DNA from: Acanthamoeba lenticulata
Lineage: Eukaryota; Discosea; Longamoebia; Acanthamoebidae
Direction of reading: 5' to 3'
Length of the DNA: 64,000 nucleotides
Assembly: GCA_002179805.1 (NCBI GenBank)
Contig: NAVB01000146.1
Location: 1-64,000, forward strand
Shown: positions 1-64,000 of the stretch, in pieces
Position numbering within the stretch: the stretch's first letter is position 1
How the letters are laid out: every line of letters starts with the position of its first letter
Program-made: the position numbers and the translations under genes
The notes under the pieces: generated by a model
Told to the model about the DNA's origin: nothing
Databases searched by the model: none
What the model saw: the letters and a program-made list of their open reading frames with translations, nothing else

Positions 1-1771
1 CGGAGCTGAGGAGAGGAAGAACCTTGAGGTCGATGTCACAGACTTCAGAGATAGCTGACCGAAGGGTGTCCTCATTGGCGTTGGTGCGAGTACGCTTGCG
101 CTTGGCCCGCTTGGGCGGGAGGCCCACCCGCTTGCCTCCCTTGGTCCGCGGTGACGCGGCCGGATCAAACTCGCCGTCTGACTCGAGCTCGTCGTCGGAT
201 CCCGACGCCGTCACCGCACCCGCACCGGCCTTTTTGCCCCGCGGCCGCTTCTTGGTTGGTGTTATGCCGAGGTTCGTGTCGACCGGCGGCTTGAGCAGTT
301 GTTGTTGCTGCTGCGCGTACGACGTGCGGCCCTTGCCACCTCGTCGGTCGGGCGAGGGCGGGGCGACTACTTTGTGCGGCGGCGCCCCTGTTCCCGCCAC
401 CAATGAATGTTCCGACCGCGGCGAGGCCTGACCGACAGACGTCGACGACGGCGGAGGCGGTATCTCGATTGCTCGTGCCCCGCTGTACACGCATGTAAGT
501 TGCTCTGCTCGAGGGACGAAATTGGGAGAGGGGGGGGAGGGGAAACCAACCTGACGGCCGACTTGGCAAGAAGGGTGCGCTGCTGATAGAGGACGTGAGA
601 GGCAAAGAAGGAAAAGGCACTAAGTTCCTCGGCACTAGTGAAGGAGCACACGAGCGACATGAACTGCTTTTTGGCCGCTTCCAGTCGTTCGAGGGCCCCG
701 CCGCCGTTCGTCGTGATACTGGGGGACAGGCCCAGCAACCCGGCGTGATCCTGATGGTGGTCGTGGTGGTAAGAGTGCAGCTGAGGCTTGGCGCCCTGGT
801 CCTCGTCCTCGGGGCCACCGTTGGGGTGGCCGTTCTCGCTGCGCAGCAAGGCTCCCTCCTCAGATTGAAGGGCCTCCTCATCGGTCTGGGCTTGGACGCT
901 CGCGCCGTCTCCATGCACGAGGAAGAACTGTGACTGGCTGTTGTTGGTCGTGCGCCCTGTTGTTGATGTCCCTCCACGCGATATCGGGTAAGCAACAACG
1001 TCCAGCGATTGGGCAGGGACACAGGGAGGGAGGGAGGGGAGGCCTACCGGGCTTCGACACCACTCTTGGTCTCGAGTTGAGGGCGTTGGGCTCGCATAGC
1101 GCGGCGAGCTCGCGCCGGAGGACGCTTACACGCTTGGGCCCCGCGCGCGGTGACTTAGCCGCGAGCGTGCTGCGTCCGGGGGAGGCCGAAGGGGGCTCGA
1201 CTCCTAGCCGAGCGTTGGCTTGTTGTTCTTGCTGCTTTTCCTCCTCATCCGTAATGGTATGACTTGTGGAGTCATGCTCGGCACCCGGTGCGCCCCCGTC
1301 GGTCTCTGCCGATGAGGGCGGCGGTAGCTCGGCGCTCGAGGGAGGATCGGCGGCTAGCCCGAAGTCTTGGAGGTGTTGAGGATGTTCATTGCTCACATGC
1401 GGTCCTTTATGTGATCCATTCGCGTGAGCAGCAGAGCTGAGGGGCGGTGTAGAAATCGCAAGGTCGCCATTATTGGCCGGCACTGGGTCCATTGGTAGAT
1501 CAATCGGATCAGAGCCGCTCCATCCAGGCGGCCACGAATGAGCTTTCTTTGCATCGCTGAGTAATTCGGAGGCGATCGCGATTTGATCTCCATCTTTCGT
1601 ATGTGGCAGAAACGTTGGTGATTCTTCGGTTTCTGCGACGAGGCCGACTTGCCTCTGTTCACCTTCCATGATTGCCGGTCTCCCGTCGCGTACGATGAGG
1701 GAGCTGGGCGTAAGAGCCGCAACTGACGCCTCGTCTGGGGGCTGCTGGCGTCGCTCGAGGGCGGTGCTCAT
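1..1771 (-). CDS. Unrecognised low-complexity protein, C-terminus cut by the window edge
   Basis: I do not recognise a domain. The start is the ATG at 1769-1771. The first exon (to about 1060) gives a Ser/Pro/Glu-rich, probably disordered stretch. A second exon (about 920-560) holds His/Asp-rich text and then a more ordered segment around ERLEAAKKQFMSLVCSF (near 690-640). A third exon (about 430 to the edge) is Gln-rich and ends with a strongly basic cluster, KRVGLPPKRAKRKRTRT (about 140-85), that looks like a nuclear localisation signal. The reading frame is still open at base 1, so the protein continues outside. Exact splice sites are not settled: the obvious donors do not keep frame, so boundaries are approximate. 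A nuclear regulatory role is only a guess from the basic cluster. Confidence 0.6.
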
Positions 1772-2150
1772 GCCCCGCTCTACAAAGGTCTTGGAAAGCC
1801 CGTCGGCTTTAGACGCTGTGTGTTTGTCTTCTCTCTTCAGACCTTCTTGTCGCTAAAGTAGACACTTGCTTCCACGATCAAGAAAAGGCCTCAATTCGTT
1901 CAAATTGATTCGCGGCAAGACGTGGTAAGCGAGCCCAGATCAGGGTTCAAGTGACTCTATCGAGAATGTTCCCTAGATGAGGCCAGCCTTCTCACCTTCG
2001 TCTCCCCCTTCTTGGCCTGCGTTTTTTACCGGTGTCGGCTGCACCACACTTAAGCAGGCGGCTGACAAGGAAAGGCACGCGAGGAATGCATGGGGAGAAA
2101 CGGAAGGTCTTTGTTGTTGTTGTTGATGATGAGCACCTCGACCTGCCTCG
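1772..2150. other. Intergenic: upstream of the first gene, downstream of superoxide dismutase
   Basis: No convincing coding stretch. It should hold the promoter of the gene starting at 1771 (-) and the 3' untranslated region of the superoxide dismutase gene (-). A TTGTTGTTGTTG-type run lies near 2112-2127. Confidence 0.4.
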
Positions 2151-3263
2151 TCAAGCACGCGAAGAAGGGCCGGGATACGCGGTGAGCCCTGAGTTGGTAC
2201 TGCCCTGGAGCATCCAGGAGTTCCTGGAGCTGGCTTCCTGGCGCTGAGACTCCACGAATTGCCAGTTGACCACCTTCCAGAAGTGGGTGATGTACTCCTG
2301 TGTGTGCCACACCACAACACAACACAGTGAACATCTTGTGGACCACTCACAGACGAGGCCTGAGAGAGGTTGGATGTGCATTTTTACCTTGCGGTTCTCA
2401 CGGTAATCAAGGAAGTAAGAGTGCTCCCACAGATCGACCACGAGCAGCGGGATGCACTGCGAGTCAGTTACGACAGTGTTGCAATTGGTGGTGTTCATAA
2501 TCTCCAGATGGCCGTCGCGATCTACCAACCACGTCCAGCCGCTGCCCATGTGCGCCGACGCGAACAGCTCGAACTGTAGGATACGAGGATGCGATGAGAA
2601 GAGCTCGCACACAGTCGCGGGAAAAGAAGAAAGGGTGGCTAGCGCACCTGCTGCTTAAACCGCTCGAAGCTGCCGAAGTGGAGCTCAAAGTCGTTGAGGA
2701 GTTGAGCGCCGGGCGATGTCATATCAGCGCCCAGGCACTGCCAGAAGAAGCTGTGGTTCCACGACTCGGCAGCATGGTTGAAGAGGGCAGTCTTTTGCTT
2801 GTCCTTGCTTGTCAGCACGATGAGGTCCTCCAAAGACAGCCCCTCCAGCTCCGTTCCTGTTGTTCATATAGGCGTTAATGAGGAGGAGGTGATGGCACCA
2901 AGTACGGCAGTGCTTCAAATTTTGCCCGATTGAAAAAATCACCTCCCCCCTCCCTCTATCGATGCTGGCACCTTCAATGATCTTATTAGTAGCTTGCAAG
3001 TGAACCAAATGATGCTTCTTGACATGCTGCTTGATCGCTTCCTCGGAAAAGCAGGCACTGAGAGTTTCCGGCTTAGTGAGCCAGTTAACATCCGGCAATT
3101 TGTGGATGCTCCGTCGCTGCAGCATCGTTGGCGTGGTTGAGAGCACGCCCCATTTCGAAGCGACGCAGCTGAGAGCGGAGGAGGAGGGCATGGCCCCCGT
3201 GCGGAGTGCGCTCGCAGTAGCGGTGGCAAACAGAGGGCGGCCGCTGCACACTTTCCTCATCAT
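2151..3263 (-). CDS. Iron-type superoxide dismutase, probably mitochondrial
   Basis: Converts superoxide to oxygen and hydrogen peroxide. Spliced exons read in order: a basic, hydroxylated leader from MMRKVCSGRPLFATATASA (start 3263) resembling a mitochondrial presequence; the first metal-ligand helix with the His pair in KKHHLVHLQATNKII; NHAAESWNHSFFW with the second ligand His (about 2770-2735); MGSGWTWLVD (about 2555); and VVDLWEHSYFLDYRENR, which carries the Asp and His ligands (about 2440-2390). The last exon ends at the TGA at 2151. Four introns fit: after IIEG, after FKQQ, after YRENRK and in the 5' part. WNHSFFW and the tryptophan-rich C-terminal motif favour the Fe family over the Mn family. 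The usual outer-sphere Gln of AAQxWNH is Glu here. The extra C-terminal tail after VNWQFVESQRQEA is unusual and could reflect a mis-set last exon. Confidence 0.88.
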
Positions 3264-3714
3264 CAAAATCTGGCTGATTGTGTTGGGGCTTCCGCCGGAG
3301 GATTTATCCGCCAACGGGCAAAAGAAAAGAACAGTAAAAAAGGACTTTATTCCACAAGAAAACAACCAAGTCAGCCTCGATTACAAAAAATGGTACATGG
3401 ACTAAGCCGTTCCTTGCCAGACGCGGCGTTACTAACTCTTTCATCTGTTGTAAATTGTTATATAGCAGCGACGCCTCCTTGCCTCTTCGTCCTCCAGCAT
3501 TTTTGGTAATCTCTCCATTATTTTTCATCTCTCTCTTTCTGCTTTTACTGACTTCTTGCTTGGATATTTATATAGGCTCGCGCAGCCTCTTTGGCCGCTC
3601 TTATGCCTCGGTACCTTATCTTGCGCTTGTTTCTTGGCGTGCGCGTGCTGATGTCTTTTGTCCAATGCGTAGTGGACGAGGCACCGGCCTGAGCAGGCCT
3701 TCCAGCAGGTGCGC
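3264..3714. promoter_or_regulatory. Divergent intergenic region between superoxide dismutase and rhodanese
   Basis: About 450 bp between two head-to-head starts, so promoters for both genes must lie here. It contains T-rich, CT-rich stretches (about 3525-3555). An intron-like segment from GTACCT (about 3611) to TGCGTAG (about 3673) would leave WTRHRPEQAFQQVRMGYF open into the rhodanese frame, so an upstream first exon is possible, but I found no in-frame ATG for it. Confidence 0.4.
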
Positions 3715-4017
3715 ATGGGCTACTTTCCGCAGTTTGTCGATGTGCGAGAGGCGGATGAGCACTTCAAGGAGCGCCTCAACGGCACCTTGAATGTGCCCTT
3801 GTCTCAGCTCAAGGCTGAAACCAAAGATGCCGACACCGCCGACAAGCTGGCCTACCTCAATCGCGAGCGCCCCGTCTACGTCCACTGCGACGGTGGCGAG
3901 CGGGCCGAAGAGGGTGCCACCATTTTCTCCAATCTTGGTTTCTCGGATGTGAGGCTGCTAGAAGGTGGCGTGTTCGAGATCTCTCGCGAGTCCGGCCTGA
4001 TCATCGAGAGGCAGTGA
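3715..4017 (+). CDS. Single-domain rhodanese (sulfurtransferase-like) protein
   Basis: A 100-residue protein consisting almost wholly of one rhodanese fold. It reads GYFPQFVDVREADEHF at the start (the VDVRE strand typical of the family), then GTLNVPLSQL, then VYVHCDGGERAEEGA, and ends in a GFSDVRLLEGGV motif. The active-site loop keeps Cys and Arg in the C-x-x-G-x-R pattern (CDGGER, about 3883-3903), so persulfide chemistry is possible. I chose the ATG at 3715. An upstream exon could extend the N-terminus by 10-20 residues or more (see 3264-3714). Single-domain rhodaneses are varied in role (sulfur transfer, cyanide detoxification, arsenate or phosphatase relatives), so the substrate is unknown. 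Confidence 0.8.
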   Translation: MGYFPQFVDVREADEHFKERLNGTLNVPLSQLKAETKDADTADKLAYLNRERPVYVHCDGGERAEEGATIFSNLGFSDVRLLEGGVFEISRESGLIIERQ

Positions 4018-4227
4018 ATTCACCACCCCTCGTCGCGCGCTGTGCAAAAGAGATACATTTCCCCTCCACTCACTCAGTGCCAACACACGATGGGATCACC
4101 ATTGGACTGCGCAGTCTCTTTGGTTGTTTGTTTGTTTGCACACAAGAGCAGCAGGCCGGATGGCTACAAAGTGGTGGAGTGTAAAGAAGAGGGAAGGAAG
4201 TCTCGTCGAGCGCGTTTGAGGACGCAC

Positions 4228-5616
4228 TTATTTGGCCTCACGGTGGTAGAGGAAGAAGAGAGCAAAGAGGGGCAGAGCGAACATCATGGAGGCGGCCGCG
4301 GCGTAGTAGGGATAGGCAGAGAGGATGAACCGCTCGAACTGGTTGTGGCGGAGCGGACGCACAGTGACGGCCTGACGGAGGTCGATGCGCGTGTAGCCGG
4401 GCCTGTGGTAGTCGACGCGGAAAGTGAAGATGCCGTAGACGTCGGGCACCTGGAACTGGATCTTGTGGGTGGCGCTGCTCTTCTCGTGCTGGAGGTTGAG
4501 GCGGTAGTAGGGGTCAAGCATGACAAACTCGAGCTGGACGGTCTCCAGGTAGGGCACCCACTTGCTGCCGTCCCACTCCTCAATGTCGACGGCGTACTCG
4601 ACCTGCTCCTTCACAGTGTACACGCGCGGGGGCTCGGTCTGGCCCACGAGGTGGTGACGCACGTTGGAGGCACGCAGCACGCCGCGGTCGCCAAAGGTCC
4701 ACGAGGCTACGTTCACGGCCAAGGCAGCGTTGCCGGCAGCGGCCGACTTAGCTTCAGTGCCGTCGAAGGAGATCGCCTTGGCGGTCTTGCCAAAGAACTC
4801 GTCCGAGAAGAAGCTCAGCGAGCCGGAGAAGAGTACTCGCGCGTTGTTGCGGGCCTGGAGGGCGGCGACAAGCGCGGTGGTGCGACCCTTGAGGGCCAGG
4901 TCGTCCTTGACCACGGTGTTGGGGGTGTGCACAAACGAGGTGGTGTAGGCCGAGATGATGGGGTGCAGGAGCGTGTTGCCAGCCTCGAGGGCGAGGCCCG
5001 TGCCGCGGAAGAGGATGGGACCAGCAACTTTACCAGTGATGATGGGCGCCTTGACGACATTCTCCTCGCCGAGAACGATGAGAGTGTGATCGCCCTCGTC
5101 GGCAGCGTCGAAGTGAAGGTGATCGATGACGTAGGTGTTGTCATCGCCGAACTCGACACCGCACTCAAGGGCCAGTTCGCGCACAGGCTCAGACACCTGG
5201 CTGTCGCCCGCAATGAGGACGTGATGGCCGTCGTCGATGAAGTTGAGAATGGAGTCGATAGACAGAGAACCACCAAACTCTGAACGAGTTAAAGAAAGTG
5301 CACGTCAGTGACTGCAATCGAAATAAATTTGGCCACGCTCGCACATACCCTCAACCTGCGGGGCAAAAATGACAAGGTTGTCGTAGAGGTAGTCACCATA
5401 CTTGCTCAGAGTGATGTCAGGGTTGGAGGCCTCGACAAATTCAAGCGCATGACCCTTCTCCTCCAGCGAGCGGAAGAAGATGGAGTGGGTGCTCTTAATC
5501 TGAAGGTCATCCAGCAACACTAGTGTACGCTTGTGCGTCTGCGCCGAGAGCGAGGCATGAACGAGAAGGGCGCAGAGGAGGACGATCGCGAAGCCCAAAG
5601 AGGCACGGTTCGACAT
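4228..5616 (-). CDS. DDOST: Oligosaccharyltransferase 48 kDa subunit (OST48/DDOST/Wbp1)
   Basis: A non-catalytic subunit of the ER oligosaccharyltransferase that moves the lipid-linked glycan to Asn of nascent proteins. Two exons, 5616-5349 and 5279-4228, join in frame to 439 residues, close to the family length. The N-terminus MSNRASLGFAIVLLCALLVH is a signal peptide. Then come KRTLVLLDDLQIKSTHSIFF and the GDYLYDNLVIFAP segment typical of the family. The lumenal part includes DIEEWDGSKWVPY and FRVDYHRPGYTRIDLRQ. It ends with a single C-terminal membrane helix (about 4330-4240, ASMMFALPLFALFFLY) and a short cytosolic tail HREAK whose Lys fits ER retention. An ATG four codons upstream (MGRQMSNRAS) is an alternative start. 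Confidence 0.96.
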
Positions 5617-6369
5617 TTGGCGCCCCATGATCTCGCTAAAATCGCTCACACAGAGACCAAGAGGAGACCCGAGAAAAGCGCTTCCATCGTGGTCCAACCA
5701 TAAATCAAACAATCACAAATTACAGAAAATCATTTCTTGCTGAAGAAAAAAAAAAATAAATCAAATATTGGATCGGTGTCCGCGAGAAGTCGCGTTGTTG
5801 TTCTCCGGTAGCGCACTACGCTTCTGCCCAACTCGCAAGATTGGTGGTTGGTGTTCCCCAGTCTTGTTAGCTCCTTTCTGTACTAGCTCTAACCGTAAAG
5901 AGCGAAAGCGAAGGGGACAAGAGAAAAGATTTTAGGGTCCAGAAGGCATTCCAGTTTTTTCCACGACGTCGTCGAGTCGATCGATTCTACCTGCTATCGC
6001 AGCTGTAAATCGATCAGGTTTGTCCCTCCTTTCTCCTCTATGCCCGCGCTGCTTTTAACGTTACCCCCCCCCCTCTCTTCTCTTTTTTCTACCTCGCAAA
6101 GAAAGCGAATCGCGGAACACATCAAACAATCGAGCGCGCGCTTCACCCGCCCATACCAGCGAACAAGCTCATTGCCGCTGTTTGAAGGAGGAGTCACCGT
6201 CACTTACGGCAACGGCTACAAACACGTCTCCCATACCAACCTTTACGTTTACTACGCCCCCGACGTCGTCTGCCCCTCTACTCCTGCGGTCGGCCACGTA
6301 GAAGCTTTCGACGAAGAAGAGCGCAACGAGAACGTCGTCTACGCCCCTTCTTCATCATTTTCACCACCC
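5617..6369. promoter_or_regulatory. Divergent intergenic region between OST48 and the ankyrin-Sec7 gene
   Basis: About 750 bp. It has an A-rich run near 5743-5765 and a C/T-rich run near 6064-6085, both common in amoebal promoters and leaders. The + frame of the ankyrin gene stays open back to an ATG at 6040, so up to 110 more N-terminal residues are possible. Nothing else recognisable. Confidence 0.4.
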
Positions 6370-9300
6370 ATGGCCTCCACTCCACTACAACCATCGCCGC
6401 GTGGCCGAGGCGCTGCCGTGCCAGCCGGCCCCTTTGAGGCCCACCGCGTGGCCCACGCGGGCCACCTCCTCGAGCTCCACCGCCTGGTCAGCGGCTACTA
6501 CGACGCCAACGCGCGCGACCCCATCGGCGCCACGCCGCTCCACCACGCCGCCCAGGGCGGGGACGCCGGCTGCGTGGCCTATCTGCTCCGCAAGGGCGCC
6601 GAGGTCAACTTGCAGGACATGCGGGGCCTCTCGCCCCTCCACAACGCCGCCTTTTCGGGCAACCTCTCTGGCGCGCAGCTCCTCGGTACTTGCTTCCCGT
6701 TGTCCTCCTTCCTCAACTCGCTGACCAACCACGCTGGCCTGCAGTGAAGCGCGGGGCCGACGTGAACCTAATCGACTGCACGGGCTCCACGCCGCTGCAC
6801 TACGCCTGCCTTTACCCGATCACGCAGGACAAGTTTCACCAAATCGACACCCACATCCCCGATGCCGGTGCGAGCGCTTTGTCGTCGTTGTCGTTGTTCC
6901 TTATGACCTCTCCTCGATCGATTCATTACGCTGACCGGGGACTCGTCGTTACGACACGTAGAGTGCAATTATGCCAAGCAGGAGAGTCGGGCCAACATCG
7001 TGGAGCTCGTCGAGAACGAGCGCAGGACCATGCGCGGCGGCGGCGACAGTGGGCTGAGCCCGCGGCTTGACGCGCCCAACGGCGCCGGTGACGCGGCCGA
7101 GGCGGGCGGCAAGACGAGCGCGACCGAGGGAGACATGGTCAAGCTGTTCCTCGAGCGCGGGGCCGACGTCCACCTCCAGTGCGACGGCGGCAGCCATCCG
7201 CTCCACTATGCCGTCATGTCGGGCAACAAGGCCGCATGCAAGCTGCTCCTCCGGGCCGGCGCTCGCATCAACGCCACCGACTACGAGGGCGCCACGGTTC
7301 GGGCCTTTACCCTCGAGTCCACTCCCTCTCTCCTGTCCTCGACTGATGGCTAACGCCTGTGCCTGTGCAGCCGCTCCACCGGGCGGCCAGCAGCAGCGCC
7401 ACTTGCACGGGCCTCCTGCTGCGCAAGGGCGCCTCGATCGAGATCCGCGACATCGATGACGCGACCCCGCTGCACCACGCCGCGCAGGCCTCACACCTGG
7501 CGCCCGGCGAGGCGACCCGGATCATCGACCAGCTGGTCCAGGCCGGCCTCCCGGTCGACTCCCACGACTGCCTCCAGGCCACCCCGCTCCACCTGGCCGC
7601 CTTCCGGGGCAACGTTCGTTGCTGCCTTTAGCCTGCCTGCCCCGCCTTGGCCTCGGCGACTCACGAGCATTTGTGTGTGCGCGCAAGCAGGTTGAGGCCC
7701 TGACGGCTCTGCTCGGGCTCGGGGCGTCGCCGCTGGCCAGCGACGGCCGCGGGGCCACGCCACTGCACAATGCCTGCTACGGCGGGCACGTCGAGGTGGC
7801 CCGGCAGCTCATCGAGCGCCTGCCCGAGGACCAGCGCGCGCGGTACGTCAACGCGCAGGACGCGTCGGGCGCGACGGCGCTGCACAAGGCCTGCTTCCAG
7901 GGCCACCTCGCCGTGGTGAGCCTCCTCTGCCAGCACGGGGCCGACCCGAGCCTGCGGGATCACGAGGGCGCCTTCGTCCTGCACAAGGCGGCCTTCAACG
8001 GCCACATTGACTGCATCAAGCACTTGCTCGACACCTTCAAGTCAGCGCCGACGACGCCCAGCCGCACACGCCGCGACACCAAACACCCGACCAAGCGCGG
8101 CGTCGATCTGACGGCTGGCGACACCGGCAGCGCGGCCGCGTCGCCGCATGCCAATACGGTCGACATTAATTCCCAGGACGACAGCGGCAGCACGCCGCTG
8201 CACAAGGCCTGCTTCAAGGGCCACGTCGAGTGCGTGAAGCTTCTGCTCGAGCGCAGGGCCAACCTGCTCGTCAAGGACGGCCAGGGCGGTACGCCGCTGC
8301 ACAACGCCATCCAGAGCCAGTCCCGCGAGTGCACGCTCCTCCTGCTCGACCTCCTCGCCCCGGCCAAACCCGCCGGCGACGCGGCGGCAGCGGCGGCGAC
8401 CAACGACGGCGCGTCATCAACGAGCGAGGACGAGAGCAGCGTAAACACGCCGGACAACGACCTGTTCACGCCGCTTCACATCGCCGTGTGCGTGGAGAAT
8501 GCCGAGCTCGTCCGTCTGCTCCTCGACCGCGGCGCCCGCGTCGATGTCAAGAATGCGCTCGGCCGCACGCCTCTCTTTTACGCCGTCCGGGCCGGCTACG
8601 CCGTACGCAACGCGTTGCTTGAACCTCTCAGCTCGCTTGGACCTGGACTCAGGCTCGGTCATGCGTGTGCGGTGGGTGTGTCGACAGGAAATCGCTCGCG
8701 CGCTGATTGTCGAGGGCGGCGCCGACGTGAACACCAAGGACGAGCGCGGGCGGTCGATCATCGACTTGTCACAGCACTATAACCGCGCCCTCAAGCCCGA
8801 CGTGCTGATGGCCTTTATGCACGAGCGGTGCGTGGTCGCGCTCTTACTGATCGTGTCGCGTTGCTTTGAGCGGTTGAGTGACGGCGCGTGGTCTAACAAC
8901 AACAGAGAACATCCCGTGGCCGAGCGGCTCAATCTGGACGCGCTCACGCCGGAGCAGATGAACGCGCTGCAGGAGGTCATCAAGCTCTTCAATCAGAAGC
9001 CCGCCAAGGGCATCGCCCACCTCATCGAACAGAAGCTCGTCGTCGACAAGCCCGAGGCCATCGCGCACTTCCTCCTCACCACGCCCAAGCTCGACGCCGC
9101 CCTCGTCGGCGACTACATCTCCATGCCGTTCGTCTCCCCATCTTTTTTCGGATTCATTTACTTATTTATTCATTTTAAAATTCATTTCGATTTGTTTGCG
9201 TTTATAATTAAATGAGACGAGCTGACGCTGAAGGCGACGGGCAACAGGGAGGAGTACAACCTCAAGCTGCTTGCGGCCTACACCGACTTCTACCAGTTCG

Positions 9301-11689
9301 CTGGACTCGACTTTGACATCGCCGTCCGGTAGGCGCCCTCTCTCCCCTTCCCTCAGCTGGCGCGATCAACGCTGACAGTCCTACGACGACGACAACGTAT
9401 GTGGTGTTGGGTTTCAGGCGGTTCGTGGGCTCGTCGTTTGTGCTCCCGGGCGAGGGCCAGAAGATCGGGCGCATCATGGAGGCCTTTGCGCGCCGCTACC
9501 ACAGCTGCAACCCCAATAGCATCTTTGCCGACGCCGGTGCGCCAGACCTCCTCTTCCTCCTCCTCCTCGGCATCATCATGGTCGTGTCTGACCTCGTGGC
9601 CGTCTTCGTCGTCGTCGTGGTGGTGGATGTCGACAGACTCGGTGTTCGTGCTGGCCTATGCGTTGATCATGCTCAACACGGACGCGCACACGGCGTCGGT
9701 GCAGAAGAAGATGACGCAGGAGGAGTTCATCAAGATGAACCGGGGCATCAACGGCGGGAAGGACCTGCCGCGGGACTACCTGGTCATGCTCTACAAGCAC
9801 ATCGTGGAGGACGAGATCAAGATGCGCACGGAGAAGGACAAGAAAGTCCCGTGGGCCGACGCCGACAAGTACGGCTACCTCCGCAAGCAGGGCGGCAAGC
9901 GCAAGGTCTGGCGCAAGCGCTGGTTCGTCGTCAAGGACCATTGCCTCTTCTACTTCAAGAAGAAGGGCGCCCCCGAGCCCGTCGGCATGATCCCTCTCGA
10001 GAGCCTCGGTCCGTTTCTCTTTCGTTCTTCCCCTCTCAACAAAACGATGTCCTTTGCTCTTCTGCTGACTCGGCCCACGACCACCTCTGAACAGTCGTCG
10101 AGAAGGAGCCCAAGGGACGCAACAAGCTGAGCGGCTACTGCTTCCGTCTCGTGCACCAGGACAAGTCCCAAAAAGTCAAGTCGTGCCGCTTCGGCGACTC
10201 CAAGCAAGGTCTGCCTCCTTCGCCTTCGCTTTCGTTCTTTTTCTTTTCTTCGTTCTTTTGGCTCACCCAAGGCGGGGCGGGGATGAAGGCAATCACGATT
10301 CGGTGCTGCTGTCGGCGAGCTCGGAGCAGGAGCGCGACTCGTGGGTGGCCACCATCCAGAAGAACATCGCGCACGGCCTCGTGTCCTCCACGAACGGGGC
10401 CGGGACCAGCGGGCCGGGCGAGTCGGACGTCCTCCTCGGGTCCGGCACGGCGTCGCCGGCCATGCGCTCGGGCGTGCCGGGCGACCTCACCCCGCGCGTC
10501 TCGCCTCGCACCAACTTGTCGCCGCGCAGCCGGGCCACCAAGGGACTCGACTTCAAGAAGGTAAAGGAACAGTCCATCTCTAACGCCAAGTCGAAGGTAA
10601 CTCCGCCTTCGGAGTTATAGTGTTCAGGCGGCCGTTCTAATTGGCTTCTGTATTTGTGTCCATAGTCGGGGCGGAGGTCATCGACGACCAGCGGCGGCAG
10701 CATCGGAAAGGCGGCGACGTCCCGGCCGCACCGCCCGTCGCTCGTGCGCCCGCTCGCGCCGGCGCCCGGCGGCGGTCTGACCGCCGGCGGCCAACTGACG
10801 ACCCCGCGCGGCACCGTCGTCGCCAGGTTCTTGCCCCCCACCTCTTCTCTTTCTCTTCCCCGCCCTCGCGTCTATCTCTCGACCCTCGCGCTCACCTGCC
10901 CTCGTGTGTTGGCTTCGCAGCACCAACTTGAACGGCCGCACGCGCACCAACACCGGCGGCGGCGACGCGCCCGCTGCGGAACCCGACGCCGGGAGGGCCG
11001 CTTCCACCACGCAGCAGGCCCGCAGGCCGTCGCCGGGCGTTTCGCTGATCGACCAGGAGGTGAGCCAGCACTTTGGGTCGGCGGCGCCCGCGCCGAGCTC
11101 CAAGAGCCTGAGGCCGCGCAAGATCAGCATGGCGGCGCCGACCGCCAGCTCCGCCGCGACGCTGGCCGTCGCACGGGCCGGACTGCCGCGCTCCCAGTCG
11201 TCGCGCGCCATGTCCGAAAGCGGCAACAAGGTGCCGACCTCGCCGCTGATCATGCCCTCGCCCTCGCTCTCGGAGGGCGACCTGTCGAGCCCCTCGCCCA
11301 TCATCGGCAGTCCTTCTGCGTCGCCTTCGTTGTCCTCATCGCCGCCGACCCAGCAGCTCGCCTTCTCGGGCAGCGCCATCCCGACGGGTCCCACGGTGGT
11401 GGTGGGCTCACCGCTGGCCACTTCGAGCGTCGTCATGATTCCCGTCCAGCCGGGGCCGCTCAGCGACAACGACAGCGACAACGACACTGACAGTGACGAC
11501 AGCGAGGACGAGACTCGTGGCAACGACGACGATGACGAGACCGACGAGAGCGAAGACGAGAGCGAGGAGGCCCCGGGCAAGGAGAAGGAAGTCTCGCCCG
11601 CCTCACCGCCGGTTCCCCTCCTCTCCAGCCGCACGCGCATGGGCACCTTTGGCTCGCGTGACGACATGGAGCGCGTCCTTGACAAGTAG
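6370..11689 (+). CDS. Ankyrin repeat - Sec7 - PH domain protein (probable Arf GEF)
   Basis: Predicted to load GTP on Arf-type GTPases at membranes. The N-terminal half (6430 to about 8790) is an array of roughly a dozen ankyrin repeats (TPLHxAxxxG units such as GATPLHHAAQGGDAGCVAYLL). Sec7 follows (about 8915-9800): LDALTPEQMNALQEVIKLFN, then SSFVLPGEGQKIGRIMEAF containing the catalytic Glu loop, then ALIMLNTDAHTASVQKKMT and GINGGKDLPRDYLVMLY, the second Sec7 signature. A PH domain comes next (about 9870-10370) from YGYLRKQGGKRKVWRKRWFV to the conserved Trp in ERDSWVATIQ. The C-terminal third is Ser/Pro-rich with an acidic Asp/Ser run (about 11460-11570). Many short introns interrupt the gene. 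I placed the start at the ATG 6370; 6040 is an alternative. Sec7-PH order matches cytohesins, but the ankyrin array replaces their coiled coil. Confidence 0.9.
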
Positions 11690-11787
11690 AGAGCTGGCTC
11701 CTTCTTGGTGGCCAATAAATCCTTTTTATAACTTTTTATTTATTTTATTTATTTTTGTTTTGCTATTAATTGTTTGGAAAAGAAAGA
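11690..11787. terminator. Convergent 3' region between the Sec7 gene and the Has1 helicase
   Basis: The two genes end 98 bp apart. AATAAA at about 11713 lies shortly after the Sec7-gene stop and is a plausible polyadenylation signal. The rest is T/A-rich. Confidence 0.45.
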
Positions 11788-14239
11788 TCAGAACTTGACA
11801 AACTGCCTCTTGTCGCCCTGCTCGCGCTTGCCGTAGGGGTTCTGGGCCGAGAACTGGTGGCTGCCGCCGGACCGCGGCTGCCCTTTGTTGCCAGCCTGCT
11901 TGGCCCATCCGGCCCCGAAGCCCTTGCGCGTCACGCGCGTGCCCTTGGCGCTCACGTTCAGGTTCACCTTGGGCGGCACCGTGAATCCAAACGATCTGGC
12001 CACCTGATGTCGACGATGTCATGAGGTCAGCGACATGTGCGCTCGGTACGTCCACGATTGCTGGGAAGGGAAAGTTGTGGTTGTTACCTTCTGGAGGTCG
12101 AGCACGTGAACGTCAAAAATGTGTTTGTGGGAATGCGAGGCATAGGCCAGCAGGTACGAGCGGTAGGCATCCCTCGCCGACTTGTGGAGGTAGTAGTTCT
12201 TCTCCACCAACCTCTCCAGCTGTGATCATGACATCCAGTTAATATCATGTATAAAAATCGTAATGAACAATAAAAATAATATAAAATAAAACAAAAATGC
12301 ATACCTGAGCCTGCACATTGGCCACCTTGTTGGTGGGGAACTCGTACTCGTCGAGTTCGACGCGAGCGGCCTTGAGGTACTTGAGGTAGCCCAGCTCGGT
12401 GGGAAGCACAAAGAGGAGCGCTCGACCCTCCTGACCGGCCCTCGCCGTTCGGCCGACTCGGTGGATGTACTCCTGTTGTGTGCAGACTCAGCGTGAGCGA
12501 CCATTTGATGATGATGAAGAAGACGAAGGTCTAGAGGCAAGGCAACGAAAAGAGGGGGAGCTCGCGACCTTGGGATCATCCGGGGGGTCGAACTGGATGA
12601 TCCAATCGACGGCGGGGATGTCGAGGCCTCGTGCCGCCACGTCCGTGCAGACGAGGATACCGCTCGTGGCATTGCAAAATTCAAAGAACGTGGCCGTTCG
12701 CTTCGCCTGCTTTTGTCGGCCCTGTTGTATTTTTTTTATGTTAACAAAATTGAAAATATAAAAGGAAATAAATGATAATAGTAATGTTGGTGCTGGTAGT
12801 TGAAGAGACGTACGTGGAGCTCGAGGACGGGGATGTCAATATAGTTGAGGAGCTCGGCGTGGTACTTGACCGAGTTACACGAGGAAAGGAAGACGATGAC
12901 CTTCTTCTTGATGTTCTTCTTGAGGAAGGTGAAGAGGAGGAGGAAGCGCATGTCGCTGGGCACGACGACGTAGCCCTGCTTGAGGCCCTCGCTGGTGGCC
13001 AGGACACGGTGGTCGTCGACGCCGATGTAGCGCACGTCGGGCTTGAGCGAGAGCTTGGCCAAGTCCTGGATCTTCTTGGTCTGGGTGGCCGAGAAGAGGA
13101 GGGTCTGGCGCTCCTTGGGGAGGAGCTTGATGATCTGGGTCATCTCCTCCTCGAACCCGACCTCGAGGCAGCGATCGGCCTCGTCGATGATGAGCATCTG
13201 CAGGTTGCGGTAGTTGAAGCCGCGAGTCGACTGGAGGTGGTCTAGCAGCCGGCCGGGAGTGGCGACGATCAGGTTGACACCCTTGAGCAGCTTGTCGGCC
13301 TCGGTCTTGCGGTTGGCACCGCCCATGATGAGACCGTGCGTCTGCGTGTGGTACTTCATCAGTTCGCGCGCCACACCGTAGATCTGCAGGCACAGCTCAC
13401 GCGTCGGCGACAGGATGAGCACGCCCGTTCCTGGAACGTCACAAAGCCTGAGTCAGCACGAGCACGGTATGCAAGGTTGTGGCCCAGGCCAGGCAGGGGC
13501 GGGAACAACAAACCGTTGCGCGGCATGAACTTGGCCTTGGCGAGAAGCTCGACGGCGGGGACGAGGAAGGCGAGCGTCTTGCCGCTGCCGGTCCTGGCGG
13601 CGGCCAGGATGTCGTTGCCAGCCAGGGTGTGGGGAATAGTGAGCGCCTGGACCTTGGTCATGCGCTTCATGTTCAATTCCTTCAGCGCATCTTGCGTTTG
13701 CGGCAGCAACTCCAGAGAGGAAAACGTGTCCGTCGTGAGGATAGCCTCAAGACCTGTCAAGGTTGGTTTTGCAAAACGGACGGGACGCGTTAGAATTGAA
13801 GAATGAAATTAATTTTTCTAATTGTAAAATGAAAAATCGTGTTGCGATTTGAAGAAAAACAACTGAAAGATGTACCTCGAGCGGGGGCCTCGGTTTCCTC
13901 ATCCTCATCTTCCTTGCTCTTCGACTCTTCAGTAGCATTTTCATTGGTGGCATCTTCGCCATCCTCTTCGTGTTCCGCCGTATCCTCCTCCTTCTCTTCG
14001 GCCTTTTTCTGCTTCTTCCTCTTCTTGGGCGCGGGTTCAGCCGGCGTGGCGGCCGCCTTTGTGGGTGTGGCAGGGGCTGCAGCGGCTTCATTCTTCCGCT
14101 TCTTGCCCCCTGCGGGAGCAGGTGAGGCTGCCGCCTCGGTGGTGGTCGTGGTGGTGCTGGACGTCTCCGCCTCCGTCACCATCGTCTCCTGTTCGGCCGC
14201 ATCGGTTGATTGACGCTTGTTGCTCTTCCTCTTCGGCAT
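11788..14239 (-). CDS. DDX18: DEAD-box RNA helicase DDX18/Has1
   Basis: A nucleolar ATP-dependent RNA helicase needed for 40S and 60S ribosome assembly in known members. The start is [11 protein letters not shown] at 14239. A Lys/Ala/Glu-rich tail (to about 13880) precedes the core. Helicase motifs appear in order across seven exons: Q-motif [22 protein letters not shown] (I, about 13590), [10 protein letters not shown] (Ia), TPGRLLDHL (Ib), DEAD (II, about 13175), SAT (III), [14 protein letters not shown] (IV), [20 protein letters not shown] (V, about 12640) and [10 protein letters not shown] (VI, about 12450). The C-terminal region [15 protein letters not shown] plus a Gly/Lys/Arg-rich end is typical of Has1. 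Its start faces the BAR-domain gene across a 480-bp divergent region. Confidence 0.96.
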
Positions 14240-14719
14240 GCTGATTGCCAACTGATGCTTAAAAAATCGTAAAGAATCGCGATGTGACCAGCTGGGATGA
14301 AGGCCAGAAGAGAAAGATTTCCCTCTTCTTGCGCAAATCTTCTGGTCGGTTGCGTCCGCCGGAGAAAGAAGCCGGAACAGCGTTGGCTGCGCTAGAGCCA
14401 CGTCAGCACAAAAACATCTGAAGCACGCCAAGCGCCCGGAGAAGAGGAAGATGGCAATATCCCAGGACCAACGAATTTCATTAATTTGCACAGCAGAAAA
14501 AACAGGCCACCGGCGCCCTGGTGTCGTAGCGCGCAGGTCACCTGCTTGGTTATTGTTGATCTTCTCTTTCTCCGAGCCGTGTGGTTGCCAGTCGAGCTGG
14601 TCAGTCTGTCTCGATAACGTGCGCTAGCGGAGGGTGATTCGCTACATCAAAGGAAGGAAGAAGGGACAGTGCCCTGGTAGAGAGAGCAAACAAAGGGAAG
14701 GAAAGGAAGAGTAGCCAAC
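14240..14719. promoter_or_regulatory. Divergent promoter region, DDX18 and BAR-SH3-WW genes
   Basis: 480 bp between head-to-head start codons. No coding signal worth calling on either strand, so it should contain both promoters and leaders. Confidence 0.4.
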
Positions 14720-17633
14720 ATGAGCGAGAAGGAGAAAGCGGCGCAATGGCGCGACAAGATCACTAAAAAGCTCGAGGTCCTCACTCCTTCTCGCGGCGGC
14801 ATCATCATCAGCGTTTTTTACTCTTTCTTGTGGCCCCCTACAGGTGCACAAGGAGCTTCAGATGAAGGAGCTTCCTGAGCTCATCAAGCTCATAAAGGCT
14901 TGGGAAGTAGCCATCAACGGTATGTTGCCTGTACTCTCTATCTCCGAGTTACGGGGGGGGGGGGTGAGAAGTAGATTGCGCGACAACGCCAACTCTCCTC
15001 GTGCCACAACTTTTCTATTTTTTCGTTTCCTTTTTGCCCATACACCAAGCCAGTCTGACGCCCCTCTCCTTTCAGCCTCTGCTGACGCAGCCGCACGCGT
15101 GGGCGAAGTATGGACCCGCTTGTCCGACACGTTTGGTCGCGACACTGAGTGGGGTACTCTTCCCCGCCTGAATGCAGGATAGCCCAACTTCTTTCCTCTT
15201 GTGCTCGCCCTTTCGTGCCACACACGCCTGCTTTGTGCCTCCATTCAAAGAATTGGAATTTTCTTTTGTTGTTGTTGTGTCCGTGCTCGGCTTTGGTGAC
15301 ACCGTTCGACCTCCTTTGAGCGCGGCTCCTTGGACTTACACTGTTATGTGTGCTCTCCAGGACAAAGCTTTGCCAACATTGCTGGCTTCCAGAAGAAGAT
15401 GGTGGCTATGGAGGAGCAGTGGGTACGCCACCCTCCCTCGTACTTGGGCCGCGCCAATCTGCGCTTATCGCCTCATCGTGTGACCGCCAACAATCCGGAA
15501 ATGAGCGCAGGCCCGAACACTCGAGGAGAAGTTTGTGATGCCGGTGTCCATCACACTTGCCAACGAGCTGAAGCAGACCATGGTACGCCGCTCCTTCCTC
15601 TGCGAATTCGCTTGGGCGTTGCCGCGCTTTCGCAGGCGCTGAACAAAGATGCTGCCAACAGACCAAGGAGGCCGACGTGAAGAAGGCGCTGAAGAAGTAC
15701 GAGGGTGTGCTCAAGGCCAAGGGCAGTTGGGCCCGCAAAGAGTCCAAGAGGGGCGAGTCTATGGTTTCCGTACGTCTTGCGGTTTGTCTTCGCGGGGATG
15801 ACGTTCCTCGACCTCGGCTCATGAGTTGCCGATCATGCGTTGGTGTGCAGGCGATGAACGAGCTGAATGACACGGTGAAGGAGATTGAGGAGAAGCGAGA
15901 GAAGATCTGGAACGACGTGCAATGGCACTGCTCTCAGTCCTACTTCATCCTGCTGCAGGCCCTCACGATCACAGTCAAGGAGAAGTTTGACTTTTATGAG
16001 AAGGGCGTGGCCAACGCCAACCAATTCAAGCCTCTTCTGGAAACTGCCCAGAAGGTCCAGCCGGACAAGAGCCTCCAGGTCAAGCAGGAGGACCTCGCCG
16101 TCCTCTACTCTGACGTCGACGAGTTTGGTAAAGCGCTTCCCGTCCTTTGCTTCGTTCTTTTCTTCAACGATGACTCATCATCGATTGGTTGTGACCGGAA
16201 TGCAGTGAAGGAAAAGAAGTCCTCTCGCAAGGCGGGAACGCTGAGCAAGCGAGCGGGGAGCTCGTTTGCCGTCGCTGCCGCCAGTGCCAGTCTCGACCAC
16301 TCCAGCTCTGCGGTTCCCGTGACGCCGACGGCTGCCATCGCCCGGTCGGGCGAGCACAGCGTTCGTGCCACTTGGGCGCCCCAGTCCGCCGCACGGCTTG
16401 AGGAGGCGCTCAACGCCATGTCTCGCGGTACGTCTCTTCTTTGTCGCTCCGGCGCCGTCGCACAAAGCGTTCCTGAGCAACTCTGATCTCTCCGCCGTTG
16501 CTGTGATACGACCGCCAGGTCCCTCCATTCCCCCGGACTCAGCGCGAGGCCAGGCCTCGCAACCCGCTGCGTCCTTGGGCGCGCCACGACCGCCCGGCAG
16601 CGTGCGCGTTCGGGCCAAGTGGGGCTTCACCGCCGAGCGCGAAGGCGAGCTGTCGATGAACGTCGGCGACGTGCTGCTCGTGCTTGACCAGACCAACCAG
16701 AACTGGTGGATGGCCGAAGCCAACGGCAAACGCGGCGTCATCCCGGCCAACTACCTCGAAGTCCTGCCCGACGAGCCCGCACTTCCTGGTACGCCCGCCC
16801 AGATGGTTTCATGGCCGATTGTCGAGTCATCCGCTCACGATGGTGATTACGTCCTCTGTCCAGACGAACCGCCCGCGCTGCCCACGATCTCTCTGCCCAC
16901 ACCATCGCCTCGCGGCGACTCGGCGTTTGACAAGGACGGCCTTCCTCAGTTCCCGCCGACCTCACCTCACGGACTTGCCGCTGGCAACGGCCGCGTCGGT
17001 GGCGCCCCCTCGGGCATCACCCCGCGCAAGCACAGCGCCGGCCAGCAGAGCATGCCCCTGCCTGCCGTCGCAGGTCCCTCGCCCCGCGCTCGGCCCGTGT
17101 CGACCATGGGCTTCGCCCCGTCGCCATCGAGTCTTGGCGGCGGCTCGCCGCAGCTCGCGCCCGCTCTCAGCGTTCCGTCTGGCTTGCCTCCCGTGGGGAT
17201 GCACCTCCCGCCGCCCATCGCCTCGCCTCGGCTGCCCGCGCTCCCATCGCCCGTCGCCTCGCCCCGGCTGCCGCCGCCGCCCGAGGCCGAACTCCCGCCG
17301 CCACTGCCAGTCCTGCCGCCTATCCAGAACAACTTCACGTCGGGCTCGCTCACGCCGATCCCCGCCATGGGCGGCTTCAGCCCTCGCAATCCCGAGCAGA
17401 TTCCCCCGCCGCCTCCCCAGTACGGCTGGCCCCTCCTCCCTCTCTTCCTTGTGTATGTCGATCATCGACGACATCGACGTGGCGACGTGTGTTCAAACGC
17501 TCACCTTGTTTGTCTCTTTCTCCGTTGCAGCGATCCGCCGCAGCAGGAGGACACCGAATGGCAGCAATTCTTCACGGACGACGGCCACCCCTATCTCTAC
17601 AACCCGCGCACAGGCGAGAGCCGTTGGGTCTGA
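14720..17633 (+). CDS. BAR - SH3 - WW adaptor protein (amphiphysin/endophilin-like)
   Basis: Likely senses or bends membranes and recruits proline-rich partners. The start MSEKEKAAQWRDKITKKLE (14720) begins a helical BAR region spread over seven small exons to about 16125. Key pieces are ELPELIKLIKAWEVAIN, ANIAGFQKKMVAMEEQW, KEADVKKALKKYEGVLKAK and YFILLQALTITVKEKFDFYE. A Ser-rich linker leads to an SH3 domain (about 16600-16775) with ELSMNVGDVLLVLDQ, the double Trp of NQNWWMAE and the IPANYLEVL end. A long Pro-rich segment follows (about 16860-17430). The last exon (17531-17633) encodes a WW-type end: EWQQFFTDDGHPYLYNPRTG, closing with SRWV and a stop, without the usual final Pro. SH3 and Pro-rich parts in one chain could fold back on each other. 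Confidence 0.88.
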
Positions 17634-18269
17634 GCGCCCGCCACTGGAGTCCTTTTCCTGTTCCGTGCGGGCGTGAAGGCGTCCCACTTGGTGCGGGGCG
17701 GTGTGCGATCTGAAGAAGAGCGCAGCGCGTGTGTGTGAGAAGTGTGACAGTACAAAAAAAGAATACAACCAGCAATACAACCAAACAAAAAAACATGAAC
17801 CTGTGGTGTGCATAACAACAAGAACAGCTTTCCGGGCCGGAACGAGGCGGCTCCGCTCTAGTGGGCGAGATGCAGTTCAAACGGTGGTGCCTGGCCGCGT
17901 GGAATTCATCACCCGTGGCCTGCCGTGCTGTTGGTTGTTAGGGCGGGCCATCGCGGGCTCCGGAGGGCCTTGCGTCGCAAACATCGGGCTAATTAGCCTG
18001 GCGACCATCCGCGCCGTGCCACATTAAATTAAAATCGGGTGCTTGGACGGCGGGACACAGAGAGAGGTTGGTCGCGCGAGAAGCAGAAGCTTGTGTTCAT
18101 CAACGACTCTTTCGTTTCTCTCTGCCTTCCCTCTCTCTCCCTTCTTCTCAAACTAGCTCGTGTCAAGAACTCTTGAGGCTACTTCTTCGTTGTTGCTCCG
18201 CCGGCGAGAAGAGCTTAAGCTCATCATCACTCTCCGAACAGTCGTTCATCTCGCCTTTGAACCGCGAAG
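17634..18269. other. Intergenic between two + strand genes
   Basis: About 635 bp with no recognisable gene. The first part should be the BAR gene 3' end (A-rich stretch 17750-17800). The second part holds the leader and promoter of the RasGEF gene, including a CT-rich tract about 18110-18160. Confidence 0.4.
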
Positions 18270-21200
18270 ATGTCGTGGCTGAAGAAATCAACCTCTACTG
18301 TTGCCACGAAGGTTCGTCGGTGGATTATGGATAAGCCGTTCCCGTTGCACTCGCCGCCCTGCTAATGCCCCTTCTCTTCCCTCATCATGAAGGCCGCCCT
18401 CGAGGCCGCAGATGCTGCCGCTAGCAACGGTTCGCCCACGCCTGAAGCCCCCACTGCAGACGCCCCGCCGCCCCTTCCCCCCATGAACAGTACGCTTCTC
18501 CCCTCTTCCCCATCCCCTTCTTTGTTGTGGTCGTACTTGGTAACCAAGTGTAAGAGAGAGAGGCCAAGTGAGCCCGCCTCAAGGCGCGCGCATCATGTTC
18601 AAAAAAACATCTTCGGGCGGCCAACCGTTCTTCTGTTTCGTCGTCGCGTGTCGTTTTTCGTTCTTTTTTGGCTTCCGTGTTTTTTGTTGCGGGATCGCCT
18701 GGCCCGTGCTGGTGTTGGTCCACTTCCTGTAATGGTTCTCGTTTATTGGCGCGAAACCACCCAAATCCTCCAGCAACACAAATCGCTCGCCCTTGGGCGC
18801 ACTGGGACGACCAAATAATACTCGGCACCCAACTCCGTCTCACATACAGCCTTCCCCACTCCCCTCCCCTCACAGCCACGCCCAACGTGAACCGTCTCTC
18901 GATGAGTATGCGGTTGCCGCCCATCACTGGGCCGCCCCAGTTGAAGAAGACCAACGGGCCCGGCTCGGGCGTTGGCGGCGCGCCTGTCCCTGGCGGGGGC
19001 GTGGCCCCTCCCGCAAATGGTGCCGTCCCCACGTCCCCCTCGCTCGGCAGTGGAAGCAGCAGCACTGGGCCTCAGGTAACCTTCACTTCACCTCTTCCTC
19101 TCCCCCCTCTGCTCTTCTCTTGAAAGCTCACGTGCCTCGTTGCCTCGACGCGCAGTCGCCTGCGGCGGCGGTGACTTCGCCCCCGGCCGTGCGGTCGCCC
19201 TTCTTTGCGCGTGCGGCGGCCGCCTCGGCGAGCAATGGCATCACGGCGGTGAGCCCCAAGCACCCGGCCTTTGCCAAGGCCGCGCCCCCGCCGCCGGCCG
19301 AGCTTGGCGACGAGAGCCCTGTCACCTCGCCAACCACGCCGCCCCGGGGCAGCAACAGCGAGGCCGAGCCCGCCGCTGCTGAGGGTTCGCTACTCCTTCT
19401 CTCGGCCTTTTCATGGAAAGCCCAAAGGCGTCAATGCCTGGCTTGTTCACACGTCGCTTGCGTGCAAAACAGGAGGAGCGGCCAAGGGCGTGCCGAGCCA
19501 CCGTGACCGCAAGTCGTTCCACCCGGCCTTTGCCGCGGCGCCCCCGCCCAAGCCTGGCGGCTTCTCGAAGCCCATGCCGCCCGTACGTCCCCTTCCCTCC
19601 TTCGTCCGCCAGTTCCTCCACTTTTTCCTTGTCGCGTTCCTCTTTGCGTGCTTTATTCCTCTTTTTCCCCGTTTGGGCATCGTGTGCAGTGCTGACGTGG
19701 TACAGCCAGTCACAAAATTTCTCCGCATTTTTCAGTTTCATAAAATTAAATGTCGTCAATTTCATACGCTGTCGTGCTTGTCAGCACGTGTGATTTCCGC
19801 CCGCTTGCGCGAGCTTGCTGCAGTGCGGTGGTCGAAGCGCAATTTAACCTTACTCTGTGCGGGTTGACTGACTTCGGCGAACAACTCGCTTGTGTCGTGT
19901 TGTGCCCACACTACGGCCAGTCGCGCAAGAACCGCGACAGCATCCCGCAGCCGTTGCAGAGCGAGGACCTGGCCAGCAGCCTGTCTGGCGTCAGCCCTGA
20001 GTCGGTTGCCTCGCCCCTCTCCTCCTCTTCTTCCTACACAAGCTCGGGTGAGATGAAGACATCTACCACATCCACTTCCGCCCGCTCCTCGCGTGCCCTT
20101 ACCGAGTGGGAAGATGAGGTGCGCCACCCCCCCCCTCTCTTTCATTCAATTCTGCCTCTAATTTCGATCGATTCTGCAACCTCATCTTCAATTTAATTAT
20201 TCATGCGTTTAAATTTGTGATTTCATTTTATGCATTCATAATAATTCATTAATATTTCAATTTTAATTTTATTTCTAAAACCCTGCGTTGTGTAGGCCGA
20301 CTACCCGTTCAACGAAGAGGACTCAGCCAAGAATCTGCTGTTCACGCCGGAGACGGTGAGCCAGCCGCGGCCGGCGGTCAAGGCCGGCAAGCTGGAGAAG
20401 CTGATCGAGCGGCTGACCTACGAGAAGTACCCCGACCCGGACTACGTGAACGCGTTCCTGCTGACGTACCGATCGTTCACGACGCCGACGGAGCTGCTGG
20501 CGCTGCTGATCACGCGGTACAACGTGCCGGCGCCCAAGGGGGCCGACGAGAAGGAGCTCGAGGCCTGGGTGAAGAACAAGCAGAGCCCGATCCAGCTGCG
20601 CGTGTTCAACGTGCTCAAGGCCTGGGTGCAGACGCACTTTTACGACTTTAGCTCGGACCCGTCGCTCACGCAGACGCTCAACGAGTTTGTGACGCACTCG
20701 ATGATGGGCACCGGCAACATGGCCATGGAGAAGGCCGGCGAGCAGCTCAAGCGCCTCATCGGCAAGAAGACCGACGGTGTGGAGGCCGCCGAGGGCGAGA
20801 TCCAGTTCAGCACGGAGCCGCCCAAGCCCATCGTCCCGCTCGACACCTCGTCCATCGAGCTGTCCGACATCGACCCGCTCGAGATCGCCCGCCAGCTCAC
20901 CCTCATCGAGTACTCGCTCTACAAGTCCATCAAGCCCTGGGAGTGCCTCGGCCAGGCCTGGACCAAGAAGGCCACCCGCGACGAGAAGGCCCCCAACATC
21001 ATGGCCATGATCCAGCGCTTCAACTCGGTCTCTCGCTGGGTCACCACCGAGATCCTCAAGGTCGAGAACATCAAGAAGCGCGCCGCCACCCTCGAGCGCT
21101 TCATCCAGATCGCCGTAGGCTGCGAGAAGCTCAACAACTACAACGCCATGATGGAGATCATCTCCGGCCTCCAGTGCTCCGCCATCTTCCGTCTCAAGCA

Positions 21201-23993
21201 CACCTGGGCCGCCTGCAACAAGTCCTTCATCAAGAAGTACGAGGAGATCCACGCCCTCATGTCCCGCGAGAAGAACTTCCAAAAGGTCGGCCACTTCTTC
21301 ATGTTGTTGTTGTTGTTGGTGATGAAGACGATGATGTCATGCCCGCGGCCCGACGTGGACTGACATGATGGTGGTGATGGCGCGCAGTTCCGTGACCACT
21401 TGCACAGCGTGGACCCGCCGTGCATCCCCTACCTGGGCGTGTACCTGACCGATCTGACCTTCATCGAGGACGGCAACAAGGACTACGTGACGGACGAAGG
21501 CCTCATCAATTTTGACAAGCGCCGCAAGATCTCGACCGTCATCCGCGAGATCCAGCAGTACCAGCAGACGCCCTACTGCCTCCTCGCCGTGCCCTGGCTG
21601 CAGGACATGCTCAACAAGGTCGAGTACTGGGAAGAGAATGAGACCTATGTACGTTGTTACCCTCACCGACGCCCTTGTAGCTGTCGATGTCGATGCTCAT
21701 CGCGCCTCTACGCTCGTGTAGGCCGCGTCGACGCGTTTGGAGCCGAAGGACATGGCGCCGCCGGCGAAGAAGAAGGCCTCGGCCTCCCAGCTCTTTGCCT
21801 CGTCCAAGGACATCCTCAAGAAGAGGGCCGAGGGCATGAAGAACAAGGTTCGTCTCGTCCCGCGCTACTTGCGTTCTTTGCATTTCGCGTGTTTTCCATT
21901 TTCCTGATTGGTGGGTGTTTGGTTGTGAGCAGCGCGCGGAGAAGAGCGAGAAGGAGGACTCGTCCCTGAGCAAGAGCCCGCCGACCGGCTCGCAGGTGCT
22001 GGTCGAGGAGGAGAAGGAGGAAGAGGAGGACTTTGGCGAGCTGGAGCAGGTGAGCGGCTACAGGTTCTACGCGCCGGACAGCAAGGACAACCTGGTGTTC
22101 GACATCGACGTGTCGGCGATGGTGGAGGGCGCGCGGCCGACGATCAAGGCGGCGACGCTGGAGAAGCTGCTGGAGCGGCTGACGCACGAGAACTGGCCGG
22201 ACCCGTCGCTGGTGAACACGTTCCTGCTGACCTACCGGACCTTCACGACGGCGCAGGAGGTGATCGACCTGCTCGTGATGCGGTTCAACATCCCGTGGCC
22301 CAAGGACCAGTCGGCCGAGCTGCGCGAGCGGTTCAACACGGCCAAGCGGATCCCGATCCGGCTGCGCGTGTTCAACGTGGCCAAGAACTGGGTGGACAAG
22401 TACATCAGCGAGTCCGACCCGGGCGTGATCCAGAAGTTCGAGGCGCTGGCCGACCTCATGGTGCAGGACGGCATGGAGAAGCCCGGCCAGGCGCTCAAGC
22501 GCACGATCCAGCGCCACCGCGAGGGCGGCGAGGCCGTGGAGCGACGCATGATGAGCAAGCCGCCGACGCCGTACCTGCCCTCCAACTTGACGGGCACGCC
22601 CACGCTCATGGACTACCACCCGGAGGAGATCGCCCGGCAGCTGACGCTCCTCGAGCAAAAGCTGTTCCTCAACGTCAAGCCCTGGGAGATGCTCAACCAG
22701 GCCTGGACGGGCGCCGACAAGGAAAAGGCCGCGCCCAACATCCTCGCCATCCTCCAGCGCGAGTCCCGGACGCGCCTCTGGGTGGCCACCGACGTCGTCA
22801 AGCAGCTCTCGATCGAGGCCGCCGCGCAGCACATCACCCAGTGGATCAAGATCGCCGAGAAGTGCCTGAGCCTCAACAACTTCAGCTCCATGGTGGAGAT
22901 CGTGTCGGCCCTCATGACGCCCGAGATCCAGAAGCTCAAGTTCGTCTGGAGCGCCGTCTCGTCCAAGAACACCTTCAACAAGCTCAAGGGCTTCACCGAG
23001 GGCGACTTCACCAAGCTCCAGGACAAGCTCCACAACGTGCAGCCCCCGTGCCTGCCCTACCTCAACGCCTACCTCCGCACCCTCGTCGACATCGACGCCA
23101 AGCACCCGGCCCTGCTCCAGGGCCTCATCAACTTCGAGAAGCGCACCCTCATGGCCGCCGCCATCTCCGAGATCCAGCAGTACCAGCAGACCCTCTACTG
23201 CCTCGAGGCCGTGCCCTTCATCCAGGACTGGATCGAGGCCGAGGACGTCTGGACCCTCGAGGAGATCGCCGACGCCACGGCCCCGCTCATGATCAAGCCC
23301 GAGAAGGTCAAGCCCATGAAGAAGGGCACCCTCAAGTCGCCCCTCACCTCCTCCCTCTCCTCGGGCCTCGGCCCTGGCGCCGGCGACGGCGACGACACCG
23401 ACTCGCCCCGCCTCAGCAACGCCAGCCTCCACCTCTCCCGCACGACCTCGTCCAAGCTCACCAAGGTCTTTGGCAAGGAGTTCGTTGAGGAGCAGCACAC
23501 CAGCCGCGACCACCAGCGTACGTTCTCTTTTATCGGCGCCTGACGGGGCGAGGAACTCATCTTCACCGTTTTCTTTTCCTTTCCTTCTCTTTTTCTTGCA
23601 CGCAGCGATCCACTCGCCCAAGTCCAAGGACGGGCCGCGTATGAGCACGAGCTGGAAGAGCAGCGTCTCGTCGGCCTCGCGGGAGGGCTCGCGCGAGTCG
23701 GCCGAAGAGCTGGGCATCGACAGGAGGCAGTCCATCAAGCTTCAGCTCCTTTCCATGTTCCTCGACGACTCAGAGTTCCGGCAGTCCGTCCAGGTTCGTG
23801 TGTGTGTGTGTGTGTGTGTGGCGTTCATCTTGAAGAAGGCGATCGGTGGCTCACCCATTGTGGTGTCGTTGTGCAGGATGTGCTGGTGCAAGACCTGCGC
23901 AAGGAACTGGAAGAGTTCAAGGCGGCCTCCAACGCGCAGATCGCTTCACTCAAGGAGGAGGTGGCCAGCCTCAAGGCCCGCCTCCCCAAGTAG
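18270..23993 (+). CDS. Protein with two complete RasGEFN-RasGEF modules
   Basis: Predicted guanine-nucleotide exchange factor for Ras-type GTPases. The start MSWLKKSTSTVATK (18270) leads into a Pro/Ser-rich head spread over small exons to about 20115. Module 1: RasGEFN from LEKLIERLTYEKYPDPDYVN (about 20390) and a catalytic RasGEF from EIARQLTLIEYSLYKSIKPW (about 20880) to QQYQQTPYCLLAVPWLQDML (about 21610). A Lys-rich linker with two introns joins directly to module 2: LEKLLERLTHENWPDPSLVN (about 22160), EIARQLTLLEQKLFLNVKPW (about 22625), and the end motif QQYQQTLYCLEAVPFIQDWI (about 23230). After module 2 there is a Ser-rich tail and a C-terminal coiled coil, LVQDLRKELEEFKAASNAQI (about 23885). 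The linker exons keep one frame with standard splice sites and no stop or start, so one gene is more likely than two. Confidence 0.92.
23798..23821 (+). repeat. (GT)n microsatellite in an intron of the double RasGEF gene
   Basis: About 12 GT units directly after the exon ending QSVQ, inside the last intron. Confidence 0.9.
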
Positions 23994-24421
23994 ACGACGA
24001 CGACAAAGCCTCATCGCCCCTCCTGCGTCACCCAGCGATGTGTTCCGTCCTCGTCGGGCTTTCGCGGCCGCCTTCGCTTTTTCCGTTTATTTATGCTAGT
24101 GTGGCGCCAGAGCCCTGCTTGCTGCGTTGTATGATAAAACACTCAACATGTTGCCCCCAAAATGAGCGTCATATCGCCCCACATAGTGGGAAAGGGACCA
24201 GGTGGCGTAGGATCAGCCGAGCCACTACTACTCATCACTGGTTTTCTTTTCTTTTTATCTGTAACCGACACCCAATTAATTTTCTTTTTTTTCACCAAGA
24301 ACAACAGCTTCGAAGCTGCGCTGCTGTGCCGTTCATCCTCTCGATAGAGTGCCGTCATCTTCTTTGATTTATGTTTTAGACTGGGTGCAGAACAGTCAGT
24401 TGTTGTCGTGGTCAAGCCAAA
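23994..24421. other. Intergenic between RasGEF and TBC genes
   Basis: About 430 bp without a gene. T-rich stretch about 24240-24295. It should contain the RasGEF gene 3' end and the TBC gene promoter. Confidence 0.4.
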
Positions 24422-27400
24422 ATGAACAACTTCCACATTGGAAGCAAAAAGTCTGGTGTGTCGAAACTCAAGCGATCGACAGACCGCGGCGGCTTGAAGG
24501 ATGCCGAAGCCTGCGAGGCTGCCCCGTCCGTTTCCGCTGCCGGCCTTCTCATCGTCAAACTCAACGACGCCCACCATCTTAGCGGTGCGCCTCCCCCTTT
24601 GCATTAGAGTGATTCATTTGCTTTGTCGATTTTATGGACGATAATCATGCTGTGTGTTGCAAGTGGTGAATTCATCTCTTTAAAATATCATTGAATATTG
24701 TTGAAATGTGGTTCCGTTTGCTCACTTTAGCCTCTGGTTGATTCTACATTTATCAGAACCAAGGCAACACATCTACTGCCAGTTCACGCTCGGGACACAG
24801 CGCGTTTACAGCCGCTTCGGCGGCCGGCGGGCGACAGCGCCCTCAGAGGCCGCTGGCGCCGGCGCCGAGAGCTCGGCCACGAGTGCCTCCGCCGCAGCTG
24901 CCTCAGCCGTCTCGCCCTCCTTGCTGCCCCTGACCAACCCGTACACGGGGGGAGCGCCTCACACCCAGACGGGCGTGTTCTCGCCGCGCCACGCCACCTC
25001 GCTCCCGCCCAACGCCTTTGCGGTGCCTCTCAAGAAGCGCGGCGAGGTCGAGTTGGTGCGTCGCCCGCTTCGTGAGCCTGAGCGTCGTGGTCTCACCCGT
25101 CCTGTGGTCCCACGTGGCTGGCAGGTGTGGGACGAGATGTTCAACTTTCTGGTGGAGCACAAGGTCAAGGAACTCCACGTCTCGGTCCTGCTGGCCCACC
25201 CCGAGGGCGACAAGGTGATCGGCACACACACGGTCAAGCTGAGCGACTGCACCGAATACGAGACCAACGTACGCCTAATGCCCGCCGCCGCTGCGGCTCG
25301 CTGCGGATGGACGTGTGGCGCTCAACGTGAACGTTTCCTTTCGGGGGGGGGGGTGCACTGCTGGCAGACCTTCTGCGTGATGCTGGCCAAGCCCGAGGGC
25401 GGCCTGGTCTGGTTCCAGGTCAAGTACTACTCGCTCTTCACCCCGACCGAGGCCAAGGAATACGAGGACTACCTCTCCATGATCTCCGAGCAGACGTTCC
25501 TCGACCTCTTCAAGAAGGACCGCTACGGCTTTGCCCTTACCGAAAGCGACATGCAGGTTCGTATTATTATCATTATTATTTTTTATAGGGTGAAAAGATT
25601 TTATTGATTCATTTTGATAAATTTTATTTTTAAAACGACAGGATTACAAGAACCACCTGCGACACCGGGCCAAGCATCCACCGACGCGAGTCTTCACACG
25701 CAAGCAGTGGCAGCAGGTCAAGAGCATCAAGGAGTACAAGCCCCTCACCCGCAAGGTACAACCCCGCCCCCACTCCTGCATCACACACGACACCGTTGGT
25801 GTAATTATTTATTTATTTATTTATTCATGTATTCATTTTCCGAGTTTGTGGCTCACGCACGGCGGGCAGGGCATGCCGGCGGGTCATCGCGCCGAGGTCT
25901 GGCTCTGCACGTCGCGCGCCAAACAGCGGAAGCGGCACAACAAGGCACGTGTATTCGCCCTTTACGACCCCGTGAATCGGACGCTGATCATAACAACAAC
26001 AACAACAATAATGTTGTGACGTGAACAGGGCATGTACTGGACGCTGCTCGAGGTGCACGCCAACGAGACTTCGACGCACGTGACGCAGATCGTCAAGGAT
26101 CTCAGCCGGACCTTCCCCGGCCACAAGGTCTTTGCGTCCAAGAAGGGCCGAGAGCCGCTCAAGCGGGTCCTCACGGCCTACGCCTGGAAGAACTCGTCCA
26201 TCGGTTCTCTTTACTCTCCTTCCCCCATTGGCCACACTGGCGCGAGCTCGGACGCTGACCGCCCGTATGGCCGCGCACGCAAACACACACAAACACAGGC
26301 TATTGCCAGGCGATGAACTTCGTGGCCGGGTTCCTGCTGCTGTTCATGGACGAGGAGTCGGCCTTCTGGCTGCTGACCAACCTGGTCGAGGAGATCGTGC
26401 CGGACTACTACTCGCCGGCCATGATCGGGGCCAAGGCCGACCAGATCGTGTTCAAGCAGCTCATGCAGAAGAAGCTCCCGCATGTGCACGCCCACCTCGA
26501 GGCCCTGGGCGTGCCCTACCACCAGATCATCATCCAGTGGCTCCTCTCCCTCTACGTCGAGTTCCTCCCGACCGAGGTGCCGCTTCCCTTGAATGAAGGG
26601 ACCTCTTGTGGCGTTTTTGGGGTCCGCAGCTGACGCACCCTCGACCTCTCCGCAGACCGTGCTGCGCGTGTTCGATGCGCTGCTGTACGAGGGCTCCGTG
26701 GTGCTGCTCCGCATCGGCCTCGCCATCTTCAAGCTCAAGGAGCGAGCCTTGCTGGCCGCCAAGTACGCTTTTTTGGCTCTTTCTTTTATTCGTTTCTTTT
26801 ATTCGTCTTTGTTTGTATTTTTCATACTGTTTTTCTAATTAATGTAATTCCAATGCACCCGGCAGGGACTTTGACGAATGTTGGAATTTGTTGAAGCTCC
26901 TGCCCCGCTCCATCCACGATGCCGACGCCCTCTTCAAGGTTTTCATCACGCACCCCCTTCCCCCCCCCCCTTGCCCGTAAGGCACAGGCTTGACCGTGTT
27001 TGGAACGTTGTTGTAAAGGCGGCCTACGGCGAGTTCGGGTCGCTCAAGGAACTCAAAATCTCGGCGCGCCGACGCGCTGCCTACCGCGAGATCGAGGAGC
27101 AGGAGTCGCTCTCCAACTTCATCTCCCTCCGGCAGCCCTTCCGATGTACGTTCCCATCTCTCGCCTGTTCTGTCTTTGGGAGGCTGATACATGTGTTTTG
27201 TGGTCGCGGCGCGCAGTCCTGGACGGCAAGAGCCTCACCCGGTTCGTGGCGCGGATCGCCGAGCTACGACCGTCGCTGGCGGCCCTGTCGGCCTCTTCGT
27301 TATCGTCAGCATCACTCCCCGCATCGTCCTCGTCCTCGTCGTCCTCTTTGTCGTCGATCCCGACGACGTCCTCCTCGGCCTCGTTCTCGTCGTCGCTGCC

Positions 27401-29081
27401 GTCGATCTCGTCGCTTTCGTTGGGCTCGATGTCGTCGAGCTCGACCATGCCCGCTCCGGAGATCGTCACCACGCCGCGCGGAGGGAGCGAGTCCTTGGCC
27501 GCACACGCGGCCTCCTTCCGGGTCGACTTTGACACCTTCCTCCGCGTCCTGCTCGAGATCGACCCGCTGCTTGACGAGCACCACATCCGCACCCTCTTCA
27601 GGGTCCGTGGCTGCTTCCCCCCGTCAAGAATATCTTCCCGAGCCAGAGCGCTGAGACTTGCCCGTCGACGCGTGTGTTGTGTGGTTGTTGTGTGCAGGCG
27701 TTCGAGCAGGACGTGCGGGGCACGGTCGACTTCTTCGAGCTCATCTGCGGCCTCTCGGTCGTGTTCAACGGCGCGCCCCTGCACAAGCTCATGGGTGCGC
27801 GCCCTTGCCACACACGCCCCTCCCCTCCCCATGACCGGGGGCTTGGCGCAGACGGCTGATGAGTTGTGCTCGATTGGATGGTCGTGTGGTGATGACGCAC
27901 AAGTGTGCTTCAACGCCTACGACGAGGACAAGGACGGGCGGCTCGCGGTGAAGGAGATGCAGCAGTTCGTGGAGACGCACTACAAGTGGCTGCTCCGGCT
28001 CCTCAACAAGGACAAGAGCGACGGCGCCACGGCGTGGCACGTCCAGCCCACTGTCCAGCACGACACCGAGGGCTTGTGGAAGAAGGTAATGCTCCTCTCC
28101 GCGTCAGCCTTGACTGTTTCCCTTCCCTTGTCCTTTGTTCACGCCGCGGCGGCACAGGTGAGGCCCTACCTCGAGGAGAAGGGCGGCGTGCTCGACTTTG
28201 TGGAGTTCCGGTTCAAGGTGGCCAACGAGCTCGACGCCCTCCGCCAGTGGCTCGAGGTACGACGCCTTTCCCGCGGGAGAGAGCGTCACCATGGTGGAGG
28301 AGCTCGAGCTCACCGGTTGTGCTGTTGGAACAGACGGAGACTCAGGTGCCGGGCCCGCGCACGACGCGGCCGGGCCGCTCGGCGGCCTCCATCCACGAGA
28401 AGCACCAGTCCGCGATGGAGGCGGCCAAGCTCGCCCACGTTGAGGCCGCCGTGGGCCAGGGCGAGGACGACGACGAGACGTCCTCTGACGAGTCGGACTT
28501 TGAAGACGACGACAGGTACTCTGTCGTTCTTGAACAGCAAAGCCTTCAGGCAAGGTCATCCTTCTCACATGGCGAGACCTTTTTTTTTCCACTTCAGCAG
28601 CGAGGACGAGGACAAGCTGCTTCGGCTGCGCAGCGAAGAGTTATCTTCGTCATCGCCGCCGCGATCGCCGCAGCTCTCGCGAGCTTTCCCGACCACTGCC
28701 GCCGGTGCAGGCTCGTCGGTGGCAGGCGGCAGCACCGCCGCCAAGGGCCGCCCCAGCGGCAGCAGCGCCAAGCGGAAGACCGTGCAAAGCGGGGGCGGTG
28801 TGGACGGAGGGAACCTTTCTGAGCCGCGATTGTCCAACGCCGACGAGGCCACTGCCCCGATCTCGCCGCGACATCCTCCTGCGGCCACCCGTGAGAGCCA
28901 GTGGCTGATTGAGAGCCTCAAGGCCCTCGGGCTCGAGGGCGAGTCGGGCGACGGCATCATTACGACCGCGGCGGCATCGGCCACGGCCTCAGCCGGCGGC
29001 GGCAGCAGCAATCGGCAGCCACCACCCGTGCCCGATCGCCTCAAGAAGACGCTGGCCAGCGACGGGTCGTTGCTTTCATGA
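24422..29081 (+). CDS. C2 - TBC (Rab GAP) - EF-hand protein
   Basis: Predicted to speed GTP hydrolysis by a Rab protein, with possible calcium input. The start is MNNFHIGSKKSGVSKLKRST. A C2-type domain (about 24540-25290: LLIVKLNDAHHLS, HIYCQFTLGTQRVYS, WDEMFNFLVEHKVKELHVSV) is split by an Ala/Ser-rich insert. The TBC domain (about 25860-26900) has GMPAGHRAEVWLCTS, then QIVKDLSRTFPGH with the catalytic Arg of IxxDxxR, then IGYCQAMNFVAGFLLLF with the catalytic Gln of YxQ. It runs on through DALLYEGSVVLLRIGLAIF. A Ser-rich linker follows (about 27290-27450). A canonical EF-hand loop, DEDKDGRLAVKE (about 27920-27955), lies in a helical region, and the tail is Ser-rich with an acidic patch. The TBC plus EF-hand order recalls TBC1D8/9, but those have GRAM domains rather than C2. 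Confidence 0.9.
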
Positions 29082-29371
29082 AGCACACGCTCACATTCCT
29101 TCTGCCATTCTTCACATTTCTGTACTGTTCGTGACCTATTTTGAACCAATTAGAGAAAAGGAAAGGCAATGACCAAAGAAGGCAAGTACGGAAAGAGTGT
29201 AGGAGCTTTGGCGCCCTTGGGTTTCCCGGTGGTCACTCACCTTTGTCCTCAACCCTCGCTACATCCCACGCAAGCCTGTGCGTTTTCACCCTTCATAACG
29301 GGCTCAATCTGTCTCCTTCAGGAACACAACACTAAAAGTTGTGGTTATGGCTTGGTGTCACTGTCCAGAAC
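29082..29371. other. Intergenic between TBC and BHMT genes
   Basis: 290 bp without coding signal; contains the BHMT leader and promoter. Confidence 0.35.
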
Positions 29372-30650
29372 ATGGAATCCAAGCCCCAAAACCGTTTCCT
29401 TGAGCGCCTCGAGAAGGGCGAGACCATCATCTGTGCCGAGGGCTACGTGTTCGAGCTCGAGAGGCGTGGCTACCTTCAGGCCGGTCCCTTCGTGCCGCTT
29501 TGCGTCCTTGAGGAGCCCCAGGTTGTCCGTCAGCTCCACATGGACTTTGTCAACGCTGGCTCCGGTACCTAATCTTTCAGACAAATTGTAGGGGATGTTC
29601 GAACATTTTAGATATTGATGATTGGTGTGATGATTGTAGATGTTGTGGAGGCCTTGACCTACTATGGCCACCGCGAGAAGTTGAGGATTGTGGGTAAGGA
29701 GGATGCTCTTGAGGAGCTCAACCTCGCCGCCCTCCGCATTGCCCGTGAGGTTGTTGACCAGACTGGCGCTCTCTTCGCCGGCAACATTTGCAACTGTACG
29801 CCAACACCATGTTCTTTTGCTTGTAGTTGCAGCTGATATTTATGTTGTATGTGTCCTTCCCCAGCCAACCTCTGGGAGGGTGCCAACCAGAGCGCTGAGG
29901 TCACTGCCAAGGTGGGTCATTAGCTCGTCCTTCTTCTGCACTGGAATAGCGCTGATGGCAGACTGGTACTGGTGTACACAACAGATCAGGGAGATGTTCG
30001 AGGAGCAGGTGCAATGGGCCGTGAACGCCAAGGTCGATTACATCATTGCTGAGACCTTTGGCTTCCTGGGCGAGGCGCTCCTGGCCAACGAGGTCATCAA
30101 GGCTACCGGCCTGCCCTCCGTGGTCACCATCGTCATCCACCAGGACGGCAAGACCCGCGATGGCTTCAACCCCGAGGAGGCCATCCTCCAGCTGGAGAAG
30201 GCCGGCGCCGACGTGGCCGGTTTCAACTGCTACCGCGGCCCCGCCACCATGCTGCCCATGCTCGAGAGCGTCTCCAAGGTGGCCAAGGTGCCCCTGGCAG
30301 CCCTGCCGGTGCCGTTCAGGACCACCGAGAAGGAGCCCACCTTCTTCTGCCTCACGGACCCCGATCTCCCGGCCTGCACCGTGAACAACCGCCCGTTCCC
30401 CGTGGCCCTCGACCCCAAGCTGTGCACCAGATTCGAGATCGCCGAGTTCACCAAGCGCGCCAAGGAGCTTGGCGTCCGCTACCTCGGCGTCTGCTGCGGT
30501 GCTGGTCCCCACCACATCCGCAGCATGGCCGAGGCGCTCGGCAGGGCCCCGCCCAGCAGCCGCTTCTCGCCCGACATCTCGAAGCACTTTGCCTTCGGTA
30601 CTGACAAGTCGCTCAAGGCCGTCAACGTCGAGCAGAAGGACAAGCTCTAA
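29372..30650 (+). CDS. BHMT: Betaine-homocysteine S-methyltransferase
   Basis: Transfers a methyl group from betaine to homocysteine, giving methionine and dimethylglycine. Exons 29372-29564, 29640-29795, 29865-29911 and 29985-30650 join in frame to 353 residues. The zinc ligands of the family are present: the first Cys in [14 protein letters not shown] (about 30225) and the Cys pair in [17 protein letters not shown] (about 30495). Other matches are [40 protein letters not shown] and [20 protein letters not shown]. The C-terminal part of mammalian BHMT that makes the tetramer arm is shortened. A related homocysteine methyltransferase using another donor cannot be excluded, but the BHMT-type ends fit best. 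Confidence 0.92.
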
Positions 30651-30830
30651 GCCTGTGTCTGTGGCCTCGCCATCATACTCATCGTCTGACAGACGTAGAT
30701 CCGCAGCTGTTCACAAGAGCTTCACAAGAGCGTTAACCCAAATACAAGAGAATGTGCACATTGGCGCTGACGTTTGGCGTGTGTTTCTTTGAACGGATAC
30801 ACCACCACATGTCGTCCTGTAGGGCTCGTA

Positions 30831-33800
30831 CTAGAGCAGAGGATACTTCTCCGGGTAGTGTTCGGCCATGATGAGCACGACGAGGGCGGACCAGCCCGTG
30901 AAGGGGTGCGACCGCTGGCCCTTTCCCGTGAGCGGGTTGTACTGTTCCCACACGTAGCCTGTTCGCACGTACTCCTGCACGCACGTGGCTCACGGTCAGT
31001 CCCGTGTGGAAAAAGGAATCGTGGCGCACACGTCGACGTACGTGGTACATGTTGTTGACGAGCTGGTCCCGCAGCTCGGTGTAGATGGTCTGCGCTCGCG
31101 CCTGGTGAGGGCCGGGCCACGCGCTGTAGTAGTGCTTGAGCGCCGACAGGGTCAAGTAGTTGATGTTGATCCAGATCGGGCCTGGCCAGCATCACATATC
31201 AATAACATCAACTCCCAGCCCCAATTTCCCACAGCGGGAGCAGTCTCGAGGGAGAAGGGCGCACCCTTCCAGTAGTTCTCGCCTTGGCCAAAGTAGCGGT
31301 CAGCCTTGGAGAGCGAGCGAAGGCCGTAGCCCGACCCTGGACCCATGCCCATGAGTCAGTCGTCGGGAAGAAGAGGATGAGGGTGTATGTGTAAACGAGA
31401 CGCGGGAGGCGAGGCAGCACGCACAAAGGTGCTGTTCATCTCGAATGAGGTCGAGCAGGGCGCCCAACTTGGGCGAGTCCGCCGGCACGAGCCCGAGCAA
31501 CAACGGGAAGAGGCTGGCAAGAGACTCTTGTGTCAATCACCAAAGGCCTCATCATCATCATTGCCGTAGTCGTTGTCGTCGTACCTGATGTAGCCCTTGT
31601 GGCACACGAGATTGTGAGCGCCCGTGGCCGGGTTCCGGCCGTTGATATCGCAGTAGCACCCGTGCTCGTCACTCCAGAATTCTGCGCGGCCGCAGGGCAC
31701 GAGGCGTGAGTTTGTGTCGACCACGACCTCCATTAAAAGGACGTCAGGGAGCGACCGTACGGTCGAGCCGGGCCTCGTAGCGGGTGTAGGCGTCGGCGTA
31801 GCGGCTGGCGTCGGCGCGGTCCAGCAAGCGCGCGATGTCGCGCATGGTGCGCGCATAGAACGCCATCCAGGACAGGAGGTCCACATGCTGCTCGTCGTCA
31901 GACACCTCTGGCGCACGCGGGTAGTCGTCGAGCCCTGCACGCAGGCGGGTCACGTCAGAAAAGGGAAGGAGACGAGGAGGTCTTCTCGAGGGGGCGCATG
32001 AGGTACCCGAGGTGAAGGTGTGGTTGACGCTGCGGCCCACCCACAGGAAGCCGTTGCCGTCCGCGCTCGACTTGGCGCGCTGGGTCGACTCGAACCACTC
32101 GAACCACTTGGCCAGCCGCGGGTAGGACTCCTCCAGCAACGCAAACTCTGCGGCCACATCTGATATATATTTCATAATTATTAGAATTTTCAAAATAAAA
32201 GTAGAGCAAAAATGGAAAAAAATAAATAAGAGCGCACCTGGGGAGGTCTCCTCGTCGACTTGGCCGAAGGAAGAGAGCGACGTGGCGTCGATTGGCTCCG
32301 GCGCGGCCACGCCCGCCGCTTGTGTCGCTGAAAAATGTGTGCCCTGGCGAGTCAGCCCTTTTCACTCCCTCGAGCGAGAAGGCGAAGAGCAAGCAAGCAC
32401 CTTGGGCCTCCTTGATGGCCCGGATCGAGGCCGAGAGCGGGAAGAGCAGCGTCGGCGGGTTGGCAAAGCTCGGGTTCTGCGCCTGGAACTCGGCCGGCAC
32501 CTGCGTTACACGGCTGGCGTTTAGACAGCAGATGGGCAACGGGATCATTCGCTCGCCAAGTGTTGGATTGCGGCGTGCCTTGGAGCGGGCCTCCTTGCCC
32601 AGGATCTGCTCGCGGGCGATCCAGCCGGTGGTGGGGTCCTGCAGCGCGAACCAGTGCCGCAGGACGTCGCGCCTTCGACCCCCAATCGAACATCAAAGTC
32701 AGTCCAGCGAGCGCCATGAAACAAGAGCTGTTGGGCAATCATATACGTGATGAGAGGACTCCACTGGCGCACGAGGAGCTGGTGGAAGCCCTCGTCCCAC
32801 AGGAAGCCGCGCGGGAAGAATGGGCGCGACGGCACCGCCGTGTACAGGCTCTGGTGTCACGCGCCCCCGCCCCCTCCGACGTTAGGGCATCGCCGCCCAT
32901 GTGGTGAGCGATCGAGAGGCAGCGCGCACCATGGGCGGTGTCAAGGACTTGCGCGAGGGCGCGCCGGCCGGCGCCGGCTGCTCGACGATCGACGATCCGT
33001 GGAAGTAGGAGATGCCTGCGGTCCCCCAAACACACCAATGGGTCATTGGTCAGCGACGGGAAGACGATGGCGATGAGGAAGGAAGAGACGGACCGCCGAT
33101 GAGGTTGCTCATGGTGGACATGGCAAAGTCGCTCTGCGGGGCGGTGAAGCCCTTGGCGGTGAGCCCAAACGCCCGCTCGAAGCGCGCCTCAAACTGCTGG
33201 CGGTGGTCAGCGACGGCCGCGTCGATCGCAGCACCGCCCAGCCCCCACGCATTGAGCTGCGTGTCGCCGAAGCTGCGGACGGGCGCCGCCGCCGTGGCGC
33301 CGCTTTTGGCCGCCTTGGCCGCGGCCTTCTTGGCCTTGGCCGCGGCCTGCGGGTGGGCCGCGTGCGCGACAAAGGCCAGGTCGAGCTCAAAGGGCAGCGT
33401 CAACACGCGCTGCACGATGACCACGTTGTTGTTGGCTCCGGTCCCGGCCTTGCCGCCGGTCAGCGCGTTGGGCAGCGTCGGCACGAAGAGGTACGGCGAG
33501 GGCCGCTCCTGGGCCGCCTCGTCGCCCTCCTTCTGCATCGCCCGGCGGTACTGCGTGAACAGCCTCTGCAGGTCTGGCCTCGCCCCGCCGATGATGATGA
33601 TGATGACGTCAGCAAGCAGCCCAAAGCAGACCTGCTGGTCCCCGCCCAGGGCCCAAGGCCTCGTACCCTGCGTAAGGAGCGGGTGGACGGTGCCCTTGAC
33701 GTCCCACATGTCGTCGGTGGCGGCGTGGTAGCCGTAGAAGTGGGTCTTCTTGAGGTCAGGCACCTCCTTGAGCTTGAGCGTCGGGTGCGCGTTGGACGGC

Positions 33801-34868
33801 GACTTGTTATTGGGACCTATTCTCCCTCCCCCCCCCCAAGTCAAGTCAGCGGCCTCACCCTTTGGGTGTCGTCGCGCGCGGAGCTGCGCAGCACCGTTGG
33901 TGATGAGGAAGGAGAAGGCGCCCAGCTCGTCGGTCTGGCCGTCCACCTGCACGTCGTCGGACAGGCCCTGTCGTCGCGCGTGACAACGGCGATGACGTGT
34001 CAGATGATAGAAATAGTTGTATCGGCGTTGGGGCTCCAGGCCGCGGTTCGTTGTACCTTCTTCTTGGAGGTGCCCGAGAGGCCCGTGATGGAGAGGGCGT
34101 GGCCATCGGGCACGGTGATGTAGACGAAGAGGGACGTGGCCGACTCGCCGCGTTGGCTCACGCTCTTGCCCGAGAGCCGGGTCACCCACTCGCTCACTGG
34201 CCATGTGCTGACGTCAGCACGAAATGAAAATTAAATAAAAATAAAGGGGAGGCCACCGTTGCCCTCGCGTTGGTGTTTGATGAAGGTGGTGGTGAGCCGG
34301 AGGTCGGTCTTGGAGTCGACGAGCGTTTGCTCGCCGTAGTGGGTGCCGTCGTGCCGCGTCCAGCCGTAGCTGTCCAGCCCGTCGCCCTCCTCGCAGCTGT
34401 GGCGCAGGTCTGCACCGCGAGCGTTCCACGTCATCAGTGTCACCATCATCATCCACCATGGGCCTCTTTCCCGCGAAGGGGAAGGTCGACGTACGCTCGA
34501 CGGTGAGCGGGTTGTGGGCGGCGAACCACATGATGCCGACGAGGGGCGACTGCGGGCTGCGGGTTCGCGCTCCAAAGTACAGGTTCGACCGGTAGGTGCC
34601 TGAGCACGCACGTGCGGAGTGCAAAGGGAAACTATCAGCTTGAGGGCTTCATGAAGAAGGTGAGAGGATTGCAGAGCGCTGGCACGTACCCCAGTAGAGA
34701 GTGTCGTTAGCCGAGGGGTTTGGGTTGCACGACACTGTTGGAACACCTTCGATGAGAACGCCTGCAAACAAAACACAAGAAGGGGCAAACAAACGCACCA
34801 AGTGATGCGAAAGCCAGCAAGCTTGTGGCGATCACGACGAGCAGGACGCCCCATCTGCCGAGCCACAT
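30831..34868 (-). CDS. MOGS: ER mannosyl-oligosaccharide glucosidase I (GH63)
   Basis: Removes the outermost glucose from the N-glycan just after transfer in the ER. The start [20 protein letters not shown] (34868) is a type II signal anchor, followed by a splice into [22 protein letters not shown]63 landmarks follow over many small exons: [20 protein letters not shown] (about 34580), [19 protein letters not shown] (about 33730), NLIGGISYFHG (about 33090-33010), [20 protein letters not shown] with the acidic active-site Asp-Glu pair (about 32810), [20 protein letters not shown] (about 32600), [57 protein letters not shown] (about 31160) and a final [12 protein letters not shown]. An Ala/Lys-rich insert (about 33350-33280) is unusual. 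OST48, the step before it, is encoded at 4228-5616. Confidence 0.94.
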
Positions 34869-34983
34869 CTTGCACACGCCGTAGACGAGAGAGAAAATGT
34901 ATTTTCCCTCGCCTAAGCTTATTGCGGTTTCCTCGGCTTCACCCGAAAGAAAAAGGACCGGTCGATTCAAGCTCGTAGAGAAG
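34869..34983. promoter_or_regulatory. Compact bidirectional promoter, glucosidase I and Sac1
   Basis: Only 115 bp separate the two divergent start codons, so the genes must share regulatory DNA or have promoters that overlap the other gene. Confidence 0.6.
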
Positions 34984-37891
34984 ATGACCACCGTAGCCGA
35001 CAAGTTCCATTTGCATCTTCTGCCTGACGCGTTCCTCTTCGAGCCGGTGACCACCGAGTCAACCCAGTTGCTCGAAATTGAACGTGCCACCGGCACCTTC
35101 TCCCTCAAGACACGTACATGCTGCCTATTGCCCTCCCTGCGCAGGGATCAAGCTGTTGATGTTTCCCTTTCATTGTGCCAACAGCCAAGCCAGCCTCGTT
35201 TCGATCGGCGGAAGGAATCGAAGAGATCTATGGCTTGATCGGCATCATCCGGCTCCTGGCCGGTTCGTTCCCAATTGTCTCAATCACAAGAAAACTTCCT
35301 CCCACAAATTCATGCTCGGAGCGCTCCTTCTCTTCACGAGCGCTCACCTTTGGGCGGTGGCGGGGCACTCATTGCATGCTCACAGGCCCGTACCTGATTG
35401 TTATCACGGGGAGGAAGCGCGTGGGCCGGCTTCTCGGATGTGACGTGTGGCGCGTTACCAGCACCAAGCTGGTGCCCTTTGCCAAGGGCCGCCTCAGCCC
35501 CGGTTCGTCTCCCGTCAGGGGCGCGTGAGATTGAACAACAGCAGCTCACACACACACACACACACTCGCCGTATGTACATGCAGACCGGCAGCGCGACGA
35601 GGAGCGGTACTTGTCGCTCCTGGAGTCGATCCTGAAGGGCAACCACTTCTACTACTCGGTCCACTATGACCTTACCCACCGGGCTCAGAAGCAGCACGCC
35701 CTCCGCGACCACCACCAGGACAAGCCCATGTGGGAGCGCGTACGCCCTCCAATCATTTGCCCATGAATTAGAAATTAGAAATTAGAAATTAGAATATATG
35801 TATTTTGAATTATAATTCAATTATAAATTGATAAAAATGATTGGGACATGTGTGCAGGCGGACCAGCGCTTCTTCTGGAACCGGTACCTGGCGCAGGACT
35901 TCATCTCCAGCCAGCTGGACGGCTGGATCGTGCCGGTGATGGTGGGCTACATCCAGATCGAGTCGCACTGCAACATCAACGGCCACAGCTTCGACTATGC
36001 CCTCATCTCCCGTCGCCACATCAAGCGCGCCGGCACGCCTTCCCAGCCCAGCCCGCACAACGCTTGTTCGCACGAGCTTACACACAAACCAACAAACACA
36101 AAACACACATGGGCGCACAAACGTTCACAGGGACGCGCTACCACATCCGCGGGGCCGACGAGGACGGGCATGTAGCCAACTTTGTGGAGACGGAGCAGGT
36201 GCTCGTCGTGCCGGCTCAGAACCGCGTCTACTCGTTTGTGCAAACGCGCGGCTCCATCCCGGTCTTCTGGAGCCAGGCGCCCGACATCACCTACAAGCCC
36301 AAGCCGCGCCTCACCGCCACCGAGAAGCGCAACGTTCGTGCTCCCCCGCCTCCATTCATGAAGATGATGAGGAAGACGATGGCGATGCTGATGGTGATGA
36401 TGATGACGGTGATGGCGGGACAGGCGGTGGCGTTCAAGGCGCACATGGACGAGCTCACGCGGCACTACAACCGGCATGTGCTGGTCAACCTGATCAACCG
36501 CAAGGGCGCCGAGGCCGTGATCGGCACCGAGTATGAGCGCCAGGTGCAGCTCTACGGCGACGAGTCCGTGCGCTACGTGTGGTTCGACTTCCACCACGAG
36601 TGCCGCAAGATGCGCTTCGAGAACGTCAGCAACCTCATCAACCAGGTCAAGACCGACATCGAGAAATTCGGGTAATGGCCGGCCTTCTTGCCCCCCCCCC
36701 AATCTTTTACGCGTTCGTGTTCGCTTTTTTCTGATGATGGTGGCGATGGTGGAATTCCAGGTATTTCCTTACGGAGAACGGAGAGGCCGTGCGCACGCAG
36801 GAGGGTGTGTTCCGCACCAACTGCATCGACAATCTGGACCGCACCAACGTGGTTCAGAGCACGCTGGCGCGCGAGGTGCTCAACTCGCAGATGCACGACG
36901 CCGGCATTATCTCGCGCGCATCCGAGTCGATCGCCGACCACCCGGTCTTCCGGCAGGTCTTCAATCACGGTTCGTGGTGGCGCAAGTTTCGTTTTTCGTT
37001 TTCGCTCTTTCCCAACTCTCCCAGTGAGCGCGAGGCTGACGCGCCTGGCCTGCGCCTGTCACAGTGTGGGCCAACAACGCTGATGCGATCAGCGAGCAGT
37101 ACGCCGGCACCGGCGCCCTCAAGACCGACTACACGCGCACGGGCAAGCGCTCCCTCAAGGTACTTACGTCTCTTGCTTGAGGGCTACACTCACGACGACT
37201 TCCTATTCGACCGAATCCTGATCATGTGGCGTCTCGCAGGGCGTGTTGAACGACGGTCTGAACTCGGTCACGCGTTACTACCTCAACAATTTCAAGGATG
37301 GCTTCCGCCAGGTATTTGATTGGTTTTTATGAATTTATTATTATCATTATTATGATTTAACGTTTCATGGACTTATCGTGTGCATGAATGCATGTGGCGG
37401 CTGCAGGACGCCTATGACCTGTTCTTGGGCAACTACGTGGTGGGCCAGAACCCGCGGTCGCCCTTCGCCCACAACTTCCGCCCGGTGGCGACCACCCTGG
37501 TATAGGCGCTTCTACCTCTTGCTCTCTCCCCATCAGCGCAATCTAACGAGCGCGTTCACCTGCCCTACAGTTCGTGCTCGCGCTGCTGATCGGGGCGGTC
37601 ATGCTGCTGGCGTCGATGGTGGCGCCCATGCTCCAGCCCGAGGGCACCCAGTCGCTCATCTACCAGTTCACCGTACGCGAGCCCGCGACCACTGCGCCCA
37701 GAGACGCGGCCGAGCGACATTGCGCTGACAGACACCATTTTATACATCATTACGTGTTCGTGGGGAGCCTGCAGGTGATCGTATTCTGGGTCGTGGCGCT
37801 GTTAGGCGCCTATCGGGTGCTCAAGCTCTACGGACGCGATCTTGTGGACAGGCCGCAGCTCGTGCCCATCCCGCACTCCCACTCGCACTGA
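34984..37891 (+). CDS. SAC1: Sac1-type phosphoinositide phosphatase
   Basis: Removes phosphate from phosphoinositides, mainly PI4P, at the ER and Golgi. The start [20 protein letters not shown] (34984) opens the SacN domain. The catalytic domain includes [56 protein letters not shown] and [20 protein letters not shown] text (about 36230-36280). The catalytic loop is intact: [15 protein letters not shown] (about 36815-36860), the CX5RT motif. The C-terminal end has two membrane helices, [20 protein letters not shown] (about 37570-37630) and [20 protein letters not shown] (about 37776-37835), as in ER-anchored Sac1, then a His-rich tail. About ten introns, several with A/T-rich or simple repeats. 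Confidence 0.96.
35547..35565 (+). repeat. (CA)n microsatellite in a Sac1 intron
   Basis: Uninterrupted CA dinucleotides inside the intron before the exon [13 protein letters not shown]. Confidence 0.85.
35766..35793 (+). repeat. Tandem 7-nt repeat (AATTAGA)x4 in a Sac1 intron
   Basis: Four perfect copies of AATTAGA in an A/T-rich intron (about 35741-35857). Confidence 0.9.
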
Positions 37892-38046
37892 ACAGGAAGG
37901 ACCCCTGTTCCTGTTTTCTCGGGACATGCTCTGAATTGATTGCTCGCCGCATTCATGTTGTGATTTTTTTTCTTGTTTTCTTTTCTTTTCTTTGTTCGCT
38001 TGCTGCTGGCCGTTGTGAGACGAACGCTGTTGGAGGGAGTTGCTTG

Positions 38047-38908
38047 ATGGGGCACGATGATGGAGTGACTTGTGGCACCGCAACTACGGTGCGAGTGGTC
38101 ATGTGCACCCAAAACCAAGGTAAACTTACCGAGGTGCGCAAGTATTTCGAAGCCCAGCACCAGACAGCAGGAGCTGGCGCTGCGGTGCGGTTCGTCGTTG
38201 AGTCGCCCGCAGAGGCCGGTCTGCCTTCACTCGACGTGGACGAGGATCAGCCGACACTGGAAGGTAACGCGGCCAAGAAGGCTCTCGAGCACTTCCGCCA
38301 CCTCCGTTCCTCCTCCAGTAGCACGCAGGAGCTTGTGGTGGTGATCGCCGACGACACATCCCTCGCGCTGGAAGCCCTCAACGGGGAGCCAGGCATCAAA
38401 GTGCGTCGGTGGCGGGACGGCATCACCTCAATGACTGACGAGGAGATCATTGAGCACTGCCTCCACCGTATGCAAGGTCATGCTCACCGGTACGCCTTCA
38501 CGAGCTCCTCTTGTACATCGCTCCTGTTGGTGACAACTTGTTCGCAATAGCAAGGCGCAGTTCCGGTCGGTGGTGGCGATGGTGCGGCCCGGGAGCGCAG
38601 GGCAGGCGGAGGAGCCCGTCGTGGAGTTCTTCGACGGGGTACTCGACGGTACAATCCTTGAAGCGGCCGACCCCATGCGCATCACCGGCTTTCCCATGGA
38701 GAGCCTGTTCTACGTGGACGAGTATCACCTCTTGCTTGGCGCCATTCAACTCCTCCCCTCGGACGAGAAGCTCAGGTGCGAGCGCTTCTTCACCCTTGCC
38801 CCCAAAGTATGCTCAGTCGCGATTCTACTCAGGTACCCGACTCACCGCCAGCGGCTCCTCGAGAAGCTCCACGCCAGGCTCGTGGCTTTCGCACAGGGCG
38901 CCGCGTAG
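38047..38908 (+). CDS. Divergent HAM1/ITPA-family nucleoside triphosphate pyrophosphatase
   Basis: Family members hydrolyse non-canonical purine triphosphates such as ITP to monophosphates. Three exons join in frame. The N-terminal motif VVMCTQNQGKLTEVRKYF matches the TxNxxKxxEV signature. VVIADDTSLALEALNGEPGI matches the ADDSGLxVxALxGxPG stretch and keeps the Asp pair. The C-terminal YPTHRQRLLEKL keeps the His-Arg of SHR. Between these it departs from the family: GFxxDPxF is GFPMESLFYVDEY and the TxAEL motif is missing (about 38680-38750). This could change substrate or activity. I chose the ATG at 38047; an ATG-less hydrophobic upstream extension in the same frame is probably leader. It converges with Rpt6. 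Confidence 0.85.
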
Positions 38909-39045
38909 GCCACGTCGGCTCCCATCATCATCGCAACGTAGAAGCAAAGAAAGAGAAACAGAAATCGATTTAGGGGCAAAGGACTTCGTTCGCTCGTGGG
39001 TAGTATGAACAAGAAGAAAAGAGAGAAGTGGCTTGGGGAGATAGA

Positions 39046-40446
39046 TCACTTGAAGAGCTTGGAGATGGACATGTTGCGCTCCGAGTCCTTCTTCATGACC
39101 TTGGAGACGGCCATCTCGAAATCCTCTTGCGTCACGTGCACGCGACGCTCCCTCAGCGCGTACATGCCGGCCTCCGTGCACACCGCCTTGATCTCGGCAC
39201 CAGAGGCGCCAGGCATGGTGTCGGCGATCTTCCTGAGGTTGATGCCTCGCGTGAGGTTCATCTTGCGCGAGTGGATTTTGAGGATCTCGAGTCGCGCGTT
39301 CTCGTTCGGGTTGGGGAACTCGATCTTGCGGTCGATACGGCCCGGGCGCAGCAGGGCCGGGTCCAGGATGTCGATACGGTTGGTGCACATGAGCACCTTG
39401 ATGTTCTGCGTGGGCTCGAAACCATCGAGCTGGTTGAGCAACTCAAGCATGGTACGCTGCACCTCCGAGTCGCCGCTGCCACCCGAGGTGTCCATACGCG
39501 CTGAGCCGATCGAATCGATTTCGTCCATGAAGATGATGGAGGGGGAGTGCTCACTGTTCAACGACATGGCCAGAGACAGAACTTTGTGAGGACATAGAAC
39601 AGGCCAAGTCTCAATGGGAAAGGTGGTTTGCGGCGTACCGGGCCATGACGAAGAGCTCGCGCACCATGCGGGCGCCCTCACCAATGTACTTTTGCACGAG
39701 CTCCGAACCAGAGACGCGGATGAACGTGCAGTCGGTGTGGTGGGCCACGGCCCTGGCCAACAGGGTCTTGCCCGTACCGGGAGGACCGTAGAGGAGGACG
39801 CCCTTGGGCTGAGCGATACCCAGACTCTCGAAGAGTTCGGGGTGCTTGATGGGGAGCTCGATCACTTCTTTGATCTCCTTGATTTGCTTGGTGAGGCCGC
39901 CGACCATCTCGTAGGTGGAGTCGGGCACCTTCTCGACCCTCATGAGCGACACAAGAGGATCAACTTTGTTGGGCAAAATCTTGTGCAAGGCGTAGCTGTC
40001 GTTACGCAGGGCTACGCGCGTGTTGGGCGTAAGCTTGGCCACGTCGATCTTCTTGTCGAGATCGACCACGTACTTGCCCTCAGGGTGCACCTGCAAGGAC
40101 CCAAGTTAGAAATGCCAAACGATGCACCCAATTAGTAGTGTTTAGAAATGTACCTTGACGAGCACCTTGGTCTTGCCCATGGCCTTCACGACCTCACCCA
40201 CGTACGAGCCCGCTTCGTGCAGCAGCATCAACTCTTCCCTGAGCAAACGCACTGCGACAGGATAAGAGTCAATTGTTGGCTCTACTCACTGGATCGCAGT
40301 GCCCATTGCATCGTGGGCGCACCTTTAGCATTGAGCTCATTCCTCTGTGCCTCCAGACGCCGCAGGTTCTGGTTCTTGTCGGCCAGGATGATAGCCAGCT
40401 CGTCCTTCTTTGCCAAAAAGTACCCCTTGATTCCTTCACGACCCAT
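39046..40446 (-). CDS. PSMC5: 26S proteasome regulatory ATPase Rpt6 (PSMC5)
   Basis: One of six AAA ATPases in the base of the 19S particle that unfold substrates into the 20S core. Exons 40446-40323, 40251-40154, 40090-39639 and 39553-39046 join in frame to 393 residues, the usual size. The N-terminus has a coiled coil, [20 protein letters not shown]. The OB region reads [16 protein letters not shown]. Walker A is GPPGTGKT (about 39785), Walker B is [11 protein letters not shown] (about 39525), and the second region of homology is [13 protein letters not shown] (about 39340). The end MSISKLFK keeps the hydrophobic-x-hydrophobic tail region but ends Phe-Lys. Sequence is very close to animal Rpt6 throughout. 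Confidence 0.98.
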
Positions 40447-40614
40447 TTTCCAATGCCTGTGTATGCTTCTCTTCTGGGGCGTTCCAATCGTTTTTTTGAT
40501 CACTTCGCAATCCCACGCCAGCACACAAACCTCTGCCAGGCTGCTCTTTGCTGGCGTGGCCGTCGTGCCTCGAATTCCAATGCGGAAAAAAAATTTATTT
40601 TGTTTTTTGACAGA
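40447..40614. other. Short gap between UBE2O stop and Rpt6 start
   Basis: 168 bp; both genes are on the minus strand, so this holds the Rpt6 promoter and the UBE2O 3' end. An A-run at 40584-40592 on the + strand. Confidence 0.35.
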
Positions 40615-43600
40615 TCACTCAGGCTTGCTGGTCGCCGTTCCAGCTGCCTGCTGGCTGGCAGCGAGCTCCTGGAGGAGGCGAGGTAGCACGTTGGTGAGCG
40701 CGCGACAGAAACCCTTGGAGGGTGTATGCGAGAGCGGTGGCTTGCTCGTCTCCGAGGTCGTCTCGCCTCCCTCCGGTTTGTCGGTCGGGCCGGGCACGGG
40801 GTCGAGTAGGTAAGGCCTGCACAGCTCCGCGATGGCCCTCGCGTGTTCCGCGTAATAGCGCCTAGATATCGATGATGCTGCTGTGTGAGTGTGATTCGTC
40901 CCACAAGGGCCGAGAGGGCGCACGGTACCGGATGACGAGCTGGAACGGCGGCGGTGGGTTACGAAGCGTGGCCGACATGGCGCGGAAGGAGAGCAAGAAG
41001 GCACTCTCGTTGTACAGCTTTGACTTGCGCTCGCCCTCAGGCGAGCCTCGGAACTTCTCGTAGCCGGGTTCCAGGTAGTAGGGCTCGGCGGTGCCCAGCA
41101 AGAGGCCCTGGATGCTGACCACCACCTGCAGGAGGTTGGACGTGGCTGGGTTCCACGTCTCCACGCCCCTGCCCTCCCACGTGCCCAGCAAGCTCACTGC
41201 TCGCCCGCCCCACGTAGCGCGTGAGCGAAAGCAAGGGCAAGAGGCATCGACGTTGGAGTGGTTGAAGGGACGGGTTGACGCACGGCAGACCTTGCCGGTC
41301 TCATACAGGTTGGGGTGGAAGCGCTCGTTGAGAACCGAGCAATAGTGCACTAAAGGCGGTGCCGCTGGGTACGAGGCCGGCAGCTGCACGTCGAACACGA
41401 ATGGCGAGTGCACGTATCTGTTTGGCCACCGCCACTATCAGCACTCCAGTCATCTTCATTGTACATCGAAGAGAAGCGACGTACGGCGTTCCGGGGGAGC
41501 CGATGATGAGGACTTTGAGCAGGTCCATTCGACTGCCGAACCCGCGCACAAATACACCAGCTGCGCCCCAGTGAAGTCCACACAAGGGAATGGTGAGGCG
41601 ATGGGTGATGCACGACAGAGCAGGACATCACTTAAGGGGAGAGGAGAAGTAGAGATACGCGGGAGACTCTTGCGCAGGAGGCCCCAGTCCTTGACCACGG
41701 CAGCCGTCCACTCGCGCTGGTTGGTGGGCGCCTGCGTCTCCTCGCGGTAGCGATGGCGCTGGATGACCAGCCGCTCGATCTCCGAGCCGGCCGGCAAGAA
41801 GGCGAATGGCGCATCCGACTCTGCGTCGTCAGCGCCAGAGGGAGCGGTCTCTCCTCCTGCTCCTTCGTCTTCGCTTTCGCTTTCGCTATCACTGGCTTCG
41901 CTTTCCCCTTCATCACCAGCTTCGCGTTGGCGTTCGTCAGCGGCGGCCGTGTTCGTTGCAGGTTGGTCCCGGCGCTGCTGGGAACCAGCGAATGCAGCAG
42001 CTGGGCCGGAGCCGAGGCCCTCCATCCACCAGTTCGAGCCCGCCGCAATGACCGACTGCATCAGTCCTGCGTTCGGGCCCGTTGCTGTAAAATGACTAAC
42101 AGTCAGATTCAGGCCATCCACGTGTGAGAAGGGAAGCATCGAGAGTACCTGTGAGCGCTGCAGCCGTCTCGCTGCTTACTCCACCCTCCTCTTCGCCGTT
42201 CTCGTCCTCGTCTTCTTCCTCACCCTCGGCATCGCCCAAGTCGTCGTTGGCGCCTGCCCAGGCCTCGTCGTCACTGACGTGGGGGGGGGGAGAGGCGAGA
42301 GTCAGGTCAGACATGAGCACGAGGACGAGCGAGGGCGTTCTGGGCCTAGACAAACGCACCTGTCGAGTGTGTAGACTTGATCCGGGGCCATGCGGCCCAC
42401 CGTCGCGTCGGCCCACCGGACGAGCAGCGCGCCGTCGCCCGAGAACCCCACGAGTTCGCCCACCCACTGGCCCTTCTCCGTGCGCGCCGCCTCATCGGCG
42501 TCGCCTGTGGGCAGGCGGAGGACGAGGTCGCCCAGCCTATACTTGTAGTCCGGGTGGATCATGATCTGGTAGAAGGAGACCTCTTCGCCTGCCTCAGTCT
42601 CAGGCTCGGATTCGACGGCTTCCTCCTCGCCCTTTTCGTCCTTGACGGCGGACTGCTGCGCAGCGACGGCCGACGGGTCCTTGAGCCACCGCACGACACA
42701 CGTGCGTGCGACCGAGTCGACCTTCTGGACAATGCCCAGCCTGCTTCGGGCTGCGTTTGCCGGCGCTGGCGCCGAGTCCGAACTTTCACCAACCGGCTCC
42801 TCTCCAGAGGCCGCCTGGGGCTGGTCCTCGACACTGCTGCTGCCGCCGAGGAAAAGGCGTGACATGAGCCTGGCCAGGCTGGTGGTCTTGCCCGTGACGT
42901 CATCACGGTCGTCCCGGCCAGCCTGGTCAGCAGCGGCCTGCTGGACCTCCACAACCTCTTGGACGTAGTCCTGCGGCCAGAAATCGGCGTCGAGCAGGTT
43001 GTGGAGCGGGATGAGCGAGACCGACGGGACGGCCTCTTCGCGTGTGGCGTCCTGCCACATGACCGCGACCTGCGAGCGCGTGCGCATGATGATGCCGCAC
43101 CGCGGTTCGTTACGCTTCTGCTCTCGTTGCTGCTGTTGCTGCTGCTTCTTCTCACGGAGCTTGTTCTTCTTGGCTAGATACTTGCTCTGTGGTGCCTTCT
43201 TGGCGCCACCGCCACGGCCACCGCCAGCACCGCCAGCACCACCCTGCTGGCCCGCCCCTGCGCTGGGGCCGCTGCCGGCAGAGGTTGGCTGCTGCTGAGG
43301 CGCTTGAGGCGCTGTTCATGTCGATACAAATGAGGCCATGCGTGAGGTCACAGATGAGGAGCAAGAAGCCGGAGCCGGACGTACGAGGATCGATCATCAC
43401 GATGTCAAAGATCTGCCACTGGCAGTAGTGGTAGTGAGCCATCACAGTCAACTCGGAAGGCTGACACACGTGGTTGGGCGGGTTCATGCCCTCCTCGCCC
43501 GTGGCCTGCATAAATAACAGTATAATTTAGCTCATTGTAATTTCAAAATAGATTAAAAATGAGAAGCCCCCGCTGACGCCTATGGACAATCCGTACCATG

Positions 43601-45173
43601 AAGGCCGCGGCCATCCAGTCGACAGAGACCTCGACGGGCTCCACCTTGGTCACCACCTGTCCTCACAATCACACCCGCAGCGCGGATCATCAGTGATGGG
43701 ACGTGGATACACGACAGGCACGGCAAGGTCGTACGGCAGACTCCATATTACGGCGATAGGTGCCTGAAAGCCACTTGGCGCCGCGCACGACATCCCGCCC
43801 GAGCTCCTCAACGAACAGCTCCATGGTCGGATAGTAGGCCACCAGGTCTTCTTCGCTAAACTCGTCGTCTTCCGCCTCCACCATCTCGCCAGTCTCTGTA
43901 TGGGCCGGGGAAGGCGCCAATGCATGATGTGAGCCCTTGTTGAAACAAGCCTCTTTCGGGTACTTTGGCAGGTTGGAGGGGATGTGAAACGCACCAGAGC
44001 AGATACGGGGAGCACGCTCGATCACGCACATGCTGCCGTCGGGGAACCTGAGGTGGAGGTCCACGATGCACTGCAGCAGCCGGTCAGATGGTCTGCAGGT
44101 AAGTGCGGTTTTGTGCGAAGAGCACAAAGAAAGAGGTCTGTGGCGTACCTTGTAGACGGTGCCGAGCCAACCGTCCTTGACCACGTTGGCACTCGCCGTG
44201 AACGGGTGCACCGGCCTGACCAGCCTGGACGACACGTTCTGCAGCACTTCGCCGGACGAAAGCTTGATGTCCAGCCGCATGTCCACCTGCCGGGCGTTCA
44301 CGTCGCCAATGAGTTGAGGGGGAAAAGGTTCACAGCAAGGGATCAACGTGAGAGCTCGTACATCGAGCACCGTGCCGCTTTGTCCGAAGGGATCGTTGGC
44401 CCGCGCGACAATGTCACCTGGAAGGAAGGCTCTGCCCAAGAATGTTGGCGTCAAGACCAGACATGTCGGCTCTGAGAGGTAGGAGCTTGAGGTACCGGTC
44501 GACGACCTGCAGGTCGTCGGGCTCCACAAACTCATCTGTGGGCTCCTCCCAGGGGTTCTTGGCAATCCAGGAGACCTCTACCTTGGTGTCGAGGTCGTCG
44601 AGCATCATGTCAACGTCTTCGACGCCTTCGTCCTCGTCCTCGTCCCCTTCTTCGTCGTCTTCGTCGTCTTCGTCATCATCGTCATCATCGTCGTCTGTCA
44701 AAGCAATACAGTGAGCACTACCAGCTGATGAAGAAGAAAACGCGATCGAACCTTTGTTGTCTTCGTCATCTTCCTCCTCGACCTCTTCGCCCCCCTCTCC
44801 TTCGCCGTCTAGTCCCTCATCGCCTTCCTCATCAAACAACTCATCTTCGCTGTCGCTTTCCCACGGCACGTGCCCAACCAGCCCTATCTTCTTGGGGTTC
44901 TTCTTCAGGCACACAACATCTTCGCTGTATATCTACATCACACATCAAATCTGTTTAGAGTCTGTACCAGGGCCAGTAAAAGGTATGCCGTACATGCGGG
45001 TGCACTGGCAGTGAAGCCTTAGCCTCATCTTCGCTCTGCAATGCCTCTTGCACCGGTGATGCTTCCTGCACTGGTTCGGCTGGAGTGACGGCGAGTGGCC
45101 TACCATCAATCGGCGGCCTTCCACCTCTTCCTCCGCCCCCTCGCTTGCCACCTCTTCCCCTGTTGCTGCTCAT
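40615..45173 (-). CDS. UBE2O: UBE2O-type giant E2/E3 ubiquitin-conjugating enzyme
   Basis: Hybrid E2/E3 enzyme known elsewhere to ubiquitinate orphan and ribosomal proteins. The start MSSNRGRGGKRGGGGRGGRP (45173) is a Gly/Arg-rich tail. SH3-like conserved regions follow: KKIGLVGHVPWESDSEDELF, GDIVARANDPFGQSGTVLDV, YKYRLGDLVLRLPTGD and VRWADATVGRMAPDQVYTLD, with long acidic runs (about 44830-44590). The C-terminal UBC domain (about 41550-40980) reads GSRMDLLKVLIIGSPGTPY, PFVFDVQLPASYPAAPPLVH, NERFHPNLYETGKVC then across an intron LSLLGTWEGRGVETWNPAT. The Cys of GKVC (about 41289) is the catalytic one, and SNLLQVVVSIQGLLL follows as in the family. The last exon YYAEHARAIAELCRPYLLDP ends at 40615. 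Splicing is complex, with about ten introns; joins inside the middle are approximate. Confidence 0.92.
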
Positions 45174-45256
45174 CGCCGTTCAACGTGCTTGCGATTTGGG
45201 GTTGTGCGCTGGCGATGTGCTGGTTCCTTTTCCTTTTTTCTTCCCTTTTTTTTTCA

Positions 45257-45896
45257 CTAGTCCCCAAGCAAGAGTGAGCATTTTTCCTCCTGCTCCCACA
45301 GGTAGTGGGGACTGACTTCACTCATCACATGAGAACACACCAGCTCAACACGCCAGTGCTGGGTTTCACCTGTGGGTTCCAGGCTGCGTAGGATGTGTAG
45401 GTGATGGTAGAGCGCGTTACGGGTCTTCTGGGAACAGGCGCAGGCCCTCGGCACTGCCACTCTCATGCTTTGATGCTGAAGAGGCCGTCCATAGGGCTTG
45501 CGCTGAGCATGGTAGGCCTCGTTGGCAGCGCTCGCACAGTTGGGCCATGTGAGGCTTGGCGAGGTCTTCCTCGTTATCGTCACTATCTTTCTGCGGCCAG
45601 ACTGTCCTTTAGATCACCTCCTCCTCTGTGAAGGGAACGCCTGCTTTGGCAGGGTGTCGTGGCGAACTCCTCGAGGCCTTTGCTGGCGTGGCGACAGCAG
45701 GGCCAAGTCGGTGCTTGAAACCTGCTCCTCTGGCGCGGCTGGCGGGTAGGGTCAAGCCGCCGCCAGCAGTGGTGGCGAGGACGGCGGCGAAACGAAGGAA
45801 GGGCAGGAGGAGGACACAAAGGGCAAACAGGCCCAGAACGAAGAGGACGACGAAGACTCGGCTACGGCCAAGGAGCGCCAACATCCGCCAGCTCAT
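45257..45896 (-). CDS. Possible small membrane protein gene, structure unresolved
   Basis: From an ATG at 45896 the frame encodes MSWRMLALLGRSRVFVVLFV and a strongly hydrophobic stretch to about 45790, then a Ser/Ala/Arg-rich part ending ...PFTEEEVI with a stop at 45609. Further downstream a second open stretch (about 45575-45257) reads QKTR, then across a plausible 51-nt intron ETQHWRVELVCSHVMSEVSP, ending at 45257. The gap between the two (GTGATC...CGCAG, 27 nt) is too short for a normal intron. So either this is a single-exon 96-residue membrane protein with an unrelated downstream piece, or the exon structure differs. I do not recognise a family. Confidence 0.3.
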
Positions 45897-45926
45897 CGCC
45901 CGTCTCCAGTGAACCCGTGAATAACT

Positions 45927-45962
45927 CGACCCCGTAATAAAGAATAAGGACACATGTGTATG
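45927..45962. repeat. 36-nt direct repeat, left copy
   Basis: Matches 48685-48720 at 35 of 36 positions (one A/C change at base 10). It includes AATAAAG and the palindrome ACACATGTGT. The flanks beyond the 36 nt differ. Confidence 0.92.
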
Positions 45963-46680
45963 TAGTACCTCGTCCTTCCTTCCAACCCATCTTCTTCTTC
46001 ATCATCATCTGTTCAGCGACAGAGAGGCCACTCTAGGCGGGCGGGGGCGCTGGAGCGGGGCTGCTGTCGTAGACGGGCGGCGAAACGTTGTTCGACGCGC
46101 GTGGCGCCTGACGCACCCTTGCCGCGGACCATTGCAGCAGGGCGACGCAGGGTAGTGGAAACCCACGAGGAAAGGACAACCTGCAGTGGATGTGGGTACA
46201 GGCTTCAGCATCGTGCTATGACACAGCATCCAGGTCATGATAAGGAAGGAGCTATTTGTTTGAGCTGCACATCACGATCAGCCTGCCCGAGATCTTGATA
46301 TGGTCAGTGTTCTTGGGTGGCGTTTTGATCTCCGCCGATCTTGCACAGGTTGCTTGATTGTGGACATTGCCTTTCCTTTTCTGTACATCACATGTTATCC
46401 TTAGTTGCACGTTGATGCAAGGCGCAGCTTAAGCTTCAGCTTATCGGCGATTGGCTGATAGGTTTTTTTGGAAAGTCAGTTTCTAGTTTAGGGAGTTGTT
46501 GTGGTTGACATTACAAATACTGGTTCTGCATCACCTCACAAAGATAGAAGGGCACTTCTGCTCTTGGTTTATAAGCGTAGCACTTGCTTGTTGAGCATAC
46601 CTTTACCTCCCACCACCACCAGTACAAGCCTTTACTACTCCCTGCGACAACTCAACCACACCCATACCACAACCAACACA
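45963..46680. other. Lower-GC gap before the lipase remnant
   Basis: About 720 bp. The left part has a + strand open stretch (46101-46298) containing TTCSGCGYRLQHRA and, 24 residues on, CLSCTSRSACPRS. This is a CxxC...CxxC pattern like a zinc ribbon but too short and unsupported to call a gene. The right part (about 46240-46680) is A/T-rich and could be the old promoter of the lipase. An unusual ACCACCACCAG run lies near 46610-46621. Confidence 0.35.
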
Positions 46681-47660
46681 ATGTCTACCTTCTTCTGATT
46701 GTTTTCCTGGATTTTATCCCTATCAACCATTTTGACTCCTGCTCCAGCACCCCTTGCAACTGCAACTGAAGCTACCCCCCTTGAGACCTTGGTGGCTTCT
46801 GTTGCCTCCTTTGACAATGACAAAGAGGACATGCTTGTCCTTGACAGCTCAGACAAGCCTGCTACCACTTCTCAACTGACCAGCCCTGAGCTGGCCTCCT
46901 TCACCAAGGACAAAGTTCTTGAATATGCCCACCTGTCCTTGCTCACCTACAACCTTGCTGTGGCCCCCGAGTTCACAAGCGTCAACATTTTCCCCTTTGC
47001 TGGCCCTGCTTCAACTGGCTTTGTGAGGGTCAGCAACAAAATAATAAGGTTGAAGATGTGTTAAAGGGAACATTACTTCATCCCATTTCAATTGCCAGCT
47101 CAGCAACCTTGAGATTACCTTTTCTGGCCACAGCCTGGGTGGTGCCCTGGCTACCCTTGCAGCTCTCAAGCTGATCCACGTCGTGCAAGTTGAGTCCCAG
47201 GCCCAAGACCTGGAGCGCTTCACAAGGCAGATGGAGATGGTGACCTATGGGTCTCCTCATTCCCTGAGCTCTTTGGCTGCCAAGTTTTTCAACTCCAAGC
47301 TTGGCAGCCAGACCCTCTGCGTGGCCAAGAACAACACTGACATCATGACGATGGTGGCGCTGGGCTTCCTTGGCTTCAAGCACATCAGGATCAACCTGTG
47401 TGTGGTCAAGCCTGCTGGTTCATGGCAACATGTGATCTCTGGCTACATGGGTGGTCTCCTTGCCCTCCAGACCCACCAGTTCATTGCAAACCACTATGTG
47501 GGTGTGAGATGTGGCCTGTTTTGACTTCTCTCTTGTCCTCTTTATCTTCTCTCATAACTGACTCTCTCTCTCTCTCTCATCTCTTCTTCTTCATGTACAG
47601 CCACAACATAAACCTTATTTGGAAAACAAACTTGCGGCACATCTCTTTCTTTGGATGTGA
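46681..47660 (+). pseudogene. Broken class 3 lipase
   Basis: Remnant of a secreted alpha/beta-hydrolase lipase. The ATG at 46681 is followed after five codons by an in-frame TGA (46696-46698). The same frame then continues open as a signal-peptide-like stretch, LFSWILSLSTILTPAPAPLA, and a mature region with VLEYAHLSLLTYNLAVAPEF and STGFVRVSNK. A short intron (about 47047-47101) restores the frame to ITFSGHSLGGALATLAALKL, which holds the nucleophile Ser of GxSxG (about 47130). A later exon can supply the catalytic His in QHKPYLENKL (about 47601-47630), stop at 47660. The normal segment between GFVRVSNK and GHSLGG with the FRGT oxyanion motif is missing; only about 55 bp lie there. Codon use is lower in G/C third positions than in its neighbours. 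Confidence 0.7.
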
Positions 47661-48684
47661 AGGTCAAGTGGTAGCGCACAGATGTGAGGTGAGCATAGCA
47701 GTTGTTGGGCGATGTCGCCTGAGGGCTCGTCTGGCTACATGAGACACTGGGGGACCACCACGCCCTCAACCTCTCTGCGTGTGAGATCGTTTCATGTGTG
47801 AGGAAAGTCAGTCCATGCCCTTCTTCACATGGAGGAAAATGGGAGGACAACGTACTGCCAGCCATCGTGAACAAATGTTGATGTTGAAGAGGAAGGCAAT
47901 GGATTGGTAGGGCGGTGCAACGCAACGATGTCGTTTTGTTGCTTGTTCACCTCCCACAACGCAATGGGGCAGAGCTTCGGCCCTAGCAGTAGACCCGCGG
48001 CATGCAGCTCGCGTACGAGGTCTATGTAGACCACGAGTAGAAGTCGGTCATCGGCCGGCGCAAGCAGACTTGAGCAGCAGCGACTCGACAGCAGTCGTCG
48101 TGGGCGCCCCCACCGACCGCCCTGGTTGGCGGTCCTCTTAACCAGGGCGGTCGGTGGCGCGCGATCACGCCCAGGAAGCGCACGTCCCCAAGCGAGGGCG
48201 GCGCATGTGGAAGCGCCTCTACGATGTTCTCCGCCAATAATTGGTTCCATGGCAGCACTGGCGCCGCGGGCGTGGCGTCGTCGAGCTGGCCAGAGGCGTC
48301 CGAGAGTTGATGTGATATGCGCGACTCGGCAGCGAGCAGAGCCGTGGGCGGCCATCTTGATAGTCTCGTCGCCCGCCAGCTGAAAGTTTTGCTGCGCCAA
48401 CACGATGCACTCGTGCACATCGACGTAGGTCACGACTCTCTGCGCCATGAGGCCCATCAAACCGCTCAAAGGAGCAGCCTCGCCAGCTGCAGACCGATGA
48501 TGAGACAAAGGGAAGATAAACGTGTTGGGGTTTCGCCAAAGCCATGGGAGCACGGCGTGAGGCGGCCGGCGTGCCATGTGGCAGCCTGAAGCTAAGAGTG
48601 CCTGAGTCAGCAGATGGCTGCTCTCCCCGATCCGACCCACTACGCACTCCTGCCCCGCGTTGGCTTGCGATGGCAGAGAAGGCG
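47661..48684. other. Unresolved region with degenerate coding signal
   Basis: On the minus strand a frame is open from 48640 to 47825 (about 270 residues), with stretches such as VVTYVDVHECIVLAQQNFQL (about 48440-48380) that look protein-like. Other minus frames look equally protein-like further on, for example LPWNQLLAENIVEALPHAPP (about 48260-48190). I could not build one gene model that keeps frame. It may be a decayed gene. It contains the perfect hairpin at 48110-48157. Confidence 0.3.
48110..48157. repeat. Perfect 18-bp inverted repeat with 12-nt loop
   Basis: The left arm 48110-48127 (CCACCGACCGCCCTGGTT) is the exact reverse complement of the right arm 48140-48157. The spacer is 12 nt. 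The GC-rich stem would be very stable in RNA or cruciform DNA. Confidence 0.95.
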
Positions 48685-48720
48685 CGACCCCGTCATAAAG
48701 AATAAGGACACATGTGTATG
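48685..48720. repeat. 36-nt direct repeat, right copy
   Basis: Second copy of the repeat at 45927-45962, same orientation, 2.76 kb apart, just past the end of the ZIP transporter gene. Confidence 0.92.
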
Positions 48721-48764
48721 ATAAGGAAATGGGGCCATTGTCTTTTGGGTGAAGTTTTTACTGT

Positions 48765-50454
48765 TTAGCCAGTGTAGTCAAAGAGGAGGAGGCTGCCGCC
48801 CATAACAGCCATCCCCACAAAGATGAAGGGCGTGACGATTGTGTCTGAGGTGTCATACTTGTGTGCTGTAGGTAACAGCTCCTTGAGCGTGATGAACACC
48901 ATCATCCCAGCAATCATCCCAAACAAGACGCCGTACGCCACGGTGTTGAATCCTGGGCACCCAGCCACACACATGCAAATCGTGTCAACCGCCATAGCAC
49001 GAACAAGACGGCTATGGGAATGAGCGATAACGCTACCGTCATAGAATACAAGATAACACACGAGGGCGCCGATGGGCTCAGAGATGCCAGAGATGAAGGC
49101 CCAAAAGAAGGCTTTGCTCTTGCTCCCCGTTGCGTAGTAAAGTGGCATGCTCACGCACACGCCCTCCTGCTCGACAATGCGTGAGGTGATCACTCAAAAA
49201 TCACTTCACAACTTCATCATAGAGTCAGCGGGCAGAGAGTCGTACGGGAATGTTGTGGATGGCAACGGCAAAGGTGACGGCGACGCCGAGCGAGGTAGCG
49301 GAAAGTGTGGCCACAAAGGCCGCCATTCCCTCAGGAAAGTTGTGCAGCCCGATTGCAAGAGCTGTCATCACGCCCATCTTCTTGAGACGTTCTTTTTCGT
49401 CTTTGGTGGCTCGTGTGTGCCCGTCTGCAGCGCCACAAATGCCAGTCAAGCCACGTCACCAGTGGAGAAAGGCGCTACCTTGATTGGATGAATGACCATG
49501 CTCGCCATCGAGCATGTCCTGGATGATGGACTGATCGGGGTCGTCCGTTGGCGGCTCAGGGGAAGAAGAGGAGGTGGAAGAAGAAGAAGAAGAAGAAGAG
49601 GATGATGAGGAGGTCGATCCCCACAACCAGACTCGCAGACGGCTCACGACCTTGTTGGTGCCCAGAGGGGCGGTGTGCTCGGATGAGTGATTGAGCAACT
49701 GCTCTGGTGGCGTATCAGTGGCCTGGCCTTCCTCTTGCTTGCGTGCGAGCAAGGTACTCTCCTCCTCTGCGACAACAGCTGTGCCGTAGAAGGCATAGCT
49801 CTTCTTTCGTATGAGAGTCTTCGCAAACTTTTGTAGCGGGAACTCCTCCAGTTTGTGTACAAAGAGGTGAAGGAGCATGGTGCCTTTGAGGCCATCACAA
49901 CCAATGAGAACAGGGTGAGCCCTTGGGCGTGGTTCTGGCAGAACGAGAGAAGGGCGATGGTAGGGGGAAGCACCAATTACACCAAAGAAGAAGCATCCCA
50001 CTGAGGCGAGTGCCGAGTGCTCTGTCGTGCAGGCCAAGTACTCTTGTGACTCCTTCATTATCTCCACGAAGGACACGTAGAGCATCACCCCTACACCATA
50101 ACCGTGTAAGTACTACCACACAAGGATTTGTGGTAGCTCACTGGTAGGGCAAAAGTGGAGATTTAATGCACCTGCAGCGAAGCTAAGGGCAGAGGCGAGG
50201 TATTTGGGCTTGGTGTGGCTGACGAAGATGGGCACCAGTGCGCCTAGCGTCGTGGCCAGACCGGCCAGCGTGGTGAGTCCAAAGGCGAGCAGCACCTGCC
50301 GACCTCTTTCCTCCTCGTTGTGGAAGCCACCATCGCACAATGTCATGAGCCCGGTTGCCTGTAGGGCCACGGTTCTCGCGTCGTCGTGTTGTTTGTCTGG
50401 CCCCGCGCTGGTGCCGACGTGTGTTGTGAGGTGGAGAAAAGGCCAGAAAATCAT
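48765..50454 (-). CDS. ZIP-family metal transporter (ZupT/GufA-like)
   Basis: Imports divalent metals, usually zinc, into the cytosol. From [14 protein letters not shown] (50454) the first helices are [20 protein letters not shown] and [10 protein letters not shown] then [11 protein letters not shown] long hydrophilic loop with a Ser run (about 49640-49560) and acidic text follows. The transport signature is present: [20 protein letters not shown] (about 49360-49300) with the metal-binding HNFPEG, then VAIHNIP joined across an intron to [15 protein letters not shown] (about 49160). The last helices are [20 protein letters not shown] and [20 protein letters not shown], ending LLLFDYTG. The double HNxPEG order places it with ZupT/ZIP11-like proteins. 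There are about four introns. Confidence 0.92.
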
Positions 50455-51037
50455 GGTGCATTTCCTGCGGAGTCCGAAGAGGAAAATGCAAATATAAACA
50501 GCGATTAACCACTACAACCAGCTGCGGTTGGCTCATCCCTTCGTATCGTCTTCCGCCAGCTGTCATTCGCCTTCCTGGTTGGTTTCTGCGTTTCTGCTGC
50601 CGAGCTGTCATCTGTGGAAGTGTTGTTGCGCCTGAGTGCCATGAGAGAAGACAGTTTTTTCCCGGTATCATAAATGCAACGGGCAGATTCGTCGAGAGAG
50701 CGCGGATGCGCTTTGTGTGGCCGGATTTTTCGGGGCACCACGGAAGCCTGTGTGTACGTAGCGCTGGTGTGGGGAGAATAACCGAAAACTTCCAGCGCTC
50801 CACACAAGGCAACGGCACACGGCGTACGCCGCCAACTTCTTCCTCCTGCTCCCTAAACCCACGCTTATTGCTCTGCTACCCGCGCGCCAGCCAACAGCCA
50901 TACGACACCATCGCCTACACGACGACGGACCTCCTGGAGAGCGCTTTGGCCCTTTTCTTTTCTACACAACACACAAAAATAACATCCACTCATTCCTCTT
51001 AAAGGCATCGAGAGAAGACATTTCAACTACTTGGTCG
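50455..51037. promoter_or_regulatory. Divergent intergenic region, ZIP transporter and IP6 kinase
   Basis: 583 bp between head-to-head starts, with no coding signal I trust. It holds both promoters. Confidence 0.4.
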
Positions 51038-52841
51038 ATGCACGCAGGAGAAGTTCAGATAGAGAACCCCTCCTCTCTCGCGACGGCAAGGCGAATGGGA
51101 AGGCAGGCGACGGCCGATACTTCTGTCGTACAGAAGCTGAAGAGTAATTCCACCGCTGCTAGCCTCGCAAGTGCCGGTCGAACATCTTCTTTTCCTCCTT
51201 CGGAGCTCCGGCCAGCACGTCGCCATTCTCTTGGCCTCGCGCTCCCCATCAAGCCACCACCGTCCCTTGCTAGATATGGTATCGACATCGAATACGATGA
51301 CAGCGAGTGGCAAAAGAAGAACCCCCTTCAGATAGAAGTTGTGGGCTCCTTTTGGAATCAGATCTCAGGCCACCGAGTCGTGCTTAAGGCGCGAAATGGC
51401 TACATCTGCAAAGCTCTTTATCCCCGCGAGCTCTGGTTCTACCTCTCTCTACAAAGCCATCCCCGATACCGACCTTTTGCGCCAACCTTTCTTGGCTGCA
51501 TCGAGTTGACGCGCGACGAGCTGAGGGCCGTTGTCGGTCGCGAGGCGACGATGGGAATCGAGAGCGAAGAAGATGTGCGGAAGAAGATGGAAAGAGGAGA
51601 AGTTGCCAGCTGGTCCCGTTACCTCGAGTCCCAACTGGTGGGCAAGCTCGAACGGGAGAATACCGAGAGCTTGACAGCCGGCAACGCCTCCCTTCTAAGT
51701 ACGTCTTTCCTCGTTATTTTTGCGCCTAAGCGGAAAAAGTATTCCTTTTTTACTGATTGCTGTGCTATTTTTTGTTTGTTTTTTTGAATTATTTAGATTA
51801 CATCGTGATGGAGGACATGACCCACGGATACCGAAGGCCCTGTGTACTTGATATCAAGGTTCGCAAACCCTTCTTTGTTTGTCTCTTTTGGCAGACTAAC
51901 GGCGGAGCCCGTTCTTTTTAATTTGGCCTGCTTTTGATTATTATTATTATTATTTGATCTCTTGTTGCTTCCCGCGGAAAGGGAATAAAGCCTCAGCTTT
52001 CCCTCATGCTCCGCCGCCCCTCTTGCTCGTTTGCTGAGTCCACACAAGCAGTGGGTCGTGACCCAGGCGAGCCTTGACTAACCGAGTCCTCTCTCGACTC
52101 TTCTTCACTGCCTCTTTCCTACTGCTTCAGGTTGGCACACGAGCCTACGGCGACCACGCGGATGCCGCCAAGATCGCGGGGCAGGTCAACAAGGTGAATA
52201 CAACCACCTCGGGCTCGCTTGGCATCCGATTAATGGGCGTCAAGGTACCGAATTTGTTCCGCCGGCTCCTTTGTCGCTCGCGGAAGTGTCTCACGACCCT
52301 TGTTTTGCAGGTGTACCAGCCCAACACCAAGAATTATGTACAGATCGATAAATACGAAGGACGCAAGTCCTCTAAGGACCAGTTCGTGAAGCACCTCGAA
52401 ACGTACGCCATACACGCTTAGGCTGGCCCGTCGAGACTCAGGTCAAGTCTAACGGTGATGTTCTTGTTTTTCTACAGTTACTTCCGCAGCTCGCCAACGG
52501 GCATGTTGAAGACCAAGGTCATCGGGTCTTTCGTGAAGAGACTGCAGGCTCTACTTCGCACGTTCACAGAGGAGCCCGTGTACAGACTCTACTCGACTTC
52601 TCTGTTGTTCGTCTACGAGGGCGACGAAGAGGGCGACGAACAGGAGCAGCAGAGCGACGCCACCACTGGTCTTGATGACGCGAACGGCGAAGGTGCTCGC
52701 GTCCAGGTCAAGATGATCGACTTTGCGCACACGTATCTTCTCGACGGCCGCGAACCCGACGACGGCTACGTGTGGGGCCTCACCAACCTCATCAACATCT
52801 TTGAAGACCTCCTCAAGTCCCAATCTCAGCTCTCTTCGTAA
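51038..52841 (+). CDS. Inositol hexakisphosphate kinase (IPK family)
   Basis: Phosphorylates inositol phosphates; the best match is IP6 kinase, which makes the pyrophosphate IP7. Exons 51038-51698, 51797-51858, 52131-52244, 52311-52402 and 52478-52841 join in frame to 430 residues. The catalytic signature PCVLDIKVGTRAYGDHA (PxxxDxKxG) spans the second intron (about 51838-52150). GIRLMGVKVYQPNTKNYVQI and KYEGRKSSKDQF follow the IP6K pattern. Next come YSTSLLFVYEGDEEG (SSLLxxYE) and KMIDFAHTYLLD (about 52710), the IDF metal motif. The N-terminal 80 residues are Ser/Ala-rich. A helical insert about 51530-51660 is charged. IPMK or IP3 kinase is less likely because of the VYQ-KYxGR segment. Confidence 0.92.
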
Positions 52842-53439
52842 GGCTTCCACGTTTTCAGCTCCCTCCTCCTCCTCCTCCTCCTCCTTCGTCTCCGACGTCT
52901 ACCCTCGTTCCTTCCTTGCTCCCTCGACCACCCGCCGCATTGTACACTTAATTTTGATTTGCTTCGGCACGCCCTGTTGGCGCGGTCTCGCGCCTCCCTC
53001 TCCCGCTGGTGGAGCTCTCCTCCTCGAGACGACCTCGCCCTGTAGTACAAACTCCTCTGCTACGCTCCTCCTCCTCCAAGGTGCCACGTGCGAAGACTGT
53101 CAGCACTGGCGCCACGATTCTCTTTCTCCCCCCGCTTCGTCTCCGTGCTACTCTTGCGCTGGTTGGCCTTCGAGCTGCGAGCGCTCCTCTTGTACAGCTG
53201 CCTCAATAAAATTCGACAGTTCCGCAACGCTTTTGGGTCACCTTCATCCTGAGATCTGCTTTCGTGAACCTCTTCTGCGCTTTTTTCGGGTCCTTTGCCG
53301 CCAAGGATTTGGCAAAACCGGCGGCTTCATTTTACGCAGAAAACACAACACACACGGAGAACAACAGATAGAACGTGCACACAGGATACGATAGGGTTGG
53401 GGTTGCGCTGACGTCAACCACAACTTGAGCACAAGAAAC
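52842..53439. other. Intergenic between IP6 kinase and F-box genes
   Basis: About 600 bp. A CTCCTC trinucleotide run at about 52861-52884 follows the IP6 kinase stop. AATAAA at 53205-53210 could end that mRNA, which would give a long 3' untranslated region. The remainder would be the promoter of the F-box gene. Confidence 0.4.
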
Positions 53440-56042
53440 ATGGAAAAGTTGCCAAGTACGGAAGCCATGGAGAGCCACACGCCCATCGACACGTATGAGA
53501 AAGATAGAAATCTGCCACCCGAGAGAACGCATCTTGGGCTACGAAACGCTCAAAATGCAACTGCGTTTGGTTGCGGGGCAGTGTCTTCCCTCAAGCTAGA
53601 CGACCTTCCCGAGGAAGTTCTGCTTAGCATTCTGTCCTTTCTGCCTCCCTCTGCTCTTGTTTTCATGAGCCTCGTCTCCGTGCGGTGGCACCACCTCCTC
53701 AACGACGCTGGGTACCCCTCCTTTCTTCTCCTTCAGCATCTTTATTCATGGCCTCTGACTTTCTATCGCGCGTGCGTTGCAGTTTGTGGCGGGCCAAGCT
53801 CGTGGAGTGCCTCCCGGGCCACAGCGCCGCGGCGCCACTGCTGCATAGGTTGCAGGCCACGCTGCCCCGCGAGGACGGCGACGAGACGCACCTGAACGAC
53901 CAGTGGCTCGCCGTCCGCTATCATCTGGGCTTCTTTGGGAAGGTCGCTGATCGGTCGCTCTCGGCCGATGCCGAGGTGAGCGACCTGCGGCGACTCTACA
54001 TGGGGGACGAAGATGAAGCCCTTGAAGGCGACGACGAAGTTGAAGCCGATGCCGTCATCGAGACAGCAGACGTCTCTGCAAAGGACGAAGATCGCCCGTT
54101 GCTGCCCACCTGCGACGAGGCCATCGCCGAACCGCTGCCGCATGACGGGGAGGCCGCAGCGGGGAAGAAGACAGACGAACAGGCAAAGCCAGAGGGGGAC
54201 AGTGAGGTGCAGCCCAGCGGGCCCGAGCCCAACTGGCGCTACACGTGCCTGACGCTCCTCAAAACCGAGCGCAACTGGTGGCGGGGCGACATCCGACCCG
54301 TCGACCGTGTCCGCGTGCCCTCTGACGCTCTCTGTCTCGACTTTGATGAAGTGCGTGACCCCGTTTCCTCTTGAGAGTGATGATGATGACCACGAAGCTG
54401 ATGGCGTCGGTGACCGTGTTGATGTCATGCTCAACAGGAGCAACAACTGCTGGTGACGGGTTGCAAGAACAAGTCGCGCGGCGAGCTTGCCGTGTGGCAC
54501 CTGCGCACTGGCGAACCCCTCTTCTCGTTCGAGGGCCACCGCTGGTGGGTCAACGATGTTCACATCCGGGGCGACCGGGTCATCTCGTGCTCCAACGACG
54601 CCACCGTCACCGGTATGTGTTAATCCCTCGAGCTGCCCTCTTTTTTTTATCAACATTCATACAGTGCATCATACACACGTTCGCTCACATGACATGTGTG
54701 GCTCCACAGTGTGGAGCCTGAAGGACCGGTCGATGGTGAAGGCGCTCCAGGGCCACGGCGCCGGCGTGCAGTCGATCAGCTTTCACCCACGCCTGCCCCA
54801 CATCGTGCTCAGCGGCTCGTGGGACAACACTGTCAAGGTGCGCCTTGCCGCCTCTCTCTCTCTCTCTCCGCTGCCCTCTCAGCCAACGTTCACCTCACAT
54901 GTCCTCACCAACCACACATTCATGCAGTTATGGGACTTGAACACGGGAGACCTGCTCGACACGTTCAACACCTCTGGCGACCAGGCCTGGTAGGTTTCAC
55001 TCTGCTTTTATTTATTGATTTTTATCATATTTTATTTTACTTTTTTTTTTAAAAAACCAATTATCTTATCAGGAGAGAAAGAAACTGTTGGCTGGTGCTG
55101 ACGGCGAGGCGTGATTAGGGGCGTGGGCGTGAGCGACAAGGGGATGCTGATGTGCGTGGGCCAGGCCGGCTGGCTCTGCGCCTGGGACTATCGACAGCGC
55201 GCACAGCTCTTCACCCACCAGCCCAAAGAAATGGTACATTCTATTTCTTTTTATCTTACTATTTTTATTTATTTGTGTTAAGGAAAATATTGAAATAAAT
55301 GAATGGACGTGCAGCAGCACAGCGTGGGCACGTTCCGGTATAGGACGGGCTTCCACTGCGTGCAGTTCACGGAGGCTGGCGACCGGTGCGTCGTGGCCGG
55401 GAGTCATCTGCCGTCGTCGGCCTTGAGCCCGGCGGGCGGGCTGGGCGCCAGCGACGGCCAGCGCGAGCTGGACGGCATCATCCAGGAGTACGACCTCAGC
55501 GGCGGCGAGCCGCAGTGGCTGCGCACCTTCAAGGGCACCCACGCCAGCATCCGCTCCATCCAGTTCGATCAGGGCAAGCTCGTCGCCGGCGACTACGACA
55601 GCCGCATCAAGGCACGCGGCCACCATAGCAGCAATGCTCTCTTGGGCGAGGAAGTTCGACATTTTCGAAAAGCCCTAAACGAACGACAACGGTGCTGGCG
55701 GTGGAGTGCAGGTGTGGGACATGGCGACGGGCACGTTGCAGACCAATTTCAAGAACTGGCTGCCGGTGTCGTTTGAGCCCTCGGCCACCTTCGAGAACCA
55801 CATTTTCAAGCTCAAATACTCGCCCACTGGCCTCCTCGTACGCTTCGTCTTGTCGACTTCACTGCGGCGTACACATGATGTTGATGTTGTGATGCTTCGC
55901 CTGTGTCTAGGTGACGGGTGAGTCCAACTCAGTGGGCGTATTCGACCTGTCGGGCCGACGGAAACCGCGACCAGTGGCCCGAATCCCGTGTGCGCGTCCT
56001 GCGGCGCGTGATGGCGATGACGCGTCCTCCCACGACGTTTGA
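53440..56042 (+). CDS. F-box and WD40-repeat protein
   Basis: Likely substrate receptor of an SCF ubiquitin ligase. The start MEKLPSTEAMESHTPID is at 53440. The F-box is LKLDDLPEEVLLSILSFLPP and continues FMSLVSVRWHHLLNDAG (about 53600-53710). After a Glu/Asp-rich spacer, WD40 blades follow: ELAVWHLRTGEPLFSFEGHR (about 54484-54540), VWSLKDRSMVKALQGHG (about 54712-54765), VLSGSWDNTVK joined to LWDLNTGDLLDTF, MCVGQAGWLCAWDYRQRAQL, VAGDYDSRIK joined to VWDMATGTLQTNF, and a last TGESNSVGVFDLSGRR. That makes about six or seven blades. Stop TGA at 56040-56042. About nine introns. The target is unknown. Confidence 0.9.
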
Positions 56043-56423
56043 TAACGGCCTTCTTATTCCGCGAGGGTTGGACATTCATGTACACCACGGAACATCTGCC
56101 AACTCGCCGTGGAAGTTGTTTTTCATTGTTTTGTTCGAGAAGAGAGCTATCGCACTACAACGGGTCCGGTCGCGGTAAGAGGTTTGCGTTGCTCCCAGAT
56201 CTTGAGCAGTGCGGTTTGTCTACTGTCACGAATCATCCTGACGTCCTCGGGCAAAGCCCATACGCTAGGGGAAACTTTAAACAGATAATAACTTTCGATA
56301 CCGTGCCAGTCTGGGTTTGCCGTATTTCATTCTTTCCATCTGCCCAAGTATTGTGGTTTCGGGCCGTGAAAATTTATGCAAAATAATTTATAAAAAATTA
56401 TGACTTGCTTGACGAAAACGAGA
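56043..56423. other. Convergent 3' region between F-box and glutathione reductase genes
   Basis: 381 bp, no gene seen. The right part is A/T-rich (about 56370-56400). Confidence 0.4.
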
Positions 56424-58399
56424 TCAAGCGCGTTTGGTGCGCATGGTGACGAACTCTTCAGCGCTGGTCGGGTGAATGCCAATGGTGGCGTCGAACTGGG
56501 CCTTGCGGGCACCGCACTTGAGAGCCACGGCGAGACCCTGCACGATCTCCGGCGCGTCGGGTCCGACCATGTGGCACCCGAGCACGACGTCGGTACGGCT
56601 GTCGACCACGAGCTTCATCGTCGCGCGGTCCGTCGTGCGCTTGGTGAGCGTGTGCTTGAGCGGGGTGAAGCTTGACATGTAGACATCGACGCCATCGTCT
56701 CCCAGCTCAGCTCGCGCCTGCCGCTCGGTCAGTCCGACGGCGGCCGCCGGAGGCTGCGAAAACACGGCAGACGGCAGGTGGCGGTAGTCGCACTGCCGCG
56801 GCTTCTTCCCGAACACAGTGTCGGCGAACGCGTGTCCTGTGAACCGCGCGCATGCGCGTGAGCCGTGTGTCTTGCGTGCATGTTTCGAGTCGTGCGTGAA
56901 TGTGTGTATATCGTGATGGCGCACCCTCGGCCAGGGCTACAGGAGTGAGGTTGACGCGGTTGGTCACGTCGCCCACGGCGTAGATGTGCGGCACGCTCGA
57001 GCGGCTCCACTCGTCCACCTCGACGGCGCCCTTGTCGTCGAGCTTCACTCCAGCTTGCTCCAGTCCCAGTCCCTGCCATCGTCGGATCACCATCATCAGC
57101 ACCAGCATCACCATCAACATCATCGCCGTCGCTTTGGTACCTGAACGTTGGGCGCGCGGCCCGTCGCGCTGAGGACAGTGTCGGCTTCGACTACCGGACC
57201 TGTCGTGGCCGTAAACGGCGATGAGAACGGGAGGAAGGCGAGGAGGAAGGAGAGGAGGGGGCTACCGTCAGCGCGGGTCTTGCTGTCAAAGGTGAAGACG
57301 CGGAGGCGGCCCGTGTGCGGGTCCTTCTCCACGCGGGAGACGCCCATGCTGGAGACCAGCCGCATGCCGCGCTCCTTGTGGAGGGCCGTCACACTCTTTT
57401 GCACGTCCTCGTCCCACCCGTTGAGCAGGAGCGGCCCGCGATGAATCTGTGCTCCCGCCGCCGCAAACCGTCTGCGCATTAGCTCACGAGTGCGAGTGCG
57501 CGTGCGCGTGCGTGTATGCGTGCGTACGAGCGTCACGTCGGCGCCGCTGCCGTGGAAGATACCCGCAAACTCGCAAGCGATGTAGCCGGCCCCGATGATG
57601 GCCACATGCTTCGGGAGGGCCGACAGGTCTAGCGCCTCGTTGGACGTTATCGTGTGCTCTGGAGGCGACCGACACGTCAGCAGTCTCACAGGGTGAGGAT
57701 GAACCCAACGTGGTCCGTGAAGGAGGGAGAAGGCACCGATGCCAGGGATCTGAGGCAAGTGAGGCCAGCCGCCCGTGGCCACGAGGATGCGCTCGGCTGT
57801 GACGGTCCGGCCGCCGACCTGGACGGTATGCGGGTCGAGCAGGACACCGCGGCCCTCGAGCAGGTCGACGTTGGCCTTGGTCAGCAGGTTGCGATAGACG
57901 CCCTCGAGACGGTCGAGCTCGCGGTTCTTGTTGGCCACGAGTCGGGGCCAGTCGAGTCGCCACGGCTCCTTGCCCTCCTCTTCGCCCTCGAATGAATAAC
58001 CGTAGCTTCGCGCATCCCTGTTATCGGCGAGATTGGCGCACGAGATGAGTCCAAGATGGATAAGATACAAACGAAGGAGGATTGACAGTGGCGTGTCACC
58101 GTGGGACGACCACGTACCGGAACTCTTCAGGGAACTGGGAAGCATAGACGAGGAGCTTCTTGGGGACGCAGCCACGCATGACGCACGTCCCGCCCACACG
58201 GCTCTCCTCACACATGCCCACCTTGGCACCGTGCCCGGCCGCGATGCGACTTGCCCGTACACCACCCGAGCCCGCGCCTGAGTGACGGGGCGTGCATCCG
58301 CAAGATGAGGAGTGTGAGCGCAGTTGTGCCATGAGCGCTCACGCACTGCTCGCTGGTGCACGTACCAATCACAAAGAGATCAAAGTTGAAGCGTCGCAT
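56424..58399 (-). CDS. GSR: Glutathione reductase
   Basis: Reduces glutathione disulfide with NADPH. The start [12 protein letters not shown] (58399) splices to [20 protein letters not shown], the FAD-binding GxGxxG turn. The redox loop is [20 protein letters not shown] (about 58170) with the C-x4-C pair. [15 protein letters not shown] (about 57600) is the NADPH-binding turn. [10 protein letters not shown] and [20 protein letters not shown] follow. The C-terminal [17 protein letters not shown] (about 56480) carries the catalytic His-Glu. There is no N-terminal targeting sequence. The NADPH phosphate-binding segment is replaced by a (Thr-Arg)n run (about 57530-57485) that still places Arg at both expected positions. 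The start lies 76 bp from the divergent small coiled-coil gene. Confidence 0.95.
57486..57530 (-). repeat. (ACGCGC)-type coding repeat inside glutathione reductase
   Basis: Minus-strand repeat of ACGCGC/ACTCGC units encoding a Thr-Arg alternation. Confidence 0.85.
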
Positions 58400-58475
58400 C
58401 CTGGCCGGCAGCTCGCTGTTGTGTTCTTTGCTCTTTTCTTCGCGCTTTTTCTCTTGTCGCCGCGAGCAGCAGAAC
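58400..58475. promoter_or_regulatory. Very short bidirectional promoter
   Basis: 76 bp between the glutathione reductase ATG (58399, -) and the small coiled-coil gene ATG (58476, +). CT-rich near 58430-58455. Confidence 0.5.
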
Positions 58476-58873
58476 ATGGATTGCTTGCGTGGTACGCGAG
58501 GCCAAGACCATGCCCACAACACTACGCGTGCACGGGCTGCGAACATCTCATCCACAATTCGTGTGCAGAGCTCAACGATCGGGTTGAGGAGCTCGAGCAG
58601 GAGGTAGAACAGTTTTACCACTACTGCGTTGAGATTCAGACCTACCAGGCCAAGCTTCTCGACATTGCGGAGTACTGGGTGCAGTCTCCACCTTCCCCCT
58701 CTCTCCTCCCTCACTCAACTTACACTTGGCGAAAACAGACCGAGTGGATGAAGCACGGCGAGCACCTGGTCAAGAGCGAGGCTGCCGTATTAGGCCTCCC
58801 CACAGCGCTGGAGCGCATGCTCATCGAGGAGCGAAGGCACAAGGGGGCCGCCACAGCAGACAAGCGCGCGTAG
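58476..58873 (+). CDS. Small coiled-coil protein, 86 residues
   Basis: I do not recognise the family. Three exons, 58476-58491, 58569-58678 and 58739-58873, join in frame with normal GT...AG introns (77 and 60 bp) to 86 residues. It starts MDCLRELNDRVEELEQEVEQ, a clear heptad coiled coil, continues FYHYCVEIQTYQAKLLDIAE, crosses the second splice into YWTEWMKHGEHLVKSEAAVL, and ends with charged text ERMLIEERRHKGAATADKRA. No signal peptide, no membrane helix. Size and helical make-up resemble subunits of small adaptor or tethering complexes, which is only a suggestion. It converges with the Alsin-like gene 139 bp downstream. Confidence 0.72.
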
Positions 58874-59012
58874 ACGCCATGAGCGAGCGCTCAAGAAGAA
58901 AAGAAGAAACAACGCTTTTGTATAAAGGTCAAGTGCTCTGCTCGCGAGCAGCTCTATGTACATAGCGAGGAGGAGCAAGAAACTGGTGAGACGGCGGGAG
59001 AAAGAAGCCGGC
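58874..59012. terminator. Convergent 3' region
   Basis: 139 bp between two tail-to-tail genes. Confidence 0.35.
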
Positions 59013-62000
59013 TCACGTCAAAGAGCCGGCGGCGTCGCGGCTTCGAGTGCCTGTTCGGAGGCCAGGAAGCGACAAACGAAGCAAACCGCTGCCGGTGCTG
59101 TGGCGCTGCTTGTGCTGCTCGGCCGCAGCGTTCTCGCGCCGCCGCCGCTCGCGCTCCTCCTCGTCGAGCCGACGCTTCTCGCGGTCTAGGTCGAGGCCCT
59201 TCAGGAACTGGAAGGCCACGTGCAGGTGCGTCAGCAGGTAGCCCTCCACCTCGAACCGCAGGTGCTGGCTCATGAACTCCTCCAGGAAGTTGAGCTCCGA
59301 CGACAGGTTGGACCAGCCCGCGTGCACCAGCACAAAGGCCAGCACCGGCAGCAGCTCGTCGGCGCTCATGCCCTCGCCCTCCCTGCTCATACCCCCCCCC
59401 CCCAAAGCGGCGTGATGAGACCCACAAGCCCCTCGGGCCTCGATCGCAAGGGGGCGGGCGTACGCGTGCGAGTCGGGGAGCAGGCCGTGCTCGATGGCCT
59501 TGGAGGCCAGGTAGATGTGGTGCAGCTTGTCGGCAGGCGTGTTCAGCGTGGGCACCTTGGCCATCAGGTCGATGGCGCCCTGGAACGGCAGCACCGCCTC
59601 CCTGGTCAAAGAAAAGCGCGCGGGTGAGTTTCTCGCCGAAAAGAGGCCCCAGAGACAAGAAGGAAAAGGTACGGAGACGAGCCCAGGAATCGGCTCCGTC
59701 GCCACGAAGCGCTTTCCTGCTTCGGTCCGTCCTGGTCGTTCTCGAGCGTCTTGTCGGCGCTGTTGGCAGCGGCGGCCGCAGCCTCCTCCTCACGGCGCTT
59801 GCGTTCGAGCTCGATCATGTCCGCCACTTGCCGGGCGTCCAGATTCAGGTCTGCGAGATTGCAGCACAAAGATGATTGAAGAGACATGAATAAATTGCTT
59901 AGAAATAGAATAAAATACAATAATAAATAAATTGAATAAAATAATAAATAAATAGGGGAAGGTTTTTACCGAGCAAGGCGAGCTGCTGCGCGAGCGGCAT
60001 CCTACGCAGGTCGATAAGCTTGGCCGCGACATCGCCATCCTCCTTCTCGTTCTATGTTGATACAGCCGTTGTGTGAGTGTCCAGCGCTAATAGTCATCAA
60101 GCTGCGGGCAAGATGATGACGACGACGGCGATGGTGATGGTGATGATGAGCATGTGGTACCTTGATCTCGTACATGGCGAAGAGGGTGGTGTAGATCAGC
60201 GGGAACACGACCGACTCGACGGCCACCGTGCACCAATGGGCCGTCTCTTCCTTGCGCGCCTCGTCTTCGGCCACGCTGGGCCGCCCGCTGGCGCGCCGGA
60301 CCTGGTGCGTCGTGGCCTCGATGAACGAGTGCGTGTCGTCCAGCGCGTCGTCGAAGAACTTGTAGCAGTCCTCGGCCGGCCGGTAGTTGCGGTTGAGCAG
60401 CTTGGCAAATGACCCCACCACCCCGCTCAGCGGGTGCACCGACGCTCTGTTGTGTCCGAAAAGACGTCAGAGGAGGCCATGGAGAACACCATCAACAACA
60501 AAGAAAGGGAGGCGCACGGGAGGATCATGCGGCGGGCGCAGTCGGCGACGGCTTGCTGGGTGGGCTCTGGCTCGTCCAGTGCCCGCCGCAGGTTGTCCTC
60601 CAGCTGCTTGGCCGCCTGCATTTGGGGAGAGGACGTCGTCAGAACCAAACCCATGAGGTTGGCCCACTATGCGAGCAAGGGGAGAGACACGAACCAGGTT
60701 CTTGGGATCGCGCACACACTTGAGGTTGATAAAGTAGTTCCATCGCTCGATGTTGAGTTCGCTGTTGTGCGCGTTTGTGTTTGTGCCTGAATGAGCGCGG
60801 GAATGGGCCGAATGGAGGGAAGTGAAGAAGGGATGAAGGACGCACTCGACGTCGCGAGGGACCGACTTCATCCACGTGGCGTTGGTCACCGCCAGCTTGT
60901 CCAGGCTGCCCTCGGTGTGTGTATGTGTGTTTGTGTTAGCGATCGAGCACTGCACCACGGCATCGATGCATGGGGCGAGGGAGGAAGACATGCGTACTTG
61001 TCGCCGTCGAGGGCCTTGGCGTCGAGCACGTAGCGATCCGGGAGCAGCACAAAGCCTCGGCCGTGCAGCCGGTCTGCAGCCATGGCTCTGCGCGTGAGCG
61101 GGCAAAACTCCCCGAAGCGAAAGTCAACAGTTCCCACGCACCGTTGAGCCACTCGCCATTGTAGATCGTGCCGTCGCCCGTACGGAGGAAGCCGCTGCCG
61201 GCGCGCTGGCCGGCGTTGAAGGTGCCGTAGAAGCGGTCGGACGTCTTGGCATACGTATAGATCCCGTACCCGTGCGGCTGCTCGTCCCGGACCACCGCGA
61301 CCGCCACGGTTCATCAGCCCACGGGACAGGCTCGCGCAAGGGGAGAGGACGGGCTCACGTACGGCTTTGCCGGACCAGTCGCCCACGTATTTGTCGCCGT
61401 TGACGTAGAGGACCGAGCAGGGGAGGAGGAGCACGCCGTTGTCCCACGTCGCAAAGAACACGTCCCCGTTGTCAAAGTAGAGGTAGCCTTCGTCGTGCCT
61501 CTTGTCGTTGACCCACGAGCCGATGAACTTGTCGTAGCCCGAGCCCTTGGTGAAGTGCTGTGTGCCCTGCCCCTCTGCGCCAGAGGTCCCGGGACGGGTC
61601 AGTTCACGTCGCTGGCCGACGTCACCATCGCACTGGCGGGGGAGAGAGTACCGCGCTTGCCGTTGCGCCAGCAGCCCTCGTAGCGGCCGCCCTTGCGGTT
61701 GTAGTATGTCCCGAAGCCGTCACGCAGGCCGTTGGCCCACTCGCCCTCGTACTTCTCCCCGTTCTTCTCGTAGGTGCCCATCCCGTGGAACTGGTCCGCT
61801 CCCCGCCCCGCCCAAACACCTCACGTTGTCAGCCCGGGCCGGCGCTGGTAAGGTGGAGACGCGGTGGCGACGCACCTTGCCCCACATCCACTGGCCCTCG
61901 TAGATGGCGCCGGTGATGAACGCGTACTTAAACGAGCGCCGGTTGTTATCTGGTCAGAAGGTAAGCCATTGAGCAAGTGGGCACGACGCGAGAGTCAATG

Positions 62001-64000
62001 GGAATAGGCTTGAAAGAGAGAAGAGGCGCCGGACCGAGCTCGGGCTGCCCGAGCAGCTTGGCGATCTTGGAGTGGACGTTGTTGACAAAGGCCAGGCGCT
62101 CGTGTTCGCTGTTGGCCCGCACGAGGAAGGTGCGCTCGACGCCGATGACGGCAAACGTGCGCGCCGGGTCTTCAACATCGGGCGGGTCCGACTGGACCCA
62201 CACCGTGTGCAGCGGCATCTCGTACTCGAGCGCCATCGCCGAGCAGACGCACAGGAGGTCGTTGTAGAGCAACAGCGAGTAGGGCGGGCTCTTGTTCGGT
62301 TCGCCTGAGAGCCGGAAAGGGCAACGGGATCAGTGTTGTGCGCTTGGCGATGGGAGGACGACGAGAGCGGAGGAGGAGGAGGAGGTACCAAGTATGGTGA
62401 CGTAGGTCTGGCTGACGTAGATGCGCGAGGGCTGCATGAGCTGCTTGAGGCCGCGGATCTTGGCCACGAGCCGCATGTACTCGTGTTGGCTCTGATCGTC
62501 GGTCAGCTTCTTCACAATCTGTGGATAACGACGACGTTAGGACTGACGTGAGACGAGGCAAGGGAAAGGTCCTGATGAGAGAAAGCGCACCTGACGCAGG
62601 TGAATGGAGACCGAGTCCAGGTTCTCGTAGTCCGGGTGGTCCTTGGGCGTGTACGCGAGTATCTCCTGCAACATGAAAGTAAATTAGAATAATTAGAATA
62701 ATAATTAAAAGCATTTTTTAAAAACGAGTAGATCAATTGTCGTACGCGGAAGTAGGAGAGGTATTTGTGGATGCGGATGGTGGGCTCGAGCAGCAGCGAC
62801 GACAGCGTGAACTCCTTCTTCTCGTCCTCGCGCTTCCGGTAGATGTCGGCCTCCCGCGCGCACTCCTGAGTGTCCCCACAGGATGCGTCAGCATCGCAGG
62901 CTCAGGTCGAGCTGGAGTCCCACTGGAGAGGGGCTCGTACCGACAGGAAATTGAGGAGGGAGCGGTTGTTGGAGGCGTTGTTGAGGATGGTGATCGCATT
63001 GGCCGTCCCCGCGCAGTACCGCGTGTAGAGCGGAAGCAGCTCTTTCTGCTCCCAGCCAATGATTTTTGGATTGAAATGAAAAATTAAACATAAAAGGAAA
63101 CATAAGAAAAAGAATCATAAGAAAGCGTACCATGTTGAGGAAGATATCGCCAAGGAGCTGGCAGGGCCAAGAAGCCATGCACGCGTCCAACTTGTTGAGC
63201 AGGTTGCGCTGAAACTCGAGCAGCTGATCCACATTCCCGAAGATCTTGTCCACCTCCTCCATGCTGATGATGACGGTGGTGACGACGGAGCCGCGTCAGT
63301 GCCACGAGATCACCCACCTCATTATCACTACTGCGAGGCGCGCACCTGATCAGCTTCTCGGAGAAGAGGAAGGACTTGCTCTCTTGGATGCGTTGGCAGA
63401 GCGGCCGATAGTAGATCTGCACGATGATGTTGAGGATGCGCACATAGCTCCGCTCCGACCGCAGCAAGTCCCACACGACCCGGTCCCGATTGCTCCGATG
63501 GGCATCTGAGGACGAGCCCCGCATCAGCCCAGCTCATGCCCATGTATGGACGCCACGCTGAGCGAGGCGACGAGAGCAGACGCACCGAGGAGCATCATCG
63601 TGGTGTTTTCGCCGCAGGCGACGAGCCGCACCCGGCGCAGTTTCTTGGCGATCATTACTCTACGCCCCTCGCGTTCCTCCCGCACGCGCCGGTTTGTATT
63701 GGCCCCGGGCCCGCCATGGCTGTCGCTGCTGCTCTCCTGCTCGCTCGAGCTCTCCTGTTGTTGCACACGGTCATCGGGCTGACCCGGCTCGGTGGGCTTG
63801 GAGTCCTTGGCGTGGAGGAAGGACAGGTCGGACGTGTGCTCGCGCTCGAGGGAGCCCTTGGGCGAGCTGGCTTTGGTCGCCGCGTTGGCCCCGGACCCGG
63901 TGCTGATGCCCTGCTTGGTGTCGTCCAGCGAGAACTTACGCGAGCGGTCAAAAGGCGGCGTGAGCGACTGCATGGCGCGCGTTGCGGACGCCTCCGTGTG
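59013..64000 (-). CDS. Alsin-like protein: (RCC1-like) - DH - PH - MORN - VPS9, N-terminus cut by window edge
   Basis: Predicted exchange factor acting on Rho-type and Rab5-type GTPases, as animal Alsin (ALS2). The frame is open at 64000, so the start is outside. The first visible part is Ser-rich, ending RVRLVACGENTTMMLL, which looks like an RCC1-type repeat end (about 63640-63590). DH domain: RVVWDLLRSERSYVRILNII (about 63480), FGNVDQLLEFQRNLLNKLDA, FTLSSLLLEPTIRIHKYLSY (about 62800) and KDHPDYENLDSVSI. PH follows (about 62430-62040), including RTFAVIGVERTFLVRANSEH. MORN repeats (about 61900-61150) include EKYEGEWANGLRDGFGTYYN and GDKYVGDWSGK. A helical linker leads to VPS9 (about 59560-59190): DKLHHIYLASKAIEHGLL, MSADELLPVLAFVLVHAGWS, VEGYLLTHLHVAFQFL. 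It ends in a charged coil and a stop at 59013. Many introns. Confidence 0.9.

What the first reader, a model, noticed from the sequence alone, without database searches (positions are those of the whole stretch)
59013..64000. Alsin/ALS2-type architecture in an amoeba
The sequence shows DH, PH, MORN and VPS9 domains in that order in one chain, with an RCC1-like motif (VACGENTTMMLL) just upstream at the cut edge. This is the domain order of animal Alsin, whose loss causes motor neuron disease. An amoebozoan copy would mean this dual Rho/Rab5 exchange factor is older than animals, or arose twice.
Basis: partly seen in the sequence, partly recalled or inferred. Interest (0 to 1): 0.75.

Follow-up and report, generated by a model that had tools for sequence, protein, structure and literature searches.

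The report
Full-length Alsin-type gene in an amoeba
An amoeba genome carries an intact gene for a protein built like Alsin, the human protein whose loss causes motor neuron disease, which suggests that this switch-controlling protein was assembled before animals existed and probably first served in cell eating and drinking.

Summary
The window ends inside a minus-strand gene running from C132:67276 to 59013: 34 exons, 33 GT-AG introns, one chain of 1867 aa. The predicted RCC1 blades lie upstream of 64000. Order: leader, seven RCC1 blades (by eye), DH, PH-like, eight MORN units, helical bundle, VPS9. A second haplotype keeps every splice site, dN/dS 0.08. P0001 (77% identical) and P0003 share the order; a Balamuthia model shares it up to mid-VPS9. 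Homology to animal Alsin is collinear: the RCC1-DH spacing is 34 residues in 7 of 7 proteins, and the MORN-VPS9 bundle is reciprocally recognised. DH and VPS9 trees neither reject nor show one origin (p-AU 0.30, 0.22), and animal DH alone scores nearer to DH-PH-MORN proteins that lack RCC1 and VPS9. That Alsin predates animals is already published for its VPS9 and MORN parts (PMC6032885); I found no report of the complete chain outside animals. The amoebal-type DH is an ordinary RhoGEF domain (111-116 bits, 4 of 4), while animal Alsin DH falls under Pfam's cut-off (14-23 bits, 3 of 3).

The parts
59013..64000 (-). Part of the Alsin-type gene inside the window: exons 15-34 and most of exon 14. 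The gene goes on to C132:67276 (exons 1-14) outside the window. Stop codon at 59013-59015.
   Evidence: Hand splicing with GT-AG sites, correction of exon 8 against P0001, haplotype copy
63608..64000 (-). End of the RCC1-like propeller: second part of blade 7 (VRLVACGENTTMMLL) and its low-complexity insert; the propeller goes on to C132:65956
   Evidence: Pfam WD40_RLD 231 bits, RCC1 167.8 bits with 5 stretches; coordinates
62507..63586 (-). DH (RhoGEF) domain, exons 14-20
   Evidence: Pfam RhoGEF 113 bits, cut-off 27.6; fold of the P0001 counterpart matches DH-PH exchange factors, P-Rex1 and Tiam1 first
61945..62461 (-). PH-like domain, mostly exon 21
   Evidence: PH_alsin 27.5 bits; best exon for this Pfam family in the 48.5 Mb assembly, E 5.9e-7, under cut-off
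61045..61926 (-). Eight MORN units, exons 22-26
   Evidence: Pfam MORN 75.6 bits with 4 stretches; eight units by a loose motif, spaced 22-26 residues
59675..61044 (-). Helical bundle between MORN and VPS9, with the HPL(G) motif (HPLS in this copy)
   Evidence: Reciprocal HMM and profile match to animal Alsin; model of the P0003 counterpart overlays bundle plus VPS9 of AtVps9a and Rabex-5
59175..59674 (-). VPS9 domain (Rab5-family exchange), exons 32-34
   Evidence: Pfam VPS9 61.3 bits, cut-off 27. SADELLP and EGYLLTHL are identical in P0001, whose match to Rabex-5 aligns their Asp, Tyr and Thr; catalytic roles recalled.

Best explanation
The gene encodes an amoebal member of the Alsin family: a large multidomain exchange factor that shares its RCC1-DH-PH-MORN-VPS9 chain with animal Alsin by descent. 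Shown: the gene, its single reading frame, its domain order and its selective constraint. Inferred: the DH-PH part loads a Rac-type GTPase with GTP at the cell edge to drive actin ruffles or cups; the MORN units and the helical bundle hold it on membrane and in oligomers; the VPS9 part then loads a Rab5-type GTPase so that the new macropinosome or phagosome becomes an early endosome. The RCC1 propeller, and a coiled-coil-looking N-terminal leader, probably restrain or place the protein. One chain would thus couple 'make the cup' to 'mature the vesicle', whereas mammalian Alsin is described mainly as recruited by active Rac1.
Against: No activity, expression or localisation was measured. Trees do not resolve one origin. 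The animal DH HMM gives its best non-self scores to DH-PH-MORN proteins (P0064 13.2, P0028 11.8 bits), with no amoebal Alsin among the 14 hits printed; with DH-PH together P0003 gets 26.2 against 35.5 for P0064; the amoebal DH HMM finds P0028 (94 bits) first. In the profile test two of 137 DH controls (8e-5, 1e-4) beat the amoebal match (3.1e-4), and PH controls nearly equal it (2.8e-6 against 7.3e-7); the controls are single sequences, the amoebal side a profile; RLD and MORN had no controls. The bundle test set held no other VPS9 proteins; the short paralogue on C50 gets 14.6-15.1 bits from the amoebal bundle HMM, as much as one animal Alsin, and 2.5 from the animal one. P0003 VPS9 (26.1) scores under Rabex-5 and under that paralogue with the animal HMM, and sea-star VPS9 alone prefers the paralogue (27.4) to the window gene (19.3). 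A sea-star C-terminal query of the genome returned C50 and C1002 and not the window gene, but only two candidates were scored. Pfam's animal-trained DH_Alsin, PH_alsin and Alsin_RLD do not reach their cut-offs. Fold matches to Cdc42 and RhoA exchange factors are within a few powers of ten of the Rac ones, so the GTPase is not told; that model is weak (mean pLDDT 58, PH part under 45).
Confidence: 0.7

Rival explanations
1. Convergent assembly: an amoebal DH-PH-MORN exchange factor, a kind seen in amoebae and early animals, gained a VPS9 tail and an RCC1 head independently of animals.
For: DH-PH-MORN proteins without RCC1 or VPS9 exist in Acanthamoeba, Balamuthia, Hydra, Sycon and others and are nearer in DH score to each Alsin set than the sets are to each other. 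This genome also has a separate MORN-bundle-VPS9 gene from which a tail could have come. Trees do not exclude it.
Against: Same order of the parts, same 34-residue RCC1-DH spacing in 7 of 7, a long insert inside the last RCC1 blade in both groups (by eye), a similar number of MORN units (8 here; 7-10 in the other six by the same loose motif), reciprocal match of the bundle.
Confidence: 0.2
2. Same Alsin by descent, but the protein works as described in mammals: Rac binds DH-PH only as a recruiting signal and the sole enzyme activity is VPS9 on Rab5.
For: In COS-7 and HeLa cells Rac1 GEF activity was judged not relevant although DH-PH binds Rac1 (PMC8773251, passages).
Against: The amoebal-type DH scores like an ordinary RhoGEF (111.8-116 bits in 4 of 4), while animal Alsin DH scores 23.2, 22.7 and 13.9, under the 27.6 cut-off, in 3 of 3.
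Confidence: 0.25
3. Horizontal transfer of an animal Alsin gene into amoebae.
For: Only four sequences of the amoebal type were found, and P0001 and P0003 have no named host.
Against: 23-25% identity to animal Alsin over 30-47% of the query, 33 introns, about 47% identity between this gene and Balamuthia's, and an animal DH far more derived than the amoebal one.
Confidence: 0.03
4. Artefact: neighbouring genes or chimeric contigs spliced together by hand.
For: Exons were chosen by eye; one splice (exon 8) needed correction against P0001 and the exon 4/5 join remains uncertain.
Against: Two haplotype contigs agree at all splice sites; P0001 and P0003 span RCC1 to VPS9 in one chain.
Confidence: 0.02

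Closest known systems
Animal Alsin (ALS2)
   Same: RCC1 propeller, DH, PH, about eight MORN units, bundle, VPS9 in the same order; RCC1-DH spacing equal; long insert in the last blade; HPL(G) motif in the bundle
   Different: Amoebal DH is an ordinary RhoGEF domain; leader of about 360 aa before the propeller; the other insert lies in blade 6 by my count, against blade 5 reported for human Alsin (PMC8773251); tail of about 53 aa after VPS9; 23-25% identity
MORN-VPS9 'Alsin' of trypanosomatids and some amoebozoans (PMC6032885, passages)
   Same: MORN units followed by VPS9
   Different: The passages seen name no RCC1 or DH-PH in them; sequences not fetched here. This genome has a short MORN-bundle-VPS9 gene as well, on C50
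DH-PH-MORN proteins (for example P0038 of Acanthamoeba castellanii Neff, P0028 of Balamuthia, P0035 of Hydra)
   Same: DH, PH-like and MORN in that order; nearest relatives of the DH by score
   Different: No RCC1 head and no VPS9 tail by Pfam
RGBARG of Dictyostelium (PMC7416115, passages)
   Same: Amoebal multidomain RCC1-RhoGEF protein that shapes macropinocytic cups
   Different: BAR and RasGAP domains instead of MORN and VPS9; a functional parallel, homology not tested
Rabex-5 / AtVps9a
   Same: Helical bundle plus VPS9 fold
   Different: No RCC1, DH-PH or MORN (recalled); their VPS9 rows group with two other genes of this genome (97/96)

Membership tests
Alsin family (RCC1-DH-PH-MORN-VPS9 exchange factors) | N-terminal RCC1 propeller running straight into DH | tested here: met
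   spacing 34 residues in 7 of 7 proteins. Seven blades counted by eye.
Alsin family (RCC1-DH-PH-MORN-VPS9 exchange factors) | Central DH domain | tested here: met
   RhoGEF 113 bits, cut-off 27.6; DH-PH fold of P0001
Alsin family (RCC1-DH-PH-MORN-VPS9 exchange factors) | PH domain after DH | tested here: inconclusive
   PH_alsin 27.5 bits under the cut-off of 40, though best in the genome at E 5.9e-7; DH-PH-MORN proteins hit the same model (6 of 7); model of this part has low confidence
Alsin family (RCC1-DH-PH-MORN-VPS9 exchange factors) | About eight MORN units between PH and VPS9 | tested here: met
   Eight by a loose motif, spacing 22-26; 7-10 in the other six proteins; eight in human Alsin by PMC8773251
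Alsin family (RCC1-DH-PH-MORN-VPS9 exchange factors) | C-terminal helical bundle plus VPS9 with the conserved Asp | tested here: met
Alsin family (RCC1-DH-PH-MORN-VPS9 exchange factors) | Groups with animal Alsin in a tree | tested here: inconclusive
   DH-PH p-AU 0.297, VPS9 p-AU 0.217; neither rejects nor shows it
Alsin family (RCC1-DH-PH-MORN-VPS9 exchange factors) | Exchange on Rac and Rab5, self-oligomers, endosome and ruffle location | not testable with these tools
   Needs protein and cells
Animal-type Alsin as drawn by Pfam (PF25582, PF25383, PF25384) | Scores over the curated cut-offs of DH_Alsin and PH_alsin | tested here: not met
   DH_Alsin not hit by the spliced protein and at most 16.4 bits elsewhere in the genome; PH_alsin 27.5 of 40. 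Animals pass both in 3 of 3. Alsin_RLD: 30.7 of 100 here, and animals also fail it in 3 of 3. So it is not filed as animal-type Alsin.
DH-PH-MORN proteins | DH-PH-MORN without RCC1 head and VPS9 tail | tested here: not met
   Head and tail are present here; 7 such proteins scanned have neither

The most novel reading that the evidence does not exclude
The complete Alsin, RCC1 head and working Rac-exchange DH included, already existed in the common ancestor of amoebae and animals as a macropinocytosis or phagocytosis coordinator, and the animal line later let its DH decay into a Rac-sensing part. The mammalian 'Rac effector' mode would then be a derived remnant of an ancestral dual exchange factor, and the conflict over whether Alsin is a Rac GEF would have an evolutionary cause.
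Probability: 0.42. Interest if true: 0.7.

Novelty: new member of a known kind. Interest (0 to 1): 0.52.

Why it matters
If one origin holds, the full disease-linked domain chain is not an animal invention, against the published view that extra domains of human Vps9 proteins came later, with MORN as Alsin's exception (PMC6032885). A single-celled amoeba that lives by engulfment then becomes a system for asking what Alsin is for, and its ordinary-looking DH allows a direct test of whether the ancestral protein was a true Rac and Rab5 dual exchange factor.

Tried and rejected
Third protein search with the P0001 C-terminus found only itself, not even P0003, so that tool's reach is short and absence from it means little. 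A whole sea-star Alsin against the genome returned 42 matches, 37 in its MORN part and 5 in RCC1, none in the window gene. The DH-PH tree with P0026 as outgroup joined long branches and held one badly cut row (P0085); it was rebuilt without P0026 and with P0085 recut. The VPS9 tree has 114 columns and several half-length rows, too little to decide; adding the C50 paralogue to the Alsin clade gives p-AU 0.114. PH_alsin was first taken as Alsin-specific; one search shows DH-PH-MORN proteins hitting it at 15.8-27 bits (6 of 7), so I dropped it as a marker. The bundle is not Alsin-only by ancestry, since Rabex-5 and AtVps9a share the fold; only its sequence similarity leans to Alsin. The first gene model had a 40-base intron after exon 8; corrected against P0001 to 82 bases, 1867 instead of 1881 aa. 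Pfam, HMM, tree and residue numbers from calls before 78 are on the 1881-aa model (subtract 14 beyond about residue 542); splice, mismatch and dN/dS figures were recounted on the corrected model (the first count gave 58 of 5646 and 90 of 2571). The reading of DH decay in animals rests on 3 animal sequences.
Full report
What is there. The window is bases 1-64000 of contig C132 (106173 bases) in a 48.5 Mb assembly of 1825 contigs. I fetched C132 to base 80000 and spliced the minus-strand gene by hand: start 67276, stop 59013, 34 exons, 33 introns. After comparison with P0001, exon 8 was shortened by 42 bases. Corrected model: 1867 aa; donors 33 GT; acceptors 31 CAG and 2 TAG; introns 58-119 bases; 30 of 33 introns would break the frame if kept. 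Exons 15-34 and most of exon 14 lie in the window. The join of exons 4 and 5 (intron C132:65837-65894) stays uncertain.

The gene is real. Contig C874 (16267 bases) is a second haplotype of C132:54933-71238 at 97.3%. All 33 donors and 33 acceptors are kept; coding mismatches 58 of 5604 aligned bases with one in-frame 3-base gap; introns 90 of 2613 with 87 gap columns; 46 synonymous and 12 non-synonymous codons; dN 0.0028, dS 0.0351. This is purifying selection on the chain.

Relatives. The first protein search gave 26 hits, from the 7997 candidates that shared most words. P0001 (77% over 1693 aligned residues; source unnamed) and P0003 (43%, unnamed JGI contig) have the full order; P0002 of Balamuthia mandrillaris (47%, deposited as 'Rho guanine nucleotide exchange factor 3, variant 3') has it up to the first half of VPS9, where its model stops. 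Animal Alsins P0011, P0013 and P0014 come at 23-25% identity over 30-47% of the query. The other hits carry MORN, apart from P0026. One search gave 189 hits, 120 listed; 20 of the listed have RhoGEF and MORN but no RCC1 or VPS9 among their Pfam domains, in Acanthamoeba, Balamuthia, Hydra, Sycon, Stygamoeba, Planoprotostelium and unnamed sources.

Is it Alsin by descent? For: profile matches along the chain; bundle (5.9e-10 against a best control of 3e-4, n=137) and VPS9 (2.5e-11 against 0.036, n=137) stand out; reciprocal bundle HMM hits are Alsins first; equal spacing of 34 residues from the last RCC1 strand to the DH 'ER' in 7 of 7 proteins, anchors picked by hand; an insert inside the last blade in both groups (by eye). 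The animal VPS9 HMM ranks the window gene (33.1; exon alone 29.7) first among the 7 distinct VPS9 loci of this genome that I tested (next 26.9); of the 10 Pfam VPS9 matches in the genome one is the haplotype copy and two were not fetched. PH_alsin has its genome-wide best exon in this gene.

Against: for DH alone the animal HMM prefers DH-PH-MORN proteins and no amoebal Alsin is among its 14 printed hits; the amoebal DH HMM also finds P0028 first; two of 137 DH controls beat the amoebal profile match, and PH controls nearly equal it. Controls were single sequences while the amoebal side was a profile of up to four, and RLD and MORN had none. The bundle set held no other VPS9 proteins; the C50 paralogue gets 14.6-15.1 bits from the amoebal bundle HMM. 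With the animal VPS9 HMM Rabex-5 (29.3, a 91-residue stretch) lies close to the window gene and above P0003 (26.1); sea-star VPS9 alone prefers C50 (27.4 against 19.3). The DH-PH tree is unresolved (27 rows; holding Alsin together costs 0.77 log units, p-AU 0.297). The VPS9 tree is weak (14 rows, 114 columns; p-AU 0.217 for amoebal plus animal Alsin, 0.196 for amoebal Alsin with the Rabex5/Vps9 rows). I put one origin at a little under 0.8, on collinearity and not on trees.

The DH difference. RhoGEF scores are 113.0, 113.7, 111.8 and 116.0 bits in the window protein, P0001, P0002 and P0003, and 23.2, 22.7 and 13.9 in P0011, P0013 and P0014, cut-off 27.6. Animal Alsin DH has its own Pfam model (DH_Alsin: 223, 69 and 222 bits), which does not hit the amoebal protein. 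The review PMC8773251 (passages) tells of Rac1 GEF activity in early work and of later tests that found it not relevant in COS-7 and HeLa cells. An ordinary DH in amoebae makes an ancestral active exchange factor plausible; this is inference.

How it most likely works. Rac loading by DH-PH at cups, membrane holding and oligomers by MORN and bundle, Rab5 loading by VPS9 as the vesicle forms, control by the RCC1 head. Support from animals: Alsin in Rac-linked macropinocytosis and endosome fusion (PMC8773251; PMC6032885). An amoebal parallel is RGBARG of Dictyostelium, an RCC1-RhoGEF protein at macropinocytic cups (PMC7416115, passages); there removal of RCC1 had no effect and it was not clear whether its GEF domain is active, so the parallel is loose.

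Known or new. Herman et al. 2018 (PMC6032885; passages only, supplements not seen) infer Alsin in the last eukaryotic common ancestor, find it in Trichosphaerium, Mayorella and possibly Sexangularia, and write that extra domains of the human proteins came later, MORN being the Alsin exception; the main text has no occurrence of 'RCC1' or 'Acanthamoeba'. Searches of the open library for alsin with Acanthamoeba (11 papers), choanoflagellate and Amoebozoa, for ALS2 with VPS9, MORN, RCC1 and evolution, and for RhoGEF and MORN with Acanthamoeba or with VPS9 and Dictyostelium listed no report of the full chain outside animals. Of these I read passages of PMC6032885, PMC8773251, PMC8934682 (a MORN-family tree with an alsin-like group is mentioned), PMC6397043 and PMC2837644; the rest I judged from title and start of abstract. 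Most subscription journals are not held. So: a new, complete member of a known family, with a less derived DH, and of moderate interest.

Noticed in passing
L024:9100-10000 and L025:1-2288 (G000:C50:161100-164288, + strand): A second, short Alsin-like gene in the same genome: MORN units, a bundle with an HPL motif, VPS9 and a long C-terminal tail, with no RCC1, DH or PH hit (E 0.01) in the 18 kb examined. It looks like the MORN-VPS9 form described for trypanosomatids.
   Followed up: partly
L028 (G000:C235:1-8000, - strand): Counterpart of the A. castellanii Neff RhoGEF-MORN protein P0038, pieces 33-86% identical: the best hint that the genome is an Acanthamoeba, probably not strain Neff.
   Followed up: partly
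L011/L012 (C874) against the window; C204/C588, C10/C1605, C58/C1334: C132/C874 are haplotypes (aligned); other contig pairs with nearly equal scores suggest that the assembly keeps both haplotypes, so gene counts from it are inflated. 37 of 42 matches of a sea-star Alsin to this genome are MORN stretches.
   Followed up: partly
P0058, P0064, P0028, P0085, P0035: A DH-PH-MORN family with a weak Alsin-like PH domain, present in amoebae and in early animals (Hydra, Sycon); possibly the stock from which Alsin's middle came.
   Followed up: partly
P0002 (Balamuthia mandrillaris): The deposited gene model ends in the first half of VPS9 and is named as a Rho exchange factor; probably a truncated model of the same gene.
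   Followed up: no
P0026: A protein with DH-PH first, then RCC1 repeats and FYVE: similar parts in another order.
   Followed up: no
window:57120-58379 (- strand): Neighbouring open frames with the motif [13 protein letters not shown] look like a glutathione-reductase-type enzyme (motif recalled, no search run).
   Followed up: no
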